The notes beneath the pieces were generated by a model, which was not told the DNA's origin, ran no database searches, and saw only the letters and a program-made list of their open reading frames with translations. From positions 2,545,513 through 2,609,512 of the forward strand of contig NZ_CP104311.1 of assembly GCF_036864975.1 (NCBI RefSeq): 64,000 nucleotides of DNA, given 5' to 3'. This document shows positions 1 through 64,000 of the stretch, in pieces (position 1 is the first letter of the stretch; the number at the start of each line of letters is the position of its first letter). The translations under genes were made by a program, and so were the position numbers. The DNA comes from Methylococcus capsulatus (GTDB lineage Bacteria; Pseudomonadota; Gammaproteobacteria; Methylococcales; Methylococcaceae).

Positions 1-632
1 CATTGGGTATCGGCTCGGGTCAATGCCTCCTGGATGTCGAGCGTGCCGAGCTGGCTGAACAGCAGGAACAACCCCAGCGCCATGGCGGTGTCGCCGACGC
101 GGGTGACGACGAAAGCCTTGCGGGCCGCATAGCCGTTCTCGGGTTTCTCATACCAGAAGCCGATCAGAAGGTAACTGCACAGCCCCACGCCTTCCCAGCC
201 GAGATACAGCAGCGGCAGGTTGTCCGCCAATACCAGGATCAGCATGGCGAACACGAACAGGTTCATGTAGGCGAAGAAACGGGCCATGCCGGGGTCATCG
301 GCCATGTAGCCGGCGGAATAGATGTGGATCAGGAAACCGATTCCGGTGACCACCAAAAGCATGTTGAGCGACAGGGCGTCGAGGTAGAAGGCGAAATCGA
401 CGCCGAAATCGCCCGCCGCCATCCAGTGCCAGAGCGTCTGTCGGAACACCCGGCCTTCCGGCGCCAGGGTCAGAAGTTCGAAAGCCAGGGCGGCCGTCAG
501 GGCTGCCGAGACGCCGACCGAACCGGCGCCGATCCAGGGGACGAAACGTCTGGCCAGCCGGCCTTCGCTCCCGGTGAGGATCAGGAAGCCCGTCAGAGGA
601 AGGAAGGGAACCAGCCACAACAGATTCAGCAT
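1..632 (-). CDS. nuoL: NADH-quinone oxidoreductase subunit L (partial, N-terminal 210 residues)
   Basis: This is the N-terminal part of the large antiporter-like membrane subunit of complex I, which takes part in proton pumping. The reading frame starts with ATG at 632 and runs off the left edge without a stop. The visible part begins MLNLLWLVPFLPLTGFLIL and has several hydrophobic helices, followed by the family-typical stretch LPLLYLGWEGVGLCSYLLIG. It lies 8 bases after the nuoK stop, as the last visible gene of the nuo operon. nuoM and nuoN would be expected beyond the edge, but that is inference from the usual gene order. Confidence 0.95.
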   Translation of the reverse strand, partial: MLNLLWLVPFLPLTGFLILTGSEGRLARRFVPWIGAGSVGVSAALTAALAFELLTLAPEGRVFRQTLWHWMAAGDFGVDFAFYLDALSLNMLLVVTGIGFLIHIYSAGYMADDPGMARFFAYMNLFVFAMLILVLADNLPLLYLGWEGVGLCSYLLIGFWYEKPENGYAARKAFVVTRVGDTAMALGLFLLFSQLGTLDIQEALTRADTQ

Positions 633-640
633 GACGACTC

Positions 641-949
641 CTAGCCTTGCATTTCGCTCAGGCGATCCACGTCCAGCGTCTTGTGGCGCCGGTAGATCTG
701 CAGCACCAGCCCCAACCCTACACCGACTTCGGCAGCGGCCAGGGTCAGGATCAACAGGAACATGACTTGGCCGTCGGGCTGGCCCCAGCGGGACCCGGCG
801 GCGATGAAGGCCAGTCCCGCCGCGTTCAGCATGATCTCCACCGACATCAGCATCACGATCAAATTGCGCCGGATCAGCAGGGCGATCAGGCCTAGCACGA
901 ACAGGACCAAGGCTAGGAGCAGCGCATGTTCGAAAGGAATCGGCGCCAT
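641..949 (-). CDS. nuoK: NADH-quinone oxidoreductase subunit K
   Basis: This small complex I membrane subunit (MrpC-like) belongs to the proton-translocating arm. It is 102 residues long, the usual length of the family, with three transmembrane helices. The conserved membrane glutamates are visible in [16 protein letters not shown] (Glu at about residue 38) and in [18 protein letters not shown] (Glu at about residue 74). The ATG at 949 was chosen because it gives the canonical length; the frame stays open further upstream inside nuoJ. It sits between nuoJ and nuoL with short spacers. Confidence 0.96.
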
Positions 950-960
950 TACTTCAGCTC

Positions 961-1455
961 CTAAGACTTGAGGGGACGGCCGAGGTGATAGGCGCCGACC
1001 AGCCCCGCCAGCAGCAGCATGGAGGCCGTTTCGACCGCCAGCAGGTAGGGGCCGAACAGGGCAATGCCAAGTGTCTTGGATTCGACGATCCGGCTCGCCT
1101 CGTGGACGCCGGAACGCGTCAGGGTGAACAGCAGCTCGGCGAACAGGATGGCGCAGAGTGCGGCGGGGCCATGCCAGATGCCTGGGCACAGCCATTGTCT
1201 TTCCTGCTCGATCGTTTTGCTGCCGAGATTGAGCATCATCACCACGAACACGAACAGCACGATGATCGCCCCGGCGTAGATGATGACCTCCAGCACCGCC
1301 GCGAAAAACGCGCCCAGCAGGTAAAAGATGAAGCCCGAGGCCAGCAGGGAGACGATGAGGTAGAGCAGGGCGTGCACGGTATTGCACTGGATCACCACCA
1401 TGAAGGTGGCGGCGACGGCGACCAGGGCGGAGAGGTAGAAAAGGGTCAGTTCCAT
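961..1455 (-). CDS. nuoJ: NADH-quinone oxidoreductase subunit J
   Basis: This is a complex I membrane subunit of 164 residues with five predicted transmembrane segments. The family motif around [22 protein letters not shown], which carries the helix 3 pi-bulge region linked to coupling, is intact at about residues 56-77. The C-terminus ends in a final hydrophobic segment and a short tail. The ATG start at 1455 lies 22 bases after nuoI. It is transcribed with the rest of the nuo operon. Confidence 0.96.
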
Positions 1456-1477
1456 GTCGATGCCTGTGGGGTTGCAG

Positions 1478-1993
1478 TCAGGGCAGAAGGCTGTGCACGT
1501 CGATCGGGGGCGCTTCGTTTTCCGCCTGGCCTTTGTCTTTACCAGCGATCGCCTTGCCCGCCACCCGGTAGAAACTGTAGCCCGGATATTTCCCGGTCCC
1601 CTGGATCAAAAGGTGTTCCTTTTCGTACACCAGGTTGCGGCGGTCGTATTCGCACAGTTCGAAATCGGGGGTGAGCTGGATCGCGTAGGTCGGGCAGGCT
1701 TCTTCGCACAGGCCGCAAAGGATGCAGCGCGAGAAATTGATGCGGAAGAATTCGGGATACCAGCGGCCATCGACATCCTCGGTTTTCTGCAGCGCGATGC
1801 AGTCCACCGGACAAACGACAGCGCAGAGATTGCAGGCGACGCAGCGCTCCTCGCCGTCCGGGTCGCGGGTGAGCACGATGCGGCCGCGGTAGCGCGGATA
1901 GAGCTTGGGTCGCTGTTCGGGGTACTGGACCGTGTCGGCACGGGAGAAGGTGTGCTTGAGCACGATCCACAGGGTGCGCAATTGGCTGATCAT
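1478..1993 (-). CDS. nuoI: NADH-quinone oxidoreductase subunit I (2x[4Fe-4S] ferredoxin-like)
   Basis: This peripheral-arm subunit carries two [4Fe-4S] clusters (N6a and N6b) that pass electrons to NuoB. The 171-residue protein has two complete CxxCxxCxxxCP motifs, [14 protein letters not shown] and [14 protein letters not shown], followed by the [15 protein letters not shown] stretch typical of NuoI. The N-terminal amphipathic segment ([15 protein letters not shown]) is also typical. The ATG at 1993 follows the nuoH stop by 13 bases. Confidence 0.97.
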
Positions 1994-2006
1994 CTCGCTT
2001 TCTCAC

Positions 2007-2957
2007 TCATGGCACCAACAGGCCGACGGCCCCGGTGATGACGATATTGGCCAGGGTCAGCGGCAGCATCACCTTCCAGCCGAAACTCATGAGCTGATCG
2101 TAGCGCGGCCGGGCCAGCGCCGCACGCAGCAGGATGAAGAAGAGGATGAAGACCAGGGTCTTGAGGATGAACCAGGCCAAAGGCGGCAGGAAGGCCGGTC
2201 CCAGCCAGCCGCCGAAGAACAGTGTCACCAGCATGGCCGAGTTCAGGGTGATCCCCAAGTATTCGCCGACGAAGAACATGCCGAACTTCATGCCGGAATA
2301 TTCGGTGTGGAAGCCACCTGTGATCTCCTGTTCGGCTTCCGGCAGGTCAAAGGGAGCGCGATGGCATTCCGCCACAGCCGCCACCAGGAAGGCGAGAAAG
2401 CCGGCAAACTGCGGCAGTACGTACCAGCCGTCTTTCTGCGCTTCGACGATCTCCCGCAGGTTGAAGCTGCCGGCCAGCATCACCACACCCATGGCGGCCA
2501 GCCCCATGAAGACCTCGTAGCTGATGCTCTGGGCGGCGGCGCGCAGGCTCCCGAGCAGGGAGTATTTGTTGTTCGAGGCGTAGCCCGCGAGCACCTGGCT
2601 GTAGACCGCCAGCGAAGACAGCGCGAAGAAATACAGCAGGCCGAAGTTGAAGTCGATGACGCCCACGCCCGGCGCGAACGGCACCACCACGAAGCCGAGC
2701 AGCATGGTCACCATGACGATGGCCGGCGCGATGACGAACACCGGCTTGTCGGCGAAAGGCGGAATCCAGTCTTCTTTGAAGAAGATCTTGACCATGTCAG
2801 CCACCACCTGTCCCAGCCCGAGCGGGCCGACCCGGTTGGGCCCGAGCCGGTCCTGCCAGATCCCGATCAGGCGGCGCTCCACCCAGATCAGCCAAGCCGC
2901 GACGACCACGACCGAGAGCAGGATGCCGACGACGACATAAGGCGATCCGACGGTCAT
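2007..2957 (-). CDS. nuoH: NADH-quinone oxidoreductase subunit H
   Basis: This complex I membrane subunit forms part of the quinone-binding site at the junction with the peripheral arm. It has 316 residues and about eight membrane helices. Family motifs include [21 protein letters not shown] near residues 25-45 and the acidic loop [16 protein letters not shown] around residues 195-210. The ATG at 2957 overlaps the TGA of nuoG (ATGA), which suggests translational coupling. An open frame continues upstream inside nuoG but has no NuoH similarity. Confidence 0.96.
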
Positions 2958-5842
2958 GACATCTCCTCTCCAGCTTCGTTCGGTTTCCACGGCCGCGAGG
3001 CGGTTGCCAGGAAAGGCAGGTCGGGCAGGCCGGCCGGTACGCCGGCGACGCCGGCCGCGAGGCCGGAGAGGAGCTTCACCGGCAGCCAGACGTCCGGGGC
3101 GAGTTCGACTTCTTCGCCTTCGGCGAGACCGAGCCGGGTCGCGTCTTCGGGAGCGATGGCGAGATAGGGATGCGGCGCCCGTTCTGCCACTGCGGCCGAG
3201 TGCATGCTGGTCTCGTCGCTGCCGAAGATGTGGTGAAGCGGTACCAGCCGCAGCGCGTCCGCAAGGGGCGCCTCGGCTTCCGGCGGCGGGGACCACGGCC
3301 GTTCGGCCCCGTCGCCGCCACCGAGCAGACGGATGCCGGGATCACCGCCGGAGAGATGCCCGCCGGCTTCATCCTGGAATTTGCAGACCGCCTGGTTCGA
3401 GTTCCAGCCCGGCGCCCAGACGAAGGGATTCAGGGCAGGCGGATGATCGGTTGCCGCTCCCTCCATGGAGAAGGCCAGGGCCGAATCGGTGTCCTCCGGC
3501 GGTTTCGGTTCGTGGATGCGGACGTCGGCCAGCATTGCGGTGCGTCCGCTGTAGCGGTGCGGCTGGCGCGGGATCTTCTGGCCTGCGATGCGGAAGGCCG
3601 CTCCCGGCGCGCAAGCGGTGATTTGCTGGAACACCGGTAGCGAGCCGGCCAGCGCTCGGGTCAGATCGTCGAGGTGGGGCCACGGCCCGAGCCAGCGCCA
3701 GCCATCCCGGCTGTCGCCGGCCGGCTGCATCGCTGCGAAGAAGCGCTGGGCGCGCCCTTCGCTGCTGATCAACGTCCCTTCGGTTTCGGCGAAGCTGGCG
3801 GCCGGCAGGACGAGGTGCGCGCGCTCCGCTGTGGCGTGCAGGGTATGGTCGATCACGATCACCTGTCTCGCACGCGTCAGTAGCGCATCGATCGCGGTCC
3901 GGTCCGCCCGCCGGTAGAGATCGTTCTCCAGGATCAGGAGCGTGTCGGCCCTTCCGGCCTCGATGGTCTGGAAGGCGTGGGCAAGAGGCTGCGCCTCCAT
4001 CATCGCCAGCCCCAGGCTGTTGCATTCCGGTACGGCGAAATGCACCGCCGTGGCCTGACCCCCCCGTGTCGCCGCCAGTGCGGCGGCGATCTGGCCCACC
4101 GCCCGCAGCGCGTCTTCGCTCAGGCAGCCAGTGCCGGACACGATCAGGGGCCGTTCGGCCGAGGTCAGCGCCTGGGTGATTTCCGCAGCCAGGGCTTCGT
4201 GTTCGGGGGGCAGATTTGAGACGGCCGGCGCTTCGGGGCAGATCCCGTGCGCGACGGCGAAGCCCAGCCGGGCGATGGTCTGAGGGGATGCGCGGCAGAT
4301 TCGCACGGCGATGTCGTCCAGCCGGGTCGGCGCCGGACTGGCGATGAACAGCGGGCTCTTCTCGGCCTGGGCCGCTTCACGCACGGCGGCATCCTGCCAG
4401 TGCGGGATGCCCAGTTCGTCGGCGATGGCCAGGGCACGGTTGCGCACTGCTTGGCGCAGCGCCAGCGCCAGCCGCGGTGCGGTCTGAGTCGGGTCTTCGC
4501 CCAGGATGAAGACGGCATCCGCCCGTTCGGCCTCCCGCAGCGACACGAGGTGGACGGGGAAGTTCCGGATGAGGTCGAGCAGGGTGCGCAGGCAGCCATG
4601 TTCGGCGCCGCCGATGCCGGCATGGAAACGCTCCGCGCCGACCCGTTCCCGCAAGGCGAAATTGGCCTCGAGGCTGGCGCGGGGCGATCCGATGCCGATG
4701 ATTCCCTTGGCATCCTCGAGCATGGCGCGCAAGCGGTTTTCGGCGGCGTGCACGTCCAGCGGAGCGGTTTCGGCGGAGCGGGCCTGATGCAGGCGAGCCG
4801 GGCCGTTGACGAAGCCGTAGCCGAATCGCCCCCGGTCGCAGAGGAAATAGCCGTTGATCTCGCCGTGGTAGCGGTTGACGATCCGCCGCAGACTGCCATA
4901 ACGCTCACCGGGGCTGGTGTTGCAGCCAATGCCGCAGTGGACGCAGACCGAGGGCGCGGTCTGCAGGTCCCATTTGCGGCTGTAATGACGGCTGAAGGTC
5001 TTGTCGGTGAACACCCCGGTGGGGCAGACCTCAACGAGGTTGCCACTGAATTCGTTCTCCAGCGTCCCGTCCTCGTGGCGGCCGAAATAGACGTGGTTGT
5101 GCGAGGCGAATACTTGCAGATCCTCGCCGCCGCAATAGTCCTGGTAATAGCGGACGCAGCGGTAGCAGGCGATGCAGCGGTTCATCTCGTGGTTGATGAA
5201 GGGTCCCAAGTCCTGGTTGCGGTGGGTGCGCTTGAGGCCGCGGTATTGGCGGAAGGTATGGCCGGTCATCACAGTCATGTCCTGCAGATGGCATTCGCCG
5301 CCTTCCTCGCACACGGGGCAGTCGTGCGGATGGTTGGTCATCAGCAGTTCCAGGATGCCGGCGCGGAAGGCTTTGGCGTCAGGGCCCTGCAGAGAAATCC
5401 GCATACCCTCCGCAACCGGTGTCATGCAGGCCATCACCACCCGGCCTTGGGTGTCGTCTGCATCTTTGAACTGGATCACGCCGCACTGGCGGCAGGCGCC
5501 GACCGAACCCATGGCCGGGTGCCAGCAGAAATAAGGCAGGTCCAGGCCCAGCGAGAGTATCGCCTGCAGCAGGTTTTCCCCTGCCTTGACCGGATAGCTC
5601 TTGCCGTCGATTTCGATGTGCGGACTCCCTCCCTGGAGTCCGTCCTGGGGACCGGCCTTCGGCCGTTCAAAATCGTTCCTTACGATTTTGTGCGGACTCC
5701 CTCCCTGGAGTCCGTCCTGGGGACCGGCCTTCGGCCGTTCAAAATCGTTCCTTACGATTTTGTGCGGACTCCCTCCCTGGAGTCCGTCCTGGGGACCGGC
5801 CTTCGGCCGTCCAAAATCGTTCCTTACGATTTTGTCAGGCAT
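2954..5842 (-). CDS. nuoG: NADH-quinone oxidoreductase subunit G with a repeat insertion at the N-terminus
   Basis: This is the large iron-sulfur subunit of complex I, 962 residues long. After MPD, residues 4-75 are three copies of a 24-residue unit ([20 protein letters not shown]...) encoded by a 72-bp DNA repeat. The normal NuoG start, [20 protein letters not shown], follows at about residue 75. Next come the [2Fe-2S] cysteines ([16 protein letters not shown]), the His/Cys cluster ([16 protein letters not shown]), a [4Fe-4S] motif ([15 protein letters not shown]), a further CVHCGIGCN cluster and a molybdopterin-oxidoreductase-like domain. The ATG at 5842 overlaps the nuoF stop by 8 bases, which argues that this is the original start and that the repeats were inserted just after it. 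Without the repeats the length is about 890 residues. Whether the repeat peptide stays in the mature protein is unknown. Confidence 0.95.
5619..5835. repeat. Three tandem 72-bp hairpin-rich repeat units within nuoG
   Basis: Units begin at 5621, 5693 and 5765, with period 72. They are nearly identical: one T-to-C change in the third unit (GTCC for GTTC before AAAATCG) turns Glu into Gly. Each unit holds three perfect inverted repeats: GGACTCC-N6-GGAGTCC, CGGCC-N3-GGCCG and CAAAATCGT-N5-ACGATTTTG. The period is divisible by three and no stop arises in the nuoG frame, so the array is translated as 3 x 24 residues. The structure resembles REP/BIME-type intergenic elements or the Rickettsia RPE elements found inside proteins. 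No second locus was seen in this window. Confidence 0.95.
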
Positions 5843-7118
5843 GGGCGCCTCCGTTGATGTTTTGCGGCTGGAGATAGCGCTCGAAATCGGCGCGGAAATA
5901 TTTGAGGGCGCTCTGCAGCGGCTCCATCGCGCCGGGGGCGAGGGCGCAGAAGGTATTGCCGGGGCCGAGCAGGCCGCACAAGCGCGCCAAAGTCTCGAGG
6001 TCCTCAGGCCGGCCGCGCCCTGCTATCAGGTCTTCGAGCAGGCTGACGGTCCAGGGCAGGCCATCCCGGCAGGGGGTGCACCAGCCGCAGGATTCCTGAG
6101 CAAAGAACCGTTCGAGGTTGAGCACCATCTGCACTGGACAGGTCTTATCGTCCAACAGGATCATCGTGCCGGTACCGAGCCTGCTGCCGGCCTTGGCGAT
6201 CGACCCGTAGTCCATGGGGATGTCCAGGTGTTCGGGCAGCAGAAAATCGGTGGACGCCCCCCCGGGCAGGTAGCCTTTCAACCGGTAGCCTTGCCGCATT
6301 CCGCCGGCATGTTCTTCGATGATCTCCCTCGCCGTGGTACCCATGGGCAGCTCCCATGCGCCGGGGCGCTCGACCCGACCGCTGACGCCGTAAATCTTGG
6401 TGCCCGGCTCGCCGCTGCGGCTGAGACTCTGGTACCACTCCACTCCGTTGCGGAGGATGTGCGGCAGATTGCACAGAGTCTCGACGTTGTTGACGATGGT
6501 GGGCTTGCCGAACAGCCCGGAGACTTGCGGAAACGGTGGTTTGGCGCGAGGGGTGGCGCGCTTCCCTTCCAAGGAGTTGAGCAGGGCGGTTTCCTCGCCG
6601 CAGATGTAGCGGCCGGCGCTGGTGTGCAGACGCAGATCCAGGCTGAATCCCGAGCCGAGGATGTTTTCGCCGAGCAGCTTGTGTGCTTCGGCTTCGGCGA
6701 TCGCCCGCCGCAGTCGCGCCGCCGCCAGCCGGTACTCCCCCCGGAGGAAGATATAAGCGACGTTCGCCTGGATGGCGTAAGATGCGATGGCCACGCCTTC
6801 GATCAGTTGGTGCGGATCGCCTTCCAGCAACAGCCGGTCTTTGAACGTGCCGGGCTCCATCTCGTCGCCATTGACCACCAAGTATTTGGTTTTGGGCGCA
6901 TCCTCGCCCATCGGCACGAAGCTCCATTTCAGGCCGGTCGGGAAGCCGGCGCCACCGCGGCCGCGTAGTCCGGAGTCTTTGACCCGCTGCTGCACCTCCA
7001 GAGGGGTGAATTCGGCGAGGGTTTTTTTCAACCCTTCGTAGCCACCGCCGGCGAGATATTCGGCCAGAGTCACGGTCGAGCCGTCGGATTTGATGTTGCG
7101 GGTGAGCGGCGCGTCCAT
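5835..7118 (-). CDS. nuoF: NADH-quinone oxidoreductase subunit F (NADH/FMN-binding)
   Basis: This subunit binds NADH and FMN and carries cluster N3, the electron entry point of complex I. It has 427 residues, the usual length. The glycine-rich FMN/NADH region GLRGRGGAGFPTGLKW lies near residues 51-66, and VVNGDEMEPGTFKDR follows. The [4Fe-4S] ligands are Cys344, Cys347 and Cys350 in CGWCTPCRDG, plus Cys391 (NTFCALA). Its start overlaps the nuoE stop (ATGA) and its stop overlaps the nuoG start. Confidence 0.97.
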   Translation of the reverse strand: MDAPLTRNIKSDGSTVTLAEYLAGGGYEGLKKTLAEFTPLEVQQRVKDSGLRGRGGAGFPTGLKWSFVPMGEDAPKTKYLVVNGDEMEPGTFKDRLLLEGDPHQLIEGVAIASYAIQANVAYIFLRGEYRLAAARLRRAIAEAEAHKLLGENILGSGFSLDLRLHTSAGRYICGEETALLNSLEGKRATPRAKPPFPQVSGLFGKPTIVNNVETLCNLPHILRNGVEWYQSLSRSGEPGTKIYGVSGRVERPGAWELPMGTTAREIIEEHAGGMRQGYRLKGYLPGGASTDFLLPEHLDIPMDYGSIAKAGSRLGTGTMILLDDKTCPVQMVLNLERFFAQESCGWCTPCRDGLPWTVSLLEDLIAGRGRPEDLETLARLCGLLGPGNTFCALAPGAMEPLQSALKYFRADFERYLQPQNINGGAHA

Positions 7119-7591
7119 CAGGGCGCTCCGGTTTCACCGAGAATGGTGTCCAGCCTGGCGGGATCGACGTTGAAATGGGTCTCGTCGCCGATCATGAGTA
7201 CCGGCGCCTTGTCGCAGGCGCCCAGGCAGACGATGGGGAGCAGGGTGTATTCGCCGTCCCCCGTGGTTTCCCCCAGACCGATGCCGAGCTTCTCGGTCAG
7301 ATGGCGGCGGTTTTCCTCCGCGCCCAACATCCAGCAGCTTACGCTGTTGCAATAGTGGATGACGCGCTTGCCGACCGGGCGGCGGTAGATCAGGTTGTAG
7401 AAGGTGGCGACACTGTCCAGCTCCGCCGGTGACATCCCCAACAGTTCGGCGATCTCCTCCAGCAGTTCATCGGAAATCCAGCCGTGGCTGCGCTGCACGA
7501 TGTTCAACGCTTCGATCGCGGCCGCCGAAGGGTGGGGGAAATGCCCGGCTTCCTGGCGGATGGCTTGGATTTCGTCGGCAGTGAGGATCAT
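7118..7591 (-). CDS. nuoE: NADH-quinone oxidoreductase subunit E ([2Fe-2S])
   Basis: This is the thioredoxin-fold subunit of the NADH dehydrogenase module, 157 residues, carrying cluster N1a. The four cysteine ligands are visible in HYCNSVSC (with the first and second five apart) and VCLGACDKAPV. The N-terminal part is the usual helical region (SAAAIEALNIVQRSHGWIS). The stop overlaps the start of nuoF by four bases and the start lies 12 bases after nuoCD, so translation is probably coupled. Confidence 0.96.
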   Translation of the reverse strand: MILTADEIQAIRQEAGHFPHPSAAAIEALNIVQRSHGWISDELLEEIAELLGMSPAELDSVATFYNLIYRRPVGKRVIHYCNSVSCWMLGAEENRRHLTEKLGIGLGETTGDGEYTLLPIVCLGACDKAPVLMIGDETHFNVDPARLDTILGETGAP

Positions 7592-7603
7592 GTTCAGGCT
7601 CCT

Positions 7604-9367
7604 TCAGCGGTCCACGTCGGCCATCACGAAATCGATACTGGCGAGGATGGCGATGAGGTCGGCGATCATCATGCCGCGGCTCATCAGCGGAATCATTTGC
7701 AGATGCGGGAACGAGGGGGTGCGGATACGGGTACGGTACGCCATCGTGCCGCCATCGGAGGTCAGATAATAGCCGTTCAGGCCCTTGGTCGCCTCGATCG
7801 TCATGCAAACCTCGCCGGGCGGGATCACCGGGCCCCAAGAGACGCTGAGGAAATGCTGGATTAGCGTTTCGATGTCGTGCATCGTGCGTTCCCTGGGCGG
7901 CGGGGTGGTGAGCGGGTGCTCGGCTTTGTAAGGGCCGGTAGGCATGTGCTCCACACACTGCTCGATGATCCGGAGGCTCTGCCGCATCTCCTCCACCCGC
8001 ACCGCGCAACGGTCGTAGCAGTCGCCATTCGTGCCGGTCGGAATGTCGAATTCGAAGTGCTCGTAACCCGAATAGGGCCGGGCCTTGCGGTAGTCCCAGG
8101 GCAGACCCGTAGCCCGCAGTCCCGCCCCGGTCACGCTCCAGTCGATGGCTTCAGCAGTGGTGTAGGCACCGATGCCGCGGGTGCGGCGCTGGATCAGCTT
8201 GTTGGCCATCACTGCCTTGTCGTATTCGGCCAGACGCTTGGGAAAATAGGCGATGAACTCGCGGATCAGTCTGTCCCAGCCCTCGGGCAGGTCCATGGCG
8301 ACGCCACCGATGCGGAAGAAACTCGAATGCATCCGGGCGCCGGTGAAGGATTCGATGATCTCGAACACCTTCTCGCGGTCGATGAACATGTAGAAGATCG
8401 GCGACATCTGGCCCACATCCTGGGCGAAAGTCCCGTAGAACAGGAGGTGGCTGGCGATCCGGTAGAACTCACAGATCATGACCCGGATGACCCGGGCGCG
8501 CTCCGGCACCTCGATTCCGGCCAGTTTTTCGACCGCCATGACGTAAGGCAGGTTGTTCATCGAACCGCCCAGGTAATCGATCCGGTCGGTGTAGGGGATG
8601 TAGCTGTGCCAGGATTGGCGCTCGCCCATCTTCTCGGCGCCCCGGTGGTGGTAGCCGATGTCCGGGACGGCATCGACGATCTCCTCGCCATCGAGCTGGA
8701 GGGCGACCCGGAACACCCCATGCACGCTGGGATGGTTGGGGCCTAAGTTCAGGAACAGGAAATCGGTGTCGTCACTCTGGCGCTGCATGCCCCACTCTTC
8801 AGGCACGAAGCGCAGAGCTTCCTGTTCCTGCCGCTGTACCTCGTCCGGTAGGCTGAACGGTTCCATCTCGGTGGCCCGAGCCGGGTGGTCCTTGCGCAAC
8901 GGATGGCCCTGCCAAGTCGGCGGCATGATGAGGCGGCGCAGGTTGGGATGGCCGTCGAAACGGATGCCGAACATGTCCCAGACTTCGCGCTCGTACCAGT
9001 TGGCGGCGGGACAGACGGCAACGATGCTGGGGAGTGCCGGATCGGTTTCCGGGAGGGCGACTTTCAGCCGGACGTCGGCGTTGCGCTCCAACGAAATGAG
9101 GTGATAGACGACGGTGTAGGCACTGGCGGGCAATCCCTCGCGGTGTTTGCGGACCCGCTCGTCGACGGCGGTCAGGTCGAACAGCAGCGCATAGGGCCGG
9201 TCGATTTCCGAACGCAGGTAGCGGATCGTCTCGACGAGGGTTCTGGCGGGCAGCCACAGTGTGGGTATGCCGTCGGCGGTGGCTTGGTAGACGAAGCTCT
9301 CGTCGCCGAAGCGACGGCACAGGGCCGGTACGATGGTTCCAGCATGTTCCGTCATCGAGGCCGCCAT
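7604..9367 (-). CDS. nuoCD: NADH-quinone oxidoreductase fused subunits C and D
   Basis: This is a 587-residue fusion of the 30-kDa (NuoC, about residues 1-180) and 49-kDa (NuoD, about 200-587) subunits, as in Escherichia coli and many gammaproteobacteria. The NuoC signature [22 protein letters not shown] ends with the PLRKDHP segment. NuoD begins near [18 protein letters not shown], which carries the conserved quinone-pocket His. The C-terminus [18 protein letters not shown] is intact. The first in-frame ATG (9367) is used, but ATG four codons later (MTEHAG) is equally possible. Confidence 0.97.
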
Positions 9368-9385
9368 GTCCGGATTTCCTCCCGC

Positions 9386-10027
9386 TCAATCCAGGCTGAA
9401 CGGATCGTGCAGTTCGGTGGCCCGGTTGCGTTCGGCCTGTTTGAGGTCACGCCGGCTGGGCACGGGAGCCTTTTGAATGCCTTGCGGTCCGATCACCCAG
9501 CTCAAGGGCCGCTCCTCCTTTTCCACCAATTCCTGCAGCATCATCAGTCCCTCCAACAAGGCTTCCGGCCGTGGCGGGCAGCCCGGCACGTAGACGTCCA
9601 CGGGTAAAAATTTGTCCACGCCCTGGACCACGCTGTAGATGTCGTACATCCCGCCGGAGTTGGCACAGGAGCCCATGGAAATGATCCACTTGGGTTCGAG
9701 CAATTGGTCGTAGAGATGCTTGACCACCGGCGCCATTTTGCGGAAGACCGTGCCGGAAATCACCATCAGGTCGGCTTGGCGGGGGCTGGCCCGGATCACC
9801 TCGGAACCGAAACGGGCGATGTCGAAGCGGCTGGTGAAGGCCGTCGCCATTTCCACGTAGCAGCAGGACAGGCCGAAATTGAACGGCCAGATCGAATTCT
9901 TGCGACCCCAGCGCACCAGGTCGTCCAGGCGGGCAAACAGGATGTTGCGCCGCAGGGCTTCCTCGTAAGTCTGCCGGCCCGGCTGGGGGGCCGGGATCTG
10001 GTCTGCTCGTGTCAGGCTCCAGCGCAT
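9386..10027 (-). CDS. nuoB: NADH-quinone oxidoreductase subunit B (cluster N2)
   Basis: This peripheral-arm subunit carries the terminal cluster N2, which reduces quinone. The 213-residue protein has the tandem cysteines and follow-on ligands seen in the family: [21 protein letters not shown] and [16 protein letters not shown]. The N-terminal 30 residues ([24 protein letters not shown]) are somewhat longer than the shortest homologues. It lies six bases after nuoA. Confidence 0.97.
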
Positions 10028-10033
10028 GGGGGG

Positions 10034-10453
10034 CTACAGGTGGAATTTGGCTTCGACGATGCGCTGGCGGGGGGTGCGCCAGTCGAGTGCGCCGATGCGC
10101 CACAGATAAACCAGTGTGGCGACCAGGACGCCGATGAAGATCAGGATTTCGAGGTAACCTGGCCAGCCGCTTTCGCGAAAGGCGATGGCCCAGGCGAAGA
10201 TGAAGACGGCTTCCAGATCGAAAATGACGAAGAAGATCGCGATGAGATAGAAGCGGACCGAGAAGCGGAGCTGGGGGCCGCCCACCGCGACGATGCCGGA
10301 CTCGTAGGGCTGCTCCGTAGACCAAGTGCGGCGGGTGCGGCGTTCCCCAAGGAAAGGGGGCAGCGCGAGCATCGTGCCTACCACGACCAGAACCAGCCCG
10401 AAATAGAGCAGGAGCGGCCAAAGATCGGTATGTGGAACGCCGGTGGAACTCAT
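10034..10453 (-). CDS. nuoA: NADH-quinone oxidoreductase subunit A
   Basis: This is the first gene of the nuo operon, encoding a 139-residue membrane subunit with three helices. The family stretches YFLIAIFFVIFDLEAVF-like (here FYLIAIFFVIFDLEAVFIF) and the loop EQPYESGI are visible. The operon promoter should lie in the 174 bases between this gene and the pump gene. A TTGACA hexamer on the minus strand at 10549-10554 is a possible -35, but the -10 match 17 bases on is poor. Confidence 0.96.
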   Translation of the reverse strand: MSSTGVPHTDLWPLLLYFGLVLVVVGTMLALPPFLGERRTRRTWSTEQPYESGIVAVGGPQLRFSVRFYLIAIFFVIFDLEAVFIFAWAIAFRESGWPGYLEILIFIGVLVATLVYLWRIGALDWRTPRQRIVEAKFHL

Positions 10454-10627
10454 GTGCCCATGTCTCCGGATGTTCGTATAAGCATTCCTCGCCGGGGCGA
10501 AAGACCTGCCGCAAGGGTCGGATACACTTTCGTCAAGTGGAGGCGGTTTGTCAATCGTCGTTGCAGGAGCGGCTCATGCCCTGCCCTTTAGCCGGGACGG
10601 AAAGCCTGGATATGCCTACGGCCCATT

Positions 10628-13600
10628 TCAGCCGGCCGCTGAAGATTCCGGCCTACCTCCTTTCTTCCGCTCGCTCCAGCGCTGGGTGATGACGTAGAAC
10701 ACCGGTACGAAGGGGATGGCCAGGATCGTCGAGGCCAGCATGCCGCCGAACACCACGGTGCCGATCGCCTGCTGGCTGGCCGCGCCGGCGCCGCCGGCTT
10801 TCATCAGTGGGACGACACCCAGGATGAAAGCGAACGAAGTCATGATGATGGGCCGGAACCGGCGCCGGGTGGCTTCCACTGCGGCATCGGCGATGGCCAT
10901 GCCTTCGGCGCGCAGTTCCCGCGCGAATTCCACCACCAGGATGGCATTCTTGCTGGCCAGTGCAATCATCAGGACCAGCCCGACCTGAGTGTAGAGGTTG
11001 TTGTCGAAGTGGCGGATGATGAGGGCGACGATGACGCCCACCAGGGCCATGGGCACCACCAGAATGACGGCGGCTGGGCTTGCCCAGCTCTCATACTGGG
11101 CAGCCAGCACCAGGAACACCAGGACGATAGAAAGCGCGTAGATGTAATAGGCTTGGTTGCCGAGCTGCTTTTCCTGGAACGCGGTCGCGGTCCATTCGAA
11201 GCTCATGCCTTGCGGCAAGGTGTTTTTGGCGACCTGCTCCATCAGCTGGATCGCCTCGCCAGAGCTGAACCCCGGGGCCGCGGTGCCGAATACCGGAGCC
11301 GCCGGATAGAGGTTGTAGCGCGTGACCAGTTCCGAACCCAGCTTGTGTTTCACCGTCAGGAGGGAACCCAGCGGTACCATGTCCTCCCGGACGTTCTTCA
11401 CGTACAGATTCTGGATGTCCTCCGGCCGCAGCCGGTAGGGCGCATCGGCCTGGACGTAGACCTGGAACGACTGGTTGAATTTGTTGAACAGATTGACGTA
11501 AGCCGACCCGAGATACGCCTGCAGGGTGGCGAATACGTTGTTCAGCGGCACCTCTTGCGACTGTGCCTTGGTGCGGTCTATGTCGAGGTACAGCTGGGGG
11601 CTGCGGTTGCTGAAGGTCGAACCGACGAAGCCGAGACGGGATTGCGCGGAGCCGGCGTGGACCAGTTCCAGCACGCCTTTCTGCAACTCGGGCAGGCCGA
11701 GGCTGCGTTTGTCTTCGACCATCATCTGAAAGCCTCCGGCTTGGCCGAGGCCGCGGATAGGCGGGGGGATCATGATGGCGAACTGGGCTTCCGGAATGGC
11801 GTCGAGCTGCTTTTTCAGGCCGCCGAGAATGCGGGCCTGAGTCAGCGTCTCGCCGCGCTTGTCCCAATCGTCGTAAATGACGAAAGTCGTGGCGGCGTTC
11901 GAAAGATTGGCGGTATCGAGGATCGATAACCCCCCGATCACGACCCAGGCATGGACGCCGGGGGTTTTCTTCAGGACCTCGTCCAGCTTCCGGCTGGCTT
12001 GCCGGAGTCTGGGCTGCGCGGCGCCGTCCGGCAGGCGCGTCATGATCATCGCATAACCCTGGTCTTCGCTGGGCAGGAAGCCAGTCGGGTGGATGCTGAA
12101 CAGCCAGCCGCCCATGGCGATGACGGCAAAAAAAACCGCGGCCATGGTACCGGGCCGGTTTACCATCCAACGCACCAGCCGGGTATAGGCCGCCTCGATT
12201 TTCGCGTAGACCGTATTGAATCCGCGATAGAACGCATTCGGGCGGTGCTCGGCCGGCCTGGCCTTCAGGTAAAGGGCGCACTGCGCGGGTTTCAGGGTCA
12301 ATGCGTTGATGGCGCTGATGACCGCGGTAGAGGCGATCACCAGAGCGAATTGTCGGAACATCTGGCCGGTAATGCCGGGCAGGAAGGCCGAAGGCAGGAA
12401 TACCGCGGTCAGCACCAGGGTGATGCCGATGACCGGGCCGGTCATCTCGCTCATCGCCTTGATCGACGCCTCCTTCGGCGTCAGCCCCTTCTCGATGTAG
12501 TGCCAGGCGTTCTCGACGATCATAATGGCATCGTCCACGACGATGCCGATCGCCAGGATCAAGGCGAACAAGGTCATCAGGTTGACCGAGAAGCCGAGCA
12601 TCGCCATCGCGGCGAAGGCGCCGATGATGGTGACCGGCACGGTCGTTGCCGGCACCAGGGTCGCCCGCCAGTTCTGCAGGAACACCATGATGACGATCAG
12701 CACCAGCACGCCGGCTTCGAGCAAGGTCTCGTAGACCGCATGGATCGATTGATCGATGAACTTCGTGGTGTCGTAGAAGATCGCGTACTTGAGCCCTTCC
12801 GGAAAGTCCTGGCTCATTTCTTCCATCGACTGCTTGATTTTTTCGCCAACGTCGACCGCGTTGGCCCCGGGCAGGGTGTAGACCACGATCTGGGTCGATC
12901 GGTGGCCGTTGACCTCGGCGTAGTTGGTGTAAGTCTGCTGGCTCAACTCGACTCGGGCGAGGTCCTTCACGCGCACGATCCGGGCGATATCCTCGTTCGC
13001 GACCGCTTGCTGGGGCTTTCCCCGTCTGGTCTTGATGATGATGTTTTCGAATTCCGAGACATCGGACAGACGGCCCAGGGCATTGATGGTGAACTGGTAG
13101 GGCTGGTCCTCGGGCACCGGAGGGCTACCGAGCTGGCCGGCCACGACCTCGACGTTCTGTTGCTGAATGGCGTCGGCCACGTCCTTGGCGGTCAGGCCGT
13201 AGTAGCGCAACCTCTCCGGATTCAGCCATACCCGCATGCTGTAGGAGCCGGCGCCGACGACCTTGATCTGCCCGACGCCATGGATGCGGGCCAGCGGATA
13301 CTGCAGATTGATGACGGCGTAATTGGACAGATAGGTTTCGTCGAAACGGTCGTCGTCCGAGTACAGGCTGATGACCTGCAGCATGTCGGTCGAGACTTTC
13401 TTGACGGTGACGCCCTGCTTCTGGACGGCGTCCGGCAACTGGGCGAGGGCGCCGTTGACCATGTTCTGCACCAGGGCCAAGGCGGTGTTGAGATCGCTGC
13501 CGACCCTGAAGGTCACGGTCAAGGCGTAGGAGCCGTCGCTGCCGCTGGTCGAGGATAGGTACAGCGAGTTTTCCACCCCGTTGACCGCCTGTTCGATCGG

Positions 13601-13792
13601 GATGCCGACCGTATTGGCTATGATCTCGGCGCTGGCCCCGGGATAGCGAGTGGTGACCTGGATGGTGGGGGGCACGATGTCGGGATACTGGGCGACCGGC
13701 AAATTGATGAGGCTGACGACACCCAGGATGATCGTGACGATCGCGATGACGTTGGCGAAGATCGGCCGTTCGATGAAGAACTTGGAGATCAT
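10628..13792 (-). CDS. RND efflux pump, HAE1 family inner-membrane transporter
   Basis: This is an AcrB/MexB-like proton-driven drug efflux pump of 1054 residues, the normal size. The N-terminus MISKFFIERPIFANVIAIV is characteristic of HAE1 pumps. The proton-relay aspartates in TM4 are present in AIGIVVDDAIMIVENAWH, and the family motif TLVLTAVFLPSAFLPGITGQMFRQFALVIASTA follows. Two large periplasmic loops lie between TM1-TM2 and TM7-TM8. It overlaps the adaptor gene by four bases. Gene order is outer-membrane factor, adaptor, pump. The substrate cannot be read from the sequence. Confidence 0.95.
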   Translation of the reverse strand: MISKFFIERPIFANVIAIVTIILGVVSLINLPVAQYPDIVPPTIQVTTRYPGASAEIIANTVGIPIEQAVNGVENSLYLSSTSGSDGSYALTVTFRVGSDLNTALALVQNMVNGALAQLPDAVQKQGVTVKKVSTDMLQVISLYSDDDRFDETYLSNYAVINLQYPLARIHGVGQIKVVGAGSYSMRVWLNPERLRYYGLTAKDVADAIQQQNVEVVAGQLGSPPVPEDQPYQFTINALGRLSDVSEFENIIIKTRRGKPQQAVANEDIARIVRVKDLARVELSQQTYTNYAEVNGHRSTQIVVYTLPGANAVDVGEKIKQSMEEMSQDFPEGLKYAIFYDTTKFIDQSIHAVYETLLEAGVLVLIVIMVFLQNWRATLVPATTVPVTIIGAFAAMAMLGFSVNLMTLFALILAIGIVVDDAIMIVENAWHYIEKGLTPKEASIKAMSEMTGPVIGITLVLTAVFLPSAFLPGITGQMFRQFALVIASTAVISAINALTLKPAQCALYLKARPAEHRPNAFYRGFNTVYAKIEAAYTRLVRWMVNRPGTMAAVFFAVIAMGGWLFSIHPTGFLPSEDQGYAMIMTRLPDGAAQPRLRQASRKLDEVLKKTPGVHAWVVIGGLSILDTANLSNAATTFVIYDDWDKRGETLTQARILGGLKKQLDAIPEAQFAIMIPPPIRGLGQAGGFQMMVEDKRSLGLPELQKGVLELVHAGSAQSRLGFVGSTFSNRSPQLYLDIDRTKAQSQEVPLNNVFATLQAYLGSAYVNLFNKFNQSFQVYVQADAPYRLRPEDIQNLYVKNVREDMVPLGSLLTVKHKLGSELVTRYNLYPAAPVFGTAAPGFSSGEAIQLMEQVAKNTLPQGMSFEWTATAFQEKQLGNQAYYIYALSIVLVFLVLAAQYESWASPAAVILVVPMALVGVIVALIIRHFDNNLYTQVGLVLMIALASKNAILVVEFARELRAEGMAIADAAVEATRRRFRPIIMTSFAFILGVVPLMKAGGAGAASQQAIGTVVFGGMLASTILAIPFVPVFYVITQRWSERKKGGRPESSAAG

Positions 13793-14985
13793 CGGGCGGG
13801 CGCTCCCGCGGAATTACCGGTCGAGTCAGCCGCCAGCGGCTGCCGGACGGGAGCCACTTCCTTGCCCGGAATGGCGCGCAGCAGGCCGTCGACCACGATC
13901 CAGTCGGTGCTTTTCAGTCCGTCGCTGACCGACAGCATGCGCCCGGAAGGGGGGCCAGCGGCGATGCTGCGCCGCTCGACCAGGTTCTTGTCGTTGACGA
14001 CGAGTACGTAGGGGCCGAGCTGGTCGTAGCCGATGGCTTCCACCGGGATGAGCAGCGCGGACTGCGCCACGTCGACCGGCGCCTTGAGCCGAGCGAACAG
14101 GCCGGGAAGAATGGAATAGTCCGGGTTCGGGAAAATGGCGCGCAGCAGCAAGGTGCCGGTAGTGGGGTCCAGCCGTATGCCGGCGAAGTCGAGTTTCCCT
14201 TGGTGCGGATAGCCGTCTTCGTTGACCAGTCCCAGAAACACGGGTACGTCCGGCACGCGGGGGCTGGTTGCCTCGTCCTGGTGCTGGCCGCGAACCCGCA
14301 GCAGATCCTGCTCGCTGATCGTGAAATAGGCATAGATCGGGTCGATCTGGTTGATTTCGGCGAGCACGGTTTTCTCACCAGCGCCCACCAGGTTACCGGG
14401 GTCTTTGAGGCGGCGGCCGGCACGGCCGGTGAAGGGGGCTCTGACTTCGGTATAGCTTAGATTGAGCTGCGCGAGGTCGACGTTGGCTTCCGAGGCCATG
14501 ACCGCAGCCTGCGCTGCGTCACGCTCGTAGCGCCAGCGATCGACGTCGGTCTGGGCGGCGGCGTTCTGTTTGAGCAATCCGGAAAACCGTATGTATTCGG
14601 TTTCCGCATGCTTCAGACGAGCCTTGTCGGCGAGCAGCTGGGCCTTGGCCTCCTTCAGCTTGGCCTCGTAGGTGTTCTGCTGGATGAGGAACAGCAGTTG
14701 TCCCTCCTTGACGATTTCGCCCTCGCGGAACAGAATTTTTTCCAGATAACCTTCGACGCGGGCGCGGAGTTCTGCGGTTTTGCTCGCCTGGGTGTTTCCC
14801 GTGAGTTCGAGGTAAGGCGTGACCGGACCTTCGACAGGCTGGCTGACGATCACTTGGGGCGGCGGCGGGGGGGCGTAAGTGTTGGATCGATCGCAGCCGC
14901 TGCCGACCACGAACAGCAGGTAAGTCAAGGTGCCGGCAAGGGTGCGCCGCAAATTGCCCCGGCGGTGTGGCGTCGTGCGAATCAC
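13789..14985 (-). CDS. RND efflux periplasmic adaptor (membrane fusion protein), lipoprotein
   Basis: This AcrA/MexA-type adaptor links the pump to the outer-membrane channel. It has 398 residues. An N-terminal signal peptide ends in a lipobox-like VVGSGC, so the mature protein is probably lipid-anchored at that Cys. A proline stretch (YAPPPPPQVIVSQP), a lipoyl/barrel-hybrid domain (TAELRARVEGYLEKILFREG), a coiled-coil hairpin near residues 100-170 and a beta-barrel domain follow. The gene is followed directly by the pump with a 4-bp overlap. It lies 106 bases downstream of the outer-membrane factor gene. Confidence 0.93.
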   Translation of the reverse strand: MIRTTPHRRGNLRRTLAGTLTYLLFVVGSGCDRSNTYAPPPPPQVIVSQPVEGPVTPYLELTGNTQASKTAELRARVEGYLEKILFREGEIVKEGQLLFLIQQNTYEAKLKEAKAQLLADKARLKHAETEYIRFSGLLKQNAAAQTDVDRWRYERDAAQAAVMASEANVDLAQLNLSYTEVRAPFTGRAGRRLKDPGNLVGAGEKTVLAEINQIDPIYAYFTISEQDLLRVRGQHQDEATSPRVPDVPVFLGLVNEDGYPHQGKLDFAGIRLDPTTGTLLLRAIFPNPDYSILPGLFARLKAPVDVAQSALLIPVEAIGYDQLGPYVLVVNDKNLVERRSIAAGPPSGRMLSVSDGLKSTDWIVVDGLLRAIPGKEVAPVRQPLAADSTGNSAGAPAR

Positions 14986-15091
14986 TGGAAGAGTCTCCCT
15001 GAAGTCGTTTCCGGTGGCGGCGGCTGAATCGGCTGGAGCGCGGCTAGTCGCCCAATTAAGTCAAAATGAATATTCGGCAAGGCTTGCGGCC

Positions 15092-16687
15092 TCACCAATC
15101 CGGTGCCCGGATGAGGTTGGCCGGCGGTGTCTTGGAGACGGCCCCCGGCTTCAACAGGTCGCCCCAGTGGGTTCGCTCGCCCATGGCCTGCAGAATGGGC
15201 TCGGGCACGAAGTCCTTGCCTTCGCGGATCTGCCAGCCGCCGCCCAGGGCCCGGTAGACGCCGACCAGATGGGTGGCGATGCTGCCTAGGGTCTGGGCGA
15301 AGTTGTCCTGCTGCTTGAGCAGATCCTGCTCCGCCGTCAGCACCGTGGTGAAATCGGCAATGCCTTCGCGGTATTGCAGGGTGGCCAGATCCAGCGAGCG
15401 TTGGGCGGCGGCGGTACTCTCGGCCAGGAACTGTGCGGAATTCTGGGTCTTGAGGAAGCCGATCAAGGCACTCTCGGCCTCCTGCTGCGCCTTCAGTACG
15501 GTGTTCTGATAACCCAGGGCCAGTTCCTGGAACCGGGCGTCCTGGGCCCGGACTTGATTGGTGAGTTGGCCGTAATTGAACAGATTCCACTGCACGGAAG
15601 GGCCGAAGCGGTAGAAATGCTGTCCCCAATTGAAAATGTCGCCCAGACTGTGGCCCTGGGAGTTGGTCGAAACGAAGCCGAAGCTGCCACTGATCGAGAA
15701 GGCCGGATAGAGCGCGGCTTTGGCGATGCCGATGCGGGCTGACTGGGCCGCGGCGCTTTGTTCCGCCCGACGCACGTCCGGGCGGCGCCGCAGCAGGTCG
15801 GCGGGAATGCCGACGGCGACCTGGACCGGCGGAGCGGGGATCTGGCCGAATTGCGCTCCAGAGCCCAAGGGCTGGTCGAGTTTATCGGGCGGCATGCCGA
15901 GCAAATAGCAAAGCGTGTTCTTCGCCTGCCGAAGCTGTGCTTCCAGCACCGGGATGGTTGCCTGGGTGCCGGCGAGCACGGTTTTGGCTTGCTCCACGTC
16001 GCGCTGGGTACTGGTGCCGCCGTGGAACTTGGCCTCGGCGATCCTAAGGCTCTCGCTCTGGGTCTCGACGTTGTGGCGGGCTATATCCAGGCGCTTTTCC
16101 AGGGTTCGGATCAGGATATAGGTGTTGGCGACGTCGGCGGTGAGGGTGACCAGGATGTCGTCGTACTCGGCGATGGAAGCCATCAACTGCGCGTCGGCGG
16201 ACTCGATGGCCCGGCGATATTTGCCCCAGATGTCGATTTCCCAGTTCGACATGACGCCGACGCGGGTATACCAAAGGCTGTTGCCACTTCCCAGCCCGAG
16301 ATCCCGGAGGAAAGGCAAACTGATTTTCTCGGTTTGCCCTTCGAATCCCTGTTGCTGCGGAAACAGATTGCCGGTGGCGATACCCAGCTCCGCGCGCGAA
16401 CCCAGGATGCGGACGGCGGCGACCTGCAGCGGGAGATTCTGTGAGTAAGCGGTTTCCACGAGTTTGTTCAGGACCGGGTCCTTGAATATGCGCCACCACT
16501 CGCGGAAATTGCCCTCCTTCCTGGAAACCCGCGTGTCTTCGCTTTCGAGCCAGTCAGGGGAAACCTGGGTTTCGGGCGTCTGGTAGTCCGGTCCGATCTT
16601 GTTGCTGCAGCCGCTGGCCAGAACCACTGGAAGGACCAGAAGCAGCCGGCAGCCGGTGTTTTTCAACAGCTCGATTTGGGGATCCAT
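15092..16687 (-). CDS. Outer-membrane efflux lipoprotein (OprM/NodT family)
   Basis: This is the outer-membrane channel of the tripartite efflux system, 531 residues. The signal peptide LLLVLPVVLASGC ends in a lipobox, and the mature protein starts CSNKIGPDYQTPE, which matches the IGPDY start of NodT/OprM proteins. Two OEP repeats follow, with LADVANTYI-type (LTADVANTYILIRTLEKRLD) and PADLLRRRPDVRRAE motifs. The ATG at 16687 gives a proper signal peptide; the frame is open 28 codons further upstream without sensible sequence. It is the first gene of the efflux operon. No linked regulator gene was found. Confidence 0.93.
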   Translation of the reverse strand: MDPQIELLKNTGCRLLLVLPVVLASGCSNKIGPDYQTPETQVSPDWLESEDTRVSRKEGNFREWWRIFKDPVLNKLVETAYSQNLPLQVAAVRILGSRAELGIATGNLFPQQQGFEGQTEKISLPFLRDLGLGSGNSLWYTRVGVMSNWEIDIWGKYRRAIESADAQLMASIAEYDDILVTLTADVANTYILIRTLEKRLDIARHNVETQSESLRIAEAKFHGGTSTQRDVEQAKTVLAGTQATIPVLEAQLRQAKNTLCYLLGMPPDKLDQPLGSGAQFGQIPAPPVQVAVGIPADLLRRRPDVRRAEQSAAAQSARIGIAKAALYPAFSISGSFGFVSTNSQGHSLGDIFNWGQHFYRFGPSVQWNLFNYGQLTNQVRAQDARFQELALGYQNTVLKAQQEAESALIGFLKTQNSAQFLAESTAAAQRSLDLATLQYREGIADFTTVLTAEQDLLKQQDNFAQTLGSIATHLVGVYRALGGGWQIREGKDFVPEPILQAMGERTHWGDLLKPGAVSKTPPANLIRAPDW

Positions 16688-16880
16688 CCTGTATGGAATC
16701 CTGCAGTTAAAGGTCCTGGGGAAGGTCGTGTCCCGCCGACCGCGCGTTGGAATGTGCCAAGCATGCCTCAAGTCTCCGGGGGTGTCGAGCTATGCCTTGG
16801 AACTGTAATTCACTCGATGAGGGCCGCGTCGATCGGCGACCGTCATGTGGCCTCTGTAGCAGGATTTCACGTCAGCAAGA

Positions 16881-16906
16881 ACACGAAGGGCTCCCTCCCT
16901 TCGTGT
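16881..16906 (-). terminator. Terminator-like hairpin after the zinc-ribbon gene
   Basis: A perfect 10-bp inverted repeat (ACACGAAGGG, 6-base loop, CCCTTCGTGT) starts 11 bases beyond the stop of the zinc-ribbon gene. On the minus strand it is followed by TTCTTG, a short T-rich run. It probably ends that gene's transcript before the efflux operon. Confidence 0.6.
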
Positions 16907-16917
16907 CGGGCCTTCGC

Positions 16918-17169
16918 TTACAGTATGCCAAGCATGAACAGCACCGCCCCCGGCATCGCAAGCGCCGGTCCCCACCAGGCGCCGCCCAGGGTGGCCACGA
17001 TGCCGGCGGCAAGAGTCAGGATGCCGATGGCCTGGAATTTTCCGCGGAGCTTTCGGATTGGGGGTTCGCTTTCACTGGAGGTTGATTCGACCGTTTTTCC
17101 GCAGCTTGGGCAGATGTTTGCTTGCGCGGAGATTTGGGTTCCGCAATGGACACAGGTGCCGAGTTCCAT
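16918..17169 (-). CDS. Small zinc-ribbon membrane protein
   Basis: This protein has 83 residues. The N-terminus carries a zinc ribbon with two CxxC pairs (CVHC and CPSC, residues 6-23), as in many bacterial zinc-ribbon proteins whose first two residues precede the metal site. A polar linker (TSSESEPPIRKLRGK) is followed by one or two hydrophobic segments (residues 46-83). The ATG at 17169 has an excellent Shine-Dalgarno (AGGAG, about 6 bases upstream). The family is widespread, and no specific function can be assigned. It is transcribed divergently from rodZ. Confidence 0.8.
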   Translation of the reverse strand: MELGTCVHCGTQISAQANICPSCGKTVESTSSESEPPIRKLRGKFQAIGILTLAAGIVATLGGAWWGPALAMPGAVLFMLGIL

Positions 17170-17415
17170 AGTTTTCTCCTCGTTCTGCAATCGGGCCAAC
17201 GGCCCTTTGTTGTTTTGGGAGTGGAGACTGCATAGCCTTACGCCGGAGTGGTTGTCCGGTACGGCTATTTTGACACCTCGGGGCAGGCCGTGGCATGTGG
17301 CGCCTTGCATGCCAGGGAACGGCGGAATTGAACTTGCCAAGCCGTAACCGGATGCGTTTGAATGGGGCGACGGGCAAGCGCTCAAGTAATTTCGTTTTTG
17401 CGGCGGAACAACGAC

Positions 17416-18294
17416 ATGGGTGACACGCTGGACAACGATCCCGCAGACCGGCCGGGAGAGGATGGCGCGGGATACAGGCTTCGGGCTGCCCGGGAGGCAC
17501 GCAAGCTGGGGCTCGACAAGGTGGCGCGCGAACTGCATTTATCGGTAGGTACCGTCGGCGCACTCGAACGGGACGACTATTCCGGTCTGCCGCCCCCTAC
17601 GTTCGTTCGCGGATATCTGCGCAGTTACGCACGTTTGCTGGATCTGCCGGAGCAGGAAATCGTCGACGCCTATAACCGCGTCGCAGGGGAGGGACCGGCT
17701 CCGGAGCCGGAACCGGTGGTGCATGCCCAGAGCGAGGTCAGACCGGTTGCCTGGTTCGGTCCGCTGGCTCTGGTCCTGGTTGGGATTGCGGGCATCTGGG
17801 GTTATCAGTACTGGCATTCGTCCCAGACCTCCGGGCCGGCCCCCTCTCCGGCCGGACTTGCCAAACCCGTGCCGGCCGAACCGGCCGGGACCGGGGCCAC
17901 CGTGGCCGACCGGGAGGAGGCGCCGTCTCCCTCCGGTATGCCGCCACCCGCTTCAAGCCCGGCGGCGGTCGAAGCCCTCGTTGTACCGGTCGTTGCGCCG
18001 TCTCCGTCGGCGCAGCCCAGTCCGGAACCCTTGCCGCCCGAGGTGGATACTCTGACGCTGAGCTTCTCGGGGGAGTCCTGGGCCAGCGTGATCGACGCGG
18101 AAGGGAAAAGATTGCTCTTTCAGACTCTGGCCAAAGGCCAAGTGAGAACTGTCCAGGGGAAGGCGCCGTTTAGGGTCACGCTCGGCCGACCGGCCGATAC
18201 CCGCCTGGATTACAACGGCAAGGCTTACGATCACGGCTATACCAGCAATCGCGTCTCGGTGAGGTTTTCCGTACCCAGGAGCACCGGGCAATGA
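17416..18294 (+). CDS. rodZ: RodZ-like helix-turn-helix membrane protein
   Basis: This is a RodZ-type protein (292 residues from this start) that links MreB to the rod-shape machinery in homologues. The N-terminal HTH_25 domain is clear (YRLRAAREARKLGLDKVARELHLS ... FVRGYLRSYARLLDL). A single membrane segment (VAWFGPLALVLVGIAGIWGY) follows, then a Pro/Ala-rich periplasmic linker, and a C-terminal DUF4115 domain (LTLSFSGESWASVIDAEGKRLL). The ATG at 17416 puts a short acidic leader before the HTH; an ATG 18 codons upstream (17362) is possible. Neither start has a strong ribosome-binding site. ispG does not follow, unlike in E. coli. Confidence 0.88.
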   Translation: MGDTLDNDPADRPGEDGAGYRLRAAREARKLGLDKVARELHLSVGTVGALERDDYSGLPPPTFVRGYLRSYARLLDLPEQEIVDAYNRVAGEGPAPEPEPVVHAQSEVRPVAWFGPLALVLVGIAGIWGYQYWHSSQTSGPAPSPAGLAKPVPAEPAGTGATVADREEAPSPSGMPPPASSPAAVEALVVPVVAPSPSAQPSPEPLPPEVDTLTLSFSGESWASVIDAEGKRLLFQTLAKGQVRTVQGKAPFRVTLGRPADTRLDYNGKAYDHGYTSNRVSVRFSVPRSTGQ

Positions 18295-18300
18295 GCATTT

Positions 18301-19377
18301 CTACAGCGACAGACCCACCCGCCGGCGGGCATCCAGACAATTTGCGCTGCCACGGGTGAAATCCCGGCAGGTCCGCGGCCGGTCCGGGTAGATGCCGCAG
18401 GCATAGGATTCCGCCGGGGCGTTACCCCCCGTTAGGGCGGCACAGCGCCCGCCGTCGCGGCGCAGTTTCCGGCGTCCATCGGTGGAGACGACCAGTTCGG
18501 GATGCAGGCGGACGAGCGGTTCGCGCGCCGATATTTCCACTGCCTGGTAGGCTTCCCGGCAGCAGGCGCCACAACTGAGGCAATCGAGGTCTTCGGCAGG
18601 CTCCCAGCGCATGCAGGCCGGCGCATCGGGAGGGATGCGCGCCTTCTGCGCATGACGGCAGCTCATCCCCCGGCGGCCGGCGTATGACCAGGCGCAGCCG
18701 GTGCAGCCTGCCTCCACCCGGTAGCGAGCGACGGCGGCATGGCCCGCGGGATGCATGGGGGGCGGGGGCGTGACCGTAGCCCATAAGGACGGCAGCTGCC
18801 CGTCGTCGCTTGTGATATGGCGGGGAACGACGCGGGCGATGGCTGCGGTCGCCGCCAGAGCGGCCTGAAGGTGCGGCGCCCAGCGTGGCTGCGAGGCACG
18901 CCAGACAGCCAGCCGGGCGGCGACGCAGGAGGGTTCGCGGCGGCCGCCTTGGTCTGGCGGGGCCGTCATCGGGTCATCGCCGAGGTTGGGCCAGAATTTG
19001 ACGCGAAAGTCGGTGGTAGGGGCGAAGAAGTCGCCCAGGCCCACACCGTCGGCGAGATAGGCCTGTAGCCGCAGGCAGGCTTGCTCGCGCCACAGGTGGC
19101 GGTTGCTGGTGTTGTCCAGTCCCCAATCCACTTGGGCCTCGCCGGCTTCGCCCTCCACCAGCGCATGGCACAACTCGTGGAAGATCATTTGGGCGAGGGA
19201 GTCGTCCGGGTCGAGCAGGTCGTCGGTGCCGATCAAGATCGTGCCTCGTCCGTCCGTGGAGGCGTACACCTCCGGGCTGCGCGCGACGCGGAAGCCTATG
19301 TTTTCGGCACAGGCGATCCAGATCCGCGCCAGGGGGTCTTGGTAACTGTGATGGGGGCGGCGCAGGAAAGCGGTCAT
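18301..19377 (-). CDS. HELCH metallopeptidase-like protein fused to a CxxCxxCC (YkgJ-type) domain
   Basis: The predicted protein has 358 residues. The N-terminal half has FHELCHALVEGE with His67, Glu68 and His71, the HExxH zinc-protease pattern, preceded by a segment with a conserved-looking STDGRGTILIG. The C-terminal third holds the UPF0153/YkgJ zinc- or iron-binding pattern CLSCGACCREAY and later CGIYPDRPRTCRDF. In between are further cysteines (CTGCAW, MSCRHA). The start ATG at 19377 is chosen because upstream residues in the frame look like non-coding translation. The function is not known. It is convergent with rodZ and 62 bases from the next minus-strand gene. Confidence 0.8.
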   Translation of the reverse strand: MTAFLRRPHHSYQDPLARIWIACAENIGFRVARSPEVYASTDGRGTILIGTDDLLDPDDSLAQMIFHELCHALVEGEAGEAQVDWGLDNTSNRHLWREQACLRLQAYLADGVGLGDFFAPTTDFRVKFWPNLGDDPMTAPPDQGGRREPSCVAARLAVWRASQPRWAPHLQAALAATAAIARVVPRHITSDDGQLPSLWATVTPPPPMHPAGHAAVARYRVEAGCTGCAWSYAGRRGMSCRHAQKARIPPDAPACMRWEPAEDLDCLSCGACCREAYQAVEISAREPLVRLHPELVVSTDGRRKLRRDGGRCAALTGGNAPAESYACGIYPDRPRTCRDFTRGSANCLDARRRVGLSL

Positions 19378-19439
19378 GTAGCGGAAGCGTATGTGCGCAC
19401 TGAGAAGGACGAAGCCTAAGGCGGGGAATGCCGATATCG

Positions 19440-19943
19440 TCAAACGGCCGAAGGGGGGAACAATGTCATCATCACGCTGTAGCTTCCCGCCACGTACGCG
19501 ACGGCGAGCAGCAAGCCGGTGGCCCAGGGTTGGGAAAGGGAGTGCCGGAAAATGTGCGCGACGACGGCGACATGCCAGAGCATCATGCTGAAGAGGATGA
19601 GATGGATGCCGGCAACGTCGGGCGCCGCCAAGGTCCAGGCCACCAGGGGGATGGCGAGCGCGCTGATGACAACGTCGCTGCCGAGCATGGCGATCGCCGT
19701 CTTCTGCCAGCGCGGCGTTTTCTTGAACAGAGCCAGCAACAGCCATACGAACCCGAGGAGCATCGCCAATTCCGCCATTGATTCGACGATGGCTGGTAGC
19801 CATTCCACTTCCAGCCCTAGCAGGATGAAGCCGACCAGGAGGTAGGCTGCCGCTGTGAGCCACAACAGCAGCATGGACCGCGGGACATCCTGCGGCCCTT
19901 TGCGGAACAGGCAGATTTCGATGAACAGTCGGATCAGCGGCAT
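19440..19943 (-). CDS. Membrane protein of unknown function
   Basis: This is a 167-residue protein with four or five predicted membrane helices, for example SMLLLWLTAAAYLLVGFILLG and LAMLLGFVWLLLALF. No catalytic motif is visible and I do not recognise the family. It lies 18 bases downstream of the ABC-F gene and upstream of the HELCH gene, so it may share their transcript. Confidence 0.7.
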   Translation of the reverse strand: MPLIRLFIEICLFRKGPQDVPRSMLLLWLTAAAYLLVGFILLGLEVEWLPAIVESMAELAMLLGFVWLLLALFKKTPRWQKTAIAMLGSDVVISALAIPLVAWTLAAPDVAGIHLILFSMMLWHVAVVAHIFRHSLSQPWATGLLLAVAYVAGSYSVMMTLFPPSAV

Positions 19944-19961
19944 GCGGGGTCTTCTCCGGAT

Positions 19962-21869
19962 TCAGCAGGCCATGTCGGTCTGGAGCTGCGCCTGTTCCAG
20001 CGCTTCGCTGGCGGCATACCAGGCTGCTTCAGCGCGGACCTGCGAATTTTCCGCCTCGGCCTTGTCCAGTAGCAGGCGTTTGAGCCGGTCCTTGGCTTCC
20101 GCGGCATACAGGCCGGGATCGGTCAACTGGGCTTCGAGTTCTTCCCGCCGCTTCGAGCAGCGCTCCAGCTCCGCTTCGGCACGTTCGAGCTGCAGGCGCA
20201 AAGGCCGGAGCCGCTGTCGTCTTTCGGCATCGGCCCGCCGGGTTTCGCGGCGGGACGCCCCCGCGTCGCGGTGGCCATCGGCTCCGCTGGAGGTGGAGGA
20301 AGCGCGGTTGCGCAGCCAGGCGCGGTAGTCGTCCAGATCACCGTCGAATGGGGTAACCCCGCCATCGGCGACGAGGAAGAAATCATCTACCACCGCGCGC
20401 AGCAGGTAGCTGTCGTGCGACACCAGCACGACCGCACCTTCGAAATCCTGCAGCGCACGGATCAGCGCCAGCCGCATTTGCAGATCCAGATGGTTGGTTG
20501 GTTCGTCGAGCAAGAGGAGGTTGGGTCGCTGGTAGACGATCAGGGCCAGTACCAGTCGGGCTTTCTCGCCGCCCGAAAACCCGGCGATGGGGTCGAAAGT
20601 CCGTTCGCCGCTGAAGCCGAAGCCGCCGAGGAAATCGCGGATGTCCTTTTCGGAGGCCTTGTCGTCCAGCCTCTGGACATGGAACACGGCGTTTTCCCCG
20701 GGACGCAGCAGTTCCAGCTGATGCTGGGCGAAATATCCCAGCCGCAGTTCGCTTGAAACCCGGCGCTCACCGCTCAAGGGCGGCTGCAACCCGGCCAGCA
20801 GCCGGATCAAGGTCGATTTGCCGGCGCCGTTGCGACCCAGCAGGCCGACCCGGTCGCCCGGCATCAGCGACATCCCGATTTTTTCCAAGAGCGGTACGCC
20901 TTCATATCCCACCGTCACATCTTCGGTTTGCAGCAACGGACGGGGCAGTTTTTCCGGAGAGCGGAAGGCGAATTCGAAGGGTGAATCCACATGGGCCCGT
21001 GAAATCACTTCCATCTTCGCCAGTAGTTTGAGCCGGCTCTGGGCCTGACGCGCCTTGGTCGCCTTGGCACGGAACCGGTCGACGAAACCCTGCAGGCGGG
21101 CGATTTCGGCCTGCTGCCTGTGGAAGGCCGCCTGGTTCTGCGCCAGCCGCTGGGCCCGTGCCTGTTCGAAGGCGGAAAAATTGCCGGTGTTGAGAACCAC
21201 TTGGCCGTTTTCGATGTGGAGGATGTGGTCGGCTAGACCATCGAGGAAGTCGCGGTCGTGCGAGATGAACAGCAAGGTGCCGGGATAGCCGGCCAGCCAT
21301 TCCTGCAGCCACAATATAGCATCGAGGTCGAGGTGGTTGGTGGGCTCGTCCAGCAGCAGGAGATCCGAGCGGCACATCAGCGCTCGGCCCAGTGCAAGCC
21401 GCATGCGCCAGCCGCCAGAGAAGGCGTCGACCGGACGCTCGCTATCGCCGGCCGCAAACCCCAGACCGGCGAGCAGCCGCGCTGCATTGGCCCTGGCCTG
21501 ATAGCCGCCGATGGCCGCATAACGGGCGTGCGCTCGGGCCAGTGCAAGGCCGTCTCCAGAGGTTTCGGCCAAGGCGATCTCACGCTCGACCTCGCGCAGC
21601 TCTGCGTCGCCATCGATGATGAACTCGATCACCGCCCGTGTGTCGGTTGGCGTTTCCTGGGCGACATGGGCGATGACCCAGTTCGGCGGGAGCCGAACTT
21701 CGCCCGCGTCGGTCTGCCTGCTCCCGGTCACCAACTTGAACAGGCTGGACTTACCTGCGCCATTGGCGCCGGTCACCCCGACTTTCTGGCCGGGAAAGAT
21801 GTTGAATGAGGCGTGCTCGAACAGGATCCGGCCGCCGATTCTGAGGGTGACCTCGCGAAACTCGATCAT
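19962..21869 (-). CDS. yheS: ABC-F family ATPase, YheS type
   Basis: This is a soluble protein of 635 residues with two ABC ATPase domains and no membrane segments, as in ribosome-associated ABC-F factors. Walker A motifs GANGAGKSSLFKL (residues about 34-46) and GRNGAGKSTLIRLLAG (about 345-360) are intact. Signature motifs FSGGWRMRLALGRAL and FSGGEKARLVLALI, and Walker B segments LLLLDEPTNHLD, occur in both halves. The interdomain linker (P-site tRNA interaction motif region) and a charged C-terminal coiled coil (residues 530-635) are present. Assignment to YheS rather than Uup rests on overall style and length. Confidence 0.9.
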   Translation of the reverse strand: MIEFREVTLRIGGRILFEHASFNIFPGQKVGVTGANGAGKSSLFKLVTGSRQTDAGEVRLPPNWVIAHVAQETPTDTRAVIEFIIDGDAELREVEREIALAETSGDGLALARAHARYAAIGGYQARANAARLLAGLGFAAGDSERPVDAFSGGWRMRLALGRALMCRSDLLLLDEPTNHLDLDAILWLQEWLAGYPGTLLFISHDRDFLDGLADHILHIENGQVVLNTGNFSAFEQARAQRLAQNQAAFHRQQAEIARLQGFVDRFRAKATKARQAQSRLKLLAKMEVISRAHVDSPFEFAFRSPEKLPRPLLQTEDVTVGYEGVPLLEKIGMSLMPGDRVGLLGRNGAGKSTLIRLLAGLQPPLSGERRVSSELRLGYFAQHQLELLRPGENAVFHVQRLDDKASEKDIRDFLGGFGFSGERTFDPIAGFSGGEKARLVLALIVYQRPNLLLLDEPTNHLDLQMRLALIRALQDFEGAVVLVSHDSYLLRAVVDDFFLVADGGVTPFDGDLDDYRAWLRNRASSTSSGADGHRDAGASRRETRRADAERRQRLRPLRLQLERAEAELERCSKRREELEAQLTDPGLYAAEAKDRLKRLLLDKAEAENSQVRAEAAWYAASEALEQAQLQTDMAC

Positions 21870-21890
21870 CGTGAGACAGGCGCAGCCGCT

Positions 21891-22415
21891 TCAGTCCGCC
21901 GCAGCGATCCGTTCGTCCGCCGCCTTTACGAAGTCGCGCAGCTTGGCGGCATTGGTCGTGGCCCGCGGTACGATCAGAGCCTCGTCGATCGCGACGAAAA
22001 TGAACGCGTATTTGTCGGTGAGCTCGATCCGCAGGATTTCACTCCAGGGAATCCGGGTTTCCTCGCCGTCCAGCTTTTTCTCGATCAGCGCGTCCCTGGC
22101 CACAGTCAGCCGGTAACGACCCAGAATGCGGCGCTTGTCTTCGTCCGAGTACATGGCCAGCAGTTGCTTGCGCGTGGTCCAGCGCATATAGGCGGGAACC
22201 AAGAAGCCCCAGGCCAGCGCGATGATGCCCACATAGGCCGCGGACACCATGTCCTGGTAATAGAACCAGAGAAACAGCGAAATGGCGACGAAAAATGCCG
22301 GGATGGTGGACTGATGCCGTTGCCGCCGTTTCTTTAGGGCCTTGGTTTCTCGTATCTGATACTCGCTGAAAGCCAGCAGGTCCTGTTCGCGTAGTTCGTA
22401 CTCGATTTCGTTCAT
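21891..22415 (-). CDS. YcxB-like domain membrane protein
   Basis: This protein has 174 residues. A charged N-terminal helix (residues 1-35) is followed by two membrane segments (IPAFFVAISLFLWFYY and AAYVGIIALAWGFLVPAYM), and then by a soluble domain ending in an IPWSEILRIELTDKYAFIFV stretch typical of YcxB-like domains. It lies 21 bases upstream of the ABC-F gene on the same strand and may be co-transcribed. The function of the family is not established. Confidence 0.75.
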   Translation of the reverse strand: MNEIEYELREQDLLAFSEYQIRETKALKKRRQRHQSTIPAFFVAISLFLWFYYQDMVSAAYVGIIALAWGFLVPAYMRWTTRKQLLAMYSDEDKRRILGRYRLTVARDALIEKKLDGEETRIPWSEILRIELTDKYAFIFVAIDEALIVPRATTNAAKLRDFVKAADERIAAAD

Positions 22416-22517
22416 TTGTCCAGGTGGTCCGGTCGCCGATGTCGTGGTCTTCTTGTTGCCTGCGTCTCGGATCGGGCGTAGGTTCGACTGTGGCAGGGTT
22501 TTTTGAGCTGACTAGTA

Positions 22518-22542
22518 TACGTAATTCTGTTTCAATTACGTA
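22518..22542. promoter_or_regulatory. Perfect inverted repeat upstream of bfr
   Basis: The arms TACGTAATT and AATTACGTA are separated by 7 bases and lie 46 bases before the bfr ATG. The 9-bp perfect dyad is AT-rich in a GC-rich context and lies where a promoter would be expected, so it is a candidate operator. It does not match the Fur consensus well, and the bound regulator is unknown. Confidence 0.5.
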
Positions 22543-22588
22543 CGACAACCACAAAAGCCCTGAAGAGGGCGTTCCGGGAGATGGGGAT

Positions 22589-23059
22589 ATGAAAGGTCAG
22601 CCTGAGGTGATAACGGCGCTGAATCGGCTGCTGGCGGGCGAGCTCGCTGCGATCGACCAGTATTTCATCCATGCGATGATGTACCGGGACTGGGGATTTC
22701 ATGTCCTGCATGAGCACGCGGCCCACGAAATGCAGGAGGAGCAGGGTCACGCCGGTGCGCTGATCCAGCGTATCCTGTTCCTGGAAGGGGTTCCGGATGT
22801 GGTCGGCAGGGATGTGATCCACGTCGGACGGAACGTGCCGGAGATGCTGAAAAACGACCTCGGCGTCGAATACGCCGTCATCGGCCATCTGCGCGAGGTG
22901 ATCGGCCTGTGCGAGGAGAAGGGCGACTACGAGACCCGGCGTATCCTGCAGGTTCTCCTCGACGACACCGAGGAGGATCACTGCCTGTGGCTGGAGACTC
23001 AGCTTCGGCTGATCGAGAGCATTGGCCTGGAGAATTATCTGCAAAGCCAAATGGAATGA
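22589..23059 (+). CDS. bfr: Bacterioferritin, with Gln in place of the haem-ligand Met52
   Basis: This iron-storage protein has 156 residues and aligns with E. coli Bfr without gaps over residues 1-122. Ferroxidase ligands Glu18, Glu51, His54, Glu94 and the ExxH pair Glu128/His131 (127/130 in E. coli, one-residue insertion) are present. At position 52, where E. coli has the haem-coordinating Met, the protein has Gln (EMQEEQGH). Some species have two Bfr types, one lacking this Met, so the protein may be a subunit of a mixed shell or haem-free. The start ATG at 22589 matches the family start MKG. bfd follows. Confidence 0.93.
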   Translation: MKGQPEVITALNRLLAGELAAIDQYFIHAMMYRDWGFHVLHEHAAHEMQEEQGHAGALIQRILFLEGVPDVVGRDVIHVGRNVPEMLKNDLGVEYAVIGHLREVIGLCEEKGDYETRRILQVLLDDTEEDHCLWLETQLRLIESIGLENYLQSQME

Positions 23060-23135
23060 AGGGTTTAGGCGCCGTGTCGGCAGCTGGATGGGGCAATGCC
23101 GTTGTCCCGATTCGGAAACAAAATTTTTTCCGATT

Positions 23136-23169
23136 CTTGTTTGAGAAACGTTCTCAGTTCTGCTAGTCT
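23136..23169 (+). promoter_or_regulatory. Promoter with Fur-box candidate for bfd
   Basis: The sequence TGAGAA-ACG-TTCTCA at 23142-23156 is a perfect dyad and matches 12 of the 14 defined positions of the gammaproteobacterial Fur core TGAGAAT-N-ATTCTCA. It lies between a -35-like TTGAGA (23141-23146) and a -10-like TAGTCT (23164-23169), spaced by 17 bases. Repression by Fur with iron is known for bfd genes, so the position fits. Binding has not been shown. Confidence 0.65.
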
Positions 23170-23200
23170 AAGCTCGTACCCAGTCTTGAGGTCCATGCTT

Positions 23201-23404
23201 ATGTATGTCTGTATCTGTAGGAACGTCACTGACCGCCAGGTTCGGGAAGCCGTCACTCGCCATGGCGTGCACAATATGCGCACGTTGCGGAAGCGTTTGG
23301 ACGCCTGCAGTCAGTGCGGAAAATGCGCGCTGGAAGTCAAGACGCTCATCCGGGAAGCCCAGGCGGAGAACGCCATGCTCGAGCAGCAGGGCATGGCGGC
23401 CTGA
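23201..23404 (+). CDS. bfd: Bacterioferritin-associated ferredoxin
   Basis: This is a 67-residue [2Fe-2S] protein of the BFD family, which in homologues reduces bacterioferritin iron for release. The four cysteines have the BFD pattern: MYVCICRNVTD at the N-terminus and CSQCGKC around residues 37-43. Start ATG at 23201 has GAGG 8 bases upstream, and an ATG two codons before (23195) is too close to that site. It lies 141 bases after bfr with its own promoter region. The C-terminal tail is slightly longer than the basic fold needs. Confidence 0.93.
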   Translation: MYVCICRNVTDRQVREAVTRHGVHNMRTLRKRLDACSQCGKCALEVKTLIREAQAENAMLEQQGMAA

Positions 23405-23737
23405 GTATCGCTTCGGTTCATACCGAACGTGATGGCGCCGCGCTGCGGGCAGCTATGCAGCTTTCGCAGGCGGGCTCGGGTTTTCCCTATCCGGGCGAAA
23501 CACGGGTCACCTTGGCCCCTTCTTCATGGTCCGCACCGGGCCATTCCGACAACTTGAATATTCCCTTCGTCGCTTTGAATTGGGATGCCTGCATCGGTTC
23601 GGCAGCGTCGCCTCTCCGGTTCATGGCGGCATAACTGACGCGAATGATGCGCCCCTGTCGCTGCCGCGACGGAAACTCGAGGAGGCTTCTGCAGCCGAAG
23701 GTCGCCCATTGCCAAAGCTCTCTTCAGTGACGTTGCC
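23405..23737. other. Intergenic region between bfd and the coiled-coil protein gene
   Basis: This stretch of 333 bases has no convincing gene. It contains a short inverted repeat, TTCGGT-N4-ACCGAA, at 23412-23427 just after bfd, which could be a weak terminator, though no T-run follows. Small open frames here lack ribosome-binding sites and recognisable sequence. Confidence 0.5.
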
Positions 23738-24079
23738 CTATGGGTTGGGCAGATGGGCGAGGAACCATTCCAGCAGCCGGATCATTATCACGCCCACCAC
23801 CGCACCGACGGAACCGACCACCCAGAGGGTCTGGCGATGGATGGCCTGCGTCAGACGCACTTCCACCTCCTTGATCTCTTTCTGGAGCTTCAATTCGACT
23901 TCCTTGATCTCCTTTTGCAGCCGCAATTCGGTCTCGCGCACCTGGCCGGCGGTCGCCACGTCCTTCAACTGGGGATAGCGGTCCTCCAGATGCTCGAAGG
24001 CTTCCGCGATCAGTTTGGCGCGCGTCTTGTCTTCGCCCGCCTCGGTCAGTTGTTCGTACAGTCGTAGCGCTACGCTCAT
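23738..24079 (-). CDS. Coiled-coil protein with one C-terminal membrane anchor
   Basis: This protein has 113 residues. Residues 45-80 form a strongly predicted coiled coil with an 11-residue internal repeat (LQKEIKEVELK then LQKEIKEVEVR). A single membrane segment (LWVVGSVGAVVGVIMIRLLEWFL) ends the protein. The layout resembles the DUF1640/CCDC90-type family, but I cannot confirm this. The N-terminal region (ALRLYEQLTEAGEDKTRAKLIAEAFEHLE) is helical. No function is assigned. Confidence 0.75.
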   Translation of the reverse strand: MSVALRLYEQLTEAGEDKTRAKLIAEAFEHLEDRYPQLKDVATAGQVRETELRLQKEIKEVELKLQKEIKEVEVRLTQAIHRQTLWVVGSVGAVVGVIMIRLLEWFLAHLPNP

Positions 24080-24272
24080 GGTCGTCCCGGAAACGCCTTG
24101 CGTCGCAGTTTAGCATGGGCCCGCTGACCCGCTGAACGGCCCTTGCGCGCGGTGAGCCACGGTTCGTCCATTGCCTTAATGCCAGCTCCGCCCCGTTGCG
24201 CAAATAGCTCTGCGTTCTTGGCTCCATGTGCTGTTGTAGTACTGCTGCCGGCCGGGCAGTCCGCCGTCACCC

Positions 24273-24848
24273 TCAGCCGGTTTCGATGTCACCGTAGCGG
24301 GCGTAGTTGGCCTGCGTAGTGAAACTGCGCGGGTCCATCCGGTCGATGTAGAGCCTGCCGTGCAGGTGGTCGATCTCGTGCTGCAGGATGCGGGCATACC
24401 AGCCGCTGGCCTCGATGATCCGCGGTTCGCCCCAGTGGTCCAGGCAGGATACCCGTACCGAGCGGGCTCGCGCGACCCGTGCGCTGAAGCCTGCGAGGCT
24501 GAGGCAGCCTTCGTGGAAGACGTCGGTATCTTCCGAGCGGGCGACGATTTCCGGGTTGGCGATGCCGTGGAAGGGCACCGGTTCGCGCCCTCGCGCCGCC
24601 AGTTCCTCGGCCGACAGGCCCTTCTGGTAGTCGGCGCGGTCTTCGATGACGGCCAGTTGCAGACCCTGGCCGATCTGTGGGGCGGCGAGTCCCACGCCCG
24701 GCGCGTCGCGCATCGTCTCGCGCATGTGCCCGATCAGCGTCTGCACCGCGGCGCTGCGGATTTCCTCCGGGCTCAAGGGACGCGCCCGCTGCCGCAGCAC
24801 CGGTTCGCCGGCCTGGACAATCTTCAATTTGAGGGCAAGGCTGTCCAT
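24273..24848 (-). CDS. def: Peptide deformylase
   Basis: This enzyme removes the formyl group from the N-terminal Met of new proteins. It has 191 residues from the ATG at 24848. All three family motifs are intact: GVGLAAPQIG, EGCLS and QHEIDHLHG, the last carrying the metal-binding His residues and the catalytic Glu. A segment of about 12 residues (AEELAARGREPV) lies between motifs 1 and 2. The start lies one base from the stop of the nitroreductase gene, so the two are co-transcribed. fmt is not linked here, so this may be a second deformylase. Confidence 0.93.
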   Translation of the reverse strand: MDSLALKLKIVQAGEPVLRQRARPLSPEEIRSAAVQTLIGHMRETMRDAPGVGLAAPQIGQGLQLAVIEDRADYQKGLSAEELAARGREPVPFHGIANPEIVARSEDTDVFHEGCLSLAGFSARVARARSVRVSCLDHWGEPRIIEASGWYARILQHEIDHLHGRLYIDRMDPRSFTTQANYARYGDIETG

Positions 24849-24849
24849 C

Positions 24850-25671
24850 TCAGCGCAATTCGAAGCCGAGAGCATTCAGGGCTGCCTTGAGCCGGTCGCG
24901 GCCGGACAGCTTGGCGGGACCGGAGATGCGCGAGGCGGAGTGTTTTGACCAGTCACCCGTGACCGCCATGTTCTGTTCGGCATAGAACTCCGACATCGTG
25001 GCGTTGTAACGCTCCACTGCCTCGTCCTGGCTTTCCAGAGCATAGGTTTCCCGGTGCAGCACCGCGTTTTGCGGCAGACGCGGCTTGATGGCGGGGATGG
25101 CGCCGGGCTCGGGGTGGCCGACGCACAGGCCGAAGACGGCGAAAACTCCCCGAGGCAGGCCGAGCTCCTCCGCCACCCGTTCCGGGTGGTTGCGCATCGC
25201 GCCGATGTAGACCGTGCCCAATCCAAACGATTCCGCAGCGACCACGGCGTTCTGCGCCGCCAGGGCGGCGTCGACCACAGCCATGGTGTACATCTCCAGA
25301 TAGTCCAGTCCCTCGGTGGCGATGCCGCGCCGGGCGGCGATCCTCCGCAGACGGGCATGGTCGGCCAGCCAGACCAGGAACAACGGCGCCTGGACGATGT
25401 GGGCCTGATTGCCAGCCAGTTCGGCCAGGCGAGCGCGCCGCGCGCCGTCTTCGACCGCGACCACGCTCCAGAGCTGAAGGTTGGACGAACTGGCGGCGGA
25501 TTGGGCCGCAGCGACCAGGGCTTCCAGCGTACCCGGGGCCAAGGGCTCGGCGGTGTAGTTGCGGACCGAGCGGTGGGAAAGCAGGTGTTCCAGGACAGCG
25601 TTCGAGGTGATGGCCGGTACGGTTTCATGCCTGCCGTAACGTGAGGCGAGTAGCGTTGGGACTGAGCTCAT
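24850..25671 (-). CDS. Nitroreductase family oxidoreductase (NfsA-like)
   Basis: This is an FMN-dependent NAD(P)H oxidoreductase of 273 residues. The N-terminal HRSVRNYTAEPL motif, AAQSAASSSNLQLWSVVAV and the GLGTVYIGAMRNHPERVAEELGLP segment are typical for the family; NfsA-like proteins also have the long C-terminal extension seen here. The C-terminus (YNATMSEFYAEQN ... WSKHSASR) matches the NfsA/FRP style. It precedes def in a two-gene unit. The physiological substrate is unknown. Confidence 0.88.
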   Translation of the reverse strand: MSSVPTLLASRYGRHETVPAITSNAVLEHLLSHRSVRNYTAEPLAPGTLEALVAAAQSAASSSNLQLWSVVAVEDGARRARLAELAGNQAHIVQAPLFLVWLADHARLRRIAARRGIATEGLDYLEMYTMAVVDAALAAQNAVVAAESFGLGTVYIGAMRNHPERVAEELGLPRGVFAVFGLCVGHPEPGAIPAIKPRLPQNAVLHRETYALESQDEAVERYNATMSEFYAEQNMAVTGDWSKHSASRISGPAKLSGRDRLKAALNALGFELR

Positions 25672-25863
25672 GGTTTTTGATCGTTGGATCAGAAGGGCCG
25701 CCCTCCCGCCAAGCTGGTGCGCTTGCGCACGCGCTGCGATTCAGCGGGGAACGGGATTCGCACAAGCACGGTTGCCTGATTGTCCCGGAACACGATCCGC
25801 CCACGTGCCGCCGGTGGCGATAGGCGAAACGCGGGTCCGCAAGATGGGCTCGCAACAGCCCGG

Positions 25864-26139
25864 TCAGACCGCGTCCTCCTGCGGTTCCCAGCCAACGATT
25901 TCGACTTCGGTGGCCACGCTGAGATACAGCAGCTGCCTGCCGGCCTCGGCATGGGCGCGCACCTGCGGCTGGGGGAAAGCCTTGCTGCTGGGTGGGGTTT
26001 TCGGGTCGAACCGGCAGCGGGGACGTGAGGCACCTTGCTTGCACTTAAAGGGATTGTAGGTGATGAGCTGCAGGCCGTCGATGAGACGCTTGGGGGCATC
26101 GTCGAGCGTGTCGTAGGCCCAGTACAGTGGGTTCCTCAG
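25864..26139 (-). pseudogene. Possible gene remnant without a start codon
   Basis: A frame of 91 codons opens directly after a TGA at 26140-26142 and has no ATG, GTG or TTG near its beginning. It reads YWAYDTLDDAPKRLIDGLQL and ends EIVGWEPQEDAV. The amino acid composition and codon use look like real coding sequence, unlike the overlapping frames. It could be the C-terminal remnant of a lost gene, or use a non-standard CTG start. I do not recognise the family. Confidence 0.35.
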
Positions 26140-26171
26140 TCAAGGCAGGGAGTTTGACCGTGCTCGAATCT

Positions 26172-26200
26172 TTTACGCACTTTTTATCACCGCGTAGATA
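26172..26200 (+). promoter_or_regulatory. Possible promoter for the porin gene
   Basis: A -35-like TTTACG (26172-26177) and a -10-like TAGATA (26195-26200) are separated by 17 bases, 31 bases before the porin ATG, in an AT-rich stretch. Both hexamers are only moderate matches. Confidence 0.35.
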
Positions 26201-26230
26201 AACTGCCCTCTTTTTTCATTGGACAATTGA

Positions 26231-27604
26231 ATGGCTCTGGTGCCGGAGAGGCTGTTTCCCTTTACCCGTAGCTCCGCCGTCACAGTGAGTTTATTCCTGG
26301 TCTGTTCCCACGCATTCGCCACGGATACCACGTCGGGCCTGCTCGATTATCTCGGCGCCGGCATCGATGGCCGCACGGAATTCCAGCGGTTGGGCATCCA
26401 CGTGGGCGGATGGGTGAACGCCAGCATGACTTACAATGCGAGCAATCCGCCGGACAATTTCAACGGTCCGGTTTCGTTCAACGACCGCGCCGGCGAACTT
26501 CAGATGAACCAGTTCTATCTGTATCTGGAGCGTGCCGTCGCGGCCAGTCCCGACGATTGGGACATCGGCGGCCGTTTCGACTTCATGTATGGTACCGACG
26601 CGATCTTCACCCAGTCCTATGGTATCCCCTACGTTGACCCGAGAACGGGTCGGCCACTGAACCGGGGGCATTGGGACCTGCATCTCTCAAGCTGGTCGAA
26701 CCGTTTCTACGGGATCGCTCTGCCCCAGGCCTTTGCCGAATTCAATCTGCCAGTGGGCAACGGCCTCGTCGTCAAGGCCGGCCATTTCTATACTCCGCTG
26801 GGGTACGAAATGGTCACGGCGCCGGACAACTTTTTCATCACCCGGCCCTATACGTTCCAGTTCAATCCCTTCACCCACACCGGCGTACTGTCCAGTTATA
26901 CGATCGACGCCAACTGGTCGGTGTCGGCCGGTGCGGTCACCGGAAGCGCCACCGGCGGGGGTGACGGCACCTGGGACCAGCAGCTCGGAAACTGGGATTT
27001 CCTGGGCGGTGCGGGCTGGACCGGCGACGACAGGAGCGATTCATTCAGTGTGACCTCGATGGCGGGAGGGCGTTCCGAACGGTTCGGCGACCTATGGGCG
27101 GTATACAGTCTGGTGGGCAAGACGAGTTTTCTGGACGACAGGCTGCATTACGTCATCGAACATACCCATGGTTTCGCGGATCAGGTGCAGACCGCCAATT
27201 ACTCCCGCAACGGCGGAAAGCTCGAGAACGCCCAATGGTACGGAATTGCCCAATGGCTGACCTATACGCTAGAGGAGCACTGGTCGGTGGGGCTGCGGGC
27301 CGAATGGTGGCGCGACAACAACGGCTTCCGAGTGTCCGGACCGCCGCGCTGCAGCGGGAGCGTGAACATCGATGGCGCCGGGGCCGCACGGCCCTATGCC
27401 TGCAACCCCGATTTTTCCACCGTCTATCCGTTCCAGGGCAGCGGCTATTACGCGCTGACGGTGGGCTTGAACTGGAAGCCACTGAACTGGGTGATCCTGC
27501 GTCCCAACGCCCGCTACGATTGGTCCGACAACATCAAGATCTTCGATGCCGGGAAACGCTCGGACCAGTTCCTGTTTTCCGCGGATGTGGTCGTGACTTT
27601 CTGA
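26231..27604 (+). CDS. Outer-membrane beta-barrel porin (BBP2-like)
   Basis: This protein has 457 residues. A signal peptide (SAVTVSLFLVCSHAFA) is followed by many amphipathic beta-strand-like stretches and a C-terminal aromatic residue (SADVVVTF), as in outer-membrane proteins. Features such as GGWVNASMTYNASNPPDNFNGP and QFYLYLERA match the putative beta-barrel porin-2 family. It is followed after 90 bases by nhaD on the same strand. The substrate is not predictable. Confidence 0.85.
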   Translation: MALVPERLFPFTRSSAVTVSLFLVCSHAFATDTTSGLLDYLGAGIDGRTEFQRLGIHVGGWVNASMTYNASNPPDNFNGPVSFNDRAGELQMNQFYLYLERAVAASPDDWDIGGRFDFMYGTDAIFTQSYGIPYVDPRTGRPLNRGHWDLHLSSWSNRFYGIALPQAFAEFNLPVGNGLVVKAGHFYTPLGYEMVTAPDNFFITRPYTFQFNPFTHTGVLSSYTIDANWSVSAGAVTGSATGGGDGTWDQQLGNWDFLGGAGWTGDDRSDSFSVTSMAGGRSERFGDLWAVYSLVGKTSFLDDRLHYVIEHTHGFADQVQTANYSRNGGKLENAQWYGIAQWLTYTLEEHWSVGLRAEWWRDNNGFRVSGPPRCSGSVNIDGAGAARPYACNPDFSTVYPFQGSGYYALTVGLNWKPLNWVILRPNARYDWSDNIKIFDAGKRSDQFLFSADVVVTF

Positions 27605-27694
27605 TGCCCGCACCCTTGGCGGCGGACGGCGCGTGCGCTGGTTTCCGGCATACCCCTTTCCACCATATTCTTGATGTTTGACAAAGGACATCGA

Positions 27695-29146
27695 ATGAAT
27701 CGGCGCTCGCGGAAATCGGCCTTGCCGTTGCTGGGCCTGCTTGTCGGGCTTCCATCGGTCGCCCTGGGGAATGCGGACACGCTGTCACCACCCTTGGATC
27801 TCACTCAACACTGGGCAGGATATTTCTCACTGGTCGTGATGGTGTCTGCTTATGCAGCAGCCATGTTGGAGGAGGTCACGCATCTTAGAAAATCCAAGCC
27901 CATGCTGCTCGGTGCTGCCTTGGTCTGGTTCGCCATTTCCCTGGTCTACCGGCGGCACGGGCAGGTCGATGCGGCGGTGACGGCGTTCGCCTCGAATCTC
28001 CTGGCCTACAGCGAGCTGCTGCTGTTCATTATGGTCTCCATGACCTATCTGAACGTCATGGAAGACATGAGAGTGTTCAATGCCTTGCGGATCGCCCTGG
28101 TAAGGCGGCGGCTGGGCTATCGGTCGCTGTTCTGGGTCACCGGAATCCTGGTGTTTTTCATCGCCTGCGTGATCAACGGTCTCACCGCCGGTCTGCTCAT
28201 GGGCGTCGTGGTGGTCGCGGTGGGGCGGAACAGTCCCCGCTTCGTTTCCCTGGCCTGTATCAACATCGTGGTGGCGACCAATGCCGGCGGTTCGTTCAGT
28301 CCGCTGGGCGGCATTTCCACGCTGTTCGTCTGGCAGAAGGGAATGCTGCAGTTCACCCAGTTTTTCACCCTGTTCGTTCCCTGTCTGGTGAATTTTCTGG
28401 TGCCCGCGCTTGCCATGCACTTCGCGCTGCCCAGGGACCGGCCGCTGGTCGAAGCGGAATGCGTCGTGATGCAGCGGGGGGCCGGGGGAGTGGTATTTCT
28501 GTTCGGGGTCACCATCGGCTTGGCCGTGTTCTCCGACATGTATCTTCACCTGCCGCCGGCTGCGGGGATGATGGCCGGCCTGTCGCTGTTGCAGTTCTTC
28601 ACGTTTTATCTCCGCAAGACCTCGAGCCGGATCGCGCCGGGGTCGCAAGGTGTCAAACTGTCCCTGGACGAGCCCGATATGCCGGATGGTATCCTCGAGA
28701 CTCAGCGCTTCGACATCTTCGAAAAAGTGGGACGGCTCGAATGGGACACGCTCCTCTTCTTTTATGGGGCGATGATGGGGATCGGCGGGCTCGGCTTCAT
28801 CGGCTATTTGGACGCCGTTTCTGCTTGGCTGTATGGTCAGCACAGCGCCACCTTGGCTAACGTGTTGATCGGACTTTCGTCCGCCTTTGTCGATAACGGG
28901 ACGCTGATGTTCGCCGTCCTGAGCATGCACCCTGAACTGCCCGAAGGGCAATGGCTGCTCGTGACCCTGACCCTGGGGGTTGGCGGGAGTCTGCTGGCCA
29001 TCGGCTCGGCACCGGGCATTGCCTTGCTCGGGATGACCCGCGGACAATACAGTTTCAGCAGTCATCTGAAATGGTGCCCGGTGATCCTTCTTGGTTATTT
29101 TGCAGCCATCGGGGCTCATCTCATCGTCAACTCGCGTTTTTTCTGA
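27695..29146 (+). CDS. nhaD: Sodium/proton antiporter NhaD
   Basis: This is an NhaD-type Na+/H+ antiporter of the ion transporter superfamily, 483 residues with about 12-13 membrane segments. Typical stretches include NGLTAGLLMGVVVVAVG, VATNAGGSFSPLGGISTLFVWQKG and GLSSAFVDNGTLMFAVLSM. An N-terminal hydrophobic segment (LPLLGLLVGLPSVALG) may act as a signal or as the first helix. The ATG at 27695 has AAAGGA 7 bases upstream; the open frame begins 8 codons earlier. It would help keep low cytoplasmic Na+ in salt or alkaline stress. Confidence 0.92.
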   Translation: MNRRSRKSALPLLGLLVGLPSVALGNADTLSPPLDLTQHWAGYFSLVVMVSAYAAAMLEEVTHLRKSKPMLLGAALVWFAISLVYRRHGQVDAAVTAFASNLLAYSELLLFIMVSMTYLNVMEDMRVFNALRIALVRRRLGYRSLFWVTGILVFFIACVINGLTAGLLMGVVVVAVGRNSPRFVSLACINIVVATNAGGSFSPLGGISTLFVWQKGMLQFTQFFTLFVPCLVNFLVPALAMHFALPRDRPLVEAECVVMQRGAGGVVFLFGVTIGLAVFSDMYLHLPPAAGMMAGLSLLQFFTFYLRKTSSRIAPGSQGVKLSLDEPDMPDGILETQRFDIFEKVGRLEWDTLLFFYGAMMGIGGLGFIGYLDAVSAWLYGQHSATLANVLIGLSSAFVDNGTLMFAVLSMHPELPEGQWLLVTLTLGVGGSLLAIGSAPGIALLGMTRGQYSFSSHLKWCPVILLGYFAAIGAHLIVNSRFF

Positions 29147-30082
<936 letters not shown>

Positions 30083-30117
30083 CGGCCGCTGGTTTGCTTC
30101 AGCCCGCAACGTTGCAT

Positions 30118-30148
30118 GGAAGCTCCGGGGCAGCCGGAGCTTCCTCGA
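30118..30148 (+). terminator. Rho-independent terminator after the flavodoxin gene
   Basis: A perfect 11-bp stem (GGAAGCTCCGG, 5-base loop, CCGGAGCTTCC) at 30118-30144 is followed shortly by TCGAATTTT. It starts 35 bases after the flavodoxin stop. Confidence 0.75.
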
Positions 30149-30367
30149 ATTTTCCGCCCGCTGGCCGGTCAAATTTTTGTATGTCTGGTGTGGCCTGAAG
30201 GCCGAGTGGCCGGAGTTCGTGAGTCGCAGGGCATCCGCTTCGCCTGGCTGGTTTTGGAGGAGGCCCCGCTTCGATCCAGGGGGTAAACTGCTTTATCATT
30301 TCACGTTCCGGTCTGCACTGCGGCTCCAGACGAAGGGGGCCGGAGGATCGTCGAACTTCCGGGGGAA

Positions 30368-30865
30368 ATGATGCCGACAATATCGACCAGCGTCTGCGTG
30401 AACTACACGCAGGACCAGATGTACGAGCTCGTCAATGACGTGGCCGAGTATCCGAAATATCTTCCGCTCTGCCGCGATGTCAGAGTGCTGTCCGCGGCAG
30501 AGCGCCATATCAAGGCGACCATCACCCTGGCCAAAGGCGCTGTGAGACTGAATTTCACCACGGCCAATACCATGGAACCCGGCCGGCATATCCACATGAA
30601 GCTGGTGGACGGGCCGTTCAAATATCTGCGCGGGAACTGGCGTTTCGACGCCAATCCTCACGGCGGCTGCGACGTTTCGTTCCGGGTGGATTTCGAATTT
30701 GCAAATCCCCTCCTGCAGATGGCTCTGGGCGGGATTTTCAGGGAGGTGATGGAATCGCTGGTGGCCGCGTTCTGCAATCAGGCGGCCAAGCGCTACGGCA
30801 ACGCCGGTCCGGCGTTGCCGCAAGGGGAGGTACGGGATAGCGTCGGAAGCAGCGGGTCTGTCTGA
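30368..30865 (+). CDS. ratA: RatA-like START/coenzyme-Q-binding family protein
   Basis: This is a 165-residue protein of the polyketide cyclase/START (COQ10) family. E. coli RatA is the best-known member, and other members bind ubiquinone. The segments VNDVAEYPKYLPLCRDVRV, LVDGPFKYLRGNWRF and VDFEFANPLLQMALGGIF are typical. Two ATGs lie in tandem (30368 and 30371) with GGGGG just before them; the second has the better spacing. The C-terminal 20 residues (QGEVRDSVGSSGSV) look like a tail. The smpB neighbour seen in many species is absent. Confidence 0.9.
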   Translation: MMPTISTSVCVNYTQDQMYELVNDVAEYPKYLPLCRDVRVLSAAERHIKATITLAKGAVRLNFTTANTMEPGRHIHMKLVDGPFKYLRGNWRFDANPHGGCDVSFRVDFEFANPLLQMALGGIFREVMESLVAAFCNQAAKRYGNAGPALPQGEVRDSVGSSGSV

Positions 30866-30880
30866 AGAAAGGGAATTTCT

Positions 30881-33241
30881 TCAGATCGGCGGTGGCGGCG
30901 GAGCCAGTACCTGGCGGCTTCCATTGGTATCGGCCGGCGTGACCACGCCGGCGCGTTCCATGTCCTCGATCATCCGCGCGGCACGGTTGTAGCCCACCTT
31001 GAAGCGGCGCTGCACGGAGGATATGGAAGCCTTGCGGCTTTCTGTAACGAACCTTACCGCTTCGTCATAAAGGGCGTCGCTTTCATCGCCCCCTCCGCCG
31101 TCACCGTTCCCCCCGCGGAATCCTGTTCCGTCTGTCGAGTCTTCGCTGAACCGTGTGATGTCCTCGATGTAATCCGGCTCGCCGGTGCTCTTGAGGAACT
31201 CCACCACCTTGTGGACATCGTGGTCGGACACGAAAGCGCCGTGGGCGCGCTGCGGGAAGCCGGTGCCGGGGGGCAGATAGAGCATGTCGCCGTTGCCGAG
31301 CAGCGCTTCGGCGCCGCCCTGGTCGATGATGGTGCGCGAGTCGATTCGGGAGGAGACCTGGAACGCGATGCGTGTCGGGATGTTAGCCTTGATCAGGCCG
31401 GTGATCACGTCCACCGAGGGCCGCTGGGTGGCCAGGATCAAATGCAGCCCCGCGGCACGCGCCTTCTGCGCCAGCCGGGCGATCAGCTCCTCCACTTTCT
31501 TGCCCACGATCATCATCATGTCGGCCAGCTCGTCGATGACGATGACGATACAGGGCAGGGGTTCGAGCAGCGGCGGCTCCTCGTCGCCCAAGGCAAGGTT
31601 CGGGTTCCACAGTGGGTCGCGCAGCGGCTTGCCGGCTTCGGCGGACTCCCTTACCCGTTGGTTGAAACCGTCGAGATTGCGCACCCCGACCAGCGACATC
31701 AGCTTGTAGCGGCGCTCCATCTCGGCGACGCACCAACGCAGTGCATTGGCGGCCTCCTTCATGTCGGTGACTACCGGCGTCAGCAGATGGGGGATGCCTT
31801 CGTAAACTGAAAGCTCCAGCATCTTGGGATCGATCATGATCAGCCGGACGTCAGCCGGGCGGGCCTTGTACAAAAGGCTCAGGATCATCACGTTGATGGC
31901 GACCGATTTGCCGGAGCCCGTGGTGCCGGCGACCAGGAGATGCGGCATTTTGGCCAGGTTGGCCACCACGGGCTGGCCGCTGATGTCCTTGCCGAGTACC
32001 AGCGTGAGAGGGGATGACGCCTGCTGGTAGGCTTCGGACGCCAGGACCGAGTGCAGCAGCACGATCTCGCGCTCCCGGTTGGGGATTTCCAGACCTACCA
32101 CCGATTTGCCGGGAATCACTTCGACCACCCGCACGCTGGTAACCGACAGTGCCCGCGCCAGGTCTTTCGCCAGACCGCTGATCCGGCTGACCTTGACGCC
32201 AGGGGCGGGTTGCAACTCGAACCGGGTGATCACCGGTCCCGGATGGACCGAGACGACTTCCACGTCCACGCCGAAATCCGCCAGGATCGTTTCCACCAGT
32301 TCCGACATCTGCTGCAACACGGACGGTGAATAGGCATGCACCTTGGCCGAAGCGTCGTTCAGCAGGCTCAGCGAGGGCAGGGCACCGCTGGCCGGCTTCC
32401 GGACCATGGATGAGGCCGGCGGCTTCTTGGGCTGCAAGAAAGGAATGACCGGAGCACGCGGCGCTGCCGGTTCCGATGGCTGTCCGGCAGGTTCGGAGGC
32501 ACAGGATGGCGCCGCCGGCCGTTCCTGCGGCTTGACAGGCCGCGGCACGGCTTGGCGCGGTTTCGCCGGAGCGGCGGCCATCGGCGGGGGCGGCTCGGGC
32601 GCGGCTGCCGGTTGCTGCCCGCCCCTGGCGAGGAAAGCAGGAATGGTCGTGACCCGCCGGACCAGGAGCAATACCGCCTGGCCGGTGGCATCCACCAGCT
32701 TCAGCCAGGACAGGCCGGTCGCCAGCGACACTCCGGCCAGAAAGACACCGCCGAGCAGCACCGATGCGCCTTTGACGCCGAACGAGCCGGTCATGAGGTC
32801 CGCAAGTTCCCGCCCGACGATGCCTCCCGTAGTCTCCGGCAGAGGCAGCGGCACCCGCAGCAGTTGCAGGTCGACGATGCCGGAACCGGCGGCGATGGCT
32901 GCGCCCAGGCCGAGCCAGCGTAAGGTGGAGTCCAGCAGCGAGAAGCGGGAGTGTGCGCAGCGGCCCCGGTAGATGCGGTAGCCGTAACCGGCCAGAAGCA
33001 GCGGGAGTAGGTAGGCCACGATGCCGAACAAGGAAAACGAGAAATCCGACAACCAGGCGCCTACAGCGCCGGCGCCGTTGGAGACCGTTCCGCGGTTGCC
33101 GGTATGGGTCCAACCGGCATCCTCCAGGTCGAAAGTGACCAGTGCGATGAGGAAGAACGCGGCGAGCGCCAGGTAGGCCAGAAATGCTCCCTCTCTCAAT
33201 GTCCGCACCAGCGAGGAGCGCAGATCGTCCGCCGGTTTCAT
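30881..33241 (-). CDS. ftsK: DNA translocase FtsK
   Basis: This septal DNA translocase helps resolve chromosome dimers at division. From ATG 33241 it has 786 residues. The N-terminus has four membrane helices, followed by a Pro/Ala-rich linker, the FtsK alpha/beta ATPase with Walker [18 protein letters not shown] and Walker [14 protein letters not shown], and the C-terminal gamma winged helix ([21 protein letters not shown]). A TTG 14 codons upstream is an alternative start. It is convergent with ratA and divergent from trxB, a pairing seen in many gammaproteobacteria. Confidence 0.95.
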
Positions 33242-33396
33242 TTTCTTGTCCGCTTTCGCCAAAAGGCTCACCAAATCAATCAAATATACAAACCGGGTAT
33301 TGTTTCAAATGTGCGCGCCGATCCGCAAGGCGCACTGTTTGTGACGCAGGCGGGTTGCCGTGTTCTGGCGGTTAGAAATCGCGCACAGCCGAGCCG

Positions 33397-34388
<992 letters not shown>

Positions 34389-34425
34389 GTATTTTGGGGT
34401 CCCAGAGCTCATCGAGGAGTCGCGA

Positions 34426-35037
34426 ATGAAAATGACTGTCTGGAATTCACCGACGGCTTGTCGGTTCGCGCTTTCAGGTCTGATCATGGCAGGGGTGATC
34501 GCGTGTGCCCCTCACTATGATCCGAACGCTCCTGCGCTGAGGACTGGCTATACCTGCTGCAATCTGCATTTCGAAGACGACTGGATCAGCGACGGCAACT
34601 ACGGCGAGAACCCGTTCATCGCCGCGGGAACGCCCGTCAAGGTGTACGGATACAGTGGCGACTGCGCCTATGCAGAGATCGGCGGGCGCAAGATGCGGCT
34701 CGGCCATGACTACGGCCGCAACGAGGAAACGCTGCAGCACTGGGTTGAGAAAATCGTCGTGACGAAGGATCCCAAGGTCCGTCTCGCCGTGTTTTCGCCG
34801 GATGTGCGGGAGGCCATCCGGATGGGCAAAGTATCTGGGGGCATGACGAAGGAACAGGCCATCATGGCGGTCGGTTATCCCCTGACCAGCGAAACCCCTT
34901 CGCTGGACGCCCCGGTGTGGAATTACTGGCTGTCCAGCTTCGACCGGTACCAGCTCGTCTGGGATAAGCAGGGCAGGATGCAGGTCTGGGCCGATCCCGG
35001 CATCAAGGCCAAAGTCGTGCACTCACCTGGGAAATGA
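34426..35037 (+). CDS. Lipoprotein of unknown function
   Basis: This protein has 203 residues. A signal peptide ends in the lipobox VIAC (Cys at about residue 27), so it is probably lipid-anchored. The mature part has [19 protein letters not shown] and a SmpA/OmlA-like C-terminal stretch ([31 protein letters not shown]), reminiscent of the BamE fold in its MTKEQVxxxxGxP motif. ATG 34426 has GAGGAG about 7 bases upstream; the open frame continues upstream inside trxB. Resemblance to BamE-fold proteins is inference from one motif. Confidence 0.85.
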
Positions 35038-35128
35038 TGTCTCCACAGCCGGGCCGGCTGCCGGCCGCGATGAGAGAGAAAGTTCGCCTGCGTCCCGTGT
35101 TCGCATGCGTGCGGAGAAGACTTGCCGG

Positions 35129-36964
35129 ATGAGCGGCGTCGAACTTCCCCCAGTCTCGCTCCGCATGCGGATCCGCCAACTCCCTCCCCAGCTGATCAAC
35201 CAGATTGCGGCCGGCGAGGTCATCGAGCGGCCGGCTTCCGTAGTGAAGGAACTGGTCGAGAATGCTTTCGACGCCGGTGCCCGTCAGGTTGAAGTGGACG
35301 TTGAGGAGGGCGGCGTCCGGCTGATCCGGATACGCGATGATGGTTGCGGCATCGACCGTGAAGACTTGGGCTTGGCCCTGTCGCGCCATGCCACCAGCAA
35401 GATCGCGTCGCTCGAGGATCTGGAGCGGGTGGCGACCCTGGGTTTTCGTGGCGAGGCTTTGTCCAGTATCAGCGCCATCGCCCGGCTGACGCTGACCTCC
35501 CGCACTGCCGATGCCCCATGCGGCTGGCGGGTGAGCGCCGACGGCAGCGAAAGCGGCTTCGAAATTCAGCCCGCCCAGCACGCCCGAGGTACGACGGTGG
35601 AAGTGCGGGACCTGTTCTACAATACCCCCGCTCGCCGCAAATTCCTCCGGGCGGAGAAAACCGAGTTCGGCCATATCCAGATGCTGGTGCAGCGCATGGC
35701 ACTGGCACGGTTCGATGTCGGCTTAAGGCTCCGGCACAACCAGCGCGAAGTGCTCCGGCTGCGGCCGGACACTGAGGAAGCCGGCGGGGCCGAACGGATC
35801 GGCGCGCTGTGCGGGTCGGATTTTCTGGAACAGGCGTTGCGGGTGGATTTCGAGGCATCCGGCCTGCGCCTGCACGGGTGGGTGGGATTGCCGACCTTCT
35901 CACGCAGCCAGGCCGATCTACAGTTCTTCTACGTCAACCGCCGGCTGGTCCGCGACAAACTGGTCGGTCATGCGGTCCGCCAGGCCTACCAGGACGTGAT
36001 GTACCACCAGCGCCAGCCGGTCTACGTGCTGTATCTGGAGATTGATCCCGGGCTGGTCGACGTCAACGCCCATCCAGCCAAGCTGGAAGTGCGTTTCCGC
36101 GAAGGGCGGATGGTGCACGATTTCCTGTTCAGCGCTTTGCACCGGTCCATCGCCGGGCATCGGCCGGGGCAGGCGGTGGGCGTCGTCGAAGCACCCGCCG
36201 TAGAACGACCGACCTCGCTTGCGGAACAGCCGCAGCAGCGTCAGCAGCCTTTATTCCGGGTGGCGGAGACACCGCACCGGCCGTATTTGCCCGGCGGTAT
36301 CACCGAGCTCTTCGGCGATCTGCGCAAATTGTATTCGGCTCCTCAGCCGAATCCGATGGAGACCCGGGCCGAGCAGGAGATCCCGCCGCTGGGGTATGCC
36401 CTGGCCCACCTCAAGGGTGTGTACATCTTGGCCGAGAACGCGCAGGGGCTGATCCTAGTGGATGGTCATGCCGCTCACGAGCGGATCACCTACGAGCGCC
36501 TGAAACGGGAATATCAGGCGGGGGGGATCGCCAGCCAGCCCCTGCTGCTGCCAGTGAGGATCAAGCTGAGCCGCACTGATGCCGATCTGGCTGAAGAGCA
36601 TGGCGAGCATTTGACGCGGTTGGGAATGGAGCTGCGGCGCACTGGGGAGGACAGCGTACTGGTCCGTTCGGTGCCGGCTTTGTTGGAGGGGAGCGACGTC
36701 GAACGCCTGGTGCGGGATACGCTGGCCGATCTGCACGAGCACGGGTCTTCCGGGCGTTTGCAGGAAACCTTGAACACCATTCTTGCCACCATGGCTTGCC
36801 ACGGTTCCGTGCGGGCCGGGCGTAAGCTCACGGTGCCGGAGATGAACGCGCTGCTGCGTGAAATGGAGGCCACCGAGCGCGCTGGTCAGTGCAACCACGG
36901 CCGGCCGACTTGGGTACAGCTCGACACTCAGGAGCTCGACCGTCTGTTCCTGCGCGGCCGATGA
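35129..36964 (+). CDS. mutL: DNA mismatch repair protein MutL
   Basis: This is a GHKL ATPase that coordinates mismatch repair between MutS and the nicking step. It has 611 residues from ATG 35129. Motifs include [49 protein letters not shown] and [12 protein letters not shown]. The C-terminal dimerisation domain has [15 protein letters not shown] and lacks the endonuclease motif DQHA(x)2E(x)4E, as expected in a gammaproteobacterium. A start 12 codons on (MRIRQLPPQ) aligns with E. coli MutL; the chosen ATG has GGAGA 10 bases before it. miaA overlaps its stop. Confidence 0.95.
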
Positions 36965-37899
36965 CGGTCTCCGAGCTGCCGCCGGTCGTGGTGCTGATGG
37001 GGCCCACCGCGTCGGGCAAATCACGACTGGCGATCGAACTCGCCGACGCACTGAACGGCGAGATCGTCAGCGTCGATTCCTCCCTGGTCTACCGCGGCAT
37101 GGACATCGGCACCGCCAAGCCTTCCCCTGTTGAGCGCGCGGCCGTGCCGCACCACCTGATCGACATCCTCGACCCGAGTGAGGTCTTCTCGACCGGCCAG
37201 TTCCGTGACCAGTCCTTGGCCCTGATCGCCGACATCACCGCCCGCGGCCGACTGCCGATACTGGCCGGCGGCACCATGCTGTATTTCAACGCGCTATTGC
37301 GGGGATTGGCGGAACTGCCGTCAGCCGATCCGACTATCCGCCGGGAGATCGAAGCGCGGGCGGCGCGGGAAGGATGGCATGCCCTCCACGCCGAACTGGC
37401 CCGTATCGATCCGCCTGCCGCTGCCCGCATCCATCGCAACGATCCCCAGCGCCTGCAACGCGCTTTGGAAGTGTTCTACCTCACCGGCCGGACGCTGTCC
37501 GACCTGTGCGGAGGCAGCCGCCCCGCCGCGCTGCCGTTCCGGCCCTTGCGCCTCGTGCTGGCGCCATCGAGCCGGGCCGTGCTGGCGGAGCGCATCGCCG
37601 AGCGGTTCAGGCGGATGTTGCAGGAGAGTTTTCTGGAAGAAGTCGAGGCCCTCTATCGGCGCGGCGACCTGAACGAAACTCTGCCCTCTATCCGCGCCGT
37701 GGGGTACCGCCAAGCTTGGGATTATCTGCAAGGGAAATGCGATTTCGATACTTTCGTGGAACGCGCCATCATCGCTACCCGGCAATTCGCCAAGCGGCAG
37801 TACACTTGGTTGAGAAAGGAGACGGAGGCGACTTGGCTGCAAAGCGAGGCACCCGGTTTGATCGACAAAGCGGTGAGGGAGGTAAAGGCAGTACTATAG
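36961..37899 (+). CDS. miaA: tRNA dimethylallyltransferase
   Basis: This enzyme adds the dimethylallyl group to A37 of tRNAs that read UNN codons. It has 312 residues with the P-loop [15 protein letters not shown] at residues 14-28, [35 protein letters not shown] and the C-terminal [14 protein letters not shown] and RQYTWLR. The ATG overlaps the mutL stop (ATGA). hfq, which often follows miaA, is not present here; a short convergent gap leads to mepA. Confidence 0.97.
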
Positions 37900-38057
37900 A
37901 TCTTTGGGTACGGACGTGATCATGCCGGACCGCCGCTTGAGCCAAATCTTCGAGCAGGAGAGGAGGTCGCGGGGCGGAAGCCCTCTGGCTGGATAGGACG
38001 CTCTTTTTCGGAGCAGAAGAGGGCGCTTTGGGGTCTGGCCGCCCGCATCGCTGAACG

Positions 38058-38074
38058 TCAGAAAATTTTTCTGA
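38058..38074. terminator. Palindrome between miaA and mepA
   Basis: The 17-bp perfect palindrome TCAGAAAA-T-TTTTCTGA lies between the two convergent genes. Its T-rich arm could serve as a weak bidirectional terminator. The rest of 37900-38120 shows nothing else of note. Confidence 0.35.
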
Positions 38075-38120
38075 GGTTCCCGTTTACTGCAGTTACGCCG
38101 AATCAAGCTGAACCCGGCTG

Positions 38121-38960
38121 TCATTTGCCATTCAACACCGCCCTGCAGGCTCTGGGCAGGGCGGGCGAGGGGGCTGGCCCGTGATGGTTGTCGGGCAGTG
38201 GCCGCAGCGGCGGGAGGGACAGCCACCAGTCCAGCGATGCGTCACAGCCATCGCCGGGTTCGAGCGGCTTTTGCGGCACACAATCGGGACTGTCGGCGGG
38301 ACAGACGAGGCGCATGTGGAAGTGGTCGTCGTGGCGGTGCCAGGGACGGATTTTCCGCAGCCAGGAGCGGTCCCCCCGTACCGAGCGGCAGAGTTCCTGT
38401 TTGATGTGGGCGTTGACGAAGATCCGGTCGACGCGCGGGTCGCGGGCGGCGGCTTCCAGTACCCGGGCGTGGCGGGTGTCCCAAAGCATGTGGTTGAGGT
38501 GGGTCTGGTCGGGGGTCAGCAACGAGGGCGCGGGAATGTTGCTGCGCAGGCCGTCGGCGTTGCGGATCAGGTTGGGGTCCAGCGCGAACCAGACATCCGC
38601 GTCGATGCCGGTCTGATGGCTGCGGTGGCCGAACCGCATCGGCCCGCCGCGGGGCTGGGACAAATCGCCGACATGGAGTTCGCCCCAACGCCCTTGCACG
38701 GTCGCGCGTCCCAGGTCGATGATGCTGCGGATCAGGTCCGGATGGCCGTAGTTGCGGTTGCGTTCGAGGTGCATGACCTTGTAGCCGTCACTTTCGGGGG
38801 GCAGGCGAATGCCGCCGGCCAAGCATCCTGCCCCGGTTTCGCCGATGGCCTCGGGCGTCCCTGAGGTGGGGGAAAGGACGTCCCCCCAGTCGCGGCCCGC
38901 CACAGGGAGGCTGACGAAGAAGGCCAGGGCAGTGAGTAGGGCCAGGCGGTTCGACGGCAT
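38121..38960 (-). CDS. mepA: Penicillin-insensitive murein endopeptidase
   Basis: This is a LAS-type zinc peptidase that cuts D-Ala-meso-DAP cross-links in peptidoglycan. It has 279 residues and a signal peptide (LALLTALAFFVSLPVAGRD). The metal-site residues are visible in GHRSHQTGIDADVW (His112, His115, Asp120) and in DDHFHMRL near the C-terminus. It lies 7 bases downstream of the coiled-coil gene on the same strand, so it ends the three-gene unit. The C-terminal 25 residues (SPALPRACRAVLNGK) are a family-variable tail. Confidence 0.93.
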   Translation of the reverse strand: MPSNRLALLTALAFFVSLPVAGRDWGDVLSPTSGTPEAIGETGAGCLAGGIRLPPESDGYKVMHLERNRNYGHPDLIRSIIDLGRATVQGRWGELHVGDLSQPRGGPMRFGHRSHQTGIDADVWFALDPNLIRNADGLRSNIPAPSLLTPDQTHLNHMLWDTRHARVLEAAARDPRVDRIFVNAHIKQELCRSVRGDRSWLRKIRPWHRHDDHFHMRLVCPADSPDCVPQKPLEPGDGCDASLDWWLSLPPLRPLPDNHHGPAPSPALPRACRAVLNGK

Positions 38961-38967
38961 CCGTGCT

Positions 38968-40044
38968 TCAATTTTCCGGCAATTCGGGGGGAAGGCTGGG
39001 AGGCTCCGGCTCGTCGAATCCGGCGTCCTGACCGAGCTGAAACCGGCGCGAGGCATTGATGATCCAGCCCTTGGCCTTGGCGAGCTTGATGTCCCTGACC
39101 TCTTCCTCGAGCAGCAGGCGCTGGCGTTCCAGGGCGAGCAGCTCGATTTCCCGGCGCAGGCGGGCGTCGGTGTCGTCCATGGCTTCGGCCCGCCGGGCCT
39201 TGGACTGCAATTCGGCTTCGATTTCCATCTCCCGCAGTTTTTGCTCATGGCGTACCTGTTCTTCCTTCTGGCGAACTTCCGCGGCCCGCCGTTCGGCCTG
39301 CAGCGCTTCTTCCGCGGCGATTGCAGCCTTTAGGCGTTCGGTTTCGTGGGCGTACTTTGCCTTCTGCAAGTCGGTTTCCAGCTGCTCCAGCGCCAGCCTG
39401 GCACGTTCCCGCTCGATTCGGGCGGCTTCGTCGCGGGCCTCTTGCTCCATCCGCCGCCGTGCGGCTTCTTCGGCAAGGTCGCGCTGGCGTTGCAGCAAAG
39501 CCCGATACAGCGGTCGATGCGGTGACCATGCCGGCAGATTTTCGACTTCTGCTTCATCCAGTGCCTGAAACTCCGGAGCGAGGATACAGCGGGTGCGGCA
39601 GCGGATGCTCTGGGCCGCCAGTGCCTCGTTGATCAGGGTTTCCACGCGCCGCTCGATCGTTGCACAGCCCTCTGTCAGCCAGAACGGGTCCTCCAGCACC
39701 CGCAGTTCTTCCATGACCATATCGAGCAGAAGCCGCTGGTAGCGCAGCTTGATAGCATGGGCGAGCTGGTCTAGGTTGTCCGGGTTGCTGCGGGCGTAGT
39801 CCAGGGTCGGCTGGAACCGTATCGATAAATCGACGCCGATGCGCAGCGCATCGCCCAGTATCAGATCCGGCACTGGCAGGCTCCAGTCCTCGATGGCCAG
39901 TTCGGTGAGGCGGTGATAGAAGCGGGGGGTGAAATCGCGCGGCTTGAGGAACAGCTTGCGGAAGAGACCGAGCCGGGCGGTGACGAGGTAATGGCCGCCG
40001 ACAAAACCGGGATCCCAGAGATCGGTGTCAGGCTCGCTGTTCAT
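38968..40044 (-). CDS. Coiled-coil protein of unknown function
   Basis: This is a 358-residue soluble protein. Residues 1-180 look globular (HYLVTARLGLFRKLFLKPRDFTP). Residues about 185-330 are an unbroken charged coiled coil rich in Glu, Arg and Ala (ARRRMEQEARDEAARIERER). The C-terminus is Pro/Glu-rich. It overlaps the preceding gene by 17 bases, which implies coupling to that membrane protein. I do not recognise the family; the pairing suggests a membrane-associated complex. Confidence 0.8.
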   Translation of the reverse strand: MNSEPDTDLWDPGFVGGHYLVTARLGLFRKLFLKPRDFTPRFYHRLTELAIEDWSLPVPDLILGDALRIGVDLSIRFQPTLDYARSNPDNLDQLAHAIKLRYQRLLLDMVMEELRVLEDPFWLTEGCATIERRVETLINEALAAQSIRCRTRCILAPEFQALDEAEVENLPAWSPHRPLYRALLQRQRDLAEEAARRRMEQEARDEAARIERERARLALEQLETDLQKAKYAHETERLKAAIAAEEALQAERRAAEVRQKEEQVRHEQKLREMEIEAELQSKARRAEAMDDTDARLRREIELLALERQRLLLEEEVRDIKLAKAKGWIINASRRFQLGQDAGFDEPEPPSLPPELPEN

Positions 40045-41293
40045 GGGCTTTTTTCTCGATCAATTGCCGGACTTTGCCATCGTGGAAACCCGAGCCGGCC
40101 TGCGGTAGCTCCTTTCTCATGCATTCGGCCACGATGGGGTAGAGGTTGGGCGCGAATTCCACGCTGCGTTCGCTCACCTTTCTCAGAAACCCCCGGTTGA
40201 GCAGGAAAGCAACGGTGAACATGCGGTTCCAGTCGGGATAGCGTTTCGCCCGCTCGAGCTCGGTTTTCTCGAACACGAATTCCAGCTCGTCGTTGTCGTT
40301 GATGGCGAACTGCGAGAACTCGCGCAGTCCGTGGAAGGCCAGCAGCTTCTCCTCCTCGGTCAATGGGCCGGGCGCACTGAATTCCAGCCGGTAGGACAAC
40401 ACGAGCGTGAAGAAATCCACCATGGCGGCACAGGCGAGCGCGAACAGCGACAGGTCCTCCCACATCGCAAAGGAAGGTGTGATACCCCGGACGAATTCGG
40501 CGTGGCTGCCCCAGAGCGGGGCGGGAACCGGGCTGGCAGCATGGACCGATGCCAGATTGTCGGCCTTGCCCTGGACCTGTCGCACCTGTTCCATGAGGTC
40601 GGCGTAGAGGGCCGGATTCTTGAGATCGGAAGAGAACTTTTGCAGGGTTCCGCGCGCGGCCGCGATGCGCTGGTCGAGCTCGCCGAAGCTTTCTTCCATC
40701 TGTCTCAGCCGGTTTTGTTCCGCGAGCTGGAGCTCGTTGTAGTGGCTCCACATCGGTCCCTTGCCCACCCGTTTCCGGTTTTCATCGCGTATGCCCTGCA
40801 GGGTGCCGAGATAGGCCTGGGTGGCTTCCTTGGCCGCGGCTTCGGCGCGCTTCTGCTGGCGCGCCATCAGCGTGCTCTTCAGTTTGTTGACCTGGTCCAG
40901 GTAGTCGTTCAGATTCCGGTCCAGGGTGCGGTAGCGGGCCAGCAAGGTGTTGTCCTGCTGCGAAAGCTCGTAGAACTTGAAATACGAGAACGACACCGAG
41001 ACCAGCAGAGCGACGGCCAGCGTCGCGCCGACGGTGAGGACGCGCGCAAGGTTGGCGCGCCAGTGACAGCCCGCCAGTTCCAGGGAGGAGATCACGATGA
41101 CCGATTGCACGGCGACGGTGATGATCAGTGCGATCCAGTCCGTGATGAAGTAGGACAGACCATAATACGTGGTGTAGCCCGAGGCGAGACTGAGCAGCAG
41201 CACCAGCGGAATGGACCAGATGCGCAGGAGTCCCACAAAGGTGCTTTGCACCGAGTTCAATATCTGTCCGATGTGCCAGACCGATGTATTCAT
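40028..41293 (-). CDS. Membrane protein with a central coiled coil, unknown function
   Basis: This is a 421-residue protein. Three membrane segments lie at the N-terminus (IPLVLLLSLASGYTTYYGLS, WIALIITVAVQSVIVISSLEL, VGATLAVALLVSVSFSYFKF). A coiled-coil stretch (residues about 115-250) follows, then a fourth hydrophobic segment (LSLFALACAAMVDFFTLVLSY) and a soluble C-terminal domain of about 115 residues. The architecture suggests a large extracytoplasmic or cytoplasmic helical domain between membrane segments. I do not recognise the family. It overlaps the downstream coiled-coil gene by 17 bases. Confidence 0.8.
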   Translation of the reverse strand: MNTSVWHIGQILNSVQSTFVGLLRIWSIPLVLLLSLASGYTTYYGLSYFITDWIALIITVAVQSVIVISSLELAGCHWRANLARVLTVGATLAVALLVSVSFSYFKFYELSQQDNTLLARYRTLDRNLNDYLDQVNKLKSTLMARQQKRAEAAAKEATQAYLGTLQGIRDENRKRVGKGPMWSHYNELQLAEQNRLRQMEESFGELDQRIAAARGTLQKFSSDLKNPALYADLMEQVRQVQGKADNLASVHAASPVPAPLWGSHAEFVRGITPSFAMWEDLSLFALACAAMVDFFTLVLSYRLEFSAPGPLTEEEKLLAFHGLREFSQFAINDNDELEFVFEKTELERAKRYPDWNRMFTVAFLLNRGFLRKVSERSVEFAPNLYPIVAECMRKELPQAGSGFHDGKVRQLIEKKAHEQRA

Positions 41294-41373
41294 GTCTTCC
41301 TCGTCCAGGCAGAATGGAAACCTTGGCGGCCGGTCATCGATCGAGTCTGTGGGTGAATGGGCAGGGGGATGTC

Positions 41374-41511
41374 ATGGAGCTGTTTCTGATTTTCTCCATT
41401 ATTGCTTTCCTGGTCATCGTCGGCAACGCATTGCTTTTGCTGCGCACGGCGCGGAAGCCGGAGCAGGCTGACCCGGGGAGGCCTAAGCCTCACCGGAACG
41501 CCGAGGATTGA
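41374..41511 (+). CDS. Small single-span membrane protein
   Basis: This is a 45-residue protein with one membrane helix (FLIFSIIAFLVIVGNALLLL) and a basic, proline-rich tail. The ATG has AGGGGG 6-7 bases upstream. It resembles DUF2897-type mini membrane proteins in its VGN-LLL pattern, but I cannot confirm this. It is divergent from the coiled-coil membrane gene, with 80 bases between. Confidence 0.6.
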   Translation: MELFLIFSIIAFLVIVGNALLLLRTARKPEQADPGRPKPHRNAED

Positions 41512-41543
41512 GGGCTCGCCTCAACCAGGATGTACAGAGATCC

Positions 41544-41819
41544 ATGGACATATCCGAAAATTCGCTGATCGGCCATGTGGTCGAAGTCCGGGCCGGGCGT
41601 TCCGTCGCCCGCCTGTTGTCGGAGGAGGAAAGCTTTCGCAGCGAGATGGCCGTGGGACTGGAGCGTCGCCATTTTTTGCGAAACCCGACGGGACATCCCT
41701 GTCACCCTCGGGAGCAAATTGTGGCGACATCTTTGCCTTCGGCGGCCCGCGCCGTCCTGCGTCCGCCTCGGCTCCGTCCGTCTCTCAAGCGACGCTCTCC
41801 GCCAAGGCTCCCCCACTGA
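41544..41819 (+). pseudogene. Truncated ORF, possibly the start of a HerA-like ATPase
   Basis: The first about 45 residues (MDISENSLIGHVVEVRAGRS and onward to MAVGLERR) look like real protein, similar in style to the N-terminal beta-barrel of HerA-type ATPases. After GLERR the sequence becomes low-quality, Arg/Pro-rich, and stops at 41819. This suggests that the gene is interrupted near 41670 and that the following DNA is unrelated. A genuine 91-residue gene is possible but less likely. Confidence 0.4.
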
Positions 41820-42060
41820 CTCGACGCCGTGTCGGTTCCCTTATGTTTTGTCTCCACCTACGATGAAGCCGCAGACTCCGACAAAACATCCGGGCCTACG
41901 GCTTCGCGGGGGGGCGCACTCGCGCGCTCCGCTCGACTTCCTTAGTGCTCCTTCGGCGATGAACCGCTCGTGCCGTGCTTGTCTGCCCGGAGGCTTCGGT
42001 GTATGAGTATGCCCATCTTTCTGGGATGACGTCTTTTCGCATGATGGGGAATCCGCAGGC
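41820..42060. other. Non-coding stretch with a long-loop inverted repeat
   Basis: These 241 bases, plus the preceding doubtful 150, hold no convincing gene. A 10-bp perfect inverted repeat (ATGTTTTGTC at 41843-41852 and GACAAAACAT at 41880-41889) has a 27-base loop. Codon periodicity is lost in all frames as far as I can judge by eye. It may be a remnant of a mobile or repeat element, or hold the promoter of the partner-switch operon. Confidence 0.4.
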
Positions 42061-42396
42061 ATGAAGCTCACAACCGAAACCGTGGACGGCAAGACGGTCC
42101 TGAGGCTGGACGAACCGCGCCTGGATGCCCACAATTCCGGCGAACTCAAGGACTTCATGCTCAAGTTGCTGGAGGGCGGCGGACGCCATCTGGTCGTCGA
42201 TCTCAGCCCGGTGAGCTTCATCGATAGTTCGGGGCTGGGTGCCCTGTTGTCCGGGCAGAAGAATGCCAGCTTGCGCTCCGGTGTCTTTATGCTGGCGGGT
42301 CTCCAGCCGCGGGTGCGCTCCATGTTCGAGCTGACCCGCCTGCACCGGGTATTCGAGATATATTCCACCGTCGAGGAAGCATTGCGCGGCGATTAG
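42061..42396 (+). CDS. STAS-domain anti-sigma factor antagonist
   Basis: This is a SpoIIAA/RsbV-type protein of 111 residues. The phosphorylation-site motif is intact in SFIDSSGLGALLS (Ser56/Ser57). In homologous partner-switch systems the dephosphorylated form binds the kinase and releases its target. GGGGAA lies about 8 bases before the ATG. It is the first gene of the operon STAS, kinase, glutamate dehydrogenase, phosphatase. Confidence 0.93.
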   Translation: MKLTTETVDGKTVLRLDEPRLDAHNSGELKDFMLKLLEGGGRHLVVDLSPVSFIDSSGLGALLSGQKNASLRSGVFMLAGLQPRVRSMFELTRLHRVFEIYSTVEEALRGD

Positions 42397-42409
42397 CCGG
42401 GAGGTGGTC

Positions 42410-42838
42410 ATGCCAGGCGAAACCGATGTCAATGTCGACATCGTGGTCCCCAACCAGACCCGCTACCTCGGGCTGATCGGGAACATTGCGGAGCAGATCG
42501 CCCGGGAGCTGGTGGATTACCGCGGCGACCGCGATACGCTGGGTTACCACATGAATCTGGTGCTGACAGAGGCCATGGTCAACGCCATCGAACACGCCAC
42601 GCCGGGCGAAACGGGCAAGACGGTCCGGGTCTGGATCCATATCGAAGATGATGAGCTGTGCATCCGTGTTTATGACCAAGGGCAAGGCTTCGATCTCGAG
42701 TCCGTTCCGATGCCGGATTTCGACGAGCCGGGTGAACACGGCCGTGGCATTTTTTTTATCCGGACGCTGATGGACACGGTGACCTACCGTCGTACCGAGA
42801 GCGGCAATGTCCTGGAAATGCGCAAGAAGCTGGCCTAG
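42410..42838 (+). CDS. RsbW-type anti-sigma factor/serine kinase
   Basis: This is a GHKL ATPase of 142 residues. The N box is seen in LVLTEAMVNAIEHA, the G1 box in VYDQGQGFD and the G2 region in EHGRGIFFIRTLMDTV. In partner-switch systems it phosphorylates the STAS protein and sequesters a sigma factor or another target. The ATG at 42410 has GGGAGG at the proper distance; a GTG two codons earlier would overlap that site. It lies 13 bases after the STAS gene. The target is not known, as no sigma factor gene is linked in this window. Confidence 0.92.
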   Translation: MPGETDVNVDIVVPNQTRYLGLIGNIAEQIARELVDYRGDRDTLGYHMNLVLTEAMVNAIEHATPGETGKTVRVWIHIEDDELCIRVYDQGQGFDLESVPMPDFDEPGEHGRGIFFIRTLMDTVTYRRTESGNVLEMRKKLA

Positions 42839-42857
42839 CTTACGGGGGGACGCCGGT

Positions 42858-45800
42858 TTGGACGGTAGGGGGCCGGATGCCGGCGGAAACTGGGAAAGCG
42901 CTTACACGGACATACTGATGCGATTTTGCCGTCGCCGGCGAATCGCCGCGGGGTCTTTGCCCGACGCCCGGATTTTTCCGCTCGAATACCGCTCGCGTAT
43001 TCCGCCGGCGGCAGCGGTACGGGATGCGCTCCTGCTCGAAAAGGTGGTACGGACGGTATCTTGCACCGCCGATCTGTGGCGCCCTTCGCCGCAGTTCGGC
43101 GATGGCTACTGTCGTCTTCGAATTTACAGTCTGGCGGAGGATGACCTCGACCGGATCATGCCCCTGTTGCAGAATCTGGGACTGCGCATCGTCGATCAGA
43201 TCTGGTTCAGGCTCGAGTTCCGAGGGCAGTGCTGCTCGGTCCGCAGTTTCGCCGTGGCTGCCGGGGAAGCACCGGGCGGAGATCTCATGCGGCGGCGCCA
43301 ACCGCTGTTGGAAGCCCTGGCTGCCGTGACGGCGGGCCGGGTGGAGAATGACGCGCTCAACGCCTTGATCCTTGCCACGGGGCTGTCCTGGAAGGAAATC
43401 CAGGTGTTCAGGGCCTATCGCGATTACCGGCGCCAACTCGGCGGCCGGTTCGGCCGTTCGAGCTTTTTCCGTGCGTTGTTCAACAATCCTGAAGCCACCC
43501 GTCTACTCTACCGCTATTTCGAGGCCCGGTTCCGCCCCGATGTGCAGGGCGATGAGGAAGCACAATCGGCGCTGCGGCAGGACTTCGTCGCGGCACTGGT
43601 CAATGTGGCGGACAGTAGCGAAGACCATATCCTTCGGGATTTGTTCAACCTGATAGATGCCACCGTGCGCACCAACTTCTACCGGCGCCGCGATGACCCC
43701 GATTTCTTCCTCGCCTTCAAAATCAGCAGTCTGGGCGTCATCGACATGCCTGCGCCGAAGCCGCTGTGCGAAATCTACGTCCATTCGGCGGCGATGGAGG
43801 GCATCCACTTGCGAGGGGCTCGCGTGGCCCGTGGCGGCATCCGATGGTCGGACCGGCCCGACGATTTCCGGGTCGAGATACTGGACCTGATGCAGACCCA
43901 GATGATCAAGAATGCCCTGATCGTGCCGCAGGGCGCCAAGGGCGGCTTCGTCCTCAAGTCGCCTTGCCGCGATCCGGAAGAGTGCCGACGCCTCGCCACG
44001 GTGGCCTATGCCACGCTCATCCGCGGCATGCTGGATTTGACCGACAACGTCACGGCCACTGGCATCGTGCGCCCGCCTTTCGTAATCGCCTATGACGACC
44101 CCGACCCGTATCTGGTGGTCGCGGCGGACAAAGGTACCGCGCGTCTTTCCGACACGGCCAACGTCATCGCGCAGGAATACGGCTTCTGGCTGGGGGATGC
44201 CTTCGCCTCCGGCGGTTCACAGGGTTACGACCACAAGCGTCTCGGCATCACGGCGCGCGGTGTGTGGGAATGCGTGAAGCGGCATTTCGCGGAGTTGGGC
44301 CGGGACATCGAGAAAGAACCCTTCACGGTGGTCGGCGTCGGCAGCATGGACGGCGACGTGTTCGGCAACGGCATGCTGTATTCGCAGAACATCCGGTTGC
44401 TGGCGGCTTTCAGCGGCCAGCACATCTTTCTGGACCCGGACCCCGATCCGCAGGTGTCGTACCGGGAGCGGCGGCGCTTGTACGATCTGCCGGGGTCCAG
44501 TTGGGCGGATTACGACCACCGGGCAATCTCGGCCGGTGGCGGGGTGTTCCGGCGTGATGCAAAGGACATCCCCCTCGCTCCGCCGATCCGAGCCTGGCTC
44601 GGCCTACGCCACCGGTCCGTGGATGGCGAAGGGCTCGTCCGGTTGCTGCTGACCGCTCCGGTCGATCTGCTCTGGCTCGGCGGTATCGGCACTTATGTGA
44701 AGGGCAGTGCGGAAAGCCACGACGATGTCGGCGACCGGGCCAATGATGCGGTACGGGTGGATGGCATTCAGCTGCGAGCGGCAGTGGTGGCCGAAGGGGC
44801 CAATCTCGGCTTCACCCGGCAGGGACGCGTGGAGTTCGCCCTGGGCAACGGTCGGATCAATACCGATGCGGTGGACAATTCGGCCGGCGTGGATTTGTCC
44901 GACCACGAGGTCAACCTGAAGATACTCACGGGCATCTTGCAGGCGCAAGGGGTACTGGGCGGTAGGGAGGAGCGCGACCGGTTGCTGGCCGAACTGACCG
45001 GAAGCGTTTGCGATTCGGTGCTGCGCGACAACGCTTCCCAGAGTCTCGCCATATCGCTCGACCGGGAACGCTGCCTGCGTGATGTGGAGCCATTCCTGGA
45101 ACTTGCGGAGCGGCTCGAAAATGCCGGCAGCCTGGACCCGAGCTACGAAGCGTTCCCGAGCCGGAAAGAGGTTCAGGCTCGTGAGGGAAGAGGACTGGTG
45201 CGACCGGAACTGGCACTTCTACTCGCCCATGCCAAATTGGTTCTGAAGCGGGCGCTGCTCGCCGCGCCTGGTTTTCTCGACGCCGAATGGAGTCGGCCGA
45301 TCCTGGCGGACTATTTTCCGCCGGAGGTGAGGCGGCGTTATGGACCGGCTCTCTCCGGCCATTCCCTGGCCCGTGAAATCACCGCCACCGTCATTTGCAA
45401 TCGCATACTGGATCAGGCGGGATCGTCTTTCCTGACTCTGGCCGAGGAATTCGATCCCGCGACGGCCGCTGATCTGGCTGGCGCCTATTTATGCTTCGAT
45501 GCTGTGCTCGGCGGTGAAGCGTTGCGGAGGACGGTTTCGAGGTGGACCGGAAGCACGGCGGTGTCTGCCTCCTACCGCATGCTCCTGGATCTGTCGGATC
45601 TCCTGTGTGCATGGTGCGAATGGGCAGTCTGCGAAGGTCTGGAACTGCGTCCGGGTCAATCCGGAATCGAAGCCTGGCGGTCTGATCTTGGGGCGTATCT
45701 GAATCACCGTGTGGCATCGTTCGGCGACACCGAGCGTACCGCTTGGGACGGGCGGGTGACGGAGTTGACGGATCGCGGCCTGAGCCGGGAACAAGCCTGG

Positions 45801-46226
45801 ATAAGCGCGTCGCTCGGGGAGCTCCGGGATTTCCCGGTGTTGGCCCATCTCGCCCGATCGGCTGGTGCACCGTTGGAGCGGGTTGTCGCCGTGGACGATG
45901 TCGTTGCCGGACAGCTAGGGCTTCGCCGCTGCCTCAGCCTGCTCCGGGGCGTCCGGCCGCGCGACCGCTGGGAACGGCGCGCCCAGGCCGCTCTTCTCGA
46001 GCGATTCCGCAGCGCCGCGGCGCGCCTGACTGGGCAGGCTTTGCAAGCGGGCACGACGGAACCGCTGGCCGCGTTTTCCGGGGAACGGTTTCGGCACAGA
46101 CTGATGCGGTTCCGGCGGTTGTTGAACGAGCTGGAGGACACTTCCTCGCCGTCCTTGACGCCGTTCGCCGTCCTGGGTGCGGAGCTGGAAGCCCTGGTCG
46201 ATCTCCGCCGGTCCCCAGGGGTCTGA
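42858..46226 (+). CDS. gdhB: NAD-dependent glutamate dehydrogenase, short form
   Basis: This enzyme converts glutamate to 2-oxoglutarate and ammonium. It belongs by sequence to the large L_180 NAD-GDH family: VARGGIRWSDRPDDFRVEIL, KNALIVPQGAKGGFV, VVGVGSMDGDVFGNGML, GGIGTYVKGSAESHDDVGDRAND and AEGANLGFTRQGRVEFAL. At 1122 residues it lacks roughly the first 450-500 residues (ACT-like regulatory part) of the usual 1600. The TTG start at 42858 has GGGGGGA 8 bases before it; ATG 42807 overlaps the kinase gene and gives implausible extra residues, and ATG 42918 is another option. The phosphatase gene follows after 11 bases. The symbol is by family only. Confidence 0.88.
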   Translation: MDGRGPDAGGNWESAYTDILMRFCRRRRIAAGSLPDARIFPLEYRSRIPPAAAVRDALLLEKVVRTVSCTADLWRPSPQFGDGYCRLRIYSLAEDDLDRIMPLLQNLGLRIVDQIWFRLEFRGQCCSVRSFAVAAGEAPGGDLMRRRQPLLEALAAVTAGRVENDALNALILATGLSWKEIQVFRAYRDYRRQLGGRFGRSSFFRALFNNPEATRLLYRYFEARFRPDVQGDEEAQSALRQDFVAALVNVADSSEDHILRDLFNLIDATVRTNFYRRRDDPDFFLAFKISSLGVIDMPAPKPLCEIYVHSAAMEGIHLRGARVARGGIRWSDRPDDFRVEILDLMQTQMIKNALIVPQGAKGGFVLKSPCRDPEECRRLATVAYATLIRGMLDLTDNVTATGIVRPPFVIAYDDPDPYLVVAADKGTARLSDTANVIAQEYGFWLGDAFASGGSQGYDHKRLGITARGVWECVKRHFAELGRDIEKEPFTVVGVGSMDGDVFGNGMLYSQNIRLLAAFSGQHIFLDPDPDPQVSYRERRRLYDLPGSSWADYDHRAISAGGGVFRRDAKDIPLAPPIRAWLGLRHRSVDGEGLVRLLLTAPVDLLWLGGIGTYVKGSAESHDDVGDRANDAVRVDGIQLRAAVVAEGANLGFTRQGRVEFALGNGRINTDAVDNSAGVDLSDHEVNLKILTGILQAQGVLGGREERDRLLAELTGSVCDSVLRDNASQSLAISLDRERCLRDVEPFLELAERLENAGSLDPSYEAFPSRKEVQAREGRGLVRPELALLLAHAKLVLKRALLAAPGFLDAEWSRPILADYFPPEVRRRYGPALSGHSLAREITATVICNRILDQAGSSFLTLAEEFDPATAADLAGAYLCFDAVLGGEALRRTVSRWTGSTAVSASYRMLLDLSDLLCAWCEWAVCEGLELRPGQSGIEAWRSDLGAYLNHRVASFGDTERTAWDGRVTELTDRGLSREQAWISASLGELRDFPVLAHLARSAGAPLERVVAVDDVVAGQLGLRRCLSLLRGVRPRDRWERRAQAALLERFRSAAARLTGQALQAGTTEPLAAFSGERFRHRLMRFRRLLNELEDTSSPSLTPFAVLGAELEALVDLRRSPGV

Positions 46227-46237
46227 CGGTTTCATCC

Positions 46238-48781
46238 ATGCGGCAACAGGAACTTTTGCGGGCATTACTCAACGCCTTCGACGAGGCGCTCTGTCTGGTG
46301 GACTCCACCGGCAGTCTGGTGGAAGTGAATGGAGCGGCGGAACGCCTCCTAGGCCTCGAGCGGCGGGCTCTGCTGGGAAAAAAACTGCTGTCGGAGCCGA
46401 TGTCCGGACCGGCCTCGCGGCGGCTGGGGATCAGCCTGGGAGGCAGGAACGACCGGCTGCTCGATGGCGAAGTCCGTCCACTTGTCGCCGGCAGCCCGAT
46501 GAGCCTGTTGCGCCTGTCTGACCCGTCGGTGAGCGATGGCCGCGGCCGGGATAGCGAAGCGACCCTGAGGGCAGTGCTCGACACATTGGTCGATGGCATC
46601 ATCGTCATCGATGACCAGGGTGTGATCCAGTTGTTCACGCCTGCCGCGGAGCACATGTTCGGCTACCATGCGGACGAGGTCCTTGGCCGCAATGTGGCGC
46701 TGCTGATGCCATCGCCCTACCGTGAGGAGCACGATGCCTATATCGGCCGTTACCTTCGTACCGGTGAACCAAGGATCATTGGGAGCGGACGGGAGGTCCA
46801 GGGGCGTCGGAAGGATGGCCGTCTGTTCCCGCTCCAGCTTTCCGTCGGCGAATTTTGCAGGGACCAGCACCGTTGGTTCGTCGGTGTCACCCGCGATCTC
46901 ACCGCGGGGAAACAGACGGAAGACCGGCTCCTCATGCTATCCAGTGCAGTGGAGCAAAGCCCTACTGGAGTCGTGATCGCCGATGCTCAGGGCCGTATCC
47001 AGTATGTGAATCGGGGTTACACGGCGCTCACCGGATGCGGCGCAGAGGAACTGGTGGGTACGCGTCCCGGTGGCGCGGGGAGGGCGAATCGCTTCGGACG
47101 TCTGCGCAAGGTTATTCGATCGGGCGAAGCATGGCGCGGTGAGGTCCAGGAGTCGCGTAAGAACGGCGAAATCTACTGGGCGCTCGAAAGCATCACGCCG
47201 ATACTGGATGCGCACGGCGAAGCGACCCATTACCTCCTGATTCAGCAGGACATCACCGAACAGAAACGGGACAAGGAAGCGCTCGCCGAGAGCGAGGAGC
47301 GATTTCGGCAGGTGGCGGAGATGGCGGGCGAATGGCTCTGGGAGCAGGACCCCCAGGGACATTACCTTTACAGCAGCGCCGCCGTCCGGGCTATCCTCGG
47401 TTTCGAGCCGGAGGAGGTGCGCGGCAAGCATTACTTCGATCTCTTGACACCGGAGGACAGGCAGCACTGGATGAGCGCCCTGCCACCGGCGAAGGCGAGC
47501 GAAAAGCCGTTCTTCCGTCTCATCAATCGTTATCGCCACAAGGACGGGCACGAAGTCTATACCGAATCCACGGGAGCGCCGATCTTCGGTGAGCGGGGCG
47601 AACTCATCAAATGGCGGGGCGTTGACCACGACATCACCACCCGCAAGCGTTACGAAGACGAACTGAGGGTGCGCGACCGCGCGATCGAATCGGCGAGCGT
47701 CGGCATCAACATCGCCGATGCACAGGCCGAGGGGCTGCCCAACGTATACGTCAATCCGGCGCTCAGCTCGATCACCGGCTATTCCCGGGAGGAATTGCTC
47801 CATCGCAGTATGCGGATGCTGCAGGGAGCGGAGACCGATCCGGCGAGCGTCGAAGAAATCCGCGCGGCGATCCGGGCAGGCCGGCCGTGCCGGCTGACGA
47901 TCAGGAACTACCGCAAAGACGGCACACCTTTCTGGAATGAACTGCTGATTTCACCGGTGAAGGACGAGAGCGGCGTCATCACCCACTACATCGGGATCCA
48001 GACGGATGTGACCGAACGCCGCCGCGCGGAGGAAGAGCGGCACGAGCTGGAAATCGCCAAGCAGATCCAGCTCTCGCTGCTTCCGGAGGCACCGCTTCAT
48101 TTGGCGACAGCCGAGATTGCCGGCTTCTGCGTGCCGGCGACCCATGTGGGGGGCGATTATTTCGATTATTTTCATCGCGGGGACTGGGTGGATCTGGTCA
48201 TTGCCGACGTGTCCGGCCACAGCGTCGGGGCGGCGCTCATCATGGCGGAAGTTCGCAGCGTGCTACGGACTGAGGCGCGCAGAACACCGGTCGAACCGGT
48301 CGGCGGGGAGGGTGTAGCCCCGATTCTCGCCGGTATCAACGACGCGCTGCATGAGGATCTGTCAGGGGCGGATCTGTTCATCACGATGTTCTATGTCCGC
48401 TACGATTGCAGGACGCGCCGGCTCAGCTACGCCAACGCGGGGCACAATTTCGCGTTGCTGCTCCGAAGCGGCGAGGAGAGCTGCATCCCTTTGGATGCGG
48501 ACGGTCTGGTTCTGGGCGTCAGAAAAGGCGTGTCCTTCGAGGAAAAGGCCGAAAACTTGAAGGCTGGGGACTGGCTCCTGCTCTACACCGACGGTGTGAT
48601 CGAAGCACAGAACAGCGAAGGGGAGTTTTTCGGCATCGGCCGGCTTTGCCGCCAGTTTTCGGCACGCCGCTCGCTGTCGCCGGAAGCGATGGTCGCCGGA
48701 CTCCTGGACGAGCTGCGGGCATTCGCCGGGAAGAATCCGCTGCGCGATGACATCAGCATGGTGGCGCTCCGGGTGTGCTGA
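46238..48781 (+). CDS. Multi-PAS/LOV-like sensor with C-terminal SpoIIE/RsbU phosphatase
   Basis: This is an 847-residue protein. PAS-type domains lie at about residues 1-50, 104-230 (FixL-like, TPAAEHMFGYHADEVLGRN), 235-345 and 355-475, followed by a LOV-like domain at about 478-600 and a PP2C-type SpoIIE phosphatase domain from about 620 (FCVPATHVGGDYFDYF, VIADVSGHSVGAALIMAEV, LLLYTDGVIEAQN, DDISMVALRV). The LOV-like domain has the family's TGYSREELL and NYRKDGTPFWNELLISPV stretches, but the GRNCRFLQG motif reads HRSMRMLQG, with Met525 where the photoactive Cys should be. It would dephosphorylate the STAS protein in response to a signal. It is the last gene of the operon. Confidence 0.92.
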   Translation: MRQQELLRALLNAFDEALCLVDSTGSLVEVNGAAERLLGLERRALLGKKLLSEPMSGPASRRLGISLGGRNDRLLDGEVRPLVAGSPMSLLRLSDPSVSDGRGRDSEATLRAVLDTLVDGIIVIDDQGVIQLFTPAAEHMFGYHADEVLGRNVALLMPSPYREEHDAYIGRYLRTGEPRIIGSGREVQGRRKDGRLFPLQLSVGEFCRDQHRWFVGVTRDLTAGKQTEDRLLMLSSAVEQSPTGVVIADAQGRIQYVNRGYTALTGCGAEELVGTRPGGAGRANRFGRLRKVIRSGEAWRGEVQESRKNGEIYWALESITPILDAHGEATHYLLIQQDITEQKRDKEALAESEERFRQVAEMAGEWLWEQDPQGHYLYSSAAVRAILGFEPEEVRGKHYFDLLTPEDRQHWMSALPPAKASEKPFFRLINRYRHKDGHEVYTESTGAPIFGERGELIKWRGVDHDITTRKRYEDELRVRDRAIESASVGINIADAQAEGLPNVYVNPALSSITGYSREELLHRSMRMLQGAETDPASVEEIRAAIRAGRPCRLTIRNYRKDGTPFWNELLISPVKDESGVITHYIGIQTDVTERRRAEEERHELEIAKQIQLSLLPEAPLHLATAEIAGFCVPATHVGGDYFDYFHRGDWVDLVIADVSGHSVGAALIMAEVRSVLRTEARRTPVEPVGGEGVAPILAGINDALHEDLSGADLFITMFYVRYDCRTRRLSYANAGHNFALLLRSGEESCIPLDADGLVLGVRKGVSFEEKAENLKAGDWLLLYTDGVIEAQNSEGEFFGIGRLCRQFSARRSLSPEAMVAGLLDELRAFAGKNPLRDDISMVALRVC

Positions 48782-48789
48782 ACCGGGGA

Positions 48790-48807
48790 GCGGTCTCGGC
48801 CGACCGC
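48790..48807. terminator. Possible terminator between convergent genes
   Basis: GCGGTC-N6-GACCGC is a 6-bp inverted repeat between the stops of the phosphatase gene and pgsA. There is no T-run, so the call is weak. Confidence 0.25.
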
Positions 48808-48823
48808 CCGCTCGGGCCCGTCC

Positions 48824-49393
48824 TCATTCTGCTTCGGTACTTGCCTTGAACACCGGCATGGCAGCTTGGAGGTAAAGGATCATCGACCACAGCGTCAGGG
48901 TGGCGGAAACCACTAGCAGCAATTCACCCGTCGTTTTGACCCCAGCGTGCGGTGCGTCCAGACCCAGCAGCAGGAGGGTGATCGCCAGCATCTGGAAGGT
49001 GGTCTTCCATTTGCCCAGGGCGGATACCTCGACCCGTTTCCGCTGTCCGATTTCCGCCATCCATTCGCGCAGAGAGGCGATGGTGATTTCCCTGCCGATG
49101 ATGATGGCAGAGGCTACGGCGATCAACGGCTGGGGTTCGGCCTGCACGATCAGGACCAGAGCGACGGCAACCATCAGCTTGTCGGCCACAGGGTCCAGGA
49201 ATGCACCGAAGCGGGTGGTCAGGCCCAGCCGCCGTGCGAGGTAGCCGTCCAGCCAGTCGGTCACCGCAGCAATCGCGAAAATGATGCCGCAGACGACGTG
49301 GGCGCCGCTCCAGGGCAGGTAGAACAGCACCGCGAGGATCGGGATGAGAGCGATCCTCAGCAGCGTCAGATAAGTGGGCAGGTTGAAGTGCAT
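48824..49393 (-). CDS. pgsA: CDP-diacylglycerol-glycerol-3-phosphate 3-phosphatidyltransferase
   Basis: This membrane enzyme makes phosphatidylglycerophosphate in the phospholipid pathway. It has 189 residues and four or more membrane helices. The CDP-alcohol phosphotransferase motif D-x2-DG-x2-AR-x8-G-x3-D-x3-D is intact (DWLDGYLARRLGLTTRFGAF then LDPVADK) at about residues 46-71. It follows uvrC by three bases, the same order as in E. coli. Confidence 0.95.
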   Translation of the reverse strand: MHFNLPTYLTLLRIALIPILAVLFYLPWSGAHVVCGIIFAIAAVTDWLDGYLARRLGLTTRFGAFLDPVADKLMVAVALVLIVQAEPQPLIAVASAIIIGREITIASLREWMAEIGQRKRVEVSALGKWKTTFQMLAITLLLLGLDAPHAGVKTTGELLLVVSATLTLWSMILYLQAAMPVFKASTEAE

Positions 49394-49396
49394 GGG

Positions 49397-51229
49397 TCAG
49401 GCGCCATGATCGTGGAACAGGTCATAAATCCGCTGAGCCAGTTGCCGGTTGATTCCCTCGACTCGGCTCAGGGCTTCTACGTCGGCGCGGCTGATCTGCC
49501 GTAGGCCGCCGAACTGCCGCAGCAACTGCTGGCGCCGTTTGGGTCCCAATCCCGCGATGGACTGCAGCGGGGAGCGGGTCGCGGCTTTTGCCCGCCGCTG
49601 CCGGTGCCCGGTGATGGCGAAGCGGTGCGCCTCGTCGCGGATGTGCTGGATCAGCAAGGAACCTGGATTGTTGGGTTCGACGACGATGGGGTCGCCGCAG
49701 CCTGTTTGGAACAGGGTCTCCATGCCGGGCTTGCGGTCGGGCCCTTTGGCGATGCCGATTATACGGATATTTCCCACGCCGAGTTCGGCGAGGGCCTGGG
49801 CTGCCGCGTGAACCTGGCCCTTGCCGCCGTCGATGAACAGGATGTCTGGCGCATCGAATTCACCGGCGCGAACTCGCTGGTAGCGGCGCGACAACGCCTG
49901 GGCCATGGCCGCATAGTCGTCGCCGCCGGTAATGCCTTCGATGTTGAAGCGGCGGTAGGCCGATTTCAGCGGGCCGTTGCGGTCGAACACCACACAAGAC
50001 GCAACGGTCTGGTCTCCCTGGGTATGGCTGATGTCGAAACATTCCATGCGGTTGGGCGGCTCGGCGAGACCCAGCATTTCGGTCAGATGCCGCAGGCGAT
50101 CGGCGATGTTCTGCTGGCTGGCCAGCTTGGTTTTCAGCGCATATTCAGCGTTGGCACAGGCCAGCTCCATGCGCCTGGCGCGCTCGCCCCGCAGCCGCCA
50201 GGAAATCTTGACGCCGCGCCCGGCCTGCTGTCCGAGCACGGCCTCGAACAGCTCGCGTTCGCGGATCTCGTGGCTCAGCAGCAGTTCGCGCGGGATCTCC
50301 TTGTCCAGGTAGAACTGGGGAATGAAGGCCTCTAGTACGGCTGCCGCGTCGTGTTCGTCCTGCATTCTCGGGAAAAAGCTGCGGTCGCCGATCTGCTGCC
50401 CGTTGCGGATGAACACGACGTGGACGCAGCCGAGATTGCCCCTGATGGCGCAGGCGATCATGTCGAGATCCCCCTGCTCGCCGGCGACGAGTTGCTTCGC
50501 CAGTACGGTCCGAAGGTTGGAAATCTGGTCGCGGAAGCGCGCCGCCTTTTCGAACTCGAGGCGCTGGGCGGCTTGTTCCATGCGCTGGGCGAGCCGGTCG
50601 ATCAGTGCTTCGCCTCGGCCTTCGAGGAACAACAAGGTGTTGGCGACGTCCTCGCCGTAAGTGTCCGGCCCGACCAGTCCTACGCAAGGGCCGGTGCAGC
50701 GCTCGATCTGGTATTGCAGGCAGGGCCGGGTGCGGTTGGCGAAATACGAATCCTCGCATTGCCGGACTGGGAAGATTTTCTGCAGGGTTTTCAGGCTGTC
50801 GCGCACCGCGGCGGCGCTTGGGAAGGGTCCGAAGAAGCGCCCCGGCCGCGCCCGGCTGCCGCGATGGAAGGCCAGCCGCGGGAATTCCTGGTGGGTGGAG
50901 ACGTAGATGTAAGGATAGCTTTTGTCGTCGCGCAGGTTGATGTTGTAGCGCGGCTTATGGCGTTTGATGAGCTGGTTTTCGAGCAGCAATGCCTCGCCTT
51001 CGGTGCGGGTTACGGTGACCTCAATCGCCTGCACCCGGGCCACCATCGCGTTCTGCTTGGGCGAGCTGGCGCGTTGAGCGAAGTGGCTGGCCACACGCTT
51101 CTTCAGGTTCTTCGCCTTGCCGACGTAGATCACCTCGCCGTTCCGATCCAGCATCTTGTAGACGCCGGGCGCACCGGTGAGGGTGGCGAGGAAGGTCTTG
51201 ATGTCGAAAGCCGCTGCCGCGGTGCTCAT
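49397..51229 (-). CDS. uvrC: Excinuclease ABC subunit C
   Basis: This nuclease makes both cuts in nucleotide-excision repair. It has 610 residues. The N-terminal GIY-YIG domain is seen in [25 protein letters not shown], followed by the cysteine motif ([17 protein letters not shown]), a UVR motif near residues 205-240, the RNase H-like domain with [10 protein letters not shown], and C-terminal helix-hairpin-helix repeats ([34 protein letters not shown]). It is divergent from secA. Confidence 0.96.
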
Positions 51230-51262
51230 GGTGGAGGTAAGCGTGGGAGATTGCCGTTATTC

Positions 51263-51268
51263 ATTATA
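51263..51268 (-). promoter_or_regulatory. -10 element for uvrC
   Basis: A perfect TATAAT on the minus strand lies 34 bases before the uvrC start, within the 165-base region between uvrC and secA. No good -35 is seen at the right distance. Confidence 0.45.
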
Positions 51269-51329
51269 CCTTCGCAGCATACCTCCGCAGCCGCTTTACC
51301 CGTTCGCACACCGGCCTACTCCCTGCATT

Positions 51330-51358
51330 TTTCCAGGGGTTGGGTTTTGCGGTATCAT
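51330..51358 (+). promoter_or_regulatory. Possible secA promoter
   Basis: A -35-like TTTCCA (51330-51335) and a -10-like TATCAT (51353-51358) are separated by 17 bases, 36 bases before the secA ATG. The matches are partial. Confidence 0.35.
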
Positions 51359-51394
51359 GCACGGATTACGTTTTTGTCCGGAATTCACCCAATC

Positions 51395-54115
51395 ATGCTT
51401 GGCAAGCTTGTCAGAAAAGTCGTCGGCAGCCGCAACGACCGAATCATCAAACGCAAGAGGCGGCTGGTCAAGAAGATCAACCAGCTCGAACCTACGATTG
51501 CGTCGCTGAGCGACGAGGCATTGGGACGGAAGACCGTGGAATTCCGGGAGCGGCTGAGTCGCGGTGAGGCGCTCGACGACCTGCTGGTGGAAGCTTTCGC
51601 AGTGGTGAGGGAGGCTTCGCGGCGCGTGCTGAACATGCGTCATTTCGATGTTCAGCTGATCGGCGCCATGGTGCTGAACGACGGGAAGATCGCCGAGATG
51701 AAAACCGGCGAAGGCAAGACCTTGGTCGCTACCCTGGCCGCCTATCTCAACGCCCTGCCAGGCAAAGGCTGCCATGTGGTGACAGTGAACGATTATCTGG
51801 CGCGGCGCGACGCCGAGTGGATGGGCAAACTTTACGGTTTTCTGGGTTTGAGCACCGGCGTCATCGTCAGCAATCTGGACCAGGAACAGCGCCGTCGGGC
51901 CTATGCCTGCGATATTACCTACGGCACCAACAACGAATTCGGCTTCGACTACCTGCGTGACAACATGGCGTTCAGCCTGGATCAGCGGGTGCAGCGCGAT
52001 CCGTTTTTCGCGATCGTCGACGAAGTGGACTCCATTCTCATCGACGAGGCGCGAACCCCTCTGATCATCTCGGGTCCGACCGAAGATCGCAGTGACCTCT
52101 ATCACAAAGTCAACACCCTGATTCCTCATCTGACCCGCCAGGAAACGGAGGGCGGCCCCGGCGATTATTGGGTGGACGAGAAAGCCCGCCAGGTTTATCT
52201 GACGGAGAGCGGCCACGAGACCATCGAGCGGCTGATGGTGGAACAGGGGTTGATCGGTGCCGACGAAAGCCTCTACGATGCCGTCAACATCCGACTCATG
52301 CACTACATCAACGCCGCACTGAAAGCACATGCGCTCTTTCAGCGCGATGTGGACTATATCGTGCGCGACGGGCAGGTCATCATCGTCGACGAATTCACGG
52401 GCCGCGCCATGCCCGGCCGGCGCTGGTCGGAGGGGTTGCACCAGGCGGTGGAGGCGAAGGAAAACGTTCCGGTGCACAACGAGAACCAGACGCTGGCCTC
52501 GATCACCTTTCAGAATTACTTCCGCCTTTACGAAAAACTGGCGGGCATGACCGGTACGGCGGACACCGAGGCGGCCGAGTTCCACCAGATCTATGGCCTC
52601 GAGGTGGTCATGGTTCCGCCGAACCGGCCGATGATCCGGAACGACATGGGGGATCTGGTCTATCTCACCGCCCGCGAGAAATTCGCTGCAATCGTCGAGG
52701 ACATCAAGTATTGCGTCGAACACGGCAAGCCGGTGCTGGTCGGCACCACGTCGATCGAGAACTCGGAACTGCTGTCCGGCATCCTGCGCCAGGCCGGCGT
52801 GCCGCATCAGGTGCTCAACGCCAAGCATCATGAGCAGGAAGCTCACATCATCGCCCAGGCCGGCCGGCCGGGAGCGGTCACCATCGCCACCAACATGGCC
52901 GGGCGAGGTACGGACATCGTGCTGGGAGGCAGTCTTGAAGAGGATCTGGCTCATGCCGATCCCGCCATGGCCGAGCGGATCAAGGCGGAGTGGCAGCAAC
53001 GCCATGATGCCGCCGTGGCCGCCGGTGGTCTCCATGTTATCGGCTCCGAGCGCCATGAATCGCGCCGCATCGACAACCAGCTGCGCGGCCGTTCCGGACG
53101 TCAGGGGGATCCCGGCTCCAGCCGCTTCTATCTTTCTCTGGAAGATCCCCTCATGCGCATATTCGCTTCCGACCGGGTGGCGGTGCTCATGCAACGCCTC
53201 GGTATGAAGGAAGGGGAGTCGATCGAACATCCGTGGGTGACCCGCGCCATCGAGAACGCTCAGCGCAAGGTGGAAGCGCGCAATTTCGACATCCGCAAGC
53301 AGTTGCTGGAATACGACAACGTCGCCAACGATCAGCGCAAGGTGATCTACCACATGCGCACCGAACTGATGCGGGCCGACGACATTTCCAAGACCATCGA
53401 GGATATCCGCCACGATGTGATTGGCCGCATGTTCGCCGAACACATACCTCCGCACAGCCTCGAGGAACAGTGGGATGTCCGGGGCTTGGAGGAGGTGATC
53501 GAGCGCGAGATCGGCTTGAGCCTGCCGATACGGCGATGGCTGGAGGATGAGCCCGACCTCCATGAGGAGAGCTTACTGGATCGCATCATTCAAGAGGCCG
53601 ATGCAGCTTACGCCGCCAAGGTCGAAGCGATCGGACCGCAGGTCATGCGTCATTTCGAGAAGTCGGTGATGCTGCAGGTACTCGACAACGCATGGAAAGA
53701 GCATCTGGCCTCGATGGACCATCTGCGCCAAGGAATCCATCTGCGCGGCTACGCCCAGAAGGATCCCAAGCAGGAATACAAGCGGGAAGCCTTCGAGATG
53801 TTCACCGGCATGCTCGACAGCATCAAGCAGGAAGTGGTTGGCATCGTCTCCCGCGTTCAGGTCCATTCCGAGGAAGAAGTCCAGGAGATGGAGGAGCAGG
53901 GCCGCCAGCCGCAGGAAATGCAGTTCCAACATGCCGAGGTCAGCGCTCTGACCCTCGAAGAACCTGCCGCCGCACCGCCGGAAGAATCCGAAGGCTATGC
54001 GATTCCTGAAGGTCCGCGGCCTTTCGTTCGTTCCGGCGAAAAGATCGGCCGCAACGATCCTTGCCCTTGCGGTTCCGGGAAAAAATACAAGCAGTGCCAT
54101 GGCCGCCTCGCCTGA
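51395..54115 (+). CDS. secA: Preprotein translocase ATPase SecA
   Basis: This is the ATP-driven motor of the Sec export channel, 906 residues. The Walker A motif [13 protein letters not shown] lies near residue 105, the DEAD-box-type [19 protein letters not shown] is near 210-230, [14 protein letters not shown] is near 505, and the C-terminal zinc site [16 protein letters not shown] binds SecB and zinc. ATG 51395 gives the usual start [16 protein letters not shown]; the frame is open for 348 codons upstream inside uvrC's antisense. argJ overlaps its end by 17 bases. Confidence 0.97.
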
Positions 54116-55325
54116 GGACAGAAAGCTGGCAGACATCCGCCTCTTTCCGATAGCCGGGATTCGTTTGGGTACGGCAGCGGCGGCCATCAAGCAAGTCGGC
54201 CGCGACGACGTGCTGCTCATCGAAATGGCGGAAGGTTCGGCCTGCGCGGCCGTATTCACCCGGAATGCCTTCTGCGCGGCGCCGGTTTCCTTAGCGCGCG
54301 AGCATTTGCGGCAGGCACCGCGCTGGCTGCTGGTGAATTCCGGCAACGCCAATGCCGGTACCGGGGCGCGAGGTCTGGCGGATGCTCGAGCGAGCTGCGA
54401 GGCGGTCGCAGCGCTTGTCGGGGGACCCGCCGAGCGGGTCATGCCCTTTTCCACCGGGGTGATCGGTGAATATCTGCCGCTCGATAAGATCCGCGCCGCC
54501 TTGCCAAAAGCCTACGAGACTCTGTCGGAGGAAGGCTGGGATAAGGCCGCCCGCGCCATCATGACCACTGATACCCGCCCTAAGAAGGCGACACGCAGAA
54601 TCGATATCGAAGGCTATCCCATATTCGTGTCCGGTATCGCCAAGGGCGCCGGCATGATCCACCCCGACATGGCCACCATGCTGGCCTTCGTCGCCACCGA
54701 TGCCCGGATCGGGGCCGGGCTGTTGCAGAGCGTTCTCGAGCAGGCGGTGAACCGCTCCTTCAATTGCATCACCGTCGATGGTGATACCTCGACCAATGAC
54801 GCCTGCGTGCTGATGGCGAGCCAGCGCTCGGAAGCATCGCCGATCGAGCCGGGGAGTGCGCATCTGAGGGCCTTTCAGTCCGCCGTGGACGCGGTGCTCG
54901 AGGAGCTGGCCGAAGCGATCGTCCGTGATGGGGAGGGCGCCACCAAATTCATTCGCATCCTGGTCGAAGAAGCGGCCTCGGAAGACGAAGCCAGGCTGGT
55001 CGGGAAGACCATCGCGCATTCGCCCCTGGTAAAGACCGCCTTCTTCGCGAGTGATCCCAATTGGGGCCGCATTCTGGCGGCAGTCGGACGGGCGGGGTGT
55101 AAGGATCTGGACATTTCGCGGGTGGCGATCTGGCTGGACGAGGTCCGAATCGTTGCCGGTGGGGGGCGCGACAGCGACTATACCGAGGCGCGTGGTGTCG
55201 CCGTGATGCAGCGGCCGGAGATCACCGTGCGTGTATCCTTGGGCAGGGGGCAGGCGTCCGCACGCATCATGACTTGCGATTTGTCTTTCGATTACGTTCG
55301 TATCAACGCTGAGTACCGGACCTGA
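54099..55325 (+). CDS. argJ: Bifunctional glutamate N-acetyltransferase/ornithine acetyltransferase
   Basis: This enzyme recycles the acetyl group in arginine synthesis. The 408-residue precursor cleaves itself before the Thr in [10 protein letters not shown], which is intact, as are the [10 protein letters not shown] and FSTGVIGE motifs. The C-terminus ([10 protein letters not shown]) is typical. The ATG at 54099 lies inside the end of secA (17-base overlap); an in-frame ATG 34 codons upstream would extend only into secA-coding DNA. Confidence 0.96.
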
Positions 55326-55362
55326 AGCTCCGTTGACACCTTCCGGCAACAAGGAGATTCGC

Positions 55363-56283
55363 GTGGCCGTCGGCGTCGTCGAAGATGCCGGCGGCCGCAT
55401 ATTGATCGCACGACGGCCGGCCGAAGCGGATCAAGGCGGCCTGTGGGAGTTCCCCGGCGGCAAGATCGAGCCCGGCGAGACGCCGTTCGATACCCTGCGC
55501 CGCGAGTTGATGGAGGAGACGGGCATCGCCGTGGCTGGCGCCGAACCGATGCTGGTGGTTCGCCACAACTATCCCTCCCGGCGGGTCGTCCTGGATATCT
55601 GGCGGGTTCGGCGGTTTTCCGGTGTCGCGCGCGGCTGTCTGGGACAGCCCGTCCGCTGGGTCTGCCCCGATGAACTGGTCGATTTCCAGTTTCCGGCGGC
55701 GAACCGTTTCATCGTAACGGCGGCTCGGCTGCCGTACCACTACCCGATCGTGGATGATGCAGCGGGCGGTCTCACGGCCATGCGCCGCCAGTTCCGGCGC
55801 CTGGTAGCCGAAGGCTATTCGCTGATCCAGTTGCGGGCGAAGGCGCTGTCGCCGACGGACTTCCGCGCGTTCGCGCGGGAATGCCTGGACTACTGTGCTG
55901 ATGATCATACTCGACTGATTTTGAACGCCGAACCGGAACTGGCAGTCGAGCTCGGTGCCGCCGGCGTTCATCTAACCAGCGCGCGCTTGAACAGCCTCGA
56001 TTCAAGGCCGCTGGACGAGCGATTCTGGGTCGCCGCTTCGTGTCACGATGTGAGCGAACTGGAAAAGGCGGAATCTCTGCAACTGGATTTCGCCGTCTTC
56101 GGTCCCGTGTTGCCGACCGGGTCCCATCCGGGGTCGGCCCCATTGGGCTGGGAGCATTTCTCCCGATGTCTCCAAGCCGTCAACCTCCCGGTCTATGCAT
56201 TGGGCGGAATGGCGTTAAGGCATCTCGCTCGCGCCAGATCGGCCGGAGCCTGGGGGATAGCCGGTATTCGGGGATTTCTGTGA
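55363..56283 (+). CDS. Nudix hydrolase fused to a thiamine-phosphate-synthase-like domain
   Basis: This is a fusion of a MutT-like Nudix hydrolase (residues about 1-130, Nudix box GGKIEPGETPFDTLRRELME and ETGI) and a ThiE/TenI-like domain (about 145-306, LIQLRAKALSPTDFRAFA, VHLTSARLNSLD and ALGGM). Similar fusions are known in gammaproteobacteria after argJ. The TenI-like half may not make thiamine phosphate. The GTG start at 55363 has AAGGAG 6 bases upstream, which is better than the TTG at 55333. Confidence 0.9.
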   Translation: MAVGVVEDAGGRILIARRPAEADQGGLWEFPGGKIEPGETPFDTLRRELMEETGIAVAGAEPMLVVRHNYPSRRVVLDIWRVRRFSGVARGCLGQPVRWVCPDELVDFQFPAANRFIVTAARLPYHYPIVDDAAGGLTAMRRQFRRLVAEGYSLIQLRAKALSPTDFRAFARECLDYCADDHTRLILNAEPELAVELGAAGVHLTSARLNSLDSRPLDERFWVAASCHDVSELEKAESLQLDFAVFGPVLPTGSHPGSAPLGWEHFSRCLQAVNLPVYALGGMALRHLARARSAGAWGIAGIRGFL

Positions 56284-56310
56284 TCACGATGCTCCATCAA
56301 AGTGCAATTG

Positions 56311-56325
56311 GCACTATGATAGTGC
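56311..56325. promoter_or_regulatory. NtrC-like binding site upstream of glnA
   Basis: The dyad GCACTA-TGA-TAGTGC matches the NtrC site pattern TGCACY-N5-GGTGCA closely in its outer bases and lies about 130 bases before the glnA ATG. Nitrogen control of glnA by NtrC is well known. No clear sigma-54 -24/-12 pair was found, however. Confidence 0.5.
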
Positions 56326-56389
56326 GCCATTCGAAACGAATGGCACTTAACTCGGGCGTAAAATCAAGAAGATAATTGCCCGGTACCCT

Positions 56390-56398
56390 TGGTATAAT
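56390..56398 (+). promoter_or_regulatory. Extended -10 promoter for glnA
   Basis: TGGTATAAT is an extended -10 element (TG-N-TATAAT) lying 52 bases before the glnA ATG. No good -35 is seen, as expected for the extended -10 type. GGAGGAGA at 56433-56440 is a strong ribosome-binding site. Confidence 0.55.
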
Positions 56399-56450
56399 TC
56401 CTGTTTAGTTCTTGAGTTACCCAATCCTAGCTGGAGGAGACGACTTTACT

Positions 56451-57860
56451 ATGACACCGAAAGACGTATTGCAAATTATCAAGGAAAAGGAAGTCCGCTA
56501 CGTGGACCTGCGTTTCGCCGACACCCGCGGCAAAGAACAGCACGTGACGGTTCCTGCTTCGACGATCGATGAGGCCGCCTTTGAAGAGGGCAAGATGTTC
56601 GACGGTTCCTCGATCGCCGGATGGAAAGGCATCAACGAGTCCGACATGATTCTGATGCCGGATGCGTCCACTGCAGTCATGGATCCGTTCTTCGATGATC
56701 CGACGCTGATCCTCCGTTGCGACATCGTCGAACCGGCCACCATGCAGGGTTATGAGCGCGATCCGCGCTCTATCGCCAAGCGGGCCGAAGCCTACATGAA
56801 GTCCACCGGCATCGCCGATACCGCGCTGTTCGGGCCCGAAAACGAGTTCTTCATCTTCGACGACGTCCGCTGGGGCGCCAATATGTCCGGCTCGTTCTAC
56901 AAGGTCGATTCCGAAGAAGCAGGCTGGAACTCGGAAAAGGTCTATGAAGACGGCAACATCGGTCACCGTCCCGGGGTGAAGGGAGGCTACTTCCCGGTGC
57001 CACCAGTCGATTCCTTCCAGGATTTGCGTTCCGCCATGTGCAACACGCTGGAGGACATGGGAATGGCCGTGGAAGTTCATCACCACGAAGTGGCTACCGC
57101 CGGTCAGTGTGAAATCGGCGTCCGTTGCAACACGCTGGTGAAAAAGGCCGACGAGGTACTGCTGCTCAAATATGCCGTCCAGAACGTGGCGCATGCCTAT
57201 GGCAAGACCGCCACCTTCATGCCGAAACCCCTGGTCGGCGATAACGGTAACGGCATGCACGTTCACCAGTCCCTGGCGAAAGACGGCAAGAATCTCTTCA
57301 GCGGCGACCTTTACGGCGGGCTGTCCGAAACCGCGTTGTACTATATCGGCGGTATCATCAAGCATGCCAAGGCCTTGAACGCGTTCTGCAATGCCTCCAC
57401 CAACAGCTACAAGCGTCTGGTACCCGGCTTCGAAGCGCCGGTCATGCTGGCTTACTCCGCCCGTAACCGTTCGGCTTCCATCCGTATCCCCTACGTGATG
57501 AACCCGAAGGCCCGTCGCATCGAAGTCCGTTTCCCGGATTCCACTGCGAATCCTTACCTTGCGTTCGCGGCGATGCTGATGGCCGGTCTCGACGGCATCC
57601 AGAACAAGATCCATCCGGGCGATGCCATGGACAAGGATCTGTACGATCTGCCGCCGGAAGAAGAGAAGGCCATTCCTCAGGTGTGCTATTCCTTCGATCA
57701 GGCCTTGGAAGCGCTGGACAAGGATCGCGAGTTCCTCACCCGTGGTGGTGTCTTCACCGATGACATGATCGATGCTTACCTCGACCTGAAAGGTCAGGAA
57801 GTGACCCGCCTGCGGATGAGTACTCATCCGGTCGAGTTCGATATGTATTACAGCCTGTAA
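56451..57860 (+). CDS. glnA: Glutamine synthetase, type I
   Basis: This is the central enzyme of ammonium assimilation, 469 residues, the exact typical length for type I-beta. The N-terminal [16 protein letters not shown], the ATP-binding [16 protein letters not shown] and the tyrosine adenylylation site in [10 protein letters not shown] are intact, so regulation by GlnE is likely. An NtrC-like site and an extended -10 lie upstream. It ends at a strong hairpin. Confidence 0.97.
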
Positions 57861-57881
57861 GGCGGGCTGAAGCAGTGGATG

Positions 57882-57914
57882 ACCCGCCGCCTTCCGGGGC
57901 CCGGCGGGTTCTTC
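57882..57914 (+). terminator. Terminator after glnA
   Basis: The stem ACCCGCCG (57882-57889) and CGGCGGGT (57902-57909) with a 12-base loop is followed by TCTTC. It lies 21 bases after the glnA stop. Confidence 0.7.
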
Positions 57915-58018
57915 CCATCGGCGCTGATTTCCAGCGGGAAAATGCGTCGCGTCACTGCCGGTGCGAACGGCGCTGCTTCCGGACAGGATTTCATGCCGGC
58001 GTCAGATGTGATGTGGTG

Positions 58019-58052
58019 AGGCAAGACCGGCCGAAGCATGGTCTTGCCTTTT
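58019..58052 (+). terminator. Hairpin between glnA and tRNA-Cys
   Basis: A perfect 10-bp stem (AGGCAAGACC, 11-base loop, GGTCTTGCCT) is followed by TTT on the plus strand. It lies just after the 3' end of tRNA-Cys on the minus strand and could end transcripts from both sides. Confidence 0.65.
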
Positions 58053-58065
58053 GGGGAGTTAAAGA

Positions 58066-58139
58066 TGGAGGCTGAGGTCGGAATCGAACCGGCATAGACG
58101 GATTTGCAATCCGCAGCATAACCACTCTGCCACTCAGCC
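58066..58139 (-). tRNA. tRNA-Cys (anticodon GCA)
   Basis: A 74-base tRNA with acceptor stem GGCTGAG/CTCAGCC, the anticodon loop TTGCAAA giving GCA (cysteine), a GTTCGATTC T-loop and an encoded CCA end. It follows tRNA-Gly on the same strand, with a hairpin between. Confidence 0.96.
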
Positions 58140-58153
58140 TCTGAAGCCAAAGC

Positions 58154-58183
58154 AAAAAGCCGCGATCACAAACGCGGCTTTTT
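58154..58183. terminator. Hairpin with T-runs between the two tRNA genes
   Basis: The stem AAGCCGCG/CGCGGCTT with an 8-base loop has A- and T-runs on the two sides, so it could be a bidirectional terminator. It lies in the spacer of the tRNA pair, so some transcripts may stop before tRNA-Cys. Confidence 0.65.
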
Positions 58184-58193
58184 CCGAAAGCGA

Positions 58194-58269
<76 letters not shown>

Positions 58270-58283
58270 ATCTGATTTTGCAA

Positions 58284-58311
58284 ATTATACCGGTCGTGAA
58301 TGGGATGTCAA
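58284..58311 (-). promoter_or_regulatory. Consensus promoter of the tRNA-Gly/tRNA-Cys unit
   Basis: On the minus strand a perfect TTGACA (58306-58311) and a perfect TATAAT (58284-58289) are separated by 16 bases, 14 bases before the 5' end of tRNA-Gly. This is the best sigma-70 promoter in the window. Confidence 0.85.
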
Positions 58312-58393
58312 CAAACTTTATTCGGCCGCTCCGCTGACTCCACACTCTGCTACCATCTCGGTCCATTCTCAAGACGTCTTCCTGCCACTCCTC

Positions 58394-59419
58394 ATGACTG
58401 ACGACACCTGTCGTGATACCGCTCGGATTTCTCTGGCCCATGGTAACGGCGGCCGCTTGATGCGGGAAATCATCGAAGAAATTTTCGCTTTCCACCTCGG
58501 CCAGCAAGAACTGGATACTGCGGCCGATGCGGTAAGGCTGCCGCTGGACACCGGGAGCGACGAGTGGATGATCACCACGGACGGTTTCACCGTAGAGCCC
58601 CTGGAGTTCCCCGGTGGTGACGTCGGGAGTCTCGCGGTACATGGTACTGTCAACGACCTCGCCGTGTCCGGGGCAGTGCCACGCTTCCTCAGCCTCAACG
58701 TTTTCATCGAGGAGGGGCTGGATATCGCGATTCTCGGGCGGATCGTTGCATCCATGGCACGAGCCTGCGCAGATTGTGGTGTCAGGGTGTTGGCCGGGGA
58801 TACCAAGGTAGTCCGGCGGGGACAGGGTGGCGGGCTCTATCTGGCGACCACCGGCATAGGGCGCCGGCGGCCGGGCGTCGATCTGGGCTTGCACCGTGTT
58901 CGCCCGGGTGACCGGGTGATCGTGAGCGGTCCGGTGGGGGATCATGGCGCCGCCGTCCTGCTGGCCCGGGAGCAGTTCGGTTTGTCTGGCAACCTCCGCT
59001 CCGACGCCGGGAGCGTTCTGCCGATTGCCGACATTCTGCTCGGCTTTCCAGGGCTGCGTTTCATGCGAGATCCCACCCGTGGCGGCGTGGCGACCGTCTC
59101 ACACGAGATTGCCCGCGCCGTCGGGGCGACCGTTCGCCTCATCGAACGGGATGTGCCGGTCCGGCCGGAAGTCCGCAGTGTATGTGAGATTCTGGGTTAC
59201 GATCCTTATTACCTGGCCTGCGAAGGAAGAGTCGTGGCTGTGGTCGATGCTGCAGCCGCGACAGATGCGCTCGCAGCGCTCCATCGTGGCGGATTCCCGG
59301 AAGCAAGCATTGCGGGCACGATCGAGGCGGGTGCGCCGCGAGTTGTTCTTAAGACTTCCCTCGGCGGTGAAAGAATCCTCCCGGAGCTCGAAGACGATCC
59401 GCTGCCCCGCATTTGCTGA
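58394..59419 (+). CDS. hypE: Hydrogenase maturation protein HypE
   Basis: HypE makes the cyanide ligand of [NiFe] hydrogenases from the carbamoyl group delivered by HypF. It has 341 residues of the AIRS/PurM-like fold: LAHGNGGRLMREI, DSGTDE-like (LPLDTGSDEWMITTDGFTVEPL), and GDTKVVRRG. The C-terminal PRIC with terminal Cys, which carries the thiocyanate, is present. Other hyp genes and hydrogenase genes are not in the window, so the gene may be the last of a set elsewhere or stand alone. Confidence 0.94.
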   Translation: MTDDTCRDTARISLAHGNGGRLMREIIEEIFAFHLGQQELDTAADAVRLPLDTGSDEWMITTDGFTVEPLEFPGGDVGSLAVHGTVNDLAVSGAVPRFLSLNVFIEEGLDIAILGRIVASMARACADCGVRVLAGDTKVVRRGQGGGLYLATTGIGRRRPGVDLGLHRVRPGDRVIVSGPVGDHGAAVLLAREQFGLSGNLRSDAGSVLPIADILLGFPGLRFMRDPTRGGVATVSHEIARAVGATVRLIERDVPVRPEVRSVCEILGYDPYYLACEGRVVAVVDAAAATDALAALHRGGFPEASIAGTIEAGAPRVVLKTSLGGERILPELEDDPLPRIC

Positions 59420-59601
59420 TCCGGCGAAAGGCAGCCGTTTGTCCAAGACGCCTCGATTGTGTCTTGCCGCGTTTTGTCGATAATGCCTCAACGCCGTCCG
59501 GTTCCGGTGCCGGCAGGGTGAGGCGCGGTCCGGTCGGCCGCCCCCTTTCATGGGTGGACCGTCGTCGGCATCTGCGGGATAAGCATTCGAGAAGAACAAA
59601 C

Positions 59602-61317
59602 ATGAGCGCCGAACAAGTCTCAAAACACGGATTGATCGTCAAGCGCATCCTTGGCAGTGTACGGGATTTCGCCGGCTCGGAGGTGGGCTGGAAGGCCAAG
59701 ATCCTATTTGTTTCACTTCTTTCGTTGATGCTGGCGATCAACGGTCTGAACGTGCTGAACAGCTACGTGGGCCGGGATTTCATGACCGCGATCGAGAATC
59801 GCTACATGGGCGGCTTCGTCTGGTATGCGGTGATCTATCTCGGGGTATTCGCTGCCACCACCGTCGCTGCGGTGATCTACCGGTTTTGTGAGGAACGGCT
59901 GGGTCTGTTGTGGCGGGAATGGCTGACTCGAAGATTGCTGAATGCTTATTTGGACGAGCGCGTTTATTACCGTCTCGACGAGAGCCAGGAGGTCGCCAAT
60001 CCCGACCAGCGTATCGCCGAAGACGTGAAGGCGTTCACCGTCACCACGCTTTCTTTTACCTTGATGCTTCTCAACAGTACGTTCACTGTGCTGGCTTTTT
60101 CCGGCGTGATGTGGAGCATCAGTCCGCTGCTGTTCGGGGTCGCGGTCGCCTACGCCGTGGCCGGCTCCTACTTCACGGTTCGGCTGGGGCGGCCCCTCGT
60201 CCAACTCAATTATGATCAGCTCGACCGCGAAGCGGATTTTCGCGCAGGTCTCCTTCATGTCCGCGAAAATGCCGAATCCATCGCCCTGCTGCATCGGGAA
60301 CGGCGGATTCAGTCCCGCCTGCTGCGTCAGCTCGAAGCCCTCACCGCCAATTTCCGGAGGCTGATCGCGGTCAATCGCAATCTCGGGTTTTTCACGACCT
60401 GGTACAACTATTTGATCCCGGTCATACCAGCACTGGTGGTGGCACCCTTGTTCATCGAGGGTAAGGTCGAGTTCGGGGTGATCACCCAGTCGACGATGGC
60501 ATTCACCTATCTGCTCGGTGCATTCTCGCTGATCGTGACTCAGTTTCAATCCATTTCGGCATACACTGCGGTCATAGCCCGCCTTCGCGGTCTGATTCAG
60601 GCCGTGGAGAAGGTGCGCTCGGAAACCACTTCTCCCATCGAAGTCTGCGAGATGTGTGATCGGATCGCTTATGAGAAACTGACCCTGTACTCGCCACGGG
60701 ACGGCCGGGTGCTGATCGACCAACTCTCCGTGGAGATTCCCGCGGGCGGCCGCCTGCTGATCCGGGGCGAGAATCAGACTGCGAAGGTGGCTTTGTTCAG
60801 AGCGACGGCCGATCTTTGGAACGCGGGAACCGGAAAGATCATTCGTCCCGGTCTGGAGGATACCCTGTTTCTGCCGGAACGGCCGTATCTGCCTCCGGGG
60901 ACTTTGCGTGAATCCTTGCTGCGCACGGGCGGTGAGGATCAGATTCCTGACGAGCGGATCATAGCGACTCTGCGGTCTTTGAACATCGATTCCATCCTGA
61001 TCCGGGTCGGCGGGCTGGATACGGAAGCCGATTGGGATGACGTCCTGTCCTTGGGGGAGCAGCAGCTTCTGGCGTTCACGCATCTCCTGCTTTTGGAACC
61101 TCGTTTCGTGTTCCTGGACCGGCCGGGAACCGCCCTCGATGCCGAGCAACTGAACCGGGTGTTGCAAATGCTGCATGACCATTCGATCGCTTACATCACA
61201 CTTGGCAACAGTCACGACAATCTGTCGTTCTACGACGCCGTGCTGGACTTGGAACCGGAGGGCCGTTGGTCATGGAAAGAAGTTCGGGATGGAGTAGTCG
61301 TCGAGTCGCCAGGTTGA
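59602..61317 (+). CDS. SbmA/BacA-type ABC transporter-like protein with degenerate ATPase
   Basis: This protein has 571 residues. The N-terminal half (residues about 30-340) is an ABC_membrane_2 type domain with about six membrane segments. The C-terminal domain has the ABC fold, but key residues are changed: Walker A reads GENQTAKV (389-396) instead of GxxGxGK[ST]; Walker B FVFLDRPGTALD has Arg507 where the catalytic Glu should be; the signature LSLGEQQ is kept; the H-loop region reads TLGNSHDN without the expected His. So ATP hydrolysis in the usual way is doubtful. ATG 59602 is used; a longer upstream frame looks non-coding. It lies 182 bases after hypE. Confidence 0.85.
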   Translation: MSAEQVSKHGLIVKRILGSVRDFAGSEVGWKAKILFVSLLSLMLAINGLNVLNSYVGRDFMTAIENRYMGGFVWYAVIYLGVFAATTVAAVIYRFCEERLGLLWREWLTRRLLNAYLDERVYYRLDESQEVANPDQRIAEDVKAFTVTTLSFTLMLLNSTFTVLAFSGVMWSISPLLFGVAVAYAVAGSYFTVRLGRPLVQLNYDQLDREADFRAGLLHVRENAESIALLHRERRIQSRLLRQLEALTANFRRLIAVNRNLGFFTTWYNYLIPVIPALVVAPLFIEGKVEFGVITQSTMAFTYLLGAFSLIVTQFQSISAYTAVIARLRGLIQAVEKVRSETTSPIEVCEMCDRIAYEKLTLYSPRDGRVLIDQLSVEIPAGGRLLIRGENQTAKVALFRATADLWNAGTGKIIRPGLEDTLFLPERPYLPPGTLRESLLRTGGEDQIPDERIIATLRSLNIDSILIRVGGLDTEADWDDVLSLGEQQLLAFTHLLLLEPRFVFLDRPGTALDAEQLNRVLQMLHDHSIAYITLGNSHDNLSFYDAVLDLEPEGRWSWKEVRDGVVVESPG

Positions 61318-61456
61318 TGCGGGTCAAGGGCGATCCCAGTCCCTTGGACAGAGGCAGCATGCCTAGCGCCGAGCCGTAATGCCACATGCCGTCTCCTCTT
61401 GCCCCGTGGGGGTTGCGTTCCGCCGTAGCCCATTGGCTTTGTCTTAGGGGTTCGAC

Positions 61457-63547
61457 ATGCGACTCCGGCTGACGGTGCGCGCGCGGCTTTTGCTCGCCTG
61501 CTTTCTTCCCTTTGCTTTGGCCATGGTCTCGATGCTGGGCTTCGTCATTTGGAACTATTACCGGGATCTGGTGCGGGAATCGGAGTTGAGGCTCCGCGCC
61601 GAGGTCAACGAGGCCGGGTTGAGGATAGATCTCGCCAATGTCACCGCCTCGACCGTCCCGAAGACCATGGCGCTGGCGCAAGAAGCGGGGTTGTTCGGCA
61701 ACCGACCGGTCTCCTTGGAATTCGCCCGCAGGATCCTGGAAGCCTTTCCGGAGTTTACTGGCGCTTATTTCGGTTATGAGCCCGACGGCGACGGCCATGA
61801 CCGTTCCGCTGCCGAGACCGATGGGGTTCCGCGGGATGCGGTGAGCCGGGAAGGACGGTTTCTACCCTACTGGTTTCGCGACCGCGAAGACCCCTTGCGA
61901 ATCCGGCTGTCGCCGTTGGTAAACACCGAGTCGAGTTACTATTACCGCGGTGTCAAGAATAGGCAAGAAGGAAAAACCGAGGAGGAGGGTGTCAGTCTGC
62001 CCGGTGGAATCAGCCGGCTTTACCGGCATTCCGTAAACGGGACGCCAGGCCAGTCCTTCACGATGGTGACCGAACCTTATGAGTACGAAGGAAAATACAT
62101 GGTGGAGCACGTGGTTCCCTTGCTGCGGGATGGGCGGTTCCTGGGAATCGCGGGGGTGGACACGGCGCTCAACGACATCGACGACACCCTTCGGAGAATA
62201 CATCGCCACGAATCCGGCGGTTTTTTCCTTTTGAGCCAGCGAGGGCGTGTCATCGCCTCGACGGTCGATCCATCCATGCGGGCCCGCCGTATCGAAGATA
62301 CCCCCTGGTTGCCAGCATTGGAGCTGGCATATCTCGATACGGGCAAAGGGACTTTCCAGCTGGCGCCGGATCCCCGCGACGGCACCGCAACTTATGTCGT
62401 CTCGACGCGACTGGCGACTGGCGACTGGACGCTGGTTCTGGCGGCCAGTCGCGCTGAAATCCTGGCTGGCCTAAGCGATGTGGTCAAGGGGGCGGCGGGC
62501 GTGTCCGTGGTGGTGCTCGCTTCGGTTCTGGGCATGGCTCTCCTGGCCTTGCGGGCGGTGAGCCGGCGTATCGAGGACGCTGCGGGTGCCGCGGCGCGGG
62601 TGGCGGCTGGCGATCTGGGGTCACGACTGGACATTGCCGGGCCGGATGAAATCGGTGACCTGCTGCGGGCCATGGATGCCATGCGGCAGGCTTTGGCCGA
62701 TTTGATCGGGCGGGTGAAGCGGTCCAGCGATCAATTGGTGGCTGTTGGCGATGAAATCACCGTGGCCGCCCAGCATGAAGAAAGCCTGGCGCACGAGTTC
62801 GGCGCTCTGACACAGCAGATCGCCGCGTCGGTCCGTGAGATTTCGACCACTGGCGACGAGATGGTCCGCAACGTCGCGGATGTCGCCGGTGCGGTGGCCG
62901 CGACCGCGGAAGTCGCTTCGGCCGGGAGGGCATGCCTGGGGGAAACGGAGGCGGCGATGCGCCGTATGAACGAGGGGATGTCATCCGTGGTAGAGCGTTT
63001 CACCGCCATCGGAGAACAGGCGAAGGGCATCAACAGGATCATGAATGCCATGACGGATATCGCCGTGCAAACCAATCTGCTCTCGTTGAATGCCTCGATC
63101 GAGGCCGAAAAAGCAGGGAAGCAGGGAGCGGGGTTCGCTGTCGTCGCTGGCGAGATTAGGCGGCTGGCCGATCAGAGCGCCGTCGCGGCGCTGGATGTGG
63201 AGACGATGGTGCGCGACATGCAGCAGGTGGTTGCAGGCGGTGTCCAGGTTCTGGAGTCTTTCCAGGAGGACATGAGGACGGCCGGTCTGTCAAATGTGCG
63301 GAGACTGGCGGACCATTTCACTACCGTCCTGGAGCGGATCGACCATCTGGTGCCCGGTTTCGGCCGGGTCTATGAAGGAATGCGAGCGCAGGCAGAGGGT
63401 GCTCGCCAGATCAATGAGGCGATGGTTGCGTGGAACGATGAAGCCCAGGGGGTGGCGGAGTCGGCCGAGCACTTGAACTCAATGGTGGTCAGACTCCACA
63501 CTGCAGTGCAGGAGCTGCAGACCGAAATCGGCAGGTTCAGGCTGTAA
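61457..63547 (+). CDS. Methyl-accepting chemotaxis protein with periplasmic Cache-like sensor
   Basis: This chemoreceptor has 696 residues. A membrane helix (about 10-32) is followed by a periplasmic ligand domain (about 35-335) of double-Cache style with a WTLVLAASRAEIL ending, a second helix (about 340-367), a HAMP domain (RRIEDAAGAAARVAAGDLGSRLD) and a signalling domain with the hairpin DIAVQTNLLSLNASIEAEKAGKQGAGFAVVAGEIRRLADQSA. No C-terminal CheR-tether pentapeptide is seen. A partial sensor gene follows 58 bases on, so the two may work together. Confidence 0.94.
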   Translation: MRLRLTVRARLLLACFLPFALAMVSMLGFVIWNYYRDLVRESELRLRAEVNEAGLRIDLANVTASTVPKTMALAQEAGLFGNRPVSLEFARRILEAFPEFTGAYFGYEPDGDGHDRSAAETDGVPRDAVSREGRFLPYWFRDREDPLRIRLSPLVNTESSYYYRGVKNRQEGKTEEEGVSLPGGISRLYRHSVNGTPGQSFTMVTEPYEYEGKYMVEHVVPLLRDGRFLGIAGVDTALNDIDDTLRRIHRHESGGFFLLSQRGRVIASTVDPSMRARRIEDTPWLPALELAYLDTGKGTFQLAPDPRDGTATYVVSTRLATGDWTLVLAASRAEILAGLSDVVKGAAGVSVVVLASVLGMALLALRAVSRRIEDAAGAAARVAAGDLGSRLDIAGPDEIGDLLRAMDAMRQALADLIGRVKRSSDQLVAVGDEITVAAQHEESLAHEFGALTQQIAASVREISTTGDEMVRNVADVAGAVAATAEVASAGRACLGETEAAMRRMNEGMSSVVERFTAIGEQAKGINRIMNAMTDIAVQTNLLSLNASIEAEKAGKQGAGFAVVAGEIRRLADQSAVAALDVETMVRDMQQVVAGGVQVLESFQEDMRTAGLSNVRRLADHFTTVLERIDHLVPGFGRVYEGMRAQAEGARQINEAMVAWNDEAQGVAESAEHLNSMVVRLHTAVQELQTEIGRFRL

Positions 63548-63605
63548 CCCACTTTCGCGAGGCGTGGCCGCGCCCTGTGTTGTCGTGTTCTTTCCTGAGG
63601 TATCC

Positions 63606-64000
63606 ATGAGTAACGAGGCAAAGGGGGCAGCACCTCGCGCTAAGCGGTTGGCGGTGTTGCAGCCGTTCCGGCGCTTCCTCCCATGGTCGGTCATCGTCGC
63701 GCTGGCGCTATTCACTACCCTCCTTGGAGGGTTACAGTTCTGTCTATCCTATGTACAGCAGTCGCGCCTGCACGCCAGTGAAACCCTGGCAGCAGTGGTT
63801 CAGGCGAAGTTTCAGCATGTTGCGCACTGGCGCGCCGAGCGGTTGGCCGATGCCGAGCAAGTGGCCGGGAATGCGCCATTCCTCGCGGCCGCCGCCGCCT
63901 GGTTGGCTGCGGACAAGGAGGAGACGGCCTCGACTCAGCTTGTGCTATCCCGAATGGAGTCATTCCTGGCCATGGGCTCCTACCGAAATGTTCTGCTGCT
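63606..64000 (+). CDS. Membrane sensor protein, N-terminal part (cut by window edge)
   Basis: The frame starts ATG 63606, with GAGG about 8 bases before it, and is open for 131 codons to the right edge. The visible part has a basic N-terminus, one membrane segment (WSVIVALALFTTLLGGLQFCL) and the start of a helical periplasmic domain (SRLHASETLAAVVQAKFQHV). This is the layout of a sensor kinase, a diguanylate cyclase or a chemoreceptor, but the output domain is out of view. Confidence 0.75.
   Translation, partial: MSNEAKGAAPRAKRLAVLQPFRRFLPWSVIVALALFTTLLGGLQFCLSYVQQSRLHASETLAAVVQAKFQHVAHWRAERLADAEQVAGNAPFLAAAAAWLAADKEETASTQLVLSRMESFLAMGSYRNVLL

Follow-up and report, generated by a model that had tools for sequence, protein, structure and literature searches.

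A tandemly repeated palindromic element, probably mobile, is carried in frame at the start of nuoG in Methylococcus

The window analysed here is a 64,000-nt stretch of Methylococcus capsulatus DNA, from a source genome assembled as one contig of 3.43 Mb. It carries nuoF and nuoG on the minus strand, and a tandem array lies just after the first three codons of nuoG. The features at this locus are as follows.

2954-5842, minus strand: nuoG open reading frame, 962 aa, including 72 array-encoded residues after codon 3
5835-7118, minus strand: nuoF, overlapping the nuoG start by 8 nt
5848-5852, minus strand: GGAGG, Shine-Dalgarno-like, 5 nt before the nuoG ATG (read by eye)
5620-5835, plus strand (oriented as the element consensus; translation is from the minus strand): whole tandem array, a net insertion of 216 nt by comparison with relatives
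5620-5691, plus strand: array unit closest to the NuoG core, third to be translated (TRF, copy alignment, covariance model)
5692-5763, plus strand: middle array unit (TRF, copy alignment)
5764-5835, plus strand: array unit closest to the start codon, first to be translated (TRF, copy alignment, covariance model)
5621-5642, plus strand: hairpin 1 of one unit, 8-bp stem, TCC in the loop
5643-5651, plus strand: hairpin 2 of one unit, short stem (3/4 bp)
5653-5665, plus strand: hairpin 3 of one unit, 5-bp stem
5668-5690, plus strand: hairpin 4 of one unit, 9-bp stem, loop TCCTT

At 5617-5835, TRF reported a 72-nt unit in 3.0 copies with 99% matches, and the three copies are 100, 100 and 99% identical, confirming the three near-identical 72-bp units that an earlier note on this DNA had placed at the nuoG start. 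The N-terminus of NuoG in the source genome reads MPD-(24 residues x3)-IEIDG, so the addition of 72 residues after codon 3 also holds, and the 8-nt overlap with nuoF at the upstream ATG agrees with the proposal that the insertion followed the original start codon. NuoG matches the Pfam domains Fer2_4, NADH-G_4Fe-4S_3, Fer4_Nqo3 and Molybdopterin among others, the first of which begins at residue 75. Elsewhere in the window, TRF found a degenerate 33-nt tandem repeat (23852-23930, 2.4 copies, 73% matches).

The array occupies the same nuoG site, always in frame, in all six Methylococcus genomes examined, with lengths of 216 (source genome), 117, 144, 72, 405 and 144 nt. Two of the species carry 45-nt partial units that are also in frame, supporting the idea that the units are open and the frame is retained. 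An assembly artefact, against which the earlier note had recommended long reads, was rejected because six separate assemblies carry the array with differing copy number. GGAGG precedes the nuoG ATG in the other five genomes as well (by eye). Among 78 NuoG loci from other genera, for some of which the upstream walk was uninformative, those with a readable start begin M-x-x-I(E/Y)(I/V)D or similar and are free of the array, which is thus genus-wide in Methylococcus and missing elsewhere wherever the start can be read. Judged from these N-termini, the ancestral NuoG start was likely MPDIEIDG; we infer the empty nuoG site, every Methylococcus genome examined carrying the array.

Is the array translated? 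Between codon 2 and the M of the [2Fe-2S] motif PYFCWHPAM, the seven sequences from the six genomes contain no in-frame ATG, GTG or TTG (there are CTG codons only), so that initiation at the upstream nuoG ATG is by far the simplest reading, and the array is very likely translated from it. The same result bears on the possibility that translation begins after the array, which would then be 5' untranslated DNA, as argued for many repeats near predicted N-termini in Di Nocera et al. 2013 (PMC3733652). The earlier note had allowed for such an internal start, and the sequence does not support it; moreover, GGAGG and the nuoF overlap are retained at the upstream ATG, and we regard a later start as very improbable. 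An AlphaFold2 model of NuoG, built on a 28-sequence alignment, gave residues 1-71 a pLDDT below 50, in keeping with the added N-terminal tail proposed before; since much of the core scores low too (mean pLDDT 64.5 overall, 359 residues below 50), the model tells us only that the tail has no predicted fold. The strong hairpins immediately after the start codon could also be taken to mean that the array is not translated at all, ribosomes hopping across it or the RNA being removed. Ribosomes do hop over the byp elements of some yeast mitochondria. However, bypass requires neither a multiple of three nor a stop-free sequence, yet every one of the six arrays, even where units are partial, is open and in frame, and the copies in the ATPase and amidohydrolase genes described below are still open in species with eroded palindromes, which argues against bypass or removal and leaves it extremely unlikely.

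The units had been described as holding three inverted repeats each, which we correct to four hairpins, with stems of 8, 3/4, 5 and 9 bp. Folded as DNA, a single unit shows three of them (the one with the 3/4-bp stem does not appear) and is more stable than expected by chance (z -6.1), and the RNA fold of the array region reaches -120 kcal/mol against a shuffle mean of -84.8 (z -7.0). At the Rfam gathering score, the whole window yields two tRNA genes only (58069-58269, minus strand), and a known RNA family was rejected as an account of the array; the best match within 5500-6000 is RsmY, with E 0.089 and 16.5 bits against a gathering score of 57.

The earlier note had proposed a search of the genome and its relatives for the unit. 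With a covariance model built from 21 copies, whose E-values are rough, we found a dispersed family: the six Methylococcus genomes hold 27, 12, 10, 37, 59 and 4 matches, 149 in total with the nuoG units included (E<=0.001). In the window itself, the model recovered two of the three overlapping array units and one weak match elsewhere (E 0.6). Matches at E<=1e-6 are present in 135 of the 369 genomes sampled across the class Gammaproteobacteria; a phylum-wide search at E<=1e-9 gave 22 of 299 genomes, 16 in the class (the source genome included) and 6 in other classes. Inspection by eye of 27 of the 35 matches from other genera showed the same four-hairpin layout. Some copies from these genera lie in recognisable genes: one encodes a Mutator-family transposase, one a 4'-phosphopantetheinyl transferase that holds two copies, and one a PmbA/TldD-domain protein, where two copies in tandem adjoin the likely ATG. 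Coding copies occur in both orientations. We also observed three 75-nt units in tandem outside Methylococcus (locus L265, G647:C2:184357-184584) and, in another genus, seven matches within about 2 kb near apparent group II intron remnants (locus L204).

Comparison of related genomes revealed sites with and without the element. Over 7,292 shared positions, at 91.5% identity, the source genome and the relative G013 differ by three clean 75-nt insertions present in G013 only, two in pglZ (one of them directly after the ATG) and one in the next gene; conversely, the source genome has 180 nt of element sequence at the pglZ end that is missing in G013. The defence-like island with pglZ and a helicase gene (locus L011, 4966-9213; locus L172) is crowded, with 8 matches in the source genome and 9 in G013, and the element copies at the pglZ end form a tandem set within it. 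A wider search for empty sites gave 18 rows, not all independent (two share a target, two belong to a tandem set and two look like copies of one gene), with net lengths of 75 nt in eight, 72 in five, 73 in two, 70 in two and 62 in one, a truncated copy. One of the 73-nt cases lies in an apparently broken reverse-transcriptase gene. This search excluded the retrieved nuoG loci of G013 and G014, matches of an element to its own locus, alignments under 90 nt, junction gaps above 20 nt, spacings above 45 nt and net values below 50 or above 100; for each element, the best target was kept. The base at the junction of the empty site is T in all 10 gap-free rows, and in 100 sites (repeats merged) the element is followed by C in 72% and by G in 26%. 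From these alignments, the element appears to insert mostly as 63, 72 or 75 nt, usually between the two bases of TC or TG.

Insertion and frame counts used the 110 of the 149 matches that were placed in loci; the 39 omitted were eight nuoG matches and 31 weaker ones (<40 bits). Apart from nuoG and pglZ, several genes carry the element in some species only. In metG it is present in one of six species, where the Pfam match spans residues 7-431 against profile positions 1-390. An amidohydrolase gene (Pfam Amidohydro_3), whose product we take to resemble FhcA of the formaldehyde pathway, carries it in four species; the STC_26 relative, 78% identical, is without it, and G011 has only a 51% identical relative. 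In the source genome, the amidohydrolase frame with the element (locus L244, G000:C1:1706741-1707463) is 407 aa long compared with 577 in three relatives, and the gene may be broken. An ATPase gene, presumably P-type from its DKTGTLT motif, has a 63-nt net insertion in three of the six species. Further ORFs that run through the element have Pfam matches to Cas_Cmr3, SNF2 helicase, DUF1156 and reverse transcriptase. A reverse-transcriptase ORF with an in-frame element (locus L010) appears to be a split gene and was left out as evidence of tolerance. A second GC-rich repeat was also noticed in frame, in the metG of G012 (locus L163) and in the helicase ORF of locus L011, giving peptides like TPGPSPKGRGE or PLPLGEGPGVR; in the G012 metG, the hairpin element is located inside this repeat.

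The lengths and stop content of the copies were then considered for 100 distinct copies, including one added nuoG unit from the source genome. Net length is a multiple of three in 90 of them and 63, 72 or 75 nt in 89, although the copies share ancestry, so that 90 of 100 does not amount to 100 independent events, and the boundaries of the 63- and 72-nt subtypes rest on few empty sites. Counting both strands, stop triplets number 0.82 per copy against 3.28 in structure-preserving shuffles, in which pairs and loop bases were permuted within the fold (the lowest of 200 shuffled means was 2.86). All 23 copies called coding are in frame, a result that is partly circular as the rule demanded an ORF running through. 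The 76 distinct copies not called coding show the same pattern, with 0.83 stops against 3.27 and 66 multiples of three, although the coding rule is crude and this set may include some copies in genes. Frame neutrality thus looks like a property of the family and not just of the copies in genes, which points to an adaptation of the family itself to coding DNA.

Pairing was analysed in matches at E<=1e-9 only (81, of which 75 are distinct). Across the distinct copies, 95% of the cells are paired, two-sided changes occur in 23 of 26 pairs, and the covariation score is 0.521 against 0.148 in shuffles, a value favoured by an alignment that was fitted to the structure. Among 1877 cells, G.T and A.C mismatches are about equally frequent (31 and 26), and since G.U would be expected to prevail in an RNA structure read from a single strand, the hairpin pairing seems to be kept as DNA, through selection or a correcting process. 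Hairpins 1 and 4 each have TCC in the loop in 73 of 75 copies, and the arms vary; constant loops with variable arms would be expected if a protein reads the loops.

The strand symmetry of the family's pairing argues against a general RNA role but not against a local one in nuoG, such as the slowing of NuoG translation by mRNA structure that the earlier note suggested. There the array could have been domesticated as a nucleic-acid regulator, its hairpins near the start codon tuning translation, perhaps as GGA-loop CsrA sites. The TCC of the loops is GGA on the other strand, csrA is present in all six genomes, and RsmY, the weak Rfam match, would fit, although its score is far under the cut-off. 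In a small sample of species pairs that are not independent, the first nuoG unit differs between species by 6.4% (13.7% at its own fourfold sites) against 21.5% at the fourfold sites of the NuoG core; the amidohydrolase and ATPase copies, with approximate element limits, change faster than nearby fourfold sites (10.0% against 5.0% and 25.4% against 15.9%). The peptide is not what is most conserved, with pN/pS of 0.66 in the unit and 0.16 in the core, and a hairpin-3 position in the first unit changes between species on both arms, to R, P or Q on one side and silently on the other, the pair being matched in all six first units. However, 6.4% is ordinary for nuoG, as lower values occur in 12 of 24 core windows of 72 nt, and the second nuoG unit, present in four species, is core-like (9.3%, and 21.1% at fourfold sites). 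The hairpin-3 pair no longer matches in four later units of G013 or in the second unit of G014, coding copies of the family lie in both orientations, and the copy number of the array varies more than fivefold. Evidence is thus mixed: it is possible that the first nuoG unit is kept at the nucleotide level, and a regulatory role for the array is in our judgement unlikely. The reading that we prefer is that of a mobile element of which the nuoG array is an amplified copy.

We asked how the element relates to known systems. The REPs associated with Y1 transposases (RAYT systems) share with our element hairpins with conserved loops and the lack of a long target duplication. Y1 transposases are present in all six Methylococcus genomes (23 matches), but no convincing copy of the element flanks any of the 23 loci, the one match being weak (E 0.076), in contrast to those REPs. 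Mobilisation by a Y1 transposase or RAYT was therefore rejected, and no mobilising gene was found among the Y1 loci of the six genomes. One 78-nt query gave no match in plasmid and phage collections at E 0.001.

Rickettsia is the best-known case of protein-coding palindromic repeats, and weak selection in an obligate intracellular germ has been an easy excuse for it. The Rickettsia palindromic elements (RPEs) were reportedly described by Ogata et al. in 2000 and 2002. Intragenic palindromic repeats are known from Rickettsia (PMC10969869) and, as REPs, from several other bacteria (PMC3733652), and RPEs are small palindromic repeats of about 150 bp, in frame in unrelated genes (PMC10969869). The likeness to RPE and REP elements pointed out in the earlier note is borne out: our element is likewise a small dispersed palindromic repeat found in frame in unrelated genes (nuoG, pglZ, metG, amidohydrolase and ATPase, as against uninterrupted relatives). 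By description, it differs from RPEs in its net length of 63-75 bp, its four hairpins and its occurrence in Gammaproteobacteria. CGTC- and GTAG-tagged REPs, according to Di Nocera et al. 2013 (PMC3733652), are 20-40 bp long with a terminal tag, and no dedicated transposase was found for the CGTC repeats; they share with the element a palindromic nature and a mostly intergenic location, sometimes inside ORFs, including tRNA synthetase genes. In contrast, the element is a four-hairpin block with net lengths mostly in threes, a target at TC or TG, and ends GC...TTTG flanked by T (72- and 75-nt types), not a 20-40 bp repeat ending in GTAG. By description, a CGTC REP has an 8-9 bp stem, a 4-5 nt loop, CGTC at one end and a CCA-like tail; hairpin 4 of the element has a 9-bp stem and 5-nt loop, but the element as a whole is without a terminal CGTC. 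The word Methylococcus is missing from the main text of PMC3733652, palindrom and repetitive do not occur in the accessible part of PMC517821, nor nuo in that of PMC13108547. The titles and abstract starts of the literature searched, a coverage with most subscription papers outside it, contained no description of the element in Methylococcus.

Taken together, the comparisons make it probable that the nuoG array arose by tandem amplification of a small, apparently mobile and frame-neutral palindromic DNA element analogous to the RPEs. A single insertion in the genus ancestor would have changed MPD-IEIDG into MPD-(24 residues)-IEIDG, and copy number would then have been altered via unequal recombination or slippage. 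Translation would begin at the old ATG, and the array would be read as a flexible N-terminal tail, apparently tolerated by complex I. Net lengths that are mostly divisible by three, together with a scarcity of stop triplets on both strands, would let the family persist within genes. The hairpins seem to be maintained as DNA, perhaps because a putative recombinase that recognises hairpins and loops moves the element.

If so, a Rickettsia-like habit exists in a free-living methanotroph, where empty sites and a preferred target can be recognised and where a core respiratory subunit carries an insertion throughout the genus. The spread of the family, its frame neutrality and the variable nuoG array were not found described before. 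More tentatively, and with somewhat less than even confidence, we propose that the Gammaproteobacteria harbour a widespread class of mobile DNA selected to live in genes, made of four-hairpin blocks with lengths mostly in threes, stops avoided on both strands, arms freely replaced while pairing and loop motifs are kept, a putative enzyme that reads DNA hairpins, and a TC or TG target; the nuoG element may be a lasting, length-variable part of complex I. Such insertions account for odd short peptides in annotated proteins, and the nuoG arrays provide a natural series, from 24 to 135 added residues, for gauging the tolerance of complex I for a tail.
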